Part shown: piece after piece, positions 1-40,040 of the stretch
Layout of the letters: each line of letters begins with the position of its first letter
How positions within the stretch are numbered: position 1 is the first letter of the stretch
Virus record (IMG/VR): IMGVR_UViG_3300046524_000585
Coordinates: 1 to 40,040 of that record
Direction: 5' to 3' (one strand)
Source: a virus
DNA: 40,040 bases
Made by a program: the position numbers and the translations under genes
Notes under the pieces: generated by a model
Databases searched by the model: none
Told to the model about the DNA's origin: nothing
Seen by the model: the letters and a program-made list of their open reading frames with translations, nothing else

Positions 1-627
1 CTAAATCCACCCCAAAACATTTGCTACCCATGGGCCCGCCCAATCGCAAAGATGGGGCCAGATTGAAACGCCGCCCCAGACCACGCCTGTAGCAGCTGCA
101 AGCCAAAGGCATATCCTCGCCGCCGGAGCCAGCCACTTCTTTTGGATATGCGCGTCCAAGCTTTTGACAAGCATCTCGATCTTGTTCTCACCTCCATCTA
201 CCAACCCGATACATCCCAGGATGAGTGCGTCGCGCCCCTCAATTTGCATATTCACGTGATGCTTTGAAAGGTGATGAAAAAGAATCTGGAATGACCGGAC
301 CCGTTCGTAAACGAAAGCTACTTCTCTCGCCAGAGCGGGGGGAAGCAAACCAATTTTCTGAGTATTTGCCTCAAAAATTGGACTGGATAATTGAGGAAAC
401 TCCTGAAGGTTCAAGCTCTCACCAGTCCGCGCTTGCTCATACATTTGCTTAAGCTTTGTGAGTAGATCTGGGAGAGACACTTGAGTCGAAGCAAGCTCTC
501 CCGCCAGCGCACCTGCTAACGCTTGACTGTCTCTAAAGCGACGAAAGTCTTCTGCCACAAAATTGTTAATGTACGCGCCACCCAAAACACCTAGCAGAGC
601 AATAAGTGCAGTATTAATGTCGGTCAT
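1..627 (-). CDS. Membrane-anchored protein of unknown function at the accessory end of the prophage
   Basis: This is a 208-residue protein that I do not recognise. The start at 627 (MTDINTALIALL...) is preferred because AGGGA lies 5-6 bases upstream; an upstream start at 675 has no such site. A hydrophobic N-terminal segment (about residues 7-20) is followed by a polar, probably helical central region. A second hydrophobic stretch near residues 172-195 is followed by a Trp-rich tail ending at a TAG stop at the window edge. The architecture suggests an integral membrane protein with a cytoplasmic or periplasmic helical domain. It lies downstream of the Dam-like methylase in the same direction, 57 bases away, in the part of the prophage where lambda-like phages carry accessory (moron) genes. 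A role in superinfection exclusion or defence would be a guess from location only. Confidence 0.7.
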   Translation of the reverse strand: MTDINTALIALLGVLGGAYINNFVAEDFRRFRDSQALAGALAGELASTQVSLPDLLTKLKQMYEQARTGESLNLQEFPQLSSPIFEANTQKIGLLPPALAREVAFVYERVRSFQILFHHLSKHHVNMQIEGRDALILGCIGLVDGGENKIEMLVKSLDAHIQKKWLAPAARICLWLAAATGVVWGGVSIWPHLCDWAGPWVANVLGWI

Positions 628-683
628 AGCATCCCTATTTTGACAGGCCACTGACTTGGCTTTTGAAGAAACCAATACCTACA

Positions 684-1478
684 TTAAAACAGACCCCCTA
701 GCTCAGCGGGCTCCCAATTCATTATCACTAGCTCACCGCTCACCTCGGCCTTCCCCTGCCGCTGATTGGTGTTGCAATATCGAATGTCCAACGTCTCAAA
801 GTGGAAGTCCTCGAACACACGGCGAATATCCGGATGATCGTTGATGCTGACCATTACCTTGCCTTTACAGCGACGCATGAAGTCGGCCATCCGCTCATAG
901 TTTTCAAACGGAAAGTCCACCCCATACCCTGCGGTCTGCCAGTAAGGTGGGTCCATGTAGTGGAAGGTATAGGCGCGGTCGTAGCGCTCCGCACACTCAA
1001 GCCACGATAGGTTTTCAACGTAAGTGCCGGACAGGCGCTGCCAGGCGGCCGAGAGATTCTCCTCGATCCGCAGCAGGTTGATGGCCGGGCCTGTGGTGGC
1101 GGTACCGAAGGTCTGCCCGGTCACCTTGCCGGCAAAGGCATGGTGCTGCAGGTAGAAGAATCGTGCGGCGCGTTGGATGTCGGTGAGAGTTTCAGGGCGG
1201 GTCATCTTCTGCCACTCAAACACCTGGCGCGAGCTCAACGCCCATTTGAACTGCCGCACGAACTCCTCGAGGTGGTTCTGCACGACGCGGTACAACGTCA
1301 CCAGATCGCCGTTGATGTCGTTGAGGACTTCAACGGGTGCAGCCTGGGGCCGCATGAAATACAGCGCGGCACCGCCGGCAAAGACTTCGACATAGCATTC
1401 GTGCGGAGGGAAAAGAGGAATGAGACGGTCGGCCAGACGGCGTTTGCCGCCCATCCAAGGGATGATAGGAGAGGACAT
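684..1478 (-). CDS. DNA adenine methyltransferase, D12 (Dam) class
   Basis: This 264-residue protein should transfer a methyl group from S-adenosylmethionine to N6 of adenine in a short DNA site. Visible motifs in family order are PWMGGKRRL (residues 7-15, motif X), EVFAGGAAL (31-39, SAM-binding motif I) and DPPYW (176-180, catalytic motif IV). The length fits the D12 class. I chose the ATG at 1478, with AAAGG about 11 bases upstream; a TTG at 1487 is the other option. No restriction enzyme gene lies beside it, so it is probably a solitary phage methylase that protects phage DNA or alters gene expression. A good LexA box lies 18 bases upstream of the start, which suggests expression on induction. 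Recognition specificity cannot be read from the sequence. Confidence 0.93.
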   Translation of the reverse strand: MSSPIIPWMGGKRRLADRLIPLFPPHECYVEVFAGGAALYFMRPQAAPVEVLNDINGDLVTLYRVVQNHLEEFVRQFKWALSSRQVFEWQKMTRPETLTDIQRAARFFYLQHHAFAGKVTGQTFGTATTGPAINLLRIEENLSAAWQRLSGTYVENLSWLECAERYDRAYTFHYMDPPYWQTAGYGVDFPFENYERMADFMRRCKGKVMVSINDHPDIRRVFEDFHFETLDIRYCNTNQRQGKAEVSGELVIMNWEPAELGGLF

Positions 1479-1495
1479 GGAGAGCAAGACCTTTA

Positions 1496-1511
1496 CTGTA
1501 TGGATAAACAG
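1496..1511 (-). promoter_or_regulatory. LexA (SOS) box upstream of the methylase gene
   Basis: The sequence CTGTATGGATAAACAG has the CTGT-N8-ACAG (CTG-N10-CAG) form of gammaproteobacterial LexA operators, with an AT-rich centre. It ends 18 bases before the ATG of the Dam-like gene, where it would cover the promoter or start of transcription. SOS control of the methylase is inferred from this position. Confidence 0.7.
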
Positions 1512-1824
1512 GTGCTAGGCTCGCTTCGCTTTGTGCACGAAGCGGGAGCCTTGGCTGGACTTGCAGGGACATTCTGCGGGGACAGCGGTCGGATTGGGTG
1601 TTGACGCATCCAACCTGGCCGCTCTTTTTCACTTCGAGATTGGGTCTTATTTAGTATGGGTCTCAAAAACGACCAGCACAATTAGCCCCTGATACCGAGT
1701 GAATCTAGCAATACATGGAGCAGGCAATTAATGAACTTGGTTGCTAAGAGTGGCGTCGGTTTTTTTTATTGGGCAGGATGGTCGTGAGCCATGTGGCTTG
1801 GTAGCCGAAACGAGGAGGCTTGGA
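1512..1824. other. Intergenic region between divergent accessory genes
   Basis: I see no convincing gene in these roughly 310 bases. It separates the minus-strand methylase from the plus-strand gene at 1825 and should hold promoters for both. A strong hairpin lies at 1518-1550: GGCTC plus GCTTCG pair with CGAAGC plus GAGCC, with a two-base bulge and a nine-base loop. No T-run follows it on either strand, so it is not a typical terminator. Short open frames here lack the paired Cys motifs of Com-type translation regulators, which often precede phage methylases. Confidence 0.5.
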
Positions 1825-2199
1825 ATGCTGACAGACGCCCAGATTGATAGCGCAAAAGCACGCACTATATACACTCACGGACAGCCACTACACGAACACA
1901 ACGACTGCATTCGCTTTGCGTATGAGTGGCTTGACGCCCAAAGAAAAATCAAGGGTTTAACTAAAAAGAGCTTTGCAATCAAGCATCTAATTGAGCGATG
2001 GGCAGGAAGATACGTCTCGACATCAGATGTCGAAGTCGCTGCAGTTCTTCATTCGGAAATTAAAGGTACCTACCCATACTTCAATATTAGCGCGAGATTG
2101 ACAAATCCGTCGAAGCATCGAATCTCGCATCTGGGGCAGGCATTCACTCACGACTACCACGACCGCGACAATCAAAAAACCTATACCTATACCGAATAG
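1825..2199 (+). CDS. Unknown accessory protein encoded against the late operon
   Basis: The gene encodes 124 residues starting MLTDAQIDSAKA. The start at 1825 is well supported by GAGGAGG six bases upstream, better than the in-frame codon at 1741. I do not recognise a characterised family. The protein is soluble and rich in His, Tyr and charged residues, with HGQPLHEHNDCIRFAYEWLDAQ-type aromatic and His content near the N-terminus (residues 18-40) and HRISHLG near residues 98-104. It is the only plus-strand gene in the left 25 kb, sits between the holin-like gene and the methylase, and by eye is more AT-rich than the structural genes. These are the usual signs of a moron with its own promoter that is expressed in the lysogen. 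Function unknown. Confidence 0.75.
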   Translation: MLTDAQIDSAKARTIYTHGQPLHEHNDCIRFAYEWLDAQRKIKGLTKKSFAIKHLIERWAGRYVSTSDVEVAAVLHSEIKGTYPYFNISARLTNPSKHRISHLGQAFTHDYHDRDNQKTYTYTE

Positions 2200-2283
2200 C
2201 TACCGAGAGTGGGCACGGAGCGCTTTATATGCGGCCTCACAAGCCGTGCCCTTGATTGGTCATACGCGGCTACCAGTGCCAGC

Positions 2284-2478
2284 CTATTTACTGAGCTTTG
2301 GCTGCAGGATCACCCGTGCCAGCATCACCAGAATGCCCAGAACGCCATAGGCTGCCGGCGGCAGCACAGCCTGCAACTGAGGCAGCAGCTGCTCAGCCAC
2401 ACCCAGTGCCGCGATCGCGCCGCCCGCCTGAACGCTGGACATCTTCAACGCGTCTTTCCAATTACTGATCAGTTGCAT
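2284..2478 (-). CDS. Small membrane protein, probable holin or holin-like (DUF7940 type)
   Basis: This 64-residue protein has a short amphipathic start (MQLISNWKDALKMSS), then two hydrophobic stretches (about residues 17-30 and 41-58) separated by a Pro-rich turn, and a charged end (QPKLSK). It resembles short DUF7940 proteins that accompany phage endolysins in Pseudomonas. It follows the endolysin gene by 84 bases in the same direction, so a role in lysis is likely: either forming membrane holes or modulating the other holin at 24557-24904. The family assignment is from memory of the sequence pattern. No Rz/Rz1-like spanin pair is visible beside it. Confidence 0.68.
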   Translation of the reverse strand: MQLISNWKDALKMSSVQAGGAIAALGVAEQLLPQLQAVLPPAAYGVLGILVMLARVILQPKLSK

Positions 2479-2562
2479 AGTTTGTTGCCTCGGTTGTGTG
2501 AAAAGGTTCAGGCCAGCGCCTTGAGCACGACCTGGTACAACAAAAATTTCAGCGCCACGGGT

Positions 2563-2988
2563 TCACGGCACGTCCTTAAAGAAGACGTGGCCACCGAGCT
2601 TGAGGGTCTGCTTCGCCTTCGCGGCCCAGGCCGGGGGCGTCTTCATGCTGGTCGCGTAGTAGTGCGTGGCACCGCCGGTGGGATCTGGCACCTTTCCATC
2701 GATCACCTGGTCGGCGGCAATGCGCGCCTGCGCGAGCTCACGGAAAGGGATCGACTTGGCGCCACTCAGCGAGGCGTAGTTCGGGTCATTTCTGTTCCAG
2801 CAACTGAACTGGTAGGGTTTCTGGCATACGCCGGTGTAACCCTCCCCCCACCACGATCTGGCCTTGCCGTCGTTCACGCGGTTGCGAATGGTCCAGGCCA
2901 CGGCGATCTGACCGACCAGGCTTTCGCCACGGGCTTCCCCCCACAGCGTGCGAGCAAGGACGTCACGGTCTTTTTCGGTTACAGGCAT
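2563..2988 (-). CDS. Endolysin, SleB/CwlJ-type cell wall hydrolase (Hydrolase_2)
   Basis: The 141-residue protein matches the compact cell-wall hydrolase family related to SleB and CwlJ, which cleaves peptidoglycan. Recognisable motifs are LARTLWGEARGE (residues 11-22, with the presumed catalytic Glu in GEARGE), AVAWTIRNR (29-37), the Trp- and Cys-containing stretch CQKPYQFSCWN (near 55-65), and ATHYYA near 107-112. It has no signal peptide, so it would need a holin to reach the periplasm. It lies between the tailspike gene and the small holin-like gene, with an intrinsic terminator just upstream. The start has a normal ATG, and downstream spacing to the holin-like gene is short. Function is quite sure from family and position. 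Confidence 0.92.
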   Translation of the reverse strand: MPVTEKDRDVLARTLWGEARGESLVGQIAVAWTIRNRVNDGKARSWWGEGYTGVCQKPYQFSCWNRNDPNYASLSGAKSIPFRELAQARIAADQVIDGKVPDPTGGATHYYATSMKTPPAWAAKAKQTLKLGGHVFFKDVP

Positions 2989-3004
2989 AACTTTTCTCCA
3001 GGCG

Positions 3005-3027
3005 TAAAAAAGCCCGCCGAAGCGGGC
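3005..3027 (-). terminator. Intrinsic terminator between tailspike and endolysin
   Basis: On the minus strand, GCCCGC-TTCG-GCGGGC is followed by TTTTTT. It lies after the tailspike stop (3043) and before the endolysin start (2988). It shares the GC-TTCG-GC core with hairpins at 13897, 24945 and 30972. Confidence 0.85.
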
Positions 3028-3042
3028 AAGAGTGTTGGCTGG

Positions 3043-6000
3043 TCAGGCCACCAAGGTGGTGTTGCGAATGACGACCTTCGCGGTTTTGGTGGCTCCCGTG
3101 CCGGTGTGCCGGCAGTTTCGGATCAGGTAAACGTCATAGGCCGTGGTGGTCGGATTGATCGACTCACAGCCTTCACAGATGGCATAAGCGTCCAGCGAGG
3201 GCGAGTTGTCGCAGAAGCTGACGGTGTCTTCCTCCGATCGACAGTTACGAAAGATCGCCATCGTTTCGCTGCCGCCATCGGCCGGCGCTCCCGACACGTA
3301 ATAGGCAGCTGCCTTGCGTCCAGCGATCCGTTGGTTCCGGAAGCTGCGTCCGTTGCTGTAGATCGCATCGCAGCCATAGGTCGGCGCTACCGCGGTGCCG
3401 CCGTTGTATTCGCAATAGTGGTCATGGATCCGCGTCCTCCCCCATTCATGGTTGGATTCCCCATCATCGTTGCAGTCATGCGCGTACAGGCTTTCGCCGA
3501 TCAGATTGGCGTGGAAATGGCCGTTCACCCCGTCGCCGGTACCGTCCGTGGTAAACGATCCGCCGCAAGACACCTCGATCATTCCGAACCTTGAGTTGCC
3601 GGCGTGCTCCCAACAATTGATCCGGGAGCCATGAACGGCCACCCCATCCAGCAACGTCTTGCGAAACGGTCGTGTGTTCAGCCCGCCATAACGAACCTCG
3701 AGGTTCTGCAGGGTGATCTGTCCGCAGCTTTCGGTTACGCCCGCAGCGATGAAGCCGGTAGCCGAGTCGAGGTACAGCTTCGCAGCGGTGCCATCGCCGC
3801 CGGAGTCCACGGTGAAATACAGCACCCCGGCCTCGTAGTAGCAGCGCGGATCACTGGCGGCATCCAGCTCGGCCAGCGCGGCGGCCAGCGTGGTGGCCGT
3901 AGCCTTGATGATCCGGGTAAAAGGCAAGCGATGGGTGCGCCCGTTGTGTTCGGGCTGGTGCCGCCCCGCCTCGATCAGGGTCCGAGCATCGGCCACACCG
4001 TCCTGGTAGAACCAGTTCGGCGTGACCGTGAGCCCGGCCACGGCCGCCTGGTAGATCTTGGTCTGCCCGACGGTTTTGCTGATGCCGCTCAATCTGTCGT
4101 TCATGCGCACCACGGGATTGGCGGCACCCGTCCACTCCCCGACGATCACCACCTGGTCGGTGACCAGCTGCGGGTTGATCTGGACGACCTTGCCGAACTC
4201 CGCGCCGCGCAGAATCACCGTGCCACGTCCTCCCAGCGCGATCAGCGCGGCGTTGGTCGACGCGAACGGCGCACCCGCCGAGCCGTCACCCGCCACATCA
4301 CTGCCGGTCGGGGTGACAACGGCGACCTTCAATACCGAGGAACCGGCCGTGTCCTTGAAGCTGGTATCGGCGCCTTCACGAATTGCCACCATGGTCAGGT
4401 AGGCCTGCACCGTGGTCGCAATGCGAATGTCAAAGGCGATATCGGTCGTGCCGGCGGGCAACGGCACGTTGTCCGCAATGATCAGGGTCTTGGCCGAGGT
4501 GACGTTGGCTTGCGGCAGGTATCGCGAGTAATAGGTGGTGTTGCCGCCGTCATCCCCCACAGACGTCCAGTTCAACTGGGTGCCCGCCGCGTCGAACGCC
4601 ACCAGCCGCAGCTGGATACCGGACAGCCCCTGGTCACCGATCTTTTCCTGAATCACCAGCGACGCCGAAATCTTGCCGCTTTTGAAGTTCGCCACACTTA
4701 GTTTGAACGTGCGCCGGTTCACCGCCGAGGCACTGGCTGGGGTCTCGATACAGGCCTGGCCGTTCTTGCCCACGATCGGTGTCGCCGCGCCGGTGGCCCA
4801 GGGAAAGGCGGTGCCGCTGTTGGTGAACCGTGGATCAGGGAAGATGTTCGGCGACCAGCGCCACTTCTCACGCTCGGCATCGATCGACGACACCGTGCTC
4901 AAGTCCTCGCTGGTCGCCAACCGACCTTTGGTGGCTGGACGGTATTCAGCGACGGTACCCTTGGCCAGCATGTAGTCGGTCATCTGCAGCGATGTCGACA
5001 GGCTGTTGGCTTCCAGGTAAATGTCGATCGACACCGCCGCCGGATCGAGAGTCATGCCGGCAAACTTGACCACCGTTTCCAGCACAGTGCCGTTGGCAAT
5101 GGTGAAGGTTTGCCGAGCGCCGGTGATCTCGCCCGAGCTGTTGTTGAACTGCCGCACCAGGATGCGACTCAGACCGAGGGACGTGCCGCCGAGGATCCGC
5201 ACCGACGCCGAAAACTTGTCCCCCGCCACCAGGCCGGCCGCCGCCAGGGTTTGCAACCAACGGAAACTGTTGCTCGAGGCGGCGCTGACCGAAAAGGAGA
5301 ACCCCTTGCGACCGTCCCCGGTGGTGATCTGGGCCAGCACGGCGTTGGCCGTCTTGGTGTAGGTGCCACTTCCTGCTGCGTCCAAACCGGCCGCCACAAC
5401 CGTCTTGACGTAGTCCTTGTCGGTAAACAGGTTGGGGTTGTCGAAAACCTCGGTGATACCTTCGACACGTCCTTCCAGCAGGTTGGTCGCGTTGGTGTTC
5501 GCGCTGATCTGTGTTTGCAAGCCGGCGGTGGCAGCGGCAATCGTCACGTTGATGGTTTGCGTGTAGTTCGGTCGATATTGCGCCTGCGCGCCCTTGGCAA
5601 TCAGGAACTCCCCGACGGACAAGCGGGTAGACGTTCCGGTTACCCCTACCAAAATACTGATCGACACCGCACCGGCCACCAGGGTCACCCCGGCGAATTT
5701 GGCCACCAGCTCCGAATACATCACGCTCGGCACGGTGAAGGTCTGGCGGGCACCGACCAGCTCTTCGCCGGCACCGTCCATTTGCCGCACCAACACCCGG
5801 GCGGCCTGGGTCCCGACGCGACCGAACACCCGAATGGAGGCGGAGAACATATCTCCCACCGCCAAGCCGAGCTGGGCAATCGGCTGTGTCCAGGTGTAAC
5901 TCCCCTCATTGGCATCCGTGCTGGCCACCGTGAAAGAGGGCCGCCCTCCAACCAGCGCTTTGGACAGCGTGGCATTGACGGTTTTGGCAAACCGCCCCTC

Positions 6001-6585
6001 AGGGGTCACGACGTTCGCCGCGCCCTGCGACAGGGTGTAGTTGTGGTCAGGCCACAGGTTGGGAGCATTGAACAATTCGGCAAACCCGCCGACCAGCTCC
6101 GCCAGGGCATTCAGTCCAGGGTCATCGGCGATGTGCTGCGCGGTGACGGCGTCGACCTTGAACCAGAGGGTCCGCAGAATCGAGGCATCGGCGCCGGCCG
6201 CCCAAAAGAACGCCCCGTTGGCGACCGTGCCGCTGGCCAGGCCAGATTCCTTGGTCGGGTAAATCCTGCCGTCCGTGACTTCCAGTCGCAGGCGCTCCAC
6301 TTCGGCATTGACCACATCCGCCGGGTCGACCGTGCTCACCTCACGCAGCAGGGGCGCCAGATAGCCACCGTAACGAATCTGGATATCGATCCGGGCCGCC
6401 GTAGTGAAAAAGAATACCCGCGCGCCATTGTCGGCACTGGTCGGGTTGTCCACCGGGACCGAAGCATTTGCATCATTGAACAATGCCGCCCGGGTTTGGG
6501 TACCGCTCACAAACACGTCTACCGTTGCACCGGGCAGCAGGACGCCGTCCTCGGCCCTCGCGGCGAAGAATTGAATGGGCTGCAT
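3043..6585 (-). CDS. Large tailspike or tail fibre with C-terminal beta-helix domain
   Basis: The 1180-residue protein is the probable host receptor-binding protein. The first 80 or so residues (MQPIQFFAARAEDGVLLPG...) resemble the particle-binding N-terminus found on many phage fibres. A duplicated module follows, beginning NLWPDHNY near residue 175 and NLFTDKDY near 383; both copies contain SASIRVFG/SASVRILG, RQ-TFT and a closing AQYRP/AEYRP. A third, diverged module starts NIFPDPRF near 577. From about residue 750 the pattern SDVAGDGSAGAPF and later short repetitive beta-strand turns rich in Gly, Asn and Cys indicate a right-handed beta-helix, as in pectate-lyase-like tailspikes. Such domains often cut or bind surface polysaccharide; which one applies cannot be told. 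It is the last structural gene, after the tail-tip protein. Confidence 0.88.
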   Translation of the reverse strand: MQPIQFFAARAEDGVLLPGATVDVFVSGTQTRAALFNDANASVPVDNPTSADNGARVFFFTTAARIDIQIRYGGYLAPLLREVSTVDPADVVNAEVERLRLEVTDGRIYPTKESGLASGTVANGAFFWAAGADASILRTLWFKVDAVTAQHIADDPGLNALAELVGGFAELFNAPNLWPDHNYTLSQGAANVVTPEGRFAKTVNATLSKALVGGRPSFTVASTDANEGSYTWTQPIAQLGLAVGDMFSASIRVFGRVGTQAARVLVRQMDGAGEELVGARQTFTVPSVMYSELVAKFAGVTLVAGAVSISILVGVTGTSTRLSVGEFLIAKGAQAQYRPNYTQTINVTIAAATAGLQTQISANTNATNLLEGRVEGITEVFDNPNLFTDKDYVKTVVAAGLDAAGSGTYTKTANAVLAQITTGDGRKGFSFSVSAASSNSFRWLQTLAAAGLVAGDKFSASVRILGGTSLGLSRILVRQFNNSSGEITGARQTFTIANGTVLETVVKFAGMTLDPAAVSIDIYLEANSLSTSLQMTDYMLAKGTVAEYRPATKGRLATSEDLSTVSSIDAEREKWRWSPNIFPDPRFTNSGTAFPWATGAATPIVGKNGQACIETPASASAVNRRTFKLSVANFKSGKISASLVIQEKIGDQGLSGIQLRLVAFDAAGTQLNWTSVGDDGGNTTYYSRYLPQANVTSAKTLIIADNVPLPAGTTDIAFDIRIATTVQAYLTMVAIREGADTSFKDTAGSSVLKVAVVTPTGSDVAGDGSAGAPFASTNAALIALGGRGTVILRGAEFGKVVQINPQLVTDQVVIVGEWTGAANPVVRMNDRLSGISKTVGQTKIYQAAVAGLTVTPNWFYQDGVADARTLIEAGRHQPEHNGRTHRLPFTRIIKATATTLAAALAELDAASDPRCYYEAGVLYFTVDSGGDGTAAKLYLDSATGFIAAGVTESCGQITLQNLEVRYGGLNTRPFRKTLLDGVAVHGSRINCWEHAGNSRFGMIEVSCGGSFTTDGTGDGVNGHFHANLIGESLYAHDCNDDGESNHEWGRTRIHDHYCEYNGGTAVAPTYGCDAIYSNGRSFRNQRIAGRKAAAYYVSGAPADGGSETMAIFRNCRSEEDTVSFCDNSPSLDAYAICEGCESINPTTTAYDVYLIRNCRHTGTGATKTAKVVIRNTTLVA

Positions 6586-6597
6586 GTGAGTTCTCTA

Positions 6598-9135
6598 TCA
6601 GGTGTTGAAGGTGATCGCCGGAGCGAAGTTGAGCTGGCTGCGCGTGCTGCTCCAGGTGTCGTAAGCAGCGGCGCACAGGTAATACATGGTGCCCGTCATC
6701 AAACCGGGAATTGCCCCTGAACGGGAGGTCCCCTGATAACCAACGATTCCCGCAATGGTCGGATCGAAATCAGCGTCAGTGGAGTACACGAACAGGTACC
6801 CCGCCGCGTCTGCTGCAGGACTCGCATCGCAGCTCACGTCAGCCGTGGTGCCGCTGACGGTCGCCGTTGTGCCGGTCACCGCCGGCGGAGCGGTATTGGT
6901 CACCAGCAGCGAGGCCAATGGTGCACTGCCTGCGGCGTTACGCTCGATGATCTCGACGCGGTAACTGCGCAGCAGCGAGCCGTCGACCAGGGCGTCAGCC
7001 CGCTGGTAGGTGAACGCTGTGCTGGTGGTCGACACCTGGCGCAGCAGCGCATTACTGCCAGCGTTGCGGATCCGCACTAACCGATCCTCGGCACGATCTC
7101 CGGCCGTCCAACTGACAGTGAAGTACGGCGCCTCGAACGCGCCGACCAGCGCCAGGTTCTGCGCCTCGGCAGGTACCACCCGCGCAGGCGACAAGGTGAC
7201 GCTGTAAGCCGTGACGTCTGCCAGGTCTTCCAGCGCCCGACCGTACACGTTGAACGAGCGAAACTTGACCCAAACGGTTTGGCCAATCTGATCCCGGGTA
7301 TAGCTGTACTTCCAGACGGCGTCATCCAGTCGCACAAAGGGCGCCCCCGGCGGATGGCTGTCTACCGGCGAGCTCAGCCGACCACGTCGTAAATAGCCCA
7401 GTTGATAGGCACCCACGCCAGTCAGCGCCGCGTCGCGATAACTGAGCAGTTCCCCATCGACCCAGCACAGCGTGGCGCCAGTGTCTGCCTCATCAGTGGT
7501 TGCGGCCGCCAGTTCGCTGATTCCCGCCAATTGCACCGACAAGGCATTGACCGTGTCCGGGTCACTGCCGGCGGCCAATGGGGCGGAAAGCCGGCCCATG
7601 CGTGCCTGACCGTAGATCGTTTCAGCCATCCGATAGCTGTCGCCATTGGCGCTGATCCAGATCTCACAGCCGCCCCAACTGGGGCTGGCACCGGCCACGG
7701 CGCCCCAGACCTGCAACTGACCGGCAAGCAATAGGCTTTCCGGTGGGTTGAACATGATCGGCGCCAAGGCCGGACCAGGCGCGACGTTCTGATTGCTTTG
7801 AAAGCCGCCTTTGCTTTGCACGGGGTAATTTGGCGCGCTGCCAACGCCCAGCAATGCATCCTCGGCGACCACGGCCAGCTTGCCGTCCTCGTCCTCCTCA
7901 ACCGAAACCAAACGGACCAAGCGCTGCTGCAGCTTCAACCCCGGCTCGGTGATGGTGACCAGGTCCATCGGCTCCAGCAGCACATGCTGCCAACCCAGCG
8001 AAAACTGGTATTCATTGCGCACGTAGAGCTTGCGCTGCACCAGCAGTTGCGCGGCATGCGCGCCGATCGCCACATCACAAATTTCGTAGGCCTTGATCGT
8101 CTCCATCGGCCGCGAGCCGAACTGCTCGATGGCCGCCTGATCGGTACCCCGCACCACGTCAGTGTTGTACTCGTGAGTGCGATCGAGAATCTCCAGCGAG
8201 ACTTCGTTGTAGCTGTCGGCCTGACTTTTGATCTTCAGCGAAACCGGTGGCTCACCCTCCTCGGCCAGAAAATCGTCATCGGTCAGATCCGCCACCGGCG
8301 CAATATCCGGAAACCAGGACACGCCGTTGCCGGTGACGGCCTGGTCGCCATACGGAATGACCTTGAGCTGACCCGCCGACCAGACCAACTCGCTGTTGGT
8401 CAGTTGCAGCCAGCGGGCGATCGCTTCGCTGGCCGGCGACTGCTCATCGAGCACTGGACTCAACAGCAGGTTTTCAGCCAGGCAGTAATTGCGATAATTA
8501 CTCAGGTCGGCAATCCACGCCGGATTGAAGCCAATACCGTCCAGCGGGTCGAGCAATAACCCTGGCAGGAAGTCGCCGGGATTGGCATCCGGCAACCCCG
8601 GCACCTGATAGGGTCCATCAACTTCGAAGGTGTGGTTCTGTACCCCGGCGCTGTCGTTCAGCAGATAGCGACTGGAATACACATAGGCCGTGTCCGTATA
8701 AGCGATGGCCTCCGCCGGATGCTTGGTTAGCAGAAAGCCCCACACCGGCTGGTCCCGGGTCCCCTGCATAAAGCTGAATCCGGCCTGCGCCAAGGCCGAC
8801 TGAGTCACCCCGCTGACGACCTTTTCGGCGAACACTTCCTTGTCGCGAAAAATACGGTGTACAGCACCCAACGTCCCGCGACCGATGGCGAGGATCAGCG
8901 CCGCGTAGTAGGTGTAGGTGGTGTCTTTTTGGGTCGCCCCGCCGCCGCCCTTGCCGCCCGACTTTTTCTTGGTGGTGTGCGCCACGGCTTCGAAGTCGGT
9001 GTAATAGATCAGGTTCGGGCTAATGCGATTGCGGCCGGCGAGCCAGGCGATCGCTTTACCGCTCGCGCTGCTCTGGACCTGCAGCGCATTGATGCGCGTG
9101 GCGCTAGTCGAGATCGTGGTGCTGCTGCCCCCCAT
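6598..9135 (-). CDS. Tail tip hub protein with fibronectin-like domains (g15/J-like)
   Basis: This 845-residue protein occupies the position of lambda J and of the Rhodobacter gene transfer agent g15 (megatron). I chose the ATG at 9135 because GGAG lies six bases upstream; an ATG at 9147 is the alternative. After a Gly/Ser-rich start, the N-terminal region carries a low-complexity KKKSGGKGGGG linker (near 57-67) and phage-tail domains. The C-terminal third shows fibronectin-type-III-like strands (PYFTVSWTAG near 690, TSTAFTYQ, and SGAIPGLMTGTMYYLCAAAYD at the end). It should form the tip that links the hub to the tailspike and contacts the host surface. It overlaps the preceding peptidase gene by 32 bases, and the tailspike gene follows after 12 bases. 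Confidence 0.87.
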   Translation of the reverse strand: MGGSSTTISTSATRINALQVQSSASGKAIAWLAGRNRISPNLIYYTDFEAVAHTTKKKSGGKGGGGATQKDTTYTYYAALILAIGRGTLGAVHRIFRDKEVFAEKVVSGVTQSALAQAGFSFMQGTRDQPVWGFLLTKHPAEAIAYTDTAYVYSSRYLLNDSAGVQNHTFEVDGPYQVPGLPDANPGDFLPGLLLDPLDGIGFNPAWIADLSNYRNYCLAENLLLSPVLDEQSPASEAIARWLQLTNSELVWSAGQLKVIPYGDQAVTGNGVSWFPDIAPVADLTDDDFLAEEGEPPVSLKIKSQADSYNEVSLEILDRTHEYNTDVVRGTDQAAIEQFGSRPMETIKAYEICDVAIGAHAAQLLVQRKLYVRNEYQFSLGWQHVLLEPMDLVTITEPGLKLQQRLVRLVSVEEDEDGKLAVVAEDALLGVGSAPNYPVQSKGGFQSNQNVAPGPALAPIMFNPPESLLLAGQLQVWGAVAGASPSWGGCEIWISANGDSYRMAETIYGQARMGRLSAPLAAGSDPDTVNALSVQLAGISELAAATTDEADTGATLCWVDGELLSYRDAALTGVGAYQLGYLRRGRLSSPVDSHPPGAPFVRLDDAVWKYSYTRDQIGQTVWVKFRSFNVYGRALEDLADVTAYSVTLSPARVVPAEAQNLALVGAFEAPYFTVSWTAGDRAEDRLVRIRNAGSNALLRQVSTTSTAFTYQRADALVDGSLLRSYRVEIIERNAAGSAPLASLLVTNTAPPAVTGTTATVSGTTADVSCDASPAADAAGYLFVYSTDADFDPTIAGIVGYQGTSRSGAIPGLMTGTMYYLCAAAYDTWSSTRSQLNFAPAITFNT

Positions 9136-9577
9136 CGCTGACTCCATATAGGTTGAGTGTGTAATAAATCACCGACTGGCTGGCCAGCCGTTCCTCGCGC
9201 ATGTCTGCGTATTCAACACCGATGTCGCGGTAGGCATGGATGACCCGGTGTTCGTCGACGACCACCGCGCCGTGACTGTAGGTGCGGCCGAACCGCCACA
9301 CCGCCATGTCTCCGCGTTGCGGTGTCTCCACGGGATGGCCGTAGCGATCCAGCCAGTCCAGATAGCGTTCCTCGCTGCGATGCAGGTGCCAGTCCTGGGC
9401 GTAAGGTCCGGGATCGATCAAGGGCATCAACCCGACCGCGTTGTAGACCTCAATCAGCAACCAGGCACAGTCAACTCCGACACCCAATAAGTGCTGACGG
9501 TGCTGGTACGGTGTGCACAGCCAGCGTTCGGCCTCGGCCACCACGGCCGCCCGCTGCTGAGCTTCGAGCGCGTTCAT
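9104..9577 (-). CDS. NlpC/P60 family tail peptidase (g14-like)
   Basis: The 157-residue protein belongs to the phage NlpC/P60 group (TIGR02219 type), cysteine peptidases of the tail tip that probably open peptidoglycan during entry or help tail assembly. The catalytic Cys is seen in GVDCAWLL (C37) and the His in YSHGAVVVD (H102), with GDMAVWRFG just before it as is usual for the fold. The length fits the family. It starts four bases inside the end of the DUF2163 gene (9574-9577), showing translational coupling, and it overlaps the tip gene at its 3' end. Its place between DUF2163 and the hub gene is exactly that of g14 in the Rhodobacter gene transfer agent. Confidence 0.93.
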   Translation of the reverse strand: MNALEAQQRAAVVAEAERWLCTPYQHRQHLLGVGVDCAWLLIEVYNAVGLMPLIDPGPYAQDWHLHRSEERYLDWLDRYGHPVETPQRGDMAVWRFGRTYSHGAVVVDEHRVIHAYRDIGVEYADMREERLASQSVIYYTLNLYGVSDGGQQHHDLD

Positions 9578-10437
9578 AGGGACGTCTCCGCAACGGGGAT
9601 AAAAGGCATGCCGCGATAACGCGCGCGGTTGCCGAACTTGTTGGTGCAGGCATCCAACGTGCGCGGGCAGCCCGGATAAATCAGGAACTGGTCGCCTGGG
9701 ACCGGCACCGCCGGCACCCCGAGGATCATCGTTACGGCACCGTCTGCGGTTTGCCGACGTACCGTGCGGGCCACACCGGCGTTCGCCCCGTTGACGAAGC
9801 GAATCACGCCCTGGTCAAACCAGCCCTGCTCCGCCATCACATTGGAATTGATGCGCAAGGCGGTGTTACTGCCGGCCTGGACAGTGCCCGCCGTCTGGAA
9901 CAGCGCCCGATTAACTCCGCAGTCGGCGCTGTACACCGTGCGCAAACATGAAGGCTGATACACGCCTCGAGGCACCTTGGTGTCCAGCAATTCCATCGGT
10001 GATTTGACGGTCACCGTTGCCTGCTCGCGATCGGCGGGATCGACCTCTGCCACTCGGCCAATGAAGCGCGTTACCGCTCCGATCACCGGTTGACCCCAGT
10101 CCGCCATGAACGCACGGCCCAGATTCAACGTCGCGCCATCGAACCCGCCGCCGGCAATGAAGGGCAGCACCGATTCCCCCAGCACCGTGTCGTTCAGGCC
10201 GGCGGTAAAGGTGACGTTCAGGGTATCCACCTCGATGCCCCGCACCGCACGCACACCCGTGCGCTTGATCAGCGGACCGCTGGCAGAGTAATTCTGCCCG
10301 TCGTAATAAATCTGCAAGCCGGCATCGGTGTAGCGCAGCACCTGGCCGCTCGCCAGGGCAATGGTGTACAGGTCGGCCATCACAAAGCGGCGCGCCGTAG
10401 CCAGGAACTGTTTCAACTCTGGGCTGGCATCGATCAT
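9574..10437 (-). CDS. Tail hub protein, DUF2163/TIGR02218 (g13-like)
   Basis: This 287-residue protein starts at 10437 (MIDASPELKQFLATA), where ATGA overlaps the stop of the preceding gene; the frame extends further upstream but only as a shadow of that gene. The sequence has the family pattern: LYTIALASGQVLRYTDAG near residues 22-39, a central STRAND-rich part, and a Cys-rich C-terminal half (PSCLRTVYSADCG, YPGCPRTLDACTNKFGN). In the Rhodobacter gene transfer agent the homologue (g13) is the iron-sulfur hub protein at the tail tip; the four Cys in the C-terminal half agree with metal or cluster binding, which is inference. It should form the ring under the distal tail protein. Confidence 0.92.
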   Translation of the reverse strand: MIDASPELKQFLATARRFVMADLYTIALASGQVLRYTDAGLQIYYDGQNYSASGPLIKRTGVRAVRGIEVDTLNVTFTAGLNDTVLGESVLPFIAGGGFDGATLNLGRAFMADWGQPVIGAVTRFIGRVAEVDPADREQATVTVKSPMELLDTKVPRGVYQPSCLRTVYSADCGVNRALFQTAGTVQAGSNTALRINSNVMAEQGWFDQGVIRFVNGANAGVARTVRRQTADGAVTMILGVPAVPVPGDQFLIYPGCPRTLDACTNKFGNRARYRGMPFIPVAETSL

Positions 10438-11084
10438 GGTTTGATACTCGTAAAGGCGACGTTCTTCATTTCCCAGATCGTCCGGAAAGGCTGAACACCA
10501 TCCAGCGCATCCGCATCGAAGGCGCAGCGAAAGTAAAACGCACCGCTCCAGACCAACGCGGCGCCGTTGGGCGGCGGCACGGCAAAGGTCACCATGCCGA
10601 GCTCGTCGATGCTGTAGGCCAATGTCAGCACGCCACCCACCGTCAGCGCGTCGATATTGACGACGCCATACACCGGCTCGACCCAACCGCCAATTCCGCG
10701 AGAAAGCTGAAACCTGACGCTGGTGCCGTCGCCGGTACCGAACTGGTGCAGCCTCACCAGGTGATCGGAACGATCGAAGTACAGGAACTCGCCAAACTGG
10801 CCTTTGCGGCTGTTGAAGAAGTCCACCAGCCGCGACCATTCATCCAGCCCCGGCCGCTTGCGTACCGCGTTGTAACTGATCTGGAATGACCACAAAGGCG
10901 CCGAGTAATAGGCGGTCGTACGGCGTCGGCCGCTGGCCGCTTTTTGCACCCCTGTGCTCCACTCCGGCGCCTTTTTCGACAGCAGGGTTTGCCCCGGCAT
11001 GCGCGGCAACACACCCTCTGTCACCACACCCACATCGGGATAACTGGCGATCCATCGGGATGGCCAAAACGGGTTTAACAGCAT
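10434..11084 (-). CDS. Distal tail protein, DUF2460/TIGR02217 (g12-like)
   Basis: The 216-residue protein matches the DUF2460 family: a WxSyNaVRKRPGLDEWSRLVDFFNSRKGQ-like segment (about residues 67-96), then FLYFDRSDH, and a C-terminal barrel ending FDADALDGVQPF. Members are distal tail (Dit-like) proteins that join the tail tube to the hub; the gene transfer agent homologue is g12. It lies 8 bases after the tape-measure gene and its stop overlaps the start of the DUF2163 gene (ATGA). GGGGA upstream of the ATG supports the start. Confidence 0.92.
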   Translation of the reverse strand: MLLNPFWPSRWIASYPDVGVVTEGVLPRMPGQTLLSKKAPEWSTGVQKAASGRRRTTAYYSAPLWSFQISYNAVRKRPGLDEWSRLVDFFNSRKGQFGEFLYFDRSDHLVRLHQFGTGDGTSVRFQLSRGIGGWVEPVYGVVNIDALTVGGVLTLAYSIDELGMVTFAVPPPNGAALVWSGAFYFRCAFDADALDGVQPFRTIWEMKNVAFTSIKP

Positions 11085-11092
11085 GATGTCCC

Positions 11093-13867
11093 CTAAGCCT
11101 TGATGGCACCGTTACGCCGCATTTTTTGCATTTCTTCGGCAAACGCCCGGGCATTGCGCCGGATGTCCGCCGGGGTCATCCGGCCGCTGTAATCGTTGTA
11201 GTGGTAGGTGCCATCGCCACCCAGTTGCCCGTCGCCGTTCGCCGCCTGGCGGATGACGTTGGCGTACTGCTTGGGCAGAACCATTTCCTGTTCGTGCAGC
11301 TGGGTCATCGGGTTGGTACCCGCCGGGATGTCATAGCCGCCTTCGGCCGACGCGACGTTTTTGACCAAGCCAAACACGAAGGCGCCGGCCGCCGCAGCGG
11401 CAGCGACACCCAGTACCGGCCCGATGATGGGAATCGCCGACATGGCAGCGAAGGCACCGGCCATCGCTTGCCAGGCACTGGCGATGATGTTCTTGATCGT
11501 TGCCGCCCCCCAGATCGCCACGGACATCGCCGCACCACCCGCCTCCGCTGCGGTTCGAATACCGACGCCGGCCACCGTCGCGCCGGTCTTGGCGGTCTCG
11601 CCGAACATCCAGGCCATCAACGGCTTGGTCACCATGTTCTCGATGAACGCAGTGCCGATGCTGCCGAAGATGCCTTGCAGCAACCCTTGAGTGCTCAGCG
11701 TCCCGCTCAGAATGCCGGAGAGGCCGCTGCTCCAGCTCGACTGGATGCTACTCAGCATGCCGCTCCAGTTGCTTTGCGACTCGAGGGTTTGCTGCCGGCC
11801 GATGACCGCCATGCTATTGCGGTGCGTTTGCTCGAGCGCCAGGATCTGTTGCTGAACCTGCTGCAGGGCCACAGGGCTCCGGTCCGGGTCCTGATTGAGC
11901 AAGGCTTTGCGCTGTTGCAACGCGGCAGCCTCAATGGCATAGCGTTGCTGCTCGAATTCGGCCTGCGCCTGCAGCAACTGCCCTTGGGTAATCAGGTTGG
12001 CCTGCAGGTCCAACTGCGCCATCTGTTCGGCATGGGCAATATCGGTCAACCGCGCCTGCTGATCCGCAGCGATCTGCTGCTGCTTCATCGACGAGATCTG
12101 CTGCTGTTTCTCGCGCTCGATCGCCACCACTTCAGAGGCTGCCTTGCGATACTCTTGGCTGTCCAAGCCGTACAACTGGCGACTACGCTCCAGCACCTGC
12201 TGGGCGATCTGCAGGCGAGCGTCCATGTTGTTGCGATACTGCTGCGCCTGAGCCTGCAGGTCTGCAAACGCTTTCCCTTCGTCCTGACGCCGAAGCCCGT
12301 TCAAGGCGCTCAGGTAGTTGCGTTGCACGGCAAGCCGTTCGGAAGCGCTGAGATCAGTTCGTTTTAGAATGCCCTGCCAATACTCCTTTTCCTGCTGCTG
12401 CGAAAACTGCAGGAAGGTCCCCTGCTCCGACTGCTGTTGTGCGTGCGCGACCTTCTGCGCATCCAGCGCTTCCGACCACTGGCTGACCCGGGACTTGCTC
12501 GCGCCAGGTGGTGTGATCGGGTCGTCCGTTTTAGCCGGCGGAGGCTTGGTTGTTTCCTCCAGACTTTTGCGATGCTCGATGGCAGCGGCGTAGGTCTGTT
12601 CCAGCTTGGTCAGGCGCGCAATCTCAATGCCATAGGCCGTAGGAGCGACACGCCCTTGCTGCGGTGCCTTGGTCAGTGCGACATGGCCGGTCGCTGCCAT
12701 TTCCGCGACCTTGGCTCGCTGCGCCTCAATGCGCGCCATGCGCGATCGCATCCCCGCGTCCACCTGGTCGATCTTTTCAGAAGTGAGCTGCATGCTTTCC
12801 AGCAGCAGCCGCTCTTCCTCAAGCGAACCCTCCAGCTGTGCTTTACCGCCCCCACCCCTGGCGCCCTTGTTTCCGACGTTTTCTAACATCGTCTCCAAGC
12901 GGGCAACATTGGCGGCCACTTCCTCAACCGTGACACCGGTCCCGGTCATGGATTTGAGAAGGTTGTTGAACCAACCTGCCGTTTCAGCCAGGCGTTTATT
13001 CAGGCTGATGAAGGCCGGTTCGAGTATGGTCCCGATGGTGACCTTGAGCTCATTGCTCTTGGAGTCCAGTTCAGCCTGGCTCCCCGTCAGCCCTTCGGCC
13101 GCCTTCTTCGCATTGCCGACCTGCGCTTCGGTCTCCTTCATGATGCCGTTGTATTCGGCCTGAATTTTCTGCGAATCGCTGAGCTTGTCGCGTGACGTGC
13201 CAATGCTCTTGGCGTACTCGTCCCACATTTTTGCCACGTTTTTCGTGACGCCGGCGTTGTCGACCAGCACCGAGTTTTCGTTCTTCAAACCCTCAGTGGC
13301 GGACACCACCGCCTCGGACATGCTCAGGTTGGCTTGCCTGTTGAATGCTGCTGCATCCTTCAGGCGATTAATCACCGACACTGCCTGGTCGACGCTGTAG
13401 CCGCGACTGAGCAGGTTCTGCAAAGCCTTGGCCGCATCCCCGACGCTGATCAGGCCATCGGCCGCCAGCTTGTTGGCCTCGTCCATGGCCCGACCAATGC
13501 CGACGCCGGCATGGTTGGCCACCGCTTCCAAACCACGATAGGCCGCCTGCTGCTGGATCGCCGCTTCCTTGCTGTCACTGACCAACTGCCCCAGCTTGAA
13601 AGCCCCGACCCCAAGCACACCCAAGATCCCAGCGGCTACGCCACCCAAGCCAGAGCGCATGACGCTAGCGACACCTGCGAAGGCGTCGTTCACCGCCGGG
13701 CCAAACTTGCCGATCTGGGCCTGACTGCCCACCATGTCGGTGTTGATGGCCCGCAACTCTCGACTGAGCGTGGTTCGGGCGTCTCGCATATTGCGTTCGA
13801 TGCTCTCGACTGCGCGGTCAAAACCTTGGGTGCCGGCAGTGAACTGGTACGCGATATTTCTATCCAT
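11093..13867 (-). CDS. Tail tape measure protein
   Basis: The 924-residue protein sets tail length and probably forms a membrane channel on DNA entry. I chose the ATG at 13867; a GTG at 13876 is possible, and neither has a strong ribosome site. The N-terminus (NIAYQFTAGTQGFDRAVESI) is typical of tape measures. A Gly/Ala/Val-rich hydrophobic part follows near residues 65-95. A long Gln-, Ala- and Glu-rich coiled-coil region (about 480-690) has many QQQ and QAQ runs. A second hydrophobic region is near 730-840. The size predicts a tail of roughly 140 nm if about 1.5 angstrom per residue holds. It follows the G/GT chaperone genes, as in lambda (gene H). Confidence 0.95.
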   Translation of the reverse strand: MDRNIAYQFTAGTQGFDRAVESIERNMRDARTTLSRELRAINTDMVGSQAQIGKFGPAVNDAFAGVASVMRSGLGGVAAGILGVLGVGAFKLGQLVSDSKEAAIQQQAAYRGLEAVANHAGVGIGRAMDEANKLAADGLISVGDAAKALQNLLSRGYSVDQAVSVINRLKDAAAFNRQANLSMSEAVVSATEGLKNENSVLVDNAGVTKNVAKMWDEYAKSIGTSRDKLSDSQKIQAEYNGIMKETEAQVGNAKKAAEGLTGSQAELDSKSNELKVTIGTILEPAFISLNKRLAETAGWFNNLLKSMTGTGVTVEEVAANVARLETMLENVGNKGARGGGGKAQLEGSLEEERLLLESMQLTSEKIDQVDAGMRSRMARIEAQRAKVAEMAATGHVALTKAPQQGRVAPTAYGIEIARLTKLEQTYAAAIEHRKSLEETTKPPPAKTDDPITPPGASKSRVSQWSEALDAQKVAHAQQQSEQGTFLQFSQQQEKEYWQGILKRTDLSASERLAVQRNYLSALNGLRRQDEGKAFADLQAQAQQYRNNMDARLQIAQQVLERSRQLYGLDSQEYRKAASEVVAIEREKQQQISSMKQQQIAADQQARLTDIAHAEQMAQLDLQANLITQGQLLQAQAEFEQQRYAIEAAALQQRKALLNQDPDRSPVALQQVQQQILALEQTHRNSMAVIGRQQTLESQSNWSGMLSSIQSSWSSGLSGILSGTLSTQGLLQGIFGSIGTAFIENMVTKPLMAWMFGETAKTGATVAGVGIRTAAEAGGAAMSVAIWGAATIKNIIASAWQAMAGAFAAMSAIPIIGPVLGVAAAAAAGAFVFGLVKNVASAEGGYDIPAGTNPMTQLHEQEMVLPKQYANVIRQAANGDGQLGGDGTYHYNDYSGRMTPADIRRNARAFAEEMQKMRRNGAIKA

Positions 13868-13892
13868 GCCGGACACTCACTGTGCAAGAAAG

Positions 13893-13916
13893 GAAAAACT
13901 CCGCCGAAGCGGAGTT
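13893..13916 (-). terminator. Intrinsic terminator-like hairpin between chaperone and tape measure genes
   Basis: On the minus strand, AACTCCGC-TTCG-GCGGAGTT runs into TTT. It lies inside the tail operon, after the GT stop and before the tape-measure start, so it must be read through, at least in part, to express the tail-tip genes. Confidence 0.75.
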
Positions 13917-13935
13917 CTGTTGATGAAGTTAACGA

Positions 13936-14552
13936 TCACTGGAACGGCTCGGCTGGCACGACAAACGCATCCAGCGCGCCACGCAAATGCGGCGGCAGCT
14001 CGTCGCGCATATCAGCAGCCAGTGCCGCCATGTTGGTCGCCAGGTCAGGCGCCCCACAGTCCGATTGCGTTGGCTTGTAGCCCAGATATCCCGCCACCAG
14101 CACATGCACAGGCGGATGGTGATGCCAGTAGTCCGTCATGTGCCCCACCATGATCATGTCCCAGTCACGTCGCAGCGTGACCGGACTCTGTCCGGTACTG
14201 GCGATCAGGTGAGCGTAGAGCTGGCCCCAGTCAAAGGGGCCACCGCTTCCCCCGGTGCCGTATCCTGAACTTCCAGACCCGAGGCGCTCATCACCGCATT
14301 GAGGGCATCACGCATGTTTCTTAGGTCCAGCAGCGCGGCAACCTCAGCGCGCTCGATAGTGGGATAGTTTCGACGCAATGCGGCGTGCGTTGCATCGATC
14401 ACGGTCGCGATGCTGTCCTTGTCCAGGTTGCCCGCCATCACCGAGTTGATGCGGTCCAGCAACTGCTCCAGATCCCCCAGAGCCAACGGCGGAATCACCA
14501 ACACCTTTCCGGGGAACGGGAACTCAACACCCGGTACATTCACGACGGTCAT
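13936..14552 (-). CDS. Tail assembly chaperone GT, made by -1 frameshift
   Basis: This is the long form of the tail chaperone: 14552 to 14232 in the first frame, then 14232 to 13936 in the -1 frame, about 205 residues. The frame switch is inferred at CCCTTTG (see slippery site). After the slip the reading is PFDWGQLYAHLIASTGQSP, a sequence type expected of the T domain, and it continues through an open frame (MIMVGHMTDYWHHHPP...) that ends 69 bases before the tape-measure start. In lambda the G and GT proteins coat the tape measure and recruit tail tube subunits; the position between tail tube and tape measure is identical here. The T domain would otherwise lack a translation start, since its in-frame ATG at 14157 leaves out the best part of the domain. 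Confidence 0.82.
14205..14552 (-). CDS. Tail assembly chaperone G
   Basis: The short chaperone form is 115 residues starting MTVVNVPGVEFPFPGK. The start at 14552 overlaps the tail tube stop as ATGA; an ATG at 14567 also exists. The protein is a small helical protein, with LGDLEQLLDRINSVMAG and RAEVAALLDLRNMRDALNAVM segments typical of the N-terminal G domain. It ends GAVAPLTGA-type sequence with a TGA at 14205, 27 bases past the slippery heptamer. It should be made in excess over GT, as in lambda. Confidence 0.88.
   Translation of the reverse strand: MTVVNVPGVEFPFPGKVLVIPPLALGDLEQLLDRINSVMAGNLDKDSIATVIDATHAALRRNYPTIERAEVAALLDLRNMRDALNAVMSASGLEVQDTAPGEAVAPLTGASSTLT
14232..14238 (-). promoter_or_regulatory. 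-1 frameshift slippery heptamer CCCTTTG
   Basis: Read in the G frame, the minus strand is C-CCT-TTG, a perfect X-XXY-YYZ heptamer. After a one-base backward slip the codons become CCC and TTT and both tRNAs re-pair at the first two positions. The new frame continues with GAC TGG GGC and stays open to 13936. The frame relationship was checked from coordinates: the G stop codon is at 14205 (phase 0) and the T stop at 13936 (phase 1). I saw no strong downstream hairpin or pseudoknot. Confidence 0.83.
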
Positions 14553-15304
14553 TCGCTGGCACTCCAATACACGACCTCGCCAAACTCATCGGCATAGCCA
14601 GTGAATTCAAAGTCAGGGATGGTGTAGTCGTCCTGCTTGGTGCCGAAGCCCAGCTTGTTGCTGACGAAGTTCGGCACCCGGACATAGATCGATTTGCCCT
14701 TGTACTTCAGGTACAGCTCACCCTGAAACACCGGCATATCGCCCATGGGCAAGTTGCGAACCGACAGACTCTTGCCCGTCGTAACGGAGTAGCGATAGTC
14801 GATAAACACCGGCACATCGACATCGGCGACCGCGAAGGTGTACTCGCCCGTCGCGGCGTTGTAGGTGTACTGACCGACTGCAGGAGCGGTCAGCACTCGC
14901 TCAAAAGGCAGTGCTCCGCCGCCACGCACCCCCAGATCTCCCGTCAATAGGCCACCGGCGGGCGGCGTGACAATGATCTTGCCCCCTGCAGGTACCGGGG
15001 TCGGGGTCGTCGCGTGATGCACCAGCACCTGACCGGGCTGCAGGTTCTGGCCGAAGACCAGGGCATTCCACTGCGCAAGGCTGATCTGTGCCGCTTTTGC
15101 TTTGCCAGACAGCTTGCCCTGGCCACGCGCGGCGTCGACCGCGAACTGCTCACTGCCGAACAGCTCCTTGGAGTCATAGGACAGATCGACCGAGGCTTCC
15201 TGCATGATGCCGAGCAGGATCGGGGTCGGTGCGGCCAGCGAGTTGCCATAGGCGTCCATCAGCGGAGTGGCATAAAACAACCCGCTGCCGAATGCAATTT
15301 GCAT
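14549..15304 (-). CDS. Major tail tube protein (gpV-like)
   Basis: This 251-residue protein starts MQIAFGSGLFYATPL and is rich in beta-strand. It is placed directly upstream of the G/GT chaperones and downstream of the tail terminator, as is the tail tube gene of lambda-type phages. Features that fit tube proteins are the N-terminal segment with LLGIMQEASVDLSYDSKELFG (residues 31-51), KLSGKAKAAQ near 64-73, and a C-terminal half with PMGDMPVFQGELYLKYKG. It would polymerise as rings around the tape measure. Confidence 0.9.
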   Translation of the reverse strand: MQIAFGSGLFYATPLMDAYGNSLAAPTPILLGIMQEASVDLSYDSKELFGSEQFAVDAARGQGKLSGKAKAAQISLAQWNALVFGQNLQPGQVLVHHATTPTPVPAGGKIIVTPPAGGLLTGDLGVRGGGALPFERVLTAPAVGQYTYNAATGEYTFAVADVDVPVFIDYRYSVTTGKSLSVRNLPMGDMPVFQGELYLKYKGKSIYVRVPNFVSNKLGFGTKQDDYTIPDFEFTGYADEFGEVVYWSASE

Positions 15305-15314
15305 AATGTGTTCC

Positions 15315-15767
15315 TCAGTAAAGGGTGGGGCCGGACGTCAGGTCGCCGGTATTGCACAGGTAGGTAAAGCGGTAACGCACCATGCAGTTACCGGCGGTGT
15401 TGTCGCCTTCTTCCTCGAGCCAATCGATGTAAAAGCGTTGCACCCGATCCGCTTCTTCAAACGCATCCTCGGCCAGCAGGACGGCATGCACCGCAACCTT
15501 GACCAGATCGGCGATCTGGTCCCAGGCCTCACCCGTGGTGGGGTTCTCCCGTGCCAATATTTCAACTGACAGTTCGAACTGGTTGCGGTCCACCGAGTAA
15601 CTTTCGCGCTCGGTGGTTTCCAGGTTTGGGCGAATCACGATGGCCGGCGACATGTCCCGGGTGATCGCTTCCGTACGACTGCGAAACACGCGGTCGCCGG
15701 CCAACGTACCGGCAGCCAAAATCAACGCTTTCGCCTTTTCAACGATGCGTTCCTGAATCGAGGGCAT
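15315..15767 (-). CDS. Tail terminator / minor tail protein (gpU-like)
   Basis: The 150-residue protein starts MPSIQERIVEKAKALI. It has the mixed helix and strand pattern of tail completion proteins: an N-terminal helix, then SRTEAITRDMSPAIVIRPNLE, NQFELSVEILAREN, a helix WDQIADLVKVAVHAVLL, and RYRFTYLCNTGD at the end. Small proteins of this form located between the head-tail joining genes and the tail tube gene cap the tube (gpU in lambda). The assignment rests on this pattern and order, not on a signature motif. It lies 10 bases before the tail tube gene. Confidence 0.78.
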   Translation of the reverse strand: MPSIQERIVEKAKALILAAGTLAGDRVFRSRTEAITRDMSPAIVIRPNLETTERESYSVDRNQFELSVEILARENPTTGEAWDQIADLVKVAVHAVLLAEDAFEEADRVQRFYIDWLEEEGDNTAGNCMVRYRFTYLCNTGDLTSGPTLY

Positions 15768-15772
15768 GGGAT

Positions 15773-16060
15773 TTAGACCTTGGTGAGAGAGGCCAGACTG
15801 AGCGCGCCGTCATCAATCATGCGGCGATCGCGTACTCGGAAAGTGACGCCGCCGACGGTGACCAGCTTGGGATTGTTGATGCCAAGGCGTTCAGCCTCGG
15901 CGGTGATAACCAGGATCTCGTAACCGGTGGATTGGCTATTCAACCCACCCATTCCAACGATCTCGTCGGGCATATCTCGGACCGCCAGAAAGGGTTGGCC
16001 ATCGATCACCCCTCCCACGTCGAAATCTTCCAGGAAGCCCGTGAGATCTTCGTTAAGCAC
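15773..16060 (-). CDS. Head-tail joining protein (gpFII-like)
   Basis: The protein has 95 residues. The sequence FLEDFDVGGVIDGQPFLAVRDMPDE (near 9-33) followed by ILVITAEAERLG and a closing VGGVTFRVRDRRMIDDG is the compact beta-barrel pattern of FII-like joining proteins, which connect the head to the tail. It precedes the tail terminator gene by 5 bases and overlaps the small upstream gene by 8 bases. Confidence 0.8.
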   Translation of the reverse strand: MLNEDLTGFLEDFDVGGVIDGQPFLAVRDMPDEIVGMGGLNSQSTGYEILVITAEAERLGINNPKLVTVGGVTFRVRDRRMIDDGALSLASLTKV

Positions 16061-16244
16061 TGTCCCCTTCCTTGGCCTGGGCGCCTTTGCGCGGGACGCT
16101 GGCTTCCACCTTCACCTCTACCAACTGATGGCGAAAACGTTCAGCAACGTCGGCCGGCAGTTCAATCTGGTCACCGACCGCTGTCACCTTGTCGCCCGGT
16201 CCGCGAAAGGTCCCGGAAACGACGGTGTAGGCTTTATTCGCCAT
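16053..16244 (-). CDS. Small head-tail region protein, unknown
   Basis: A 63-residue protein starting MANKAYTVVSGTFRGPGDKV. The second of two adjacent ATG codons (16244) is better spaced from the upstream GGGGGTA. The first half looks like a small beta domain, and the second half is charged with a Lys/Ala/Glu-rich tail. The same type of tiny gene is common between capsid and joining-protein genes in Pseudomonas phages, but I know no proven function. Overlaps on both sides show translational coupling. Confidence 0.72.
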   Translation of the reverse strand: MANKAYTVVSGTFRGPGDKVTAVGDQIELPADVAERFRHQLVEVKVEASVPRKGAQAKEGDSA

Positions 16245-16482
16245 CATTACCCCCTGCTGCTTTCTCGACCTTGGTCACCCGCTGCGCCAGTGCCTTGTCC
16301 GGCTCGCCGGGGATAACGATCACCTCCCCCGCCTTGAACTGAACGGCATCCAGAATGGTGTAGCGGCCCTTCTTGCCCGCGATCGCCTCCAGGCTGTGCG
16401 CACGCGCGGCGGCCTGGGCGGCGGTCAGGATCAACTCACCGCTGTACAGCGTGATGGGCTGATCAACGTGATACTTCGGCAT
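16234..16482 (-). CDS. Small head region protein, unknown
   Basis: An 82-residue protein starting MPKYHVDQPITLYSGELI. It has an apparent beta-rich N-terminus, an Ala-rich helix (LTAAQAAARAHSLEAI, residues 18-33), a second strand region (GRYTILDAVQFKAGEVIVIPGE) and a charged tail. Its position directly after the major capsid gene is that of lambda FI-like or connector proteins, but I cannot match it to either. Overlaps the next gene by 11 bases. Confidence 0.72.
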   Translation of the reverse strand: MPKYHVDQPITLYSGELILTAAQAAARAHSLEAIAGKKGRYTILDAVQFKAGEVIVIPGEPDKALAQRVTKVEKAAGGNDGE

Positions 16483-16502
16483 ATGAATGTCCTCGATGAC
16501 AT

Positions 16503-16520
16503 GTAAGCCCGCGGGCTTAC
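16503..16520. repeat. Perfect 18-bp palindrome at the end of the capsid gene
   Basis: GTAAGCCCGCGGGCTTAC is a perfect inverted repeat that includes the TAA stop of the capsid gene (16517-16519). In RNA it could fold into a hairpin of 7 or 8 pairs with a minimal loop. There is no T-run, so it may stabilise the 3' end of capsid mRNA or slow ribosomes rather than terminate. Confidence 0.6.
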
Positions 16521-17461
16521 ACCAGTTTGTTCAGGACGGCGTACTGCCAACGGCCGAATCCAACGTTGCGCCAGGTGTCGACACCGTACTGGTGGGCATC
16601 GTTGTCGAACTCGTATTCCGAGCCCTCGGCCTTGGCCTTCATCACCACATCGGTTTCCTGCTGACGAATGAACGCTTTCAGGCGGCCGTCAGTGCGTAGG
16701 GTGACGAACTGGTCCTGCCAGGCGTTGAGGCGAACGTTGCCCACCACGCGCACCACGACGTTGTCCGGCATGACGATTTCGTTGATGTTGGTACCCCGGG
16801 GCACGCTCAACGCTGATTGGGCAACGCTCAGCAGGTTGTACGGCACCATCACCAGGAACTCGCGAGCCAGTTCGTTGATGGGCTCGCCCTGATCGTCCTT
16901 GAGGCTGGTCAGTTGAGTGATCGAGCGGGCAACCGCCTGCTGGAATACCGCAACGCTCGGAGCAGACGGTGTGCCAGGGTTTTCCGCGACCAGGTTGGCA
17001 ATAGTCGTGGTGATCTTGTTGGACTGGACACCGCTTTGGCCTTCCTGGTGGTCGGTATCGAAGTAATACTGCCCGTCGTAGCAGATCTGACTCTCACCAT
17101 TGAGCAGCAGCACCGACAACAGGCGCGCCCAGTGCGCGTTGGTGCGGTCCGCCAGCTCGCCCAGACGAATTCGCAGTTGACCGGTTTTGTCGCGGCGCAG
17201 TTCTTTTACCAGGACCTCGATCGTCGCTTCAAAGTGCAGGTTCTCGATTTCGAGTTCAGCACTGTTGAAGCCCTTGGCATGACGCCCGCCGATCCACTCA
17301 CGCAGGGTTGGCACCATGCCGATCCATGGATAGGTTTCTTTTGCCTGGTCGGAGTCGAACAGGTTGGAGACTGCATCGATCCAGGTATTGCCGACATTTT
17401 GTTCGAGCAGCTCATAAAACGTACCGATCACGGCACGACTGGACAGTACTTCAGCACCCAT
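16517..17461 (-). CDS. Major capsid protein, Mu gpT-like
   Basis: The 314-residue protein resembles the major head subunit gpT of Mu-like phages: YPWIGMVPTLREWIGG (residues 44-59), then a segment resembling EIENLHFEATIEVLVKELRRD, RTNAHWARLLSVLLLNG, CYDGQYYFDTDHQEG near 129-143, and a C-terminal WRNVGFGRWQYAVLNKLV. It should assemble the HK97-fold shell. GGGAG eight bases before the ATG supports the start. The usual lambda partners around it (gpB portal, S49 protease-scaffold, decoration protein) are kept, so the head module combines lambda- and Mu-type parts. Confidence 0.93.
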   Translation of the reverse strand: MGAEVLSSRAVIGTFYELLEQNVGNTWIDAVSNLFDSDQAKETYPWIGMVPTLREWIGGRHAKGFNSAELEIENLHFEATIEVLVKELRRDKTGQLRIRLGELADRTNAHWARLLSVLLLNGESQICYDGQYYFDTDHQEGQSGVQSNKITTTIANLVAENPGTPSAPSVAVFQQAVARSITQLTSLKDDQGEPINELAREFLVMVPYNLLSVAQSALSVPRGTNINEIVMPDNVVVRVVGNVRLNAWQDQFVTLRTDGRLKAFIRQQETDVVMKAKAEGSEYEFDNDAHQYGVDTWRNVGFGRWQYAVLNKLV

Positions 17462-17514
17462 GGGTGATTCTCCCGAAGAAGGATGAATTGGAAAAATTGG
17501 AGTTGCGCGGGGTG

Positions 17515-17931
17515 TTACGGAGCGACCGGAATGGCCTGTGCAGCGAACTTGACGATGCCCACGCCGCCACTGACAAAGCGGTGCACATGGCCTACGCGGC
17601 TATTACCCGCCGCGGTCAGCACGAAGGTGCCGCTGTCACTGGCGTAGACAGCCTTGCCGATGTCCGTGATCGCCAGTGCCGTGACGGAGAGCTGAACCTT
17701 GCCGTGCTCACGTGCGCGGACACGGATCGCGCCGGCGCCGCCGATGCGGTTGTCAGCGCCGCGATCAGCGAAGCCGACAAACAGATCACCGGCGGCGAGC
17801 GGTCGAGCCAGGCCGCTGGCGGCAACAATACCGATCGCCGAGCCTTCGAAAATTTGAGCGGCACCGGCAACGGGCAATTCGTTGATATCCCCCGTCTCGT
17901 AAGCGCGTGGGGTGTCTTGTGTCAGTGGCAT
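17515..17931 (-). CDS. Head decoration / capsid cement protein
   Basis: A 138-residue, low-complexity, Gly/Ala/Val-rich beta protein starting MPLTQDTPRAYETGDINELP. Residues 28-50 (FEGSAIGIVAASGLARPLAAGD) and the closing GHVHRFVSGGVGIVKFAAQ fit the small cement proteins that sit between the protease and capsid genes (lambda gpD position; DUF2190-like). It would bind the outside of the shell after expansion. GGAG precedes the ATG. The capsid gene follows after 53 bases. Confidence 0.86.
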   Translation of the reverse strand: MPLTQDTPRAYETGDINELPVAGAAQIFEGSAIGIVAASGLARPLAAGDLFVGFADRGADNRIGGAGAIRVRAREHGKVQLSVTALAITDIGKAVYASDSGTFVLTAAGNSRVGHVHRFVSGGVGIVKFAAQAIPVAP

Positions 17932-17971
17932 AGGATTCTCCAGGGCCAGGGGTTAGAGGATTACCAGGTAC

Positions 17972-19324
17972 TTACTTTTTCAGGACCTTGATCAGGCCTT
18001 TTTCGGAAGCCCGGCGATAGCCGTGGTAGGCCTCGAAGGTGCCGAATTCAGCGCGCAAATCCTTGTCGCTGTCCCACGTTGCTTTTGCGCGCTCTTCCAG
18101 CGGCGCCTCCGGATCTTCCTCGGCAGCTGCTGGAGCCAATGGCGGTGCAACGGCTCCTGGTACAGGCGCGGCGGCGCTGCCGCGAATATCGGCCAGTGCG
18201 TTAACACGCTTCGATTTCTCGGCAGCGATCACCTGCGCGGCTGCTTCGGCACCGCTGGTTTTGCCATCGAACTTGAGGCTGGCAATGAGTTCTTCATGGC
18301 CCGGCAGGCCAGCCGCCTCGACAGCCTTGATGCGGTCACATTCAGTGCGAGCACCGGCTGCGTGGGCATCATGTTCCAGGCTGGCCAGCAGCTCGGCATG
18401 ATTCGCGGCCAGGTACTCGCGGGTGATGGCTGGCTGTTCAGTCGTTGGGGCGGGTGCGGTGCTGCTGTTTGGCGTGGACATGGATCGATCTCCAGAGGGG
18501 CTGCCATTGAATTCGGCAATAAGGTTTTCAAGGGTGGATTCACGGTCAGCCATGCCCAGTTCAACGGCATCAGAACCAATCCGCATGTCGCCCTGGCCGA
18601 AGTCGGCCAGCACGGTTTCAACACTGAGGCCGCGATAGTTGGCGACGTCCTCGACAAAGATGTCAGTCAGCCGATCTACATGCGCCTGGGCCAAGGCTCG
18701 GCCTGACTCAGTGCCGAAGTCCGGGCGCTTGTTCGGGCTTTGGCTGCTGACGATCTCGAAACTGCCGTCATCGCCGTTTTTGCGCACCGTCAACACGGTG
18801 CCGATAGAGCCGACGGCGCCGGTGCGGCTCATGACGATTTCATGGGCCGCCGCGGCCATCCAGTAACCGGCACTGGCCGCGTTGCCGGATACGTAGGCCA
18901 CCACCCGCTTGGGCGACGCTCGGATCATTTGGCCGAACTCCGCGATGCCGCTGGCAATGCCGCCAGGCGTGTCCATCACCAGAATGATGGTGTCGGTTCG
19001 CGGGTCATCCACCGCCGTGGTGAACTCCTTCGCCAACACATCCAGCGAGGTCGCACCAGAGAGTGCCGTAAAGAGGTTGGCGTAACGGAACACCGGGCCG
19101 GTGACAGGCAGCAATGCAACATTGCCGCGCTGTGTCACTGCTCGACTGTTCTGCAGGGGCTTGCCTTGCCGGGCCTCCAAGGCTTCTGGCCCTTCGTGCT
19201 CCCGGCGGGCGATGGCAGTGATGGTTTGCAGCATGTCCGGGGTGATAGCCCAGGGCTCGCGCGACACCAGGTCGAACGCCGTCACCCGGTGCACGGGAGG
19301 TGCATCGGTTGGGTTGTCGCTCAT
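17972..19324 (-). CDS. S49 family capsid maturation protease fused to scaffold
   Basis: The 450-residue protein has an N-terminal SppA/ClpP-like serine protease domain (to about residue 280) and an Ala/Glu-rich, helical C-terminal part that should act as scaffold. The nucleophile is S151 in GNAASAGYWMA, preceded by the MDTPGGIASG strand (118-126); K199 in SPNKRPDF is the likely general base. The gene is the equivalent of lambda C with an internal scaffold (Nu3). An internal start for a separate scaffold is plausible around 18483 (MSTPNSSTAPAP), where ATG follows a spacer of the protease domain, but this is inference. It lies 2 bases after the portal gene. Confidence 0.92.
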   Translation of the reverse strand: MSDNPTDAPPVHRVTAFDLVSREPWAITPDMLQTITAIARREHEGPEALEARQGKPLQNSRAVTQRGNVALLPVTGPVFRYANLFTALSGATSLDVLAKEFTTAVDDPRTDTIILVMDTPGGIASGIAEFGQMIRASPKRVVAYVSGNAASAGYWMAAAAHEIVMSRTGAVGSIGTVLTVRKNGDDGSFEIVSSQSPNKRPDFGTESGRALAQAHVDRLTDIFVEDVANYRGLSVETVLADFGQGDMRIGSDAVELGMADRESTLENLIAEFNGSPSGDRSMSTPNSSTAPAPTTEQPAITREYLAANHAELLASLEHDAHAAGARTECDRIKAVEAAGLPGHEELIASLKFDGKTSGAEAAAQVIAAEKSKRVNALADIRGSAAAPVPGAVAPPLAPAAAEEDPEAPLEERAKATWDSDKDLRAEFGTFEAYHGYRRASEKGLIKVLKK

Positions 19325-19326
19325 AG

Positions 19327-20937
19327 TTATGTCCGTTCAGGAAGGTCGGGGTTTACGGCAGGCTCATTTTCCGGGCGGGCTGTAGGCGTTGCAGAAAGGC
19401 CATCGTCAAGACGGCGCTTTACCTCCAGCGCCCGCTGTTCGTGGTTTTCTTCCCAGTCGCTGCCGTCGTAGAGCATCGACTCTTTCGCCAGCGTACTGAT
19501 GCCGATATCAATACGCTTCTCTGCCGCGTTGACGTCTTTCAGAGGGTCAACCGTGCCCGGGCCATCCCCGACCCACAGCGAACCGCAATAGGCGTAGCGC
19601 AACAGCGGATGGTCAAAAAAACCCGGCGCCTCGACATCGCCCTGCGCGACAGCTTCTTCCAGCCAATGCTCGTACACCGGCTGGCAGAAGTTGTGCCCCA
19701 AGAAGTCGCGGCACCCGCGAACAAACTGCCAAGCCTCCATCACCGCTGCACGTGCGGCGGTATAACTGGCAGTAAAGTGCTTGATCAGCACCTCATACGG
19801 CAGCTCCAGGGCCATACCGATCTGACGCAGCATGGCCAGCACGAAAGGATCAAAGGCCATGTTCGGCCGCCCCGGTGAGGCGGTGTCGATGGAGGCGCCG
19901 TCGTCCAGCTCGGCCACGATGCCCCCGCTGAGGGAGCCGTCCCATCCACCCGAAGAGCGCCCTGCCGGACTGTCGCCGCCGACCGGCGTATTGCCCGTCG
20001 CCGCCGAGGCCAAAGGGCTGAGCTGGCCACCGTTGCCGGGCTTGATGAACACTGCGAAGAACGCGGACACCACCGCCGCTTCCAACTCGGCATCGGTATA
20101 GCGGTCAAGCTGTTTGAGCTTTTCGATCACCGGGGCCAGGTACGGCACCCCCCGGGGCTGACCTACACGACGGCGCCGGTACAGGTGTAGCAGCACCCGG
20201 CCGCCACGCTCATTGAAAAACGGACGCTCATCCCAAACCCGCTCTTTCACACCCAGCGCACCGGGATGACTGCGCAGGATGTGCGCTTTGACCGGTGCCC
20301 CGTCAGCATCCCGTTCGATTCCGGCGGTGAGCGTTTCCGTGTCCGCCTTGCCCGAGGGATTGCAGACCCGATCGCCTTCGATCAGTTGAACGCATGCGGA
20401 GTAGTGATGACCTGGTTGGACTTTATGCGTCAGCAGTGGGAACACATCGCCGCTGCTCAGCACCGACCGCCATGCAAGCTCCTGCAGGCCGTAAAAGTTT
20501 TGCTCCCGGGTAATGTCGCAGCAGTTGGTTTCGGCCCAGGATTTGAACAGGGATTCGGTATTGCGCTGCCAGTCGCGGGCCTGCTCTTCATCCCACCCGA
20601 GGATCTGGCGATTGACCACCGACTTGAGAGCCAGGCCGGTCCCGACGGTTTTTGTCGTCACCGTGTTGATCGCACCGCCGCCGATGGGGTTGTTGCGCTC
20701 CAGATCGCGACAACGTTCGCGCAGCGTGGGCAAGTCCGGTAGCAGGTCCGCCGCAGCGCTGCCCGCTGCGGGATTCCAGGCACTCAACGAGCGCTTGGCC
20801 TTGGAGGCCCCGGTGTAACCACCCAACGCGGTCATCGTCATCCGGGCATGCATACGCTTGGCACCGCGCTCCGGACTGATCCAACTGATGGCCTTGTCCA
20901 GCAGCGTCGGTTCAGGTGACTTGGGTGCGCGGCTCAT
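19327..20937 (-). CDS. Portal protein, lambda gpB family
   Basis: This 536-residue protein forms the dodecameric ring through which DNA is packed and ejected. The start resembles lambda-family portals, with RAPKSPEPTLLDKAISWISPERGAKR followed by YTGASKAKRSLSAWNP, then RERCRDLERNNPIGGGAINT near residues 72-91 and LKSVVNRQILGWDEEQARDW. Later family marks are LPYEVLIKHFTASYTAARAA and the hydrophobic FLGHNFCQPVYEHWL. Its ATG overlaps the stop of the gpW-position gene by 4 bases. A long glycine/serine-rich insertion lies near residues 300-350. Confidence 0.94.
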   Translation of the reverse strand: MSRAPKSPEPTLLDKAISWISPERGAKRMHARMTMTALGGYTGASKAKRSLSAWNPAAGSAAADLLPDLPTLRERCRDLERNNPIGGGAINTVTTKTVGTGLALKSVVNRQILGWDEEQARDWQRNTESLFKSWAETNCCDITREQNFYGLQELAWRSVLSSGDVFPLLTHKVQPGHHYSACVQLIEGDRVCNPSGKADTETLTAGIERDADGAPVKAHILRSHPGALGVKERVWDERPFFNERGGRVLLHLYRRRRVGQPRGVPYLAPVIEKLKQLDRYTDAELEAAVVSAFFAVFIKPGNGGQLSPLASAATGNTPVGGDSPAGRSSGGWDGSLSGGIVAELDDGASIDTASPGRPNMAFDPFVLAMLRQIGMALELPYEVLIKHFTASYTAARAAVMEAWQFVRGCRDFLGHNFCQPVYEHWLEEAVAQGDVEAPGFFDHPLLRYAYCGSLWVGDGPGTVDPLKDVNAAEKRIDIGISTLAKESMLYDGSDWEENHEQRALEVKRRLDDGLSATPTARPENEPAVNPDLPERT

Positions 20938-21155
20938 AACGGCGTGATCCCACGCAGCGTTATACCCCGAGGCCGTCCGCTGGCCAGCCGATCAACCTGG
21001 CCTTGCCAGTAGTCGATCATCCGGGTGATCTCCGCCGCGTCCGCATAATTCAGTTGCCGGGTGCCGATGCGATAGCTCTGTTTCTGGCTGACTTTGATGC
21101 TTGCGTCGAGCCACGCTTGAAGCTGGCTTTGCGCCTGTTCCAGTGTGATAGCCAT
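20934..21155 (-). CDS. gpW-position small head protein (DUF6148 type)
   Basis: A 73-residue protein: one helical hairpin formed by ITLEQAQSQLQAWLDASIKV and YADAAEITRMIDYWQGQVDRL around a SYRIGTRQL turn. The pattern matches DUF6148 proteins, and the gene order terminase large, this gene, portal is the order A-W-B of lambda, where gpW completes the head for tail joining. Whether the protein is a true gpW homologue cannot be shown from the sequence. Overlaps the portal start by 4 bases. Confidence 0.85.
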   Translation of the reverse strand: MAITLEQAQSQLQAWLDASIKVSQKQSYRIGTRQLNYADAAEITRMIDYWQGQVDRLASGRPRGITLRGITPL

Positions 21156-21158
21156 GGG

Positions 21159-23363
21159 TTAGTTCCTGCGTTGGGAGAGCACACGCATTGCACTGCGGCG
21201 CCCAGAAATAACTCTCCCGCCAGTTGGCGGGAGTTCAGGTGGTTCAACAGGTGCCACCGGCGCCGGTTGTTCAGCAACAACATCAGGTCCAGGATCAGGA
21301 TCGCGAGCCGGCTCCGCTGGGGGCGCGTCGAAGAAAAGCGCCCCCTGCCGGATCTGGGCATCAAGCGCTGCCCAGTCGTGTTCTTGCAGCAGATGAGTTT
21401 TCAGCGAACGGGCCGCGTGAAGTGCGTAGGTTTCGCAGTCGGTGGCCTCGTTCGGCTCACCGGCCTTTTTCTGCCACACCTTGCGGTAGTGATGCCGGCG
21501 GCTGGGGGCTTTCACTTCAGCCGTGATCTGCCGCCAGTAGTCCGGCCGCACTGTCTTGTAGAAGTGCATCCGGCCCGGACCGTCTCCAGCCAGCGGCAAA
21601 CGACCCTCAATCCAGAGATCTTTGGCACGCGAGGTGCCGACGATGTAAGGCCGCAGGCCATACTTCGACGCCTTTTGCTCTTTGTCGGTGTCCACACCCT
21701 GCCGCGGTGCACTGAAGATTTCTTTTCGTTCATCATCCCGGCTGTTACCTCGCTCGCTCGCGCCCTTGATCGCCATCACGCCGTTGCGCTGGTGTTTACG
21801 GCAAAACGCATAGGCCGCGTCCTGGGTGACGGTACCGTCCGAGGTATCGAGCGATACCGCGAGCACCTTCAACTTGGCACCGCAGGCGTGGGTAATGGGA
21901 GCGAACAGCAGTTTTTCCAGATCCAGCCACACTCCCTGATCAGGCAAAACCACCTCACCGTAGATCTCGCCCCAGTAGAGCAACCAGGATTCCTCACCTC
22001 GACCCCAAGCCCGCATGACAACCGCGAGGCGGTCATGCTGGACGTCCACGCCGGCGGTGACCACAAGGCCACCCATCGGCACGAACAGTTCGGGGTAGTC
22101 CTCGGCCCGTTCCGCTAGCTTGTCCGCCTCGGGCAGGTCCGACTTGTATTCATAGGCCCGGCCCTGTTTCTGGTTGACGAACTTGATCAGCAGCGACAGG
22201 TTGCCCATCGACGCCTGGTGTTCGGCGTTGAGTTTCTCGCGCACGATATCGGCCAGACTGGTACCCGGCAGGCAGGCATAGAGCTCGTTCAGTTCAATGA
22301 ACCCGGCACGCCCGGCAAAGGGTTTGGTCGGCACCCAACCGCAGTTCGGGTCACCGGCATCAATGGCGTTGAACACCGTGTTGCGGATGTTCTCCTTGCG
22401 CTGGTAGTCGTCCCAGATTTCCCCGCAGTGTGGGCAGGCATAGCCGGCTGTTGCCGGATCCGCACGGCCATAGATTTCATGGGGCTGCGCTTCCTCTTCG
22501 ATGTCCAGCCACTTGATGTGCGCGAAGTCCAGCACATGAGCCTGGCCGCAGGTGTGGCAGATGATCGGCAACACCCGGCAATCGGTCTGAGCCAAGCGCG
22601 CCTCGGTCTTGCTCGCGCCCTTGATCGCCGGCGTACCCCCCACTAACATTTTCGAGCCGGGATAACGTTTGCCACGCTCCTCAAGCAGGGCGATCGCATC
22701 GCCCTGCCCCTTAACGTCGTCGCTGGTATCGTCGGGTTCCTCGACCACCGACAGGCCGACAGACGAAGTGGATTTGACGTTGCCGGGGGAGTTGGACGCC
22801 ACCAGCTTGAGGAATCCGCCCGGAAAGGTCTTGTGGTCCCAGCGATTGCCGGAAGTACGGCTCACATCGACCGGCATCAGCTTCGCCACTTCCGTGTTCG
22901 CCGTGACACCGAACTTAAGCTTTTCGTCGTGAAAGTTCTTGCCGTCCTTTTCCTTGGCAAACAGGATCATGATCGGACGCGGCAGGTTGTGAATGAACTT
23001 GAACAGGTAGCCTATCAGGAACCACGTCCAGCCGATCTGCGCCGCCTTCATCAGGTCGACTTCGCTGACCCGCGGATCATCCAGGGCAGCGGCAACGCCG
23101 AGAAAGTAAGGCGTGTACTGGAAGTCGTAGAGCCCGTGCAGCACACCGCTCTCTGACGGCAGGTAAAACTCGGTGCTCAGGTAATGCGCGGTCGGAATGT
23201 CACGCGGCGGGTTGAATTTCCCCGCTGCTGCCAACAAGCTCCGCGCCAAGTTTTCGCGCGTAGCCTGCAATTCGCTCGGTTGTAGGTCCAGCAACTTTGG
23301 CCACCACTGCTCGATCAATCGTGAGCTTCTGCACGTTTTCGATTTCCTGAAGGATTCGCTCAA
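21159..23363 (-). CDS. Terminase large subunit, GpA family
   Basis: The protein (up to 734 residues) packages DNA: an N-terminal ATPase followed by a nuclease. The ATPase P-loop region is LMKAAQIGWTWF (residues 104-115), a degenerate Walker A as is usual in GpA. Two CxxC pairs (CHTCGQ and CPHCGE, about residues 270-310) form the zinc ribbon of this family. The C-terminal half has the nuclease-type sequence VTAGVDVQHDRLAVVMRAWGRG. The frame opens with TTG at 23363 and has further TTG codons down to 23234 but no ATG, so the true start is uncertain. Every one of these starts lies inside the small-subunit gene. The GpA family usually cuts at cos sites. Confidence 0.93.
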   Translation of the reverse strand: MSESFRKSKTCRSSRLIEQWWPKLLDLQPSELQATRENLARSLLAAAGKFNPPRDIPTAHYLSTEFYLPSESGVLHGLYDFQYTPYFLGVAAALDDPRVSEVDLMKAAQIGWTWFLIGYLFKFIHNLPRPIMILFAKEKDGKNFHDEKLKFGVTANTEVAKLMPVDVSRTSGNRWDHKTFPGGFLKLVASNSPGNVKSTSSVGLSVVEEPDDTSDDVKGQGDAIALLEERGKRYPGSKMLVGGTPAIKGASKTEARLAQTDCRVLPIICHTCGQAHVLDFAHIKWLDIEEEAQPHEIYGRADPATAGYACPHCGEIWDDYQRKENIRNTVFNAIDAGDPNCGWVPTKPFAGRAGFIELNELYACLPGTSLADIVREKLNAEHQASMGNLSLLIKFVNQKQGRAYEYKSDLPEADKLAERAEDYPELFVPMGGLVVTAGVDVQHDRLAVVMRAWGRGEESWLLYWGEIYGEVVLPDQGVWLDLEKLLFAPITHACGAKLKVLAVSLDTSDGTVTQDAAYAFCRKHQRNGVMAIKGASERGNSRDDERKEIFSAPRQGVDTDKEQKASKYGLRPYIVGTSRAKDLWIEGRLPLAGDGPGRMHFYKTVRPDYWRQITAEVKAPSRRHHYRKVWQKKAGEPNEATDCETYALHAARSLKTHLLQEHDWAALDAQIRQGALFFDAPPAEPARDPDPGPDVVAEQPAPVAPVEPPELPPTGGRVISGRRSAMRVLSQRRN

Positions 23364-23694
23364 GGCCGCCCAGGTACTCCCGGTTTGCGAAGCTGGCCCA
23401 GTCAGACAGCACCCGTTCAGCCTCGTCTGCGGAGATCAATGAACGCAGCTTTTCGTGATACGTCAGCCGGCCGTTTGCCGCTTTCTGCTGCAAGTCGTCG
23501 ATCCGCGCTCGGTTGAGTTGTTCGATCTGGCTACCCCCGCGCCCCGCGGCTTTTTCGCGCAGGTCGCGGATGTAAGCCGTGCGGATCTCGTCGAGGGTCG
23601 CCGCCTGCCAGTCCAGGTCCAACCGTTTGAGCACGTCGCGTGCACTACGCTCGCTCAGGTCCAGATGTTCGGCGACTTCAAGTTGGGTTGGCAT
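23200..23694 (-). CDS. Terminase small subunit (Nu1-like)
   Basis: The 164-residue protein has an N-terminal winged-helix or HTH segment (MPTQLEVAEHLDLSERSARD, residues 1-20) as in Nu1-type small subunits, a middle linker with KAAGRGGSQIEQLNRARID, and a C-terminal helical domain. It recognises the packaging site and recruits the large subunit. The ATG at 23694 is the natural start after a non-coding gap. Its last 164 bases overlap the large-subunit frame, which is unusually long for a terS/terL pair. Confidence 0.9.
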   Translation of the reverse strand: MPTQLEVAEHLDLSERSARDVLKRLDLDWQAATLDEIRTAYIRDLREKAAGRGGSQIEQLNRARIDDLQQKAANGRLTYHEKLRSLISADEAERVLSDWASFANREYLGGLERILQEIENVQKLTIDRAVVAKVAGPTTERIAGYARKLGAELVGSSGEIQPAA

Positions 23695-23828
23695 AGTCTG
23701 GTCCTGTTGCTGACAGGGAAGCGGAACCCCCTATGTCGGGTTGAATCTGCAAAAAGATCGGGGTTCGAATTACCCCATTTCCCCGATCGCCCGGAAGGAC
23801 CCATTGATCAGGGCAACACCGCCCGGCG
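23695..23828. other. Non-coding gap before terminase; candidate cos region
   Basis: In lambda-type genomes cos lies just upstream of the small terminase gene, between the lysis end and the head end of the linear genome. This 134-base gap is the only sizeable non-coding stretch at that position. It holds an inverted repeat, GATCGGGG (23756-23763) and CCCCGATC (23781-23788). On the minus strand this is followed by TTTTT and therefore also resembles a terminator. The cos assignment is inference; the nick site cannot be read. Confidence 0.5.
23751..23788 (-). terminator. Terminator-like hairpin before terminase small subunit
   Basis: On the minus strand GATCGGGG pairs with CCCCGATC across a 17-base loop, and TTTTT follows directly. 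It falls between the 243-residue late protein and the terminase genes. The long loop makes it weaker than the TTCG hairpins. Confidence 0.55.
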
Positions 23829-24560
23829 TCACCCCCGCCCCATCTCGCGGGCCAAGGCTCGGCGGAACAGCGGTTCGAACTCGGCAGCCGCCACGCGATC
23901 GGCCACCCCGTAGAAGTCGAAGCGCCGCCGATAGGTCGGACGTTTGACGAAGATCAGGATGGGGCGCGCTCCGCTGCCGACGCGTTGCCAGATGCCAAGC
24001 GGGCCGGTGCCGTTGCCTGGACGCCCGGCAAAGTAGTCAGGGGCATTGCGATTGCGTCGTTTACTGCGCGCAGTACGGTTGGCCATGAAGCCTGACACAC
24101 GTTCGGCAGCGCCGAGCGCTGATAGTATTTGGACGATCTGGCCCCGGCTGATATTGCCGTTGCCATCCATTCGGGCACGTCGCCCTGGCACGGCGTACAT
24201 GTCGGCAGGCATCAGGCCGTAGTGAATCAGCGCCTTCTCGAATCGCTTGTGCGGACGATTGCCGCCATCGATATGCACCGGCAAGTACTTTGATGCCGCT
24301 ACACCTGAGCTGGCTTCATCCTTGACCCACACCCGCGCAAACAATCGAGTGGCTGTCGCACTTCGCTTATAGATCGAATTCAACGTCCAACGGGTGGGAC
24401 GATCAAACACGCGGGCCATCTCGGCTTTCTCTGCGCTTTGCACCCGCTCGGCGGTGAACGTCAGTGCTTTGGCCGCAGCCGTTGGCACCTTGTCGCGAGC
24501 CAGGCCGCGCATCTCTCGCACGATCTTATCGATGTTCTCACGCATCTCCAGCCGCATCAT
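23829..24560 (-). CDS. Basic phage protein of unknown function upstream of terminase
   Basis: The 243-residue protein starts MMRLEMRENIDKIVREMR at 24560, where ATGA overlaps the stop of the holin gene; a longer reading is only an overlap shadow. The N-terminal half has an amphipathic helix and KALTFTAERVQSAEKAEM (near 30-47), a pattern seen in phage minor tail or head proteins that contact other structural proteins (gp10/HK97-like flavour). The C-terminal half is strongly basic (RTARSKRRNRNAPDYF). I cannot assign a family with confidence. It is cotranscribed with the holin and precedes the presumed cos site. Confidence 0.78.
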   Translation of the reverse strand: MMRLEMRENIDKIVREMRGLARDKVPTAAAKALTFTAERVQSAEKAEMARVFDRPTRWTLNSIYKRSATATRLFARVWVKDEASSGVAASKYLPVHIDGGNRPHKRFEKALIHYGLMPADMYAVPGRRARMDGNGNISRGQIVQILSALGAAERVSGFMANRTARSKRRNRNAPDYFAGRPGNGTGPLGIWQRVGSGARPILIFVKRPTYRRRFDFYGVADRVAAAEFEPLFRRALAREMGRG

Positions 24561-24904
24561 TGCCCTGGTTCGCCGCCAGTGGCTGACGACTCGCTGACGC
24601 CCAGCCGCTTGGCGACCCAGCGTTCGTACAACCCGATGGCGACATCGGCGCCGGCCATCGCAGTCAGGCAACCTAAGCTGCCCGCCGCCCAGATCGACAT
24701 GCCTGCAGCGATCATCAACATCATCGCCGAAACCCCGCAGGCGATGCAGGCACCCGACCGTAGTGCCAAGCGCCGCAACAAAACCCAGCCTCGCGCCCCA
24801 TCCTTGTCGGCCCGCCACATCTCGCCCGATACGCCTCCGACCAGGGCCAGGACGATCACTAACCAGATCGGCATTTCCGCAAGCGCCTGCTGCTCATTTG
24901 TCAT
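24557..24904 (-). CDS. Phage holin, superfamily III (LydA-like)
   Basis: The 115-residue protein has an N-terminal membrane segment (PIWLVIVLALVGGVSGEMW, about residues 12-30), a short charged loop (RADKDGARGW), then two hydrophobic stretches (about 47-63 and 66-85) and a charged tail. This fits the LydA/Phage_holin_3_3 type often found just before terminase in Pseudomonas phages. It would form the membrane lesion that lets the SleB-type endolysin reach the wall, though the endolysin gene is 22 kb away in the same operon. AAGGA before the ATG supports the start. Confidence 0.85.
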   Translation of the reverse strand: MTNEQQALAEMPIWLVIVLALVGGVSGEMWRADKDGARGWVLLRRLALRSGACIACGVSAMMLMIAAGMSIWAAGSLGCLTAMAGADVAIGLYERWVAKRLGVSESSATGGEPGQ

Positions 24905-24939
24905 GTTCTGTCCTTATGGGTTACGCCATCCGCCGGAAA

Positions 24940-24964
24940 AAGAAAACCCCGCCGAAGCGGGGTT
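24940..24964 (-). terminator. Intrinsic terminator in the late leader
   Basis: On the minus strand AACCCCGC-TTCG-GCGGGGTT is followed by TTCTTTTT, a strong intrinsic terminator 36 bases before the holin start. Late transcripts that start further upstream must pass it, which suggests antitermination. Confidence 0.85.
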
Positions 24965-25065
24965 AGGTGACCGGCGCAGGGAGGGCCGGGTGATGCTGCA
25001 CAGCACGTGCGAGGTCAGCGCCAAGGCGCAAATTCCATATCGTGGGGACTTTTTACCCGCCTCCG

Positions 25066-25093
25066 GAAAAACCGAAAAGAGGCTATTTTCGGT
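25066..25093 (-). terminator. Intrinsic terminator after the antiterminator-like gene
   Basis: On the minus strand ACCGAAAA (25093-25086) pairs with TTTTCGGT (25078-25071) around a 7-base loop, and TTTT follows. It would end the leftward early transcript. Confidence 0.72.
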
Positions 25094-25147
25094 AGATCAG
25101 CAAACGACATGAATACGACCGCAATACGACCACAATACGACAAAGCA
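25093..25147 (-). promoter_or_regulatory. P-box-like tandem repeats (PrtN activator site) ahead of the late operon
   Basis: Read on the minus strand, three adjacent 11-base units are ATTGTGGTCGT (25136-25126), ATTGCGGTCGT (25125-25115) and ATTCATGTCGT (25114-25104). Degenerate units flank them in the same 11-base phase. The units fit the pyocin P box, ATTGnn(n)GTnn(n), repeated four or five times, which PrtN binds in P. aeruginosa. The repeats begin 17 bases after the antiterminator-like gene and point at the holin and terminase genes. A PrtN-family protein is encoded at 32524-32766. The repeats are seen; binding is inferred. Confidence 0.7.
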
Positions 25148-25163
25148 CCCCGACGAACGGTAT

Positions 25164-25652
25164 TCAGCAGGTTCGCGTACGCTTGCTCGTCGAGGCTCTG
25201 GTCAGGTTGGTTTCAAGCGCACCGCTTCGACGGTCGAACCCTCGGGTTGTTGCGCTGCGAACCGTGAGGATTAACTGCACCTGCTGATGCAAACGATGAA
25301 CCCAATTCCGATACGTCCGGTCAGCGTCCTCTCGAAGTCCAAGCAACTGCAACTGAGAGCGAACGGAATATGGGGGCTGGGGCAGGTAGCGGTTGCGAGC
25401 CAACGCCGCGAGTTGGGCACCTTTCGCCGACTGCCGCTCAAGTTGCGCGAGGGCCGCCGCAATTTCGCTAGCAACATGATCCATACCGCCACCCGCCGCC
25501 ATCAACAGATCACGCGATCCAGGTGTGCCCCGCGGCGCGCTACCGCCCCACTGCATGATCGTCGCCATCGGGCTGCCCAGCCCGGCACCGTCGCCGACCT
25601 GGCAGTGCTGGTGCGCCCAATGCTGCATCAACGCTTCAATTTCATCGATCAT
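25164..25652 (-). CDS. Antitermination protein Q-like late regulator
   Basis: The 162-residue protein starts MIDEIEALMQHWAHQHC at 25652 with GAAGGG upstream. It shows the pattern of small Q-like antiterminators: an N-terminal helix with Trp, then GLGSPMATIMQWGG and APRGTPGSRD (near 27-50), a central region with AAALAQLER, LAALARNRYLPQPPYSVRSQLQLLGL (about 90-115) and a closing RTYRNWVHRLHQQ that looks like the DNA recognition helix region. The gene is last in the leftward early operon and directly precedes the late leader with its two terminators, exactly the place of lambda Q. The last 30 residues are basic and not recognisable. The assignment is by pattern and position. Confidence 0.72.
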   Translation of the reverse strand: MIDEIEALMQHWAHQHCQVGDGAGLGSPMATIMQWGGSAPRGTPGSRDLLMAAGGGMDHVASEIAAALAQLERQSAKGAQLAALARNRYLPQPPYSVRSQLQLLGLREDADRTYRNWVHRLHQQVQLILTVRSATTRGFDRRSGALETNLTRASTSKRTRTC

Positions 25653-25983
25653 CGCCCTTCCCCCCGAAAAAACGAGCCCAACACAAAAAACACCACACCC
25701 AACACAAACCCTACACAAATAAAAACTATATAAATCAGTCGTTTAAGTTGATTTGTGTAAAGTGTGTAGGGTGTGCAGGCTTTTTCGGGTGTCGCATGAC
25801 CTTTTTTTTCGTTCACATGCGCTGACTGCAAATAAACCGCATGTTCATACGCCTGCGCGCACGATAACCCTGCACACCCAACACGACGCCCTAGAACGGG
25901 CTGAATTCGCGGGTTTAGTGTGTGTTGGGCCGAAAAACATAACCCTGCACAACCCTGCACACCTTGCACACATCCGAGCGCAA
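25653..25983. repeat. Non-coding repeat region after the replication gene; possible origin or regulatory repeats
   Basis: These 331 bases hold no gene that I trust. The motif AACCCTGCAC occurs at 25866-25875, 25941-25950 and 25951-25960, followed by ACCTTGCACA at 25961-25970. Related copies occur as AACCCTACAC (25707-25716) and inverted as GTGTAGGGTGTGCAGG (25764-25779). ACACCCAACAC and GTGTGTTGGG repeat in both orientations. A very AT-rich stretch with TATATA lies at 25720-25735. Iterons next to an AT-rich segment beside a primase-helicase gene suggest a replication origin, but a regulatory array is equally possible. Confidence 0.5.
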
Positions 25984-28689
25984 TCATGCCGCCACCGCCT
26001 TGATGTGGTCCCAGCTGTCGACACTCCACCCGGCCAACCTCGCCCCAGCTCGCCAGGTTGCGACTGCTTTGCCCAGATCGGCCGATGACAGTGATGGGGG
26101 CTGGGAAGCACCAGGCCCATCAGGGAAGAAAAGGATGCCGAACCGCCTACTGCTGCCGTCAGTCCAAGGAATACTCCTGGTAGTTTTTTCGACTTCAGCA
26201 CTGATGAACTCGGCGAACTTGGTATGACTGAGGGTGTGCTCTTTGTTTCGATGACACCATTCCAGAAACAATGCGTAGAGATCCTGGGACAAACATGCTC
26301 CCCACATGTTTTGGCCAAGCTGACTGGCTCGCCAAAGGTGCAGGAATGTTTGCCAGCTTGCCCTGCTCAACGCTACCAAACGCTCCCGCGCAGGTGTATG
26401 AGGTGGTCGGGTTCGCTGATTGAAGTCGCCCATATCTACGGCAAGTAGCCACGCATAGAGCGCTGCCACACCACCGTTTTCCAACTCGGCACCGATAGCC
26501 TTCTGCCGATCAGGTGGTAACGTATCCATAGGCCATACCACCAGCATTCGTCGATCGCTTTCACTAATGGGCCAGGGCAGGATCTCGTTACTGAGAAATA
26601 CGGCGTTCATATGGTTGGCTTCTTCCCAACCGTTGATGAACTTCGACTCCATTCGCACCGTCTTGCCGGTGACCAAGTGCTTAATCTTCCCCACCTGGTT
26701 GTACCGCTGATCCCGGCTGACAACTTCCTCGAACACGGCCCAAAGCTTGCGGCTCTGCCAAGCATTGAAGTTGCTTTCCAGTTGGGTCTGGCCCACGGTC
26801 GCGGCGTACTGGCCATACAACTTGCCGAAGATGTCAGCGAACAGGAAACTTTTGCCAGAGCCTTCCATGATCGAATGCATCAGCACGGCGGTGTCCATCT
26901 TCGCGCCCAAGTGCTGAAGTGGATAAGCCAGCCAGCGAGTCAGCCATAACGTGGCCTCAGGGTCGTGATTACACAGGAAACCGAACAACCAGCGAATGTT
27001 GGCGCACGCCTCATCATTGCGCTCAGGTTCAAGCGGCAAACCTTCGAAGGTATTGATGTAGACATTGGGGTCTTTGGTCATGGTGGGATCGAAGACTATG
27101 TTGTCCACGTCCACGACTCGCCGATCTGGACTGTTCAGCCACATCCCGTAGCCATCCCCAAGCGCCATTTTTACCGCACCCTCAGGTACCCGCCGTTTCT
27201 TCTCCCGGTCCCACACGTCTTTAGTGCCGTCGATGTACACGTACCGCTCGATGGGTACCAGACCGAACGCACCAGCCTTCTTGCTGGACATGCGCTTTGC
27301 CTGATCCAGCTCCCGCACCTGATCACTAGATATCAGTTTCTTGCGCGCCTCATCGGCCCACTGTTTAGCCAACGGTTTGGTCACCAATGACTCGAATGCG
27401 GATTTCTTCATTGAAGTCCCGCGATCGATATCCCAGATGTTCGTCGTACCTTCGACCAACGCATACCGGCGTAACAGATGAGTCACCGTCAATGGCTCCT
27501 CCCCCGCCCCCCCGTGAAGAGCCGGAGCGGCCTTGCCGGCGGCGTCGTTCGCATAGCTCGGCTTGCTCGTCACACTGGATGGGGTGGGGGGAAGATCACG
27601 CGGATCCGGCCGCGAGGAATGCTGCATACCCAACATGCGCGCAGCGTCTTTCACGGCCTTCGATTGATCGCCGCCGTGTTCGAGCAAACAGAACACCTCA
27701 AAGGCATCATTCTGATGCCCGTTCGCGAGGGGATCGGCACCGTGATGGGAGTAAACCTTGCCCTGATCACTGATGGTAATACCGGGTAGTCCGGTGCTGC
27801 TCTGCGGGTAAAGCCACTTACTACCCCGCTTGATGTAACCGTGAGCCCGCAAAAGCTCTTGAACGTCATGGCAGCGATTGAACTCATCGATCACCGAGGG
27901 ACGCTGACCAGCCGCTGACGCCAGACGTTTGCCGACTTTCTCCGACGCCACTGTGGGTTTGATTCCCCAAGGGCACGCAGCCTCGGCATCACGCTTAAAG
28001 AAGTCCCAGTTTTGCCAGACAGATAGCAACTCTTTGGTCAGAGTCGGCAGTCCATCGGTGGCATTCGGCGGTGTTCGCCAGGTGTAAGACTTGCCGGTCC
28101 CCGGATGAATCGAAGGTGGGAACACGTCTTGCACCAGGCCGGCACGCAGCTCGAACACCGTAAAGCGCTTGAATGGGTCGGCTTCTGCACGCGCTGCAGC
28201 CTCGCCAGCAATATCGCCCTGTTCTTTCGCAGCCCTGGCCTTGTCCATAAAGCCTTTGAAAATCGAACCGTCAGGATCGTTTTCATTCGGCCAAGACAAA
28301 GAGTGCCGGGACAGCTCGACGCCGTCCGGCAATTTGAAGACCACCCGAAAGCGCGCTGGGTTGCCAACAATAGTCGGGCACACCAACGCCATGGCATCCA
28401 GATCAACACCAAGCAATTCATACAGCACATGCCGCGTCCACTGAACGTCATCAACGTCCAACGAACAGACACGGCTTGGCCCGAGCACGACGCCGAGATT
28501 GTGGTTAGGGTTACGCTGCCAGAAAGCTTCAGCCGTGGCGGCGTCAGTGATGTAGCCGCCGGGCTTGTTCCACCCCATGCCCTTTGGGGCTTTCTCACCT
28601 GGCTCGATGGAGACCAAGGCGAGGTCGAAAACATCGATGTAGCGTTTTGCCCATGCCGCGATGGCTACTCCTTTGACTGGTTCAGTCAT
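25984..28689 (-). CDS. Replicative primase-helicase (Prim-Pol plus DUF5906-type helicase)
   Basis: The 901-residue protein should start and drive phage DNA replication. Residues 20-240 resemble the Prim-Pol bifunctional primase/polymerase: KAPKGMGWNKPGG, then NLGVVLGPSRVCSLDVDD (64-81) with the metal-binding acidic pair. The C-terminal half is a superfamily 3-type helicase: MEGSGKSF (608-615) is the Walker A motif, LWAVFEEVV near 648-656 the Walker B, and NAVFLSNEILPWPI near 690 the sensor region. The two domains are joined by a Pro/Ser-rich linker (near 400-415). Its start overlaps the stop of the TraR-like gene as ATGA. Confidence 0.93.
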   Translation of the reverse strand: MTEPVKGVAIAAWAKRYIDVFDLALVSIEPGEKAPKGMGWNKPGGYITDAATAEAFWQRNPNHNLGVVLGPSRVCSLDVDDVQWTRHVLYELLGVDLDAMALVCPTIVGNPARFRVVFKLPDGVELSRHSLSWPNENDPDGSIFKGFMDKARAAKEQGDIAGEAAARAEADPFKRFTVFELRAGLVQDVFPPSIHPGTGKSYTWRTPPNATDGLPTLTKELLSVWQNWDFFKRDAEAACPWGIKPTVASEKVGKRLASAAGQRPSVIDEFNRCHDVQELLRAHGYIKRGSKWLYPQSSTGLPGITISDQGKVYSHHGADPLANGHQNDAFEVFCLLEHGGDQSKAVKDAARMLGMQHSSRPDPRDLPPTPSSVTSKPSYANDAAGKAAPALHGGAGEEPLTVTHLLRRYALVEGTTNIWDIDRGTSMKKSAFESLVTKPLAKQWADEARKKLISSDQVRELDQAKRMSSKKAGAFGLVPIERYVYIDGTKDVWDREKKRRVPEGAVKMALGDGYGMWLNSPDRRVVDVDNIVFDPTMTKDPNVYINTFEGLPLEPERNDEACANIRWLFGFLCNHDPEATLWLTRWLAYPLQHLGAKMDTAVLMHSIMEGSGKSFLFADIFGKLYGQYAATVGQTQLESNFNAWQSRKLWAVFEEVVSRDQRYNQVGKIKHLVTGKTVRMESKFINGWEEANHMNAVFLSNEILPWPISESDRRMLVVWPMDTLPPDRQKAIGAELENGGVAALYAWLLAVDMGDFNQRTRPPHTPARERLVALSRASWQTFLHLWRASQLGQNMWGACLSQDLYALFLEWCHRNKEHTLSHTKFAEFISAEVEKTTRSIPWTDGSSRRFGILFFPDGPGASQPPSLSSADLGKAVATWRAGARLAGWSVDSWDHIKAVAA

Positions 28690-28892
28690 CGCCGCTCCTC
28701 CCGCAACCCCTGACAGTCAACGCAGGTTTGGCAACCCGCGATTGTCTGCTGTCGAAGTAACGGGATAGCTTCGGCGCAATCGACGCAAAACTGCGCACTG
28801 ATGCGGTTTGATGGAGCAAGGCGGCTGCGCTGAAGCGCAACATCGAGCAGGTATTGCGCCTGGTCGTTCGCGCGATCGATATCGTCAGCCAT
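28686..28892 (-). CDS. TraR/DksA-type zinc finger protein
   Basis: The 68-residue protein has a helical N-terminus (ADDIDRANDQAQYLLDVALQ) and a Cys4 zinc finger, CVDC (36-39) and CVDC (57-60), with the spacing and the IPLLRQQTIAGCQTC sequence of the TraR/DksA family. TraR binds RNA polymerase and mimics DksA with ppGpp; phage members are mostly untested. It overlaps the CII-like gene by 8 bases and the primase gene by 4. Confidence 0.92.
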   Translation of the reverse strand: MADDIDRANDQAQYLLDVALQRSRLAPSNRISAQFCVDCAEAIPLLRQQTIAGCQTCVDCQGLREERR

Positions 28893-29373
28893 GGATACGT
28901 TCCTCCAATGCCTGACGGGCGCCCGCCATAATGCCTAGGACTTCGCGGATGACGTCCATTCCATGCTTTTCAAGATCGAGCACTTCGTGAAGTTCCCAGA
29001 TGTTGTCTGCGGCACCATCATGCATGGCGGCCACGAACTCGCCAGTTTCACCCAGCAACTTGCCGACGGCTTTCAGCGCGTCACGTGTTGCTGGGACGGG
29101 CACCGGGCGGTACCAGACCGCCCCCGCCGGGCGCATCAGCGCATCAAGCAGGCGTGAATCTCCCGTCAACCGGATTACCTCTTCAAGTTCGTCCGGATTC
29201 AACCAACGGCGCTCTTCATCGAGCTTGAGTTTCTTCTGCAGGGCGTCGTTGTCCAACACCATGTCAAAGGCAAGAGCGGTGATTCCGCCCTTGTAGTCAC
29301 GACCAGCACGATAAATCGCCTGGCGCAAAGGAAGGACCGGACCTGCGTCCGGCAATAGATCTGTGCGACTCAT
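28885..29373 (-). CDS. CII-like phage regulatory protein (Phage_CP76 type)
   Basis: The 162-residue protein starts MSRTDLLPDAGPVLPLRQA at 29373, after a GGGGGA ribosome site placed inside a hairpin (see that feature). The sequence resembles the YmfL/CP76 family of phage CII-type regulators: YRAGRDYKGGITALAFDMVLD near residues 21-41 looks like the HTH region, followed by KKLKLDEERRWLNPDELEEVIRLTGD. It lies downstream of the cro-like gene, as cII does in lambda, and should influence the choice between lysis and lysogeny. Target promoters are unknown. Confidence 0.85.
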   Translation of the reverse strand: MSRTDLLPDAGPVLPLRQAIYRAGRDYKGGITALAFDMVLDNDALQKKLKLDEERRWLNPDELEEVIRLTGDSRLLDALMRPAGAVWYRPVPVPATRDALKAVGKLLGETGEFVAAMHDGAADNIWELHEVLDLEKHGMDVIREVLGIMAGARQALEERIHG

Positions 29374-29374
29374 A

Positions 29375-29397
29375 ACCGTAAATCCCCCGTTTACGGT
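29375..29397 (-). promoter_or_regulatory. Hairpin covering the ribosome site of the CII-like gene
   Basis: ACCGTAAA and TTTACGGT form a perfect 8-bp stem around the loop TCCCCCG (plus strand). On the minus-strand mRNA the loop carries the GGGGGA ribosome site and the stem ends one base before the ATG at 29373. It may modulate translation, or as DNA be an operator. Confidence 0.6.
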
Positions 29398-29469
29398 GTA
29401 GCCATAAGACGGGGTAGCCCCTATCCTACAACCACGACCGATGTACATGTGCTGTGTGTCGTCGTAGCT

Positions 29470-29515
29470 GGGCTGGGGGATCTTTGGTGAGAGGCCCCAG
29501 CCCGGCATCTTTTTA
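29470..29515 (+). terminator. Terminator-like hairpin on the plus strand between cro- and cII-like genes
   Basis: GGGCTGGGG (29470-29478) pairs with CCCCAGCCC (29495-29503); on the plus strand TCTTTTT follows after four bases. It faces against the cro-cII direction, so it would stop antisense RNA from a promoter near cII. The spacing to the T-run makes this weak. Confidence 0.4.
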
Positions 29516-29740
29516 AGCAGCCTTGGAACCGCGCAGGTATGCCCAATCGATATCCGGGCGCAGAACCTCGCACACAACCGCTCCTTTGGATTCGCGTTCA
29601 ATGCTGACCGCAAGAGCGGCGCTTGCCCTACGATTGCAATAGGCAACCTGTCGAAGCTGGCCGGTAGAGGTAACGCATTTGACGGCAAATTCCTCCAAAG
29701 CCGATTTACTCAAAGCCTTCAAATATTCGTGCAAAGTCAT
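29513..29740 (-). CDS. Cro-like repressor (YdaS-type HTH)
   Basis: The 75-residue protein starts MTLHEYLKALSKSALEEFA with GGAGGT 5 bases upstream. TSTGQLRQVAYCNRRASAALAVSIERESKGAV (about residues 25-56) is the HTH, and the ending LRPDIDWAYLRG is a mark of the YdaS/Cro group. It is divergent from the S24 repressor with three operator-like sites between them. It should act as the lytic-side repressor in the genetic switch and is the first gene of the leftward early operon. Confidence 0.9.
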   Translation of the reverse strand: MTLHEYLKALSKSALEEFAVKCVTSTGQLRQVAYCNRRASAALAVSIERESKGAVVCEVLRPDIDWAYLRGSKAA

Positions 29741-29764
29741 AGAGCACCTCCGTTCTAGAAGCGC

Positions 29765-29793
29765 AGATTAGCAATTGCTAATCAACACAGCAA
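29765..29793 (-). promoter_or_regulatory. Leftward early promoter (PR-like)
   Basis: On the minus strand TTGCTG (29793-29788) and TAATCT (29770-29765) are separated by 17 bases. The -10 element overlaps operator 1. The same design, a TTGC box 17 bases from a TAAT-T box within an operator, is seen at the rightward promoter near 31040. Confidence 0.55.
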
Positions 29794-29821
29794 TAGCAAA
29801 CCGTAATTTACTACTTGCTAA
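29768..29821. promoter_or_regulatory. Switch operators between the S24 repressor and Cro-like genes
   Basis: Three related 14-bp sites are seen: TTAGCAATTGCTAA (29768-29781, a perfect palindrome), ATAGCAAACCGTAA (29793-29806, weak) and TTACTACTTGCTAA (29808-29821, one good arm). The consensus TTAGCA-N2-TGCTAA also occurs twice at 31014-31052. Centres of the first two sites are 25 bp apart, as are the two sites at 31 kb. Binding by the S24 repressor and Cro-like protein is inferred. Confidence 0.75.
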
Positions 29822-29841
29822 CGCCAAGCGATCATTCAGAA

Positions 29842-30564
29842 ATGGATATTTACGAACAGCGAATCAGTGCCTTGCGCAAAGCTATGGCGGGGCTGAGCCA
29901 GAAGGATTTCGCCAACCAATTTGGGTTGGACGCATCCTATTTGTCGCAGCTTTTGAATGGGCACCGAAAGCTCGGAGAAAAGGCCGCGACCACGTTAGAA
30001 ATCAAAATAAACTTACCCCCCGGGACGTTAGTGGCACCGGAACCGCAAGGCGAAGCGGAACATTCAGCGACGAAAAGCGTTAGCAATGTAGTAGCCATCG
30101 GCACGAAAAAAGTGATGGAGGTATTGGGGTTTGTCACCATCCCACACCTCAATGTAGCCGCCTCAATGGGCTCAGGCCGGGTGCCTCCCATGGATCATCA
30201 AGTCGAAGTAATTCGCGAGATAACCGTCCACCTCGACTGGCTGAAAACTCAAGGACTGGCTTACTCCGGTATTGAGAACTTGGCCATCATCACCGGTGAC
30301 GGCGACAGCATGGAGGGGACCTTCCGTAACGGAGACTCACTTCTAGTAGATCGTGGAATCAGTGAGATAAGGACCGACGCGATCTACGTTTTTACGTTAG
30401 ATGGAGATCTGTTCATTAAACGTCTTCAACGTCTCACTGGCGGTGCGCTGCGTATGATCTCGGATAATCCGATCTACCCTGCCATCATGATCGAGGGTGC
30501 GGACCTGGAGAAGGTTCATATCCAAGCGCGGGTTTTGCTGGTGTGGAATGCCAGAAAACTGTGA
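29842..30564 (+). CDS. S24 (LexA/CI-type) prophage repressor
   Basis: The 240-residue protein keeps the prophage silent. I use the ATG at 29842 (MDIYEQRISALRKAMAG); a TTG at 29815 would lie inside an operator. Residues 17-42 (LSQKDFANQFGLDASYLSQLLNG) are the HTH. The C-terminal S24 peptidase domain shows GDSMEGTFRNGD with catalytic S156 and FIKRL with K193, 37 residues apart as in the family. The cleavage region has AASMGSG rather than an Ala-Gly pair; similar forms occur in other Pseudomonas repressors. The circuit resembles PrtR of pyocins. The ATG lacks a clear ribosome site, which is common for repressor maintenance transcripts. Confidence 0.93.
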   Translation: MDIYEQRISALRKAMAGLSQKDFANQFGLDASYLSQLLNGHRKLGEKAATTLEIKINLPPGTLVAPEPQGEAEHSATKSVSNVVAIGTKKVMEVLGFVTIPHLNVAASMGSGRVPPMDHQVEVIREITVHLDWLKTQGLAYSGIENLAIITGDGDSMEGTFRNGDSLLVDRGISEIRTDAIYVFTLDGDLFIKRLQRLTGGALRMISDNPIYPAIMIEGADLEKVHIQARVLLVWNARKL

Positions 30565-30584
30565 TGCCAATCGTGTATCTATGA

Positions 30585-30609
30585 AAGCCTGCCGCGCGCA
30601 GGCTTTTTT
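30585..30609 (+). terminator. Intrinsic terminator of the repressor gene
   Basis: AAGCCTGC-CGCGC-GCAGGCTT followed by TTTT, 20 bases after the repressor stop. A second, AT-rich inverted repeat (AAAAAAGAG and CTCTTTTTT) lies just downstream near 30623-30650. Confidence 0.9.
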
Positions 30610-30674
30610 GTGCCCCTACTAAAAAAGAGCACATTTGTACTCTTTTTTCTTGCCCGAGAGCACTCTCCTTATTA

Positions 30675-30690
30675 CTGTATGCACATACAG
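30675..30690 (+). promoter_or_regulatory. LexA (SOS) box upstream of the DUF1654 gene
   Basis: CTGTATGCACATACAG is a strong LexA operator form (CTGT-N8-ACAG with 7-bp symmetric arms). It lies 21 bases upstream of the ATG at 30712, with AAGGAG between. SOS-regulated expression of the DUF1654 gene is the likely result. Confidence 0.85.
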
Positions 30691-30711
30691 CTATTTACTA
30701 AGGAGAGTCCT

Positions 30712-30966
30712 ATGGCAAAACCAGCGAGAAAGCCCCCTACTCCCGTCTCATCAATCGAGATCCTTGGGGCACGCCTTCAGAAAATCATCAATTCGCCTCT
30801 CGCCCAAAAGGCTCAAGCCGCGATAATCAGTAAAGACGTCACTGAGTCACAGGATGATTGGGACCAGATCATTGAGGCCATTACCCAAACCGATGGCGTG
30901 TACGTAGATTTTCAGGACGATGGAAAAGTGCGCGTGTATTGGGATGTACCCGACAAAAATGATTAG
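30712..30966 (+). CDS. DUF1654 family protein, probably SOS-controlled
   Basis: The 84-residue protein starts MAKPARKPPTPVSSIEILG at 30712 with AAGGAG upstream; the open frame extends further upstream but without a ribosome site. ILGARLQKIINSPLAQKAQAAI followed by DDWDQIIEAI and a closing RVYWDVPD is the pattern of DUF1654, a family common in Pseudomonas genomes near prophages. No function is established. It is a single-gene unit with its own LexA box and terminator, located between the repressor and the rightward early operon. The position recalls SOS-induced antirepressor genes that inactivate prophage repressors; this is a guess. Confidence 0.87.
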   Translation: MAKPARKPPTPVSSIEILGARLQKIINSPLAQKAQAAIISKDVTESQDDWDQIIEAITQTDGVYVDFQDDGKVRVYWDVPDKND

Positions 30967-30971
30967 CACTG

Positions 30972-30995
30972 AGCCCGCCGAAGCGGGCTTTTTTT
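30972..30995 (+). terminator. Intrinsic terminator of the DUF1654 gene
   Basis: AGCCCGC-CGAA-GCGGGCT followed by seven T, six bases past the stop. Same core as the late-strand terminators, in the opposite orientation. Confidence 0.92.
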
Positions 30996-31013
30996 CGTTT
31001 CAATGAAAATAGT

Positions 31014-31055
31014 TTAGCATCTGCTATTGCATGTTTATTTAGCTGTTGCTAATTT
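31014..31055 (+). promoter_or_regulatory. Rightward early promoter with two repressor operators (PL-like)
   Basis: TTAGCATCTGCTAT (31014-31027) and TTAGCTGTTGCTAA (31039-31052) match the switch operators, with centres 25 bp apart. A promoter fits between and over them: TTGCAT (31027-31032), 17 bases, TAATTT (31050-31055). The first gene starts at 31091. The lytic early operon is therefore directly under repressor control. Confidence 0.72.
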
Positions 31056-31090
31056 TGCCTCGTACCGCCTCTCACCAAAGAGTACGAGCC

Positions 31091-31291
31091 ATGCAAACAA
31101 CACAGCACAGCAACCCCCGCTGCCCGGTCTACCTTCACCCGGCGGCGGCAACCAGCCCCGCCGCCGTAGAACGCATCCAGCGCAACACCGGCCTGCTGGT
31201 CATCGTCAACCTGGGCCGCGTCACGATGGAGCACGCCCCTGCAATTGTCATCGCAGACGACCATGCCCCATGGGGAGGCGACGCAGCATGA
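31091..31291 (+). CDS. Small early protein, unknown
   Basis: The 66-residue protein starts MQTTQHSNPRCPVYLHPAA. It has one Cys, a His- and Pro-rich start and a hydrophobic middle (TGLLVIVNLG). First gene of the rightward early operon; its stop overlaps the start of the kinase gene as ATGA. Similar small genes occur at this place in other Pseudomonas prophages, function unknown. An upstream in-frame ATG at 31046 lies inside the promoter and is unlikely. Confidence 0.75.
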   Translation: MQTTQHSNPRCPVYLHPAAATSPAAVERIQRNTGLLVIVNLGRVTMEHAPAIVIADDHAPWGGDAA

Positions 31292-31869
31292 AGCCGCTTC
31301 TGATTGGCCTCACTGGCCGCGCACGCTCCGGAAAATCGACTGCCGCCGAACACCTGGTTGGCACTTATCTGCTGGAGCACTACGCATTCGCTGATCCGCT
31401 CCGCGATGGCCTGATGGCGATCTTCAACCTTGACCCTACAGACTTTGAAGGCGACCGCAAGGAGCAGCCACTGGCTTGGCTGGAACGCTCGCCACGTCAA
31501 CTGATGCAGTCGATGGGCACTGAATGGGCACGCAACACCGTGCATCCAGATGTCTGGGTCAAGCTCGCCGAACAGAACCTCGACTACATGACCAAGGCGC
31601 TGGGCGCGGTACTCGGCTTCGTCGTCAGCGACGTGCGCTTCGAAAACGAGGCGCACCTCATTCGACGCCAGGGCGGCACCGTCATCCACATAGGCCGCAA
31701 CGACGCGCAAGCAGTAAACCCACACATCAGCGAGGCCGGTGTAGCCGTTCGCCAGGACGATTTGATCCTGCGCAACAACGGCACAGTTGACGAGTTCCTG
31801 CGCTCACTGGACGAGGCGTTCCTCATGATTCGCGAGCGCCACCAACGCGCCGAACAGCAATCAGCCTGA
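31288..31869 (+). CDS. Deoxynucleoside monophosphate kinase
   Basis: The 193-residue protein starts MKPLLIGLTGRARSGKST. GRARSGKS (10-17) is the Walker A motif of P-loop nucleotide kinases, and HYAFADPLRDGLMAIFNLD (near 31-50) followed by SPRQLMQSMGTEWARN matches the phage dNMP kinase group related to T4 gp1. VVSDVRFENEAHLIRRQGG resembles the lid and acceptor region. It would convert dNMPs to dNDPs during replication. Coupled by ATGA to the previous gene. Confidence 0.92.
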   Translation: MKPLLIGLTGRARSGKSTAAEHLVGTYLLEHYAFADPLRDGLMAIFNLDPTDFEGDRKEQPLAWLERSPRQLMQSMGTEWARNTVHPDVWVKLAEQNLDYMTKALGAVLGFVVSDVRFENEAHLIRRQGGTVIHIGRNDAQAVNPHISEAGVAVRQDDLILRNNGTVDEFLRSLDEAFLMIRERHQRAEQQSA

Positions 31870-31880
31870 GGCCCGCAGCT

Positions 31881-32156
31881 ATGAACCGCACCCTGGATCA
31901 AACGGCCGCTGTACTCGGCCTCAAGCCACGCGCCTTCCGCACCAGGTTGCGGGAACTGCGCATCCTGACCAGTGATGGTGACCTGGCCAGCCACCACCGC
32001 GACCGCGGCTATTTGTTCTCAGACCCTCGTAGCGTCCAGATCGGAAAGACCAACCGCTACAGGCACTACGCCGTAGTGATGGTGAAGGAGTCTGGCGTGG
32101 AATGGCTGGCAAAAAAACTGAACATCACCATCACGCACAAGGACGCCGCAGCATGA
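31881..32156 (+). CDS. KilAC-domain protein (antirepressor C-terminal domain alone)
   Basis: The 91-residue protein starts MNRTLDQTAAVLGLKPRAF with GAGG upstream. TLDQTAAVLGLKPRAFRTRLRELRIL is the helical start of the KilAC (ANT C-terminal) domain, followed by YLFSDPRSVQ and a winged end. The usual N-terminal Bro or Rha domain is missing, so this is a stand-alone DNA-binding unit. It may serve as antirepressor or replication regulator. Overlaps the next gene by 4 bases. Confidence 0.84.
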   Translation: MNRTLDQTAAVLGLKPRAFRTRLRELRILTSDGDLASHHRDRGYLFSDPRSVQIGKTNRYRHYAVVMVKESGVEWLAKKLNITITHKDAAA

Positions 32157-32527
32157 GCCAGAACGCCATTACCCAAGCCATCGGTGCACTGAAGCTGATC
32201 CCGATGTTTCTGAACCATCCAACCGTCATTAGCCGCGCCACGCTGATTGGCGCATCCGCCGAAGCGGTTCAGTTGCTGGAAACTTTGCCTACAGTCAGCG
32301 CGGAACTGGCCGAGGTATTTCGCTGCGTCGACGCCGTGATCGGCGAAGGCCAGGTCGCCTACGTGACACCGGTCAAGTGCCCGGAATACCCATACGGTGC
32401 CGTCGTCGCAGACGCCAAGGGCAACGTCTTGGCAGCGGCCAAGGGCAAGAGCAAAGAAGGTCTCGCCGAGCTGATCCGCCTCAAGCTGGTGCCCCAAAAG
32501 GAGGGGCATGGGGAGGAATCCGCGTGA
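32153..32527 (+). CDS. Early operon protein, unknown
   Basis: The 124-residue protein starts MSQNAITQAIGALKLIPMF at 32153 (ATGA overlap with the preceding stop). A helical N-terminal part is followed by a beta-rich part (GQVAYVTPVKCPEYPYGAVV) and a Lys-rich helical end. I do not recognise a family. The stop overlaps the GTG start of the PrtN-like gene. Confidence 0.78.
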   Translation: MSQNAITQAIGALKLIPMFLNHPTVISRATLIGASAEAVQLLETLPTVSAELAEVFRCVDAVIGEGQVAYVTPVKCPEYPYGAVVADAKGNVLAAAKGKSKEGLAELIRLKLVPQKEGHGEESA

Positions 32528-32766
32528 GCGACACAATTAATCAGTTGCGTGAAGAGTGGTCGACCCCCTGCCCAACTCTTGCCGCTATTCGCCAACGCTA
32601 CTTCACGCACATAGCGAGCGACCGATACCTGCTACGGAAGATCAGCGCCGGGCGCATCAAGTTGAAAGTAACCCGCCTGGGTGGCTCTGCCAAAGGTACG
32701 CCAGTCGTTTACCTGCACGACCTTGCCGACTACCTCGACGCCCAGGCGACGAAACAAGCGGCTTGA
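32524..32766 (+). CDS. Pyocin activator PrtN-like transcription factor
   Basis: The 80-residue protein starts with GTG at 32524, overlapping the preceding stop as GTGA. ASDRYLLRKISAGRIKLKV (near 31-49) and VVYLHDLADYLDAQATKQ (60-77) match the PrtN family: a domain that positions DNA-binding basic residues, then the DLA-YLD helix. PrtN of P. aeruginosa activates pyocin genes through the P box and is itself repressed by PrtR. Here the gene is inside the repressor-controlled early operon and P-box-like repeats stand before the late operon, so it is the likely late activator. Confidence 0.83.
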   Translation: MSDTINQLREEWSTPCPTLAAIRQRYFTHIASDRYLLRKISAGRIKLKVTRLGGSAKGTPVVYLHDLADYLDAQATKQAA

Positions 32767-32827
32767 TTCAAACGGTAGCCCCCTGCCGACCAGGGGATAA
32801 CAACTAGCACTCAACGAGGCACAGCAC

Positions 32828-33172
32828 ATGAGCAAAGCACGCCCCTTCATCGACACGCTACGGGACATCGAGGCCGGTGGCCTGCTGGACGAACTCACTG
32901 AAGCCCAGCACAGCCTGATCGACGCAATCCGCATGACCGGCAAGGGTGGCGACCTGACCATTAAGCTGACCTACAAGCCTGATGGCGGCGGTCAGATGAC
33001 CGTGAAGGCCGACGTTAAAGCCAAAGAGCCTGTACTAGCGCGCGGCACGTCGCTGTTCTTCCTCACACCCGAAGGCAACATCACGCGCCGAGACCCACGC
33101 CAACAGGAAATACCTCTGCGCAGTGTCGAGGACGATACGACGCCGGGCGCCCTGCGCCAGGTCAGCCAGTAA
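32828..33172 (+). CDS. Early operon protein, unknown
   Basis: The 114-residue protein starts MSKARPFIDTLRDIEAGGLLDEL with GAGG eight bases upstream. The first half is helical with ELTEAQHSLIDAI, the middle is beta (GDLTIKLTYKPDGGGQMTVKAD), and the end is charged. This is a common type in Pseudomonas prophages, always just before DUF2303; it has no known function. A link to DUF2303 is suggested by the constant neighbourhood. Confidence 0.78.
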   Translation: MSKARPFIDTLRDIEAGGLLDELTEAQHSLIDAIRMTGKGGDLTIKLTYKPDGGGQMTVKADVKAKEPVLARGTSLFFLTPEGNITRRDPRQQEIPLRSVEDDTTPGALRQVSQ

Positions 33173-33223
33173 CACACGCCCCACCAACCTCTCACCACAT
33201 CGTAAACCACTGGAGCACATCCA

Positions 33224-34045
33224 ATGCAACAAGCCCTACAGCACCTGGTCACCCTGGCTCAATCCCTCGGCAAGCCGATTGATTTTCCGGGCATCCCTGC
33301 GCCGCTGGCACTCGTACCGAACGGGGTCAGCATTGAAAGCCTGGAGCACCTGCTGCCTGCACCTTCGCGCATCAAGCAGAAACTCACCGTGCTGGATGCC
33401 GAGTCGTTCATCAGCTACGTGAATCGCTTTGCCACCCAAGCCACGACCGTTTTTTGCAACGGTCCCGAAGGGCGCACCTTCACGGCGGTCATCGACTACC
33501 ACGATGCGGCCGCACCCGCCTGGCGCGAACATGTTGCGACGTACCGCTGCCCGACCACAGTTGAATGGGGCAACTGGAAGGAAAAAGACCGCAAGCGTAT
33601 GGACCAGGCCACCTTTGCCGAATTCATCGAAGACAACGTGAAGGACATCACTCACCACCCCGAGCACGCGAACACCCCAAGCGCCGCCGACATGCTGGAA
33701 ATCAGCCGCACCTTGGAAGCCAAGAAGAACATCACGTTCCGCCAAGGCACCCGTCTCGACAACGGCCAGGTCCAACTGACCTACAACGAAGAAATCGATG
33801 GGCGCGCCGGAGAAGCTGGTCAGTTGCGTATACCCGAAGAGTTCTTCATTGCACTCAAACCGTTCCTCGGTGGCGACGCTTTCTGCGTGCCCGCACGCTT
33901 CCGCTACCGCATTCAGGAAGGCCGCCTGGTCATGTGGTACGAACTTGTACGCGCCGACAAGGTACTCGAAGAGGCATACAACGCCGTGCGCGCCAAGATC
34001 GAAGGCGCCATCAACACCGTGCCGCTCTATGAAGCCACGATCTAA
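33224..34045 (+). CDS. DUF2303 family protein (YfdQ-like)
   Basis: The 273-residue protein starts MQQALQHLVTLAQSLGKPI with GGAG eight bases upstream. It shows the DUF2303 pattern: LLPAPSRIKQKLTVLDAESFISYVNRF (about residues 46-72), a TTVFCN-type strand, YHDAAAPAWREHVATY (near 92-107), DQATFAEFIEDNVKDI, and LVMWYELVRADKVLEEAYNAV near the C-terminus. YfdQ-like proteins occur in many phages, but the function is not known. It follows the previous gene by 51 bases. Confidence 0.9.
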   Translation: MQQALQHLVTLAQSLGKPIDFPGIPAPLALVPNGVSIESLEHLLPAPSRIKQKLTVLDAESFISYVNRFATQATTVFCNGPEGRTFTAVIDYHDAAAPAWREHVATYRCPTTVEWGNWKEKDRKRMDQATFAEFIEDNVKDITHHPEHANTPSAADMLEISRTLEAKKNITFRQGTRLDNGQVQLTYNEEIDGRAGEAGQLRIPEEFFIALKPFLGGDAFCVPARFRYRIQEGRLVMWYELVRADKVLEEAYNAVRAKIEGAINTVPLYEATI

Positions 34046-34122
34046 CTAACTCCCTGCACCACCCCGCCGCCGGCCTCTCACCAATGATCACGGCGGCGGG
34101 CTCTAATTGAGGAACACAGCAC

Positions 34123-34773
34123 ATGCAAACTCAAGACCTGATCATCATCGCCATATGTTCAGCCTCAGCGCTGCTGCTAACGGGTTACTACGTCCGCAAA
34201 CTGTTGCTGCAGGCCTTCGATCGGCATTACGCGGCAGGCATTCTTAACCAGAAAATGGAACATGCCGGTCGCTTCGCCGCACTGAACGCGGACATTGCCA
34301 CCCTGACACAACTCCGCAACCGTGAGGCTCAGCAGTTGGCCAACCTGCGCAAACAGATGCACGGGGTCAAGGCGACATCGTTCACGTCCAGTGACTATCG
34401 TGATCTGATGGAAATCACCCAGTTTCTGGCACTCGCCCTGCAAACGTGGAAGGCGATGGCGGGAACCGAGACAACCCAAACAAAAGCCACGCACCTGATC
34501 AAGCTATCGCGCGCCATGGCCTACCGCGTTTTCCACACCGTGGAGTCAGCAGCGAACCTCAACGCGCAGCCCCTTGATACCCGACTGATCGAATGGCTGG
34601 ACAAGCACGGCGACCTGTATGCCGACATCGAGCAAAGCGCCATCAGCTTCCCACTCGCATTCGACGCTGGAGGCTATGGTCATGTGCGCGATGCACTGCG
34701 CGAAGCTTACGAGTTAGACACGACACGCCAAGCCTTCGAGATGGGCCAACTACCAGCGGAGAAAGCCGCATGA
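34123..34773 (+). CDS. Single-pass membrane protein, unknown
   Basis: The 216-residue protein starts MQTQDLIIIAICSASALLLTG, with one membrane segment (about residues 6-22) and a basic flank (YYVRKLLLQAFDRHY). A helical, Gln-rich part follows (NADIATLTQLRNREAQQLANLRKQ) that is probably coiled coil. The rest is soluble and helical. I do not recognise the family. It overlaps the DHH phosphoesterase start by 4 bases, so the two are translationally coupled. Confidence 0.8.
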   Translation: MQTQDLIIIAICSASALLLTGYYVRKLLLQAFDRHYAAGILNQKMEHAGRFAALNADIATLTQLRNREAQQLANLRKQMHGVKATSFTSSDYRDLMEITQFLALALQTWKAMAGTETTQTKATHLIKLSRAMAYRVFHTVESAANLNAQPLDTRLIEWLDKHGDLYADIEQSAISFPLAFDAGGYGHVRDALREAYELDTTRQAFEMGQLPAEKAA

Positions 34774-35657
34774 AAGACCAAAAAAACTCCACTCTCTGCA
34801 TCTATCACGGCAACTGCGCTGACGGTTTCGGTGCCGCCTGGGTTGTTCGTAAAGCTCTCGGCGACTCCGTCGAATTCGTGGCCGGGATCTACGGACAGGA
34901 GCCGCCTGACGTCGGGGGAAAAGACGTCATCATTGTCGACTTTTCCTACAAATACGATGCGCTGGTCGCACTTGCAGAACAAGCCGCGTCAGTTCTGGTT
35001 ATCGATCACCACAAGACAGCCATGGCCGAGCTGGGCGATGTACCGCAGGCAGAGCTGCACTACGAGGCACACAAAAAAAACAGCACCGGAAAACTTCACG
35101 CACACTTCGACATGAATCGATCGGGCGCCGGTATTGCCTGGGACTTCTTTTTCCCTGCACAGCAACGTCCGCCGTTGATCAACCACATTGAAGATCGTGA
35201 CCTGTGGCTATTCAAGCTCGAAGGTACCCGCGAGATCATGGCGGACCTGTTCAGCTACCCGCAAGATTTCGCGACCTGGGATCTGCTCTTCGCCGACGAC
35301 ATCAACGCGCTACGCCTCGACGGTGAAGCCATCAATCGCCAGCACCAAAAGACCGTGGCCGACCTGGTGCGCACCACCAAACGCCGCATGGTCATCGCCG
35401 GGCACGATGTGCCTGTCGCAAACCTTCCATACATGTTCGCCAGCGATGCCGGGCATGTGATGGCTGAAGGCGAACTCTTCTCAGCCTCTTACTTCGACAC
35501 CCCTGACGGTCGAAACTTCAGTTTGCGCAGCACAGACGCCGGTATGGATGTATCCGAGATCGCCAAACAGTTCGGTGGTGGTGGACACCGCAATGCAGCT
35601 GGGTTTCGGATTTCCTTCGATCACGTGCTCGCAGGGGGCGGAAGCCATGGTCTGTAA
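34770..35657 (+). CDS. DHH/DHHA1 family phosphoesterase
   Basis: The 295-residue protein starts MKDQKNSTLCIYHGNCADGF at 34770 (ATGA overlap). The DHH-family motifs are HGNCADGFGAAW (13-24), VDFSY with D57, DHH (79-81) and a C-terminal DHHA1 signature GGGGHRNAAG (269-278). The family hydrolyses phosphodiester bonds in small substrates, such as nanoRNA, pAp, or cyclic dinucleotides, or acts as an exonuclease (RecJ). The length fits the nanoRNase/pAp group. In a phage it may recycle nucleotides or remove signalling nucleotides. It starts in the end of the membrane protein gene. Confidence 0.91.
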   Translation: MKDQKNSTLCIYHGNCADGFGAAWVVRKALGDSVEFVAGIYGQEPPDVGGKDVIIVDFSYKYDALVALAEQAASVLVIDHHKTAMAELGDVPQAELHYEAHKKNSTGKLHAHFDMNRSGAGIAWDFFFPAQQRPPLINHIEDRDLWLFKLEGTREIMADLFSYPQDFATWDLLFADDINALRLDGEAINRQHQKTVADLVRTTKRRMVIAGHDVPVANLPYMFASDAGHVMAEGELFSASYFDTPDGRNFSLRSTDAGMDVSEIAKQFGGGGHRNAAGFRISFDHVLAGGGSHGL

Positions 35658-35910
35658 CCACGAAGACTTCAAGGCAACCGTGAGTGTTGCTCGTATCGAA
35701 AACAAAGATCGGTTCATGGCCGAAATCAGCATTGCATGCACGCAATGCGGCGTTCCGATGCAGTTCATGGGGCTTGACCCTGGACTGAACTATGACGGGG
35801 CTACGCTCAGCCTTGATGGTTTAGAGGCGCGAATCGGAATACATCCCCGTGGCGAAAGGCCAACCCCCCTCCAGAAGCTTGCCGGCTACACCGTCAGCAA
35901 CCACAACTGA
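35647..35910 (+). CDS. Small early protein with CxxC pair, unknown
   Basis: The 87-residue protein starts MVCNHEDFKATVSVARIEN at 35647 and overlaps the DHH gene by 11 bases. It has a paired Cys motif (SIACTQCGVPMQFMGL, C30 and C33 of the mature form) that may bind zinc, then a beta-rich part ending TPLQKLAGYTV. It resembles small proteins that are frequent in Pseudomonas prophage early regions. Function unknown. Confidence 0.82.
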   Translation: MVCNHEDFKATVSVARIENKDRFMAEISIACTQCGVPMQFMGLDPGLNYDGATLSLDGLEARIGIHPRGERPTPLQKLAGYTVSNHN

Positions 35911-35913
35911 GGC

Positions 35914-36600
35914 ATGACCATGATCAACAACCAAACGATTGACGACATGCCGAAGCGATACCGGGTAAGCATTGGCAACTGGGGTTCTTCTCGGCGTGAA
36001 TCGGTATACCTGTGTTCTGACATTGATAAGATGAACGAGGGCTTGTTTAAATCGGTTTCGGCACTGCGTGCCCTGCTTGATGGCCAAGATCGTCGTGACA
36101 GCGTGCAGCGTTTCTGGTCCTTCAACGCACAAAACATCCGCTGCGTTCGTGAGTCGGATTACGACGCCCTAGAGCAACGACTCACCAACGCCGAGGCGGG
36201 CCTGAAGTGGGAATCGGAGCGAAACGCGCTGTTACTAGCCGAATTGCAAGGCCTGCAGCCTGCTTGGCCACCACGCCCGCCGGATGGCGCCGGGCTGCCC
36301 CGCTACGGCCTGCGCTGGAATGGGCCAAGCCAACCACTCGCAGTGCTAATTGCCGACGGCTACTGGACGCCTTGGCACCTGGCCGACCAGCTCAGAACGG
36401 AGAACTTAGAACTGCAGCGAGCAGACGAATGTTGGTCCGCCGTTGTGAGCTATATGACCGGCGCCGGAAGAATGGAAAATCCGATGGAGTTCCTGCACTG
36501 CTGGAATGAGGGCAACTTTGAGGCTATTCGAAAGGAATGGCCGGACGCTCCGAAGGAAGTCTTTTATGCCGACCCCCTATCCAGCGGGGAGGCATCATGA
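35914..36600 (+). CDS. Early operon protein, unknown
   Basis: The frame encodes 228 residues from 35914; a second ATG at 35920 is better spaced from GAGG and may be the true start. The N-terminal third (YRVSIGNWGSSRRESVYLC) looks beta-rich, the middle has a coiled-coil-like stretch (YDALEQRLTNAEAGLKWESERNALLLAEL, about residues 82-110), and the end is rich in Trp, as in RLNWWNEGNF-type sequences. I do not recognise a family. It is coupled to the next gene by ATGA at 36597-36600. Confidence 0.75.
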   Translation: MTMINNQTIDDMPKRYRVSIGNWGSSRRESVYLCSDIDKMNEGLFKSVSALRALLDGQDRRDSVQRFWSFNAQNIRCVRESDYDALEQRLTNAEAGLKWESERNALLLAELQGLQPAWPPRPPDGAGLPRYGLRWNGPSQPLAVLIADGYWTPWHLADQLRTENLELQRADECWSAVVSYMTGAGRMENPMEFLHCWNEGNFEAIRKEWPDAPKEVFYADPLSSGEAS

Positions 36601-37361
36601 ACACCGCCACCATCAAAGAACGCCCGACTCTGTTCAGCGCACCAATGGTGCGCGCCATCCTCAGCGGTCAGAAGACGGTCACGCGGCGACCTGTCCGGCA
36701 CCAGCCTGATGTGCCGGTTGCCGACGCCATCCCCAGGCGCAACTTCCCTCACGGACCTGCCACGATCGATTGGTACTGGCGGCCCAAACATGGCCACCTG
36801 AATGGCGTGCCAAACACAGGGTGGGACTTCAAGTGTCCCTATGGCCAGCCCGGGGACCGGCTTTGGGTGCGTGAATCCCACGCCCAAGTGTTCGAGGTAG
36901 ATATTCCAGTGGGTCGCCCCTTCGGACCAGTCGGTACGGCGGGCAGCCCAGGACGACCAGACTGGAAAAGCCGCTACGTATACCGCGCTGACGGCGAAAT
37001 GCCAAACGTCCAATGGCACCACGTTGGCGACAGCCAGCCTGTTCGCTGGACGCCAAGCATCCACATGCCACGCACCGCCAGCCGCATCCTGCTGGAAATC
37101 ACCGACGTGCGCGTCGAGCGCCTTCAGGACGGCGAAGGCGAGACTGCCTACGAAAGCCGATATCTCGCCGAAGGCATCAACCGAATTCATCACGGCGACG
37201 GTGATTATGGCTATCACGCGCTCAATACAGAGCCAATGCCTTGCAACTGGAGTTGGCCCGAGGATGCATTCAAAGACCTTTGGAACTCAATAAACGGTGC
37301 CGGAGCTTGGGATTCCAACCCATGGGTCTGGGTAGTCGAGTTCAAGCGAGTGACACCATGA
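36597..37361 (+). CDS. ASCH/YqfB-like phage protein
   Basis: The 254-residue protein starts MNTATIKERPTLFSAPMVR at 36597 (ATGA overlap). PMVRAILSGQKTVTRRPV (near 16-33) and PYGQPGDRLWVRESH (near 82-96) are the marks of the phage branch of the ASCH fold, and WNSINGAGAWDSNPWVWVVEFKRV closes the domain. Related small ASCH proteins bind RNA or deacetylate modified cytidine; phage copies have no assigned substrate. It could act on nucleic acid bases during infection. Confidence 0.84.
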   Translation: MNTATIKERPTLFSAPMVRAILSGQKTVTRRPVRHQPDVPVADAIPRRNFPHGPATIDWYWRPKHGHLNGVPNTGWDFKCPYGQPGDRLWVRESHAQVFEVDIPVGRPFGPVGTAGSPGRPDWKSRYVYRADGEMPNVQWHHVGDSQPVRWTPSIHMPRTASRILLEITDVRVERLQDGEGETAYESRYLAEGINRIHHGDGDYGYHALNTEPMPCNWSWPEDAFKDLWNSINGAGAWDSNPWVWVVEFKRVTP

Positions 37362-37531
37362 CCGCCCTTCGCCGAACAGTCCGAATCCGCCACGGGCAAA
37401 TGCTACCTCTCGATTTACAAACCATCTGCGACAAGTGCAACAGGTCGCGGGCACATGGCAACCACAAAAAATGCAGCAAGCAGCGCCAGGCCGAAGGCAT
37501 CGCCCGGCGCGCAGGGGAGAAATCAAAATGA
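37358..37531 (+). CDS. Small Cys- and Arg-rich protein, unknown
   Basis: The 57-residue protein starts MTALRRTVRIRHGQMLPLD at 37358 (ATGA overlap on both sides). It is very basic and has CDKCNRSRAHGNHKKCSKQ (about residues 24-42), which may bind a metal. The type is common in Pseudomonas phages before the excisionase gene; function unknown. It may bind DNA. Confidence 0.72.
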   Translation: MTALRRTVRIRHGQMLPLDLQTICDKCNRSRAHGNHKKCSKQRQAEGIARRAGEKSK

Positions 37532-37743
37532 GCGCAGCAGAGAAACTTGACTTCCACATCACACCGGGCGCCTGGTTCCGCCAGGATCTGCTGTACCCAG
37601 TCTTCGGCCTAAGCACCGAAGCGGTTCGCAAATACCGCACCCGGGGCCTGTGGCTTGAGGGCAAGCACTGGCGTTACGACCCAGCCAACGTGATCGTCTA
37701 CAACCGCGCGGCCATTGAGCGCTGGATGGAAGGGAAACCATGA
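37528..37743 (+). CDS. Excisionase-like protein
   Basis: The 71-residue protein starts MSAAEKLDFHITPGAWFRQD at 37528. TPGAWFRQDLLYPVFGLSTEAVRKYRTRGLW is the winged-helix region of the phage excisionase family (Exc), followed by EGKHWRYDPANVIVYNRAAIERWMEGK with the Trp-rich wing. It should direct integrase toward excision. Coupled to integrase by ATGA (37740-37743) and to the previous gene by ATGA (37528-37531). Confidence 0.88.
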   Translation: MSAAEKLDFHITPGAWFRQDLLYPVFGLSTEAVRKYRTRGLWLEGKHWRYDPANVIVYNRAAIERWMEGKP

Positions 37744-38957
37744 TCGACAAGATGCCGACCGGCGTTGAGATGAATGGCAAGCAGCTACGTATCTGGTTCA
37801 TCTTTAACGGCCAACGGTGCCGGGAACCCCTGGAAGGGATCTCGAAAGTCAACAAGGCCGCAATCGCCTATGCCGACAACAAGCGCCGCACCATCCTGGC
37901 GGAAATTAAAGAGGGCCGCTTCGACTACGCGGCCCACTTTCCGAACTCGCCTAGGGCTTCCATGTTCACGGGGACTGGCGGTCCTTCGCTAAAGCGAACT
38001 GTGAAGGAAGGCATTGATCGCTGGCTGGAGGTTCAACGCGCGCTCAAAGCATCGAGCACCGTCGTCAACTACGTCAGCAAGGCTGTGCACGTCGAGAAGA
38101 AATTCGGCAAGCGTCGGATCGTCGACATCAGCAAGAGCGACATTGAGTTGTTTCAAGCGCAACTGCTCAAGCAAGGCCTGGCCCCGAAGACAGTGAACGA
38201 CATTTTCACCGTCGTCCGTGGGGTCTGGGCTGATGCCTTCGGCGACGGCATCCTGAAAGCCAACCCGCTCGACCGGATCAGTAACGTCGGATCGGACGTC
38301 GACCTGGAGCATGCCGACCCCTTTAGTCGCATTGAGATCGAGTTGATCGGCAAAGCGGATCCCGAACGGCGAGCCGACACCCGGATGATTGAGTTCAACT
38401 GCTGGGCCGGACTGTCCCTGTCCGAGCTCATCGGGCTCGCCGTTGAAGATGTAGATCTTGAAGCCGGCCTGGTACACGTCCGTCGGGCATTGGTCGTCGG
38501 CGAATTCAAAGTACCCAAAGAACGCTCCAGGGTCCGAGTCGTCGAGCTGATAGACCCAGCCCTCGATCTGATGCGGGAGATAGTTGCCGCTGCCAAGGAA
38601 GCAGTAGCCGAAGAGATCACCGTTATCCAACGCGACAACATCACTTCCAAGAAGGTGAAAGTCAGGTTTCTTTTCCGCAGTTCGACCAGTGGATTGCTCT
38701 GGAGTGGCAAGACATTGAGCAACTGGTTTACCGCCCATCTGAAAAAAGCAGAGGTCCGCCATCGCGGCGCGAACCAATGTCGCCACACCTTTGCCAGCCA
38801 AATGCTGTCGAGTTATGTACCGGTCGAATGGGTGGCCAGGCAACTGGGGCATGCCGACACAACGATGGTCAGAAAGCATTACGGGAGATGGATACCGAAG
38901 GACACCAAGAGCATGGCAGGTATCGTGTCGAAAATGTTGGGTTTTAGAACCGACTGA
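37740..38957 (+). CDS. int: Tyrosine integrase (DUF3596 arm domain)
   Basis: The 405-residue protein has an N-terminal arm-binding domain of the DUF3596 type (residues 1-75), a core-binding SAM-like domain (about 85-180) and a catalytic domain. R348 (CRHTFASQ), H371 (LGHAD) and nucleophile Y381 (HYGRW) are present, and K260 is the likely active-site Lys. The usual first catalytic Arg in TGLR-x-SEL is replaced: the sequence is CWAGLSLSELIGL with S226 at that place. The first box II His is N345. The gene ends 820 bases before the tRNA-Ser gene, its probable target. Confidence 0.93.
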   Translation: MIDKMPTGVEMNGKQLRIWFIFNGQRCREPLEGISKVNKAAIAYADNKRRTILAEIKEGRFDYAAHFPNSPRASMFTGTGGPSLKRTVKEGIDRWLEVQRALKASSTVVNYVSKAVHVEKKFGKRRIVDISKSDIELFQAQLLKQGLAPKTVNDIFTVVRGVWADAFGDGILKANPLDRISNVGSDVDLEHADPFSRIEIELIGKADPERRADTRMIEFNCWAGLSLSELIGLAVEDVDLEAGLVHVRRALVVGEFKVPKERSRVRVVELIDPALDLMREIVAAAKEAVAEEITVIQRDNITSKKVKVRFLFRSSTSGLLWSGKTLSNWFTAHLKKAEVRHRGANQCRHTFASQMLSSYVPVEWVARQLGHADTTMVRKHYGRWIPKDTKSMAGIVSKMLGFRTD

Positions 38958-38960
38958 ACA

Positions 38961-38979
38961 CAGGCCCGAAAAGGGCCTG
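38961..38979. terminator. Hairpin between integrase and the YfbU-like gene
   Basis: CAGGCCC-GAAAA-GGGCCTG lies four bases after the integrase stop, between two convergent genes. Only short T-runs follow (AATTTT on the plus strand), so it may act as a bidirectional terminator of moderate strength. Confidence 0.6.
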
Positions 38980-39002
38980 CGTCAATTTTCAGCAGTGCGT
39001 TT

Positions 39003-39536
39003 CTATGCCTGAAGTACCGCTATTATCTCTGCTGCCGACATAGTGCGACCAGCTGTAAGCGTCGCTCTGATAGGTTCAAAGACCTGATATTGGCGAGCAT
39101 AAGTACGGGCCATAGGCGAATGAGAGTTTCGATCGGCGACGTTTTTCATATCACTGAAGCGATCGAGATCGTTGACAAGAAACCTAGCTGCAGTTCTGTA
39201 ACGACCTTCATTGTTCCCATCAAACCCTGGGAACTCTATAGCTGTTGCCGCTCTTGGAACTGTCGCTTCAACAACAGCTTTCCCTTGTGCGTCAAGGCGA
39301 TCAAAGCTTACCTTTATAAAATCGTACATATCCAACGCATCCACCACAGCAGTGACATGCGGAGGATTCTCGTCATTTTCATCTTTGATGTCATAAGCCC
39401 AATTCAGGACCCAGCAGTCATCTGAAGAAATTGCACTGGCGATGAGGTCGGGGTTAAAGCTGCCTGTAATACCGAGCTTTTTATGGATGTCACACAGCAT
39501 ATGAAGAATTAGTTGCTCTGTAGCGGTAGGTTGCAT
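39003..39536 (-). CDS. YfbU-like protein, accessory gene at the right prophage edge
   Basis: The 177-residue protein resembles E. coli YfbU: the start TATEQLILHMLCDIHKKLG recalls the YfbU N-terminus. The C-terminal two thirds carry DALDMYDFIKVSFDRL, EFPGFDGNNEGRYRTAARFLVND, SPMARTYARQYQVF and a closing MSAAEIIAVLQA, which align with the core of the family. E. coli YfbU has been reported to contribute to MazF-mediated cell death, but its molecular function is unknown. Here it is between integrase and attachment region, reads against integrase, has an AAGGA ribosome site and is by eye AT-richer than neighbours, all signs of a moron. AT-rich promoter candidates are in 39540-39600. Confidence 0.8.
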   Translation of the reverse strand: MQPTATEQLILHMLCDIHKKLGITGSFNPDLIASAISSDDCWVLNWAYDIKDENDENPPHVTAVVDALDMYDFIKVSFDRLDAQGKAVVEATVPRAATAIEFPGFDGNNEGRYRTAARFLVNDLDRFSDMKNVADRNSHSPMARTYARQYQVFEPIRATLTAGRTMSAAEIIAVLQA

Positions 39537-39723
39537 TTCCTTGCTCCTCTGCGCCTACGAAAAACCGCTTTAGATTAAAGTGGAATCTAGGCAACAGGAT
39601 CATGCCAAATTGCCTCGTGACCTGAAAGCCATACCCCCGACAGTTATGAGGCGCAGACCGGCGGTGAGCGGTCAGCAGAACGAGTTTTATGCCCTAGAAA
39701 TGCCCTAATCAGATCGCCAGAAA

Positions 39724-39762
39724 CGAAAAAGCCCCTGAAATGTTCAACCATTTCAGGGGCTT
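39724..39762 (-). terminator. Intrinsic terminator downstream of tRNA-Ser
   Basis: On the minus strand a 14-bp stem (AAGCCCCTGAAATG and CATTTCAGGGGCTT) with a 6-base loop is followed by TTTCGTTT. It lies 16 bases past the tRNA 3' end. It is the natural terminator of the tRNA transcript; whether it belongs to host or phage DNA depends on where the attachment core is. Confidence 0.88.
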
Positions 39763-39777
39763 ACTCTTGTTAAATAA

Positions 39778-39867
39778 TGGCGGAGAGATAGGGATTCGAA
39801 CCCTAGGTACCGGTGAAGGTACAACGGATTTCGAATCCGTCCCATTCGGCCACTCTGGCATCTCTCC
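39778..39867 (-). tRNA. tRNA-Ser (anticodon CGA)
   Basis: The 90-base gene folds as a serine tRNA with long variable arm: acceptor arms GGAGAGA and TCTCTCC, discriminator G and encoded CCA (39778-39781), T-loop GGTTCGAATCC, and anticodon stem ACGGA/TCCGT with loop TTCGAAA, anticodon CGA (39831-39833), reading UCG. The 3' end points toward the prophage, so it is the probable integration target and still complete. Confidence 0.97.
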
Positions 39868-39950
39868 AACGGCGCGAATCATAACAGCACGGTCACCGAA
39901 AGCAAGCCCTCTGGTGAATTTTTTTCCGTGCTATCAGATGCTTGCGTCGA

Positions 39951-40040
39951 TTACAGCGGTACGCCAAGGCGGTTGGCGACTTCTTCGTAGGCTTCGATGA
40001 CGTCACCCAGGCCCTGGCGGAAGCGGTCCTTGTCCATCTT
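39951..40040 (-). CDS. purC: Phosphoribosylaminoimidazole-succinocarboxamide synthase, C-terminal end (partial)
   Basis: The last 29 codons and TAA stop of a minus-strand gene read KMDKDRFRQGLGDVIEAYEE then VANRLGVPL. This is the C-terminus that I recognise for Pseudomonas PurC, the SAICAR synthase of purine biosynthesis. In Pseudomonas purC is followed by tRNA-Ser, so the neighbourhood agrees. It marks host chromosome on the right of the prophage. The rest of the gene is outside the window. Confidence 0.9.
   Translation of the reverse strand, partial: KMDKDRFRQGLGDVIEAYEEVANRLGVPL

Follow-up and report, generated by a model that had tools for sequence, protein, structure and literature searches.

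What is the role of an array of 11-bp tandem repeats that lies directly in front of the late genes of a lambda-like Pseudomonas prophage? The window, i.e., the whole stretch of 40,040 nucleotides that was analyzed, is such a prophage, and the prophage is complete, with head, terminase and integrase genes all present. The initial annotation of this DNA took the repeats for a P box, the element of ATTGnn(n)GTnn(n) boxes of Pseudomonas aeruginosa PrtN (PMC4905994), and proposed that the phage repressor, a PrtN-like protein and the P box together switch on the late genes. Read leftward, the window presents first the primase gene and then the PHROG 4300 gene; the array comes next, followed by a hairpin, by the conserved core and by a terminator. 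Beyond these lie the late genes, of which the first is holin-like and later ones encode terminase, portal, protease and tape measure proteins. The features first needed are the following:

25104 to 25136, minus strand: P-box-like array of three clear 11-bp boxes (place conserved in 108 loci; word tracks PrtN)
25137 to 25147, minus strand: degenerate upstream unit TGCTTTGTCGT, whose TTTGTCGT tail is conserved in ATTG-type relatives
24557 to 24904, minus strand: first late gene, holin-like (PHROG 3897; weak match to the holin PHROG 785)
37740 to 38957: integrase, near a tRNA-Ser gene

From 25147 to 25093 the minus strand reads TGCTTTGTCGT / ATTGTGGTCGT / ATTGCGGTCGT / ATTCATGTCGT / TTGCTGATCTA in exact 11-bp register. 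The three clear units (ATTGTGGTCGT at 25136-25126, ATTGCGGTCGT at 25125-25115 and ATTCATGTCGT at 25114-25104) are flanked by degenerate units on both sides and lie at about -61 to -93 relative to the predicted start. Two of them present the word ATTGnnGTCGT and the third, ATTCATGTCGT, has ATTC. The array therefore has the form of a P box, i.e., tandem ATTGnn(n)GTnn(n) units 10-11 bp apart upstream of a target, with two full boxes, one box with ATTC and two degenerate boxes in steps of exactly 11 bp; the P boxes of the PrtN regulon usually number four or five. The exact register reported by the initial annotation was confirmed: the three-unit score is 26 out of 27, relative to a best score of 19 in 60 shuffled windows and of 16 at independent sites of the window, and the two-unit pattern with up to three mismatches yielded 2 matches when 0.03 were expected. 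The period of 11 was also detected by Tandem Repeats Finder.

The presumed regulators are encoded on the other strand:

32524 to 32766, plus strand: PrtN-family protein of 80 amino acids, a winged helix and predicted late activator (PF11112)
29839 to 30564, plus strand: S24 (LexA-like) phage repressor (Pfam PF00717, 1.1e-19)
29768 to 29781: perfect operator palindrome TTAGCAATTGCTAA, between the repressor gene and a divergent Cro-like gene
31014 to 31052, plus strand: two operator-like palindromes, TTAGCATCTGCTAT and TTAGCTGTTGCTAA, ahead of the rightward operon to which the PrtN gene belongs

The PrtN gene starts with GTG at 32524, and its product matches PF11112 (E = 7.5e-24; 84.1 bits against a cut-off of 24.2) over residues 4-77 and profile positions 1-73/74, which confirms its earlier identification as PrtN-like. 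The claim that its operon lies behind S24 repressor operators was likewise upheld by the S24 gene and the operator-like palindromes at 31014-31052, so that by sequence the activator gene is placed under an S24 repressor. The palindrome pattern TTAGCnnTTGCTAA has 7 matches in the window and at most 4 in shuffles. In the PrtN model (pLDDT 85), residues 33-41 form a helix and residues 50-61 a wing hairpin. Sequence searches of the PDB with PrtN, using single and profile queries, returned nothing convincing, and the Foldseek matches of both the PrtN and the PHROG 4300 models all had E > 0.1. The best-probability fold match of PrtN is the DNA-binding protein 4lhf of phage P2 (probability 0.90, E = 0.17), which we take to be P2 Cox.

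The rightward operon contains a KilAC-like gene, the PrtN gene and others. The KilAC-like protein (31881-32156, PHROG 5689) is a stand-alone one, and its gene is kept upstream of PrtN, in the same operon, in nearly all relatives. A gene for a DUF1654 protein (30712-30966) separates the repressor gene from the operators of the PrtN operon, and a tailocin locus (L126) likewise has a small open reading frame between PrtR and PrtN. Just past the integrase, a tRNA-Ser(CGA) gene at 39778-39867 is a candidate attachment site. Clustered GTGTTGGGT-like repeats in both orientations were observed at 25660-25960, between the primase and PHROG 4300 genes. We considered these repeats as another PrtN site and dropped this candidate: they are present, beside the primase, in nearly all relatives irrespective of the PrtN clade, and are probably replication iterons for the primase-helicase.

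We then compared 64 viral loci encoding PrtN relatives, 40 pattern hits, 66 loci from isolate genomes and several sequenced phages. The distinct related loci number 108 and consist of prophages, phages and tailocins of the P. syringae group. Pattern hits such as L069, L073, L074, L076 and L101 are chance-like and the module is absent from them; on reading L101, both the PrtN gene and the PHROG 4300 gene were found to be missing. In the relatives, the primase is again followed by PHROG 4300, and the array, hairpin, core, terminator and late genes come after it in this order. An 11-bp tandem array is nearly always found at this same position before the late genes, with a self-identity of 0.65 at lag 11 against about 0.22 at other lags, and in some relatives it overlaps the 3' end of the PHROG 4300 gene. 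Where the array is of the ATTG type, its last clear unit lies 47 bp from GGTAmAAA, or 58 bp where the final unit is degenerate, and these two spacings differ by exactly one 11-bp unit.

The word of the array differs between loci, and it does so with PrtN. Across about 60 syntenic viral loci and an independent set of isolate genomes, PrtN proteins with HI[STA]SDRYL[LM]R[RK]I are paired with RTT[GC]nnGTC-type boxes (RTT[GC]nnGTCGT-like), those with HI[RKQ]TDR..EIK with GTCAAAGTTGC boxes, and those with HIG[ST]DRR with GCnACATTG boxes (putida/fulva group). Tailocin PrtN proteins with HLS[NS]DRNLLRKIN are paired with GTTGAACTC-type boxes (trp-locus tailocins of the P. syringae group), and still other words are found in phages Lodos, Turba and PG1. 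One exception is locus L122, which combines an ATTG-type recognition helix with GTCGAAGTCGT boxes. The initial annotation had suggested looking for co-occurrence of the repeats and prtN-like genes in related prophages, and this expectation was borne out: the array occupies the same place in the 108 loci and its word follows the PrtN clade.

This association was quantified with partial Mantel correlations. The array word follows PrtN, although some 7 kb normally separate the array from the PrtN gene, and follows the adjacent PHROG 4300 gene weakly (respectively, 0.67 and 0.20; 108 loci). With PHROG 4300, the primase and the KilAC-like gene controlled, the array-PrtN correlation is 0.54 across 82 loci (1 in 1001, a significance that is overstated for related sequences); at the same loci the array-PHROG 4300 correlation is 0.17 with the primase and the KilAC-like gene also controlled. 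The control genes themselves are close to zero against the array (primase, 0.04; KilAC-like gene, 0.05). The spacer between the likely -35 and -10 behaves in the opposite manner and tracks PHROG 4300 (partial r of 0.75/0.81) rather than PrtN (-0.07/0.04). On the trees, spacer type changes once along PHROG 4300, 12 times along PrtN and 14 times along the primase, and array type, as a coarse three-type label, changes 5 times along PrtN and 7 times along both PHROG 4300 and the primase, a small margin that is partly due to the weak tree given by an 80-residue PrtN. The spacer and the PHROG 4300 gene are near neighbors and linkage aids that pair; the array sits between the two and yet shares their match weakly. 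The evidential weight lies in this double dissociation and the controls rather than in the Mantel probabilities. The word is best predicted by 12 columns of PrtN, of which 11 fall within residues 31-41 and 53-59 (chance, 3e-8), the other being residue 10. The word-discriminating residues are thus concentrated in the predicted recognition helix and wing of the PrtN model.

The array is preceded by the PHROG 4300 gene and followed by the predicted parts of the late promoter and its leader:

25164 to 25652, minus strand: PHROG 4300 protein of 162 amino acids, predicted late antiterminator (distant Phage_antitermQ relative)
25071 to 25093, minus strand: hairpin ACCGAAAA-tagcctc-TTTTCGGT followed by TTTT, a terminator-like end of the early transcript (fold; 96/108 loci)
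25056 to 25070, minus strand: -35/-10 spacer, predicted PHROG 4300 binding element (tracks PHROG 4300, not PrtN)
25050 to 25055, minus strand: predicted -10, TAAAAA, inside the invariant GGTA[AC]AAAG (consensus of 108 loci; role inferred)
25036 to 25041, minus strand: GATATG, a conserved block just past the predicted start (GAT[AC]T[GC] in 104/108 loci)
24938 to 24964, minus strand: intrinsic terminator in the late leader, AACCCCGCTTCGGCGGGGTT TTCTTTTT (terminator scan, fold)

A consensus scan of this DNA for a standard sigma-70 promoter found none, as expected for an activator-dependent promoter. The 3' arm of the hairpin probably overlaps a weak -35. By analogy with lambda pR' and alpB (PMC7969949, PMC9371919), TAAAAA would serve as the -10, and GATATG is a possible -10-like pause element. 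A terminator-like stem was detected in all of the 108 leaders, 87-95 nt downstream of the core (5-95% range). The predicted folds of the leader and of the hairpin at 25071-25093 are no better than those of shuffles.

The initial annotation described the gene before the array as antiterminator-like. Its position is indeed that of a Q gene; its sequence, however, has no direct Pfam match and belongs to PHROG 4300, which is annotated as "unknown function". When PHROG 4300 was aligned to Phage_antitermQ (PF06530) of Pseudomonas, hhalign returned E = 4.1e-5 (probability 70), and the match was weaker with the more diverse alignment A6 (E = 0.0016, probability 16). No convincing PDB match was obtained with single or profile sequence queries. 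The structural model is weakly sigma-region-4-like in its C-terminal half, and Foldseek did not retrieve 21Q or AlpA with it. Among 398 Pseudomonadaceae genomes, PHROG 4300 was found in 67, and all 67 also carry PF11112, which occurs in 146 of the 398 (P = 3e-35). PHROG 4300 is probably a distant relative of Q antiterminators and is predicted to act as a late antiterminator.

The same parts were found at pyocin loci. At 15 trpE-linked Pseudomonas loci with PrtN next to trpE, an adjacency as in PA0609-PA0610 (gene order from PMC8262887), a PHROG 4300-type protein is present; the profile matched one scanned locus at 4.7e-40. In their late promoters, ATTG units resembling the P box recur every 10-11 bp, and the core GGTA[AC]AAAGT (GGTAAAAAGT) is present, as in the phage loci. 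The pyocin PrtN proteins compared here are the trpE-linked PrtN of Pseudomonas genomes other than P. aeruginosa PAO1; their recognition-helix letters differ from those of phage PrtN, and their boxes are ATTGnnnGTnn-like, against ATTGnnGTCGT in the window. The cross-talk with host pyocins that the initial annotation thought possible is neither favored nor contradicted by these comparisons. At the trp-locus tailocins of the P. syringae group, PrtN, PrtR, PHROG 4300, the array and the core all lie within about 2 kb. The initial annotation saw in this phage a hybrid of pyocin and lambda logic. Parts of both kinds are combined here, but they were not mixed in this phage: the trpE-linked loci carry PHROG 4300, the P-box array and the core promoter, which indicates one shared module. 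As R-pyocin/tailocin loci of Pseudomonas carry this module, pyocin control by PrtN would most simply represent domesticated phage late control.

A review reported plant-associated Pseudomonas tailocins with prtR in which no prtN was found (PMC10598620). Contrary to this review, trpE-linked tailocins of the P. syringae group carry a PrtN of the phage late class (L125, L126, L129, L135, L138, L139, L140, L142, L144, L147 and L149). One contig of P. caricapapayae ICMP 2855 harbors both a tailocin PrtN (L125) and a second, phage-type PrtN (L119) about 20 kb apart. PF11112 comprises at least three classes in Pseudomonas: (a) the phage/tailocin late type, (b) a prophage-end type and (c) the trpE-linked pyocin type; L177, L222, L252 and L291-L370 are examples of PF11112 classes. 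The class near prophage ends is a probable excision factor, and a search for ATTG arrays at class (b) loci found none. PHROG 1300 carries an excisionase label and takes in late-type PrtN.

Taken together, our results strongly support that PrtN acts on the late genes through the P-box-like array and under the S24 repressor, as initially proposed, with the array word tracking PrtN in both phages and tailocins. We infer binding, activation, antitermination and their timing from the observed arrangement as follows. Upon induction, cleavage of the S24 repressor would allow the rightward early operon to produce PrtN. PrtN monomers would bind head to tail, each occupying one 11-bp box and all lying on the same side of the DNA, at positions from about -60 to -95; the array would be the binding site of the phage's own PrtN and form the upstream activator region of the late promoter. 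Bound PrtN would recruit RNA polymerase to a weak promoter with a poor -35 and TAAAAA as -10. Expressed from the early left operon, the PHROG 4300 protein would bind the -35/-10 spacer and load onto the polymerase in a Q-like manner, allowing the polymerase to read through the leader terminator and to transcribe the holin, terminase, head and tail genes. Such a late switch with two keys, shared with pyocins, is in our view very probably the correct explanation.

Several other explanations were considered. The array could be where the antiterminator encoded next to it, PHROG 4300, loads onto the DNA; it would then be a Q-binding element of several units, without any involvement of PrtN. The array does directly follow the 3' end of that gene, or overlaps it in relatives, a terminator lies downstream, and a weak residual array-PHROG 4300 correlation (0.17-0.20) persists; yet the array word tracks PrtN, it is the spacer that tracks PHROG 4300, and known Q and AlpA elements sit in the spacer (PMC7969949, PMC9371919), which makes this reading improbable. 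The host pyocin PrtN might instead be the main ligand of the array, such that the phage follows host pyocin induction. Although the boxes fit the known P box (PMC4905994) and the phage and trpE-linked core promoters are alike, the word follows the clade of the phage's own PrtN and includes non-ATTG words outside the P-box consensus, and we regard this possibility as very improbable. Linked inheritance of phage lineages could also match array to PrtN without functional contact, since all loci are related and the tree margin with the coarse label is small. This is the least probable of the alternatives: the physically closer gene matches worse, controlling for PrtN leaves no contribution of the primase or the KilAC-like gene, and the informative residues cluster on the DNA-reading surface.

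PrtN could, finally, serve the phage as its excisionase (recombination directionality factor), in which case the array would be a remnant or a site of some unrelated kind. PHROG 1300 is labelled as excisionase, RdfN of dusA islands belongs to PF11112 and is required for excision (PMC8409611), 4lhf has the best probability among the fold matches, and another PF11112 class is found near prophage ends. However, a different gene of the window (DUF1233/PHROG 539) is excisionase-like and abuts the integrase on its upstream side. An excisionase gene would be expected next to the integrase or the att site; the PrtN gene is about 5 kb from the integrase, the array is about 13 kb from it, and array and PrtN co-vary. 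An exclusive role in excision thus appears quite improbable, and a PrtN with a double role, in excision and in late activation, is conceivable.

Returning to the switch operated by PrtN and PHROG 4300, we lean towards a broader view in which it is in general use as a late switch, by the temperate phages of Pseudomonas as well as by R-pyocin/tailocin loci. The PHROG 4300 proteins, among them the one encoded at the PA0613 position of the pyocin locus, would then be unrecognized Q-type antiterminators, pyocin production would involve antitermination, and the box specificities of PrtN would have evolved through residues 31-41 and 53-59. PrtN-like genes in prophages were noted earlier (PMC2647930), and we found no open-licence paper linking them to a late promoter. 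Our analysis proposes a function for a phage gene that is widespread and is often annotated as excisionase or hypothetical. It also suggests what PHROG 4300 likely does and where pyocin control came from, in that a bacterial weapon may have retained a phage late switch. It makes directly testable whether pyocin release needs antitermination besides PrtN and whether phage and host PrtN cross-activate, and it provides a natural set of matched PrtN-box pairs for working out PrtN specificity.

This proposed switch resembles several known systems in part. RdfN of dusA islands (PMC8409611) and P2 Cox are small winged-helix DNA binders like PrtN, RdfN sharing PF11112 and the P2 protein 4lhf a fold resemblance; these proteins act at att sites, and late-gene activation is not shown in the islands. 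AlpA and the Q proteins of lambda and 21 (PMC7969949, PMC9371919) have an element in the -35/-10 spacer, a conserved block just past the start and a terminator in the leader, as predicted here. No upstream activator array is described for them, and PHROG 4300 is only distantly related to PF06530. GafY and GafZ of the Caulobacter gene transfer agent (PMC11150451) are two keys to one late-type promoter with a degenerate -35, as proposed here: GafY binds upstream and the element of the antiterminator GafZ lies between -35 and -10, a layout similar to the one proposed. That system requires IHF, and no tandem 11-bp array is described for it. The R-, F- and S-pyocins of P. aeruginosa, controlled by PrtR, PrtN and the P box (Matsui 1993; PMC4905994, PMC8609362), differ in that head, terminase and integrase genes make the window a complete prophage, that its box word is ATTGnnGTCGT in strict 11-bp steps, and that phage PrtN forms a class separate from the trpE-linked pyocin class. 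Both have in common a PF11112 protein, a known or predicted activator, under an S24 repressor and tandem boxes of 10-11 bp, and in both the known or predicted targets are lysis and tail genes.
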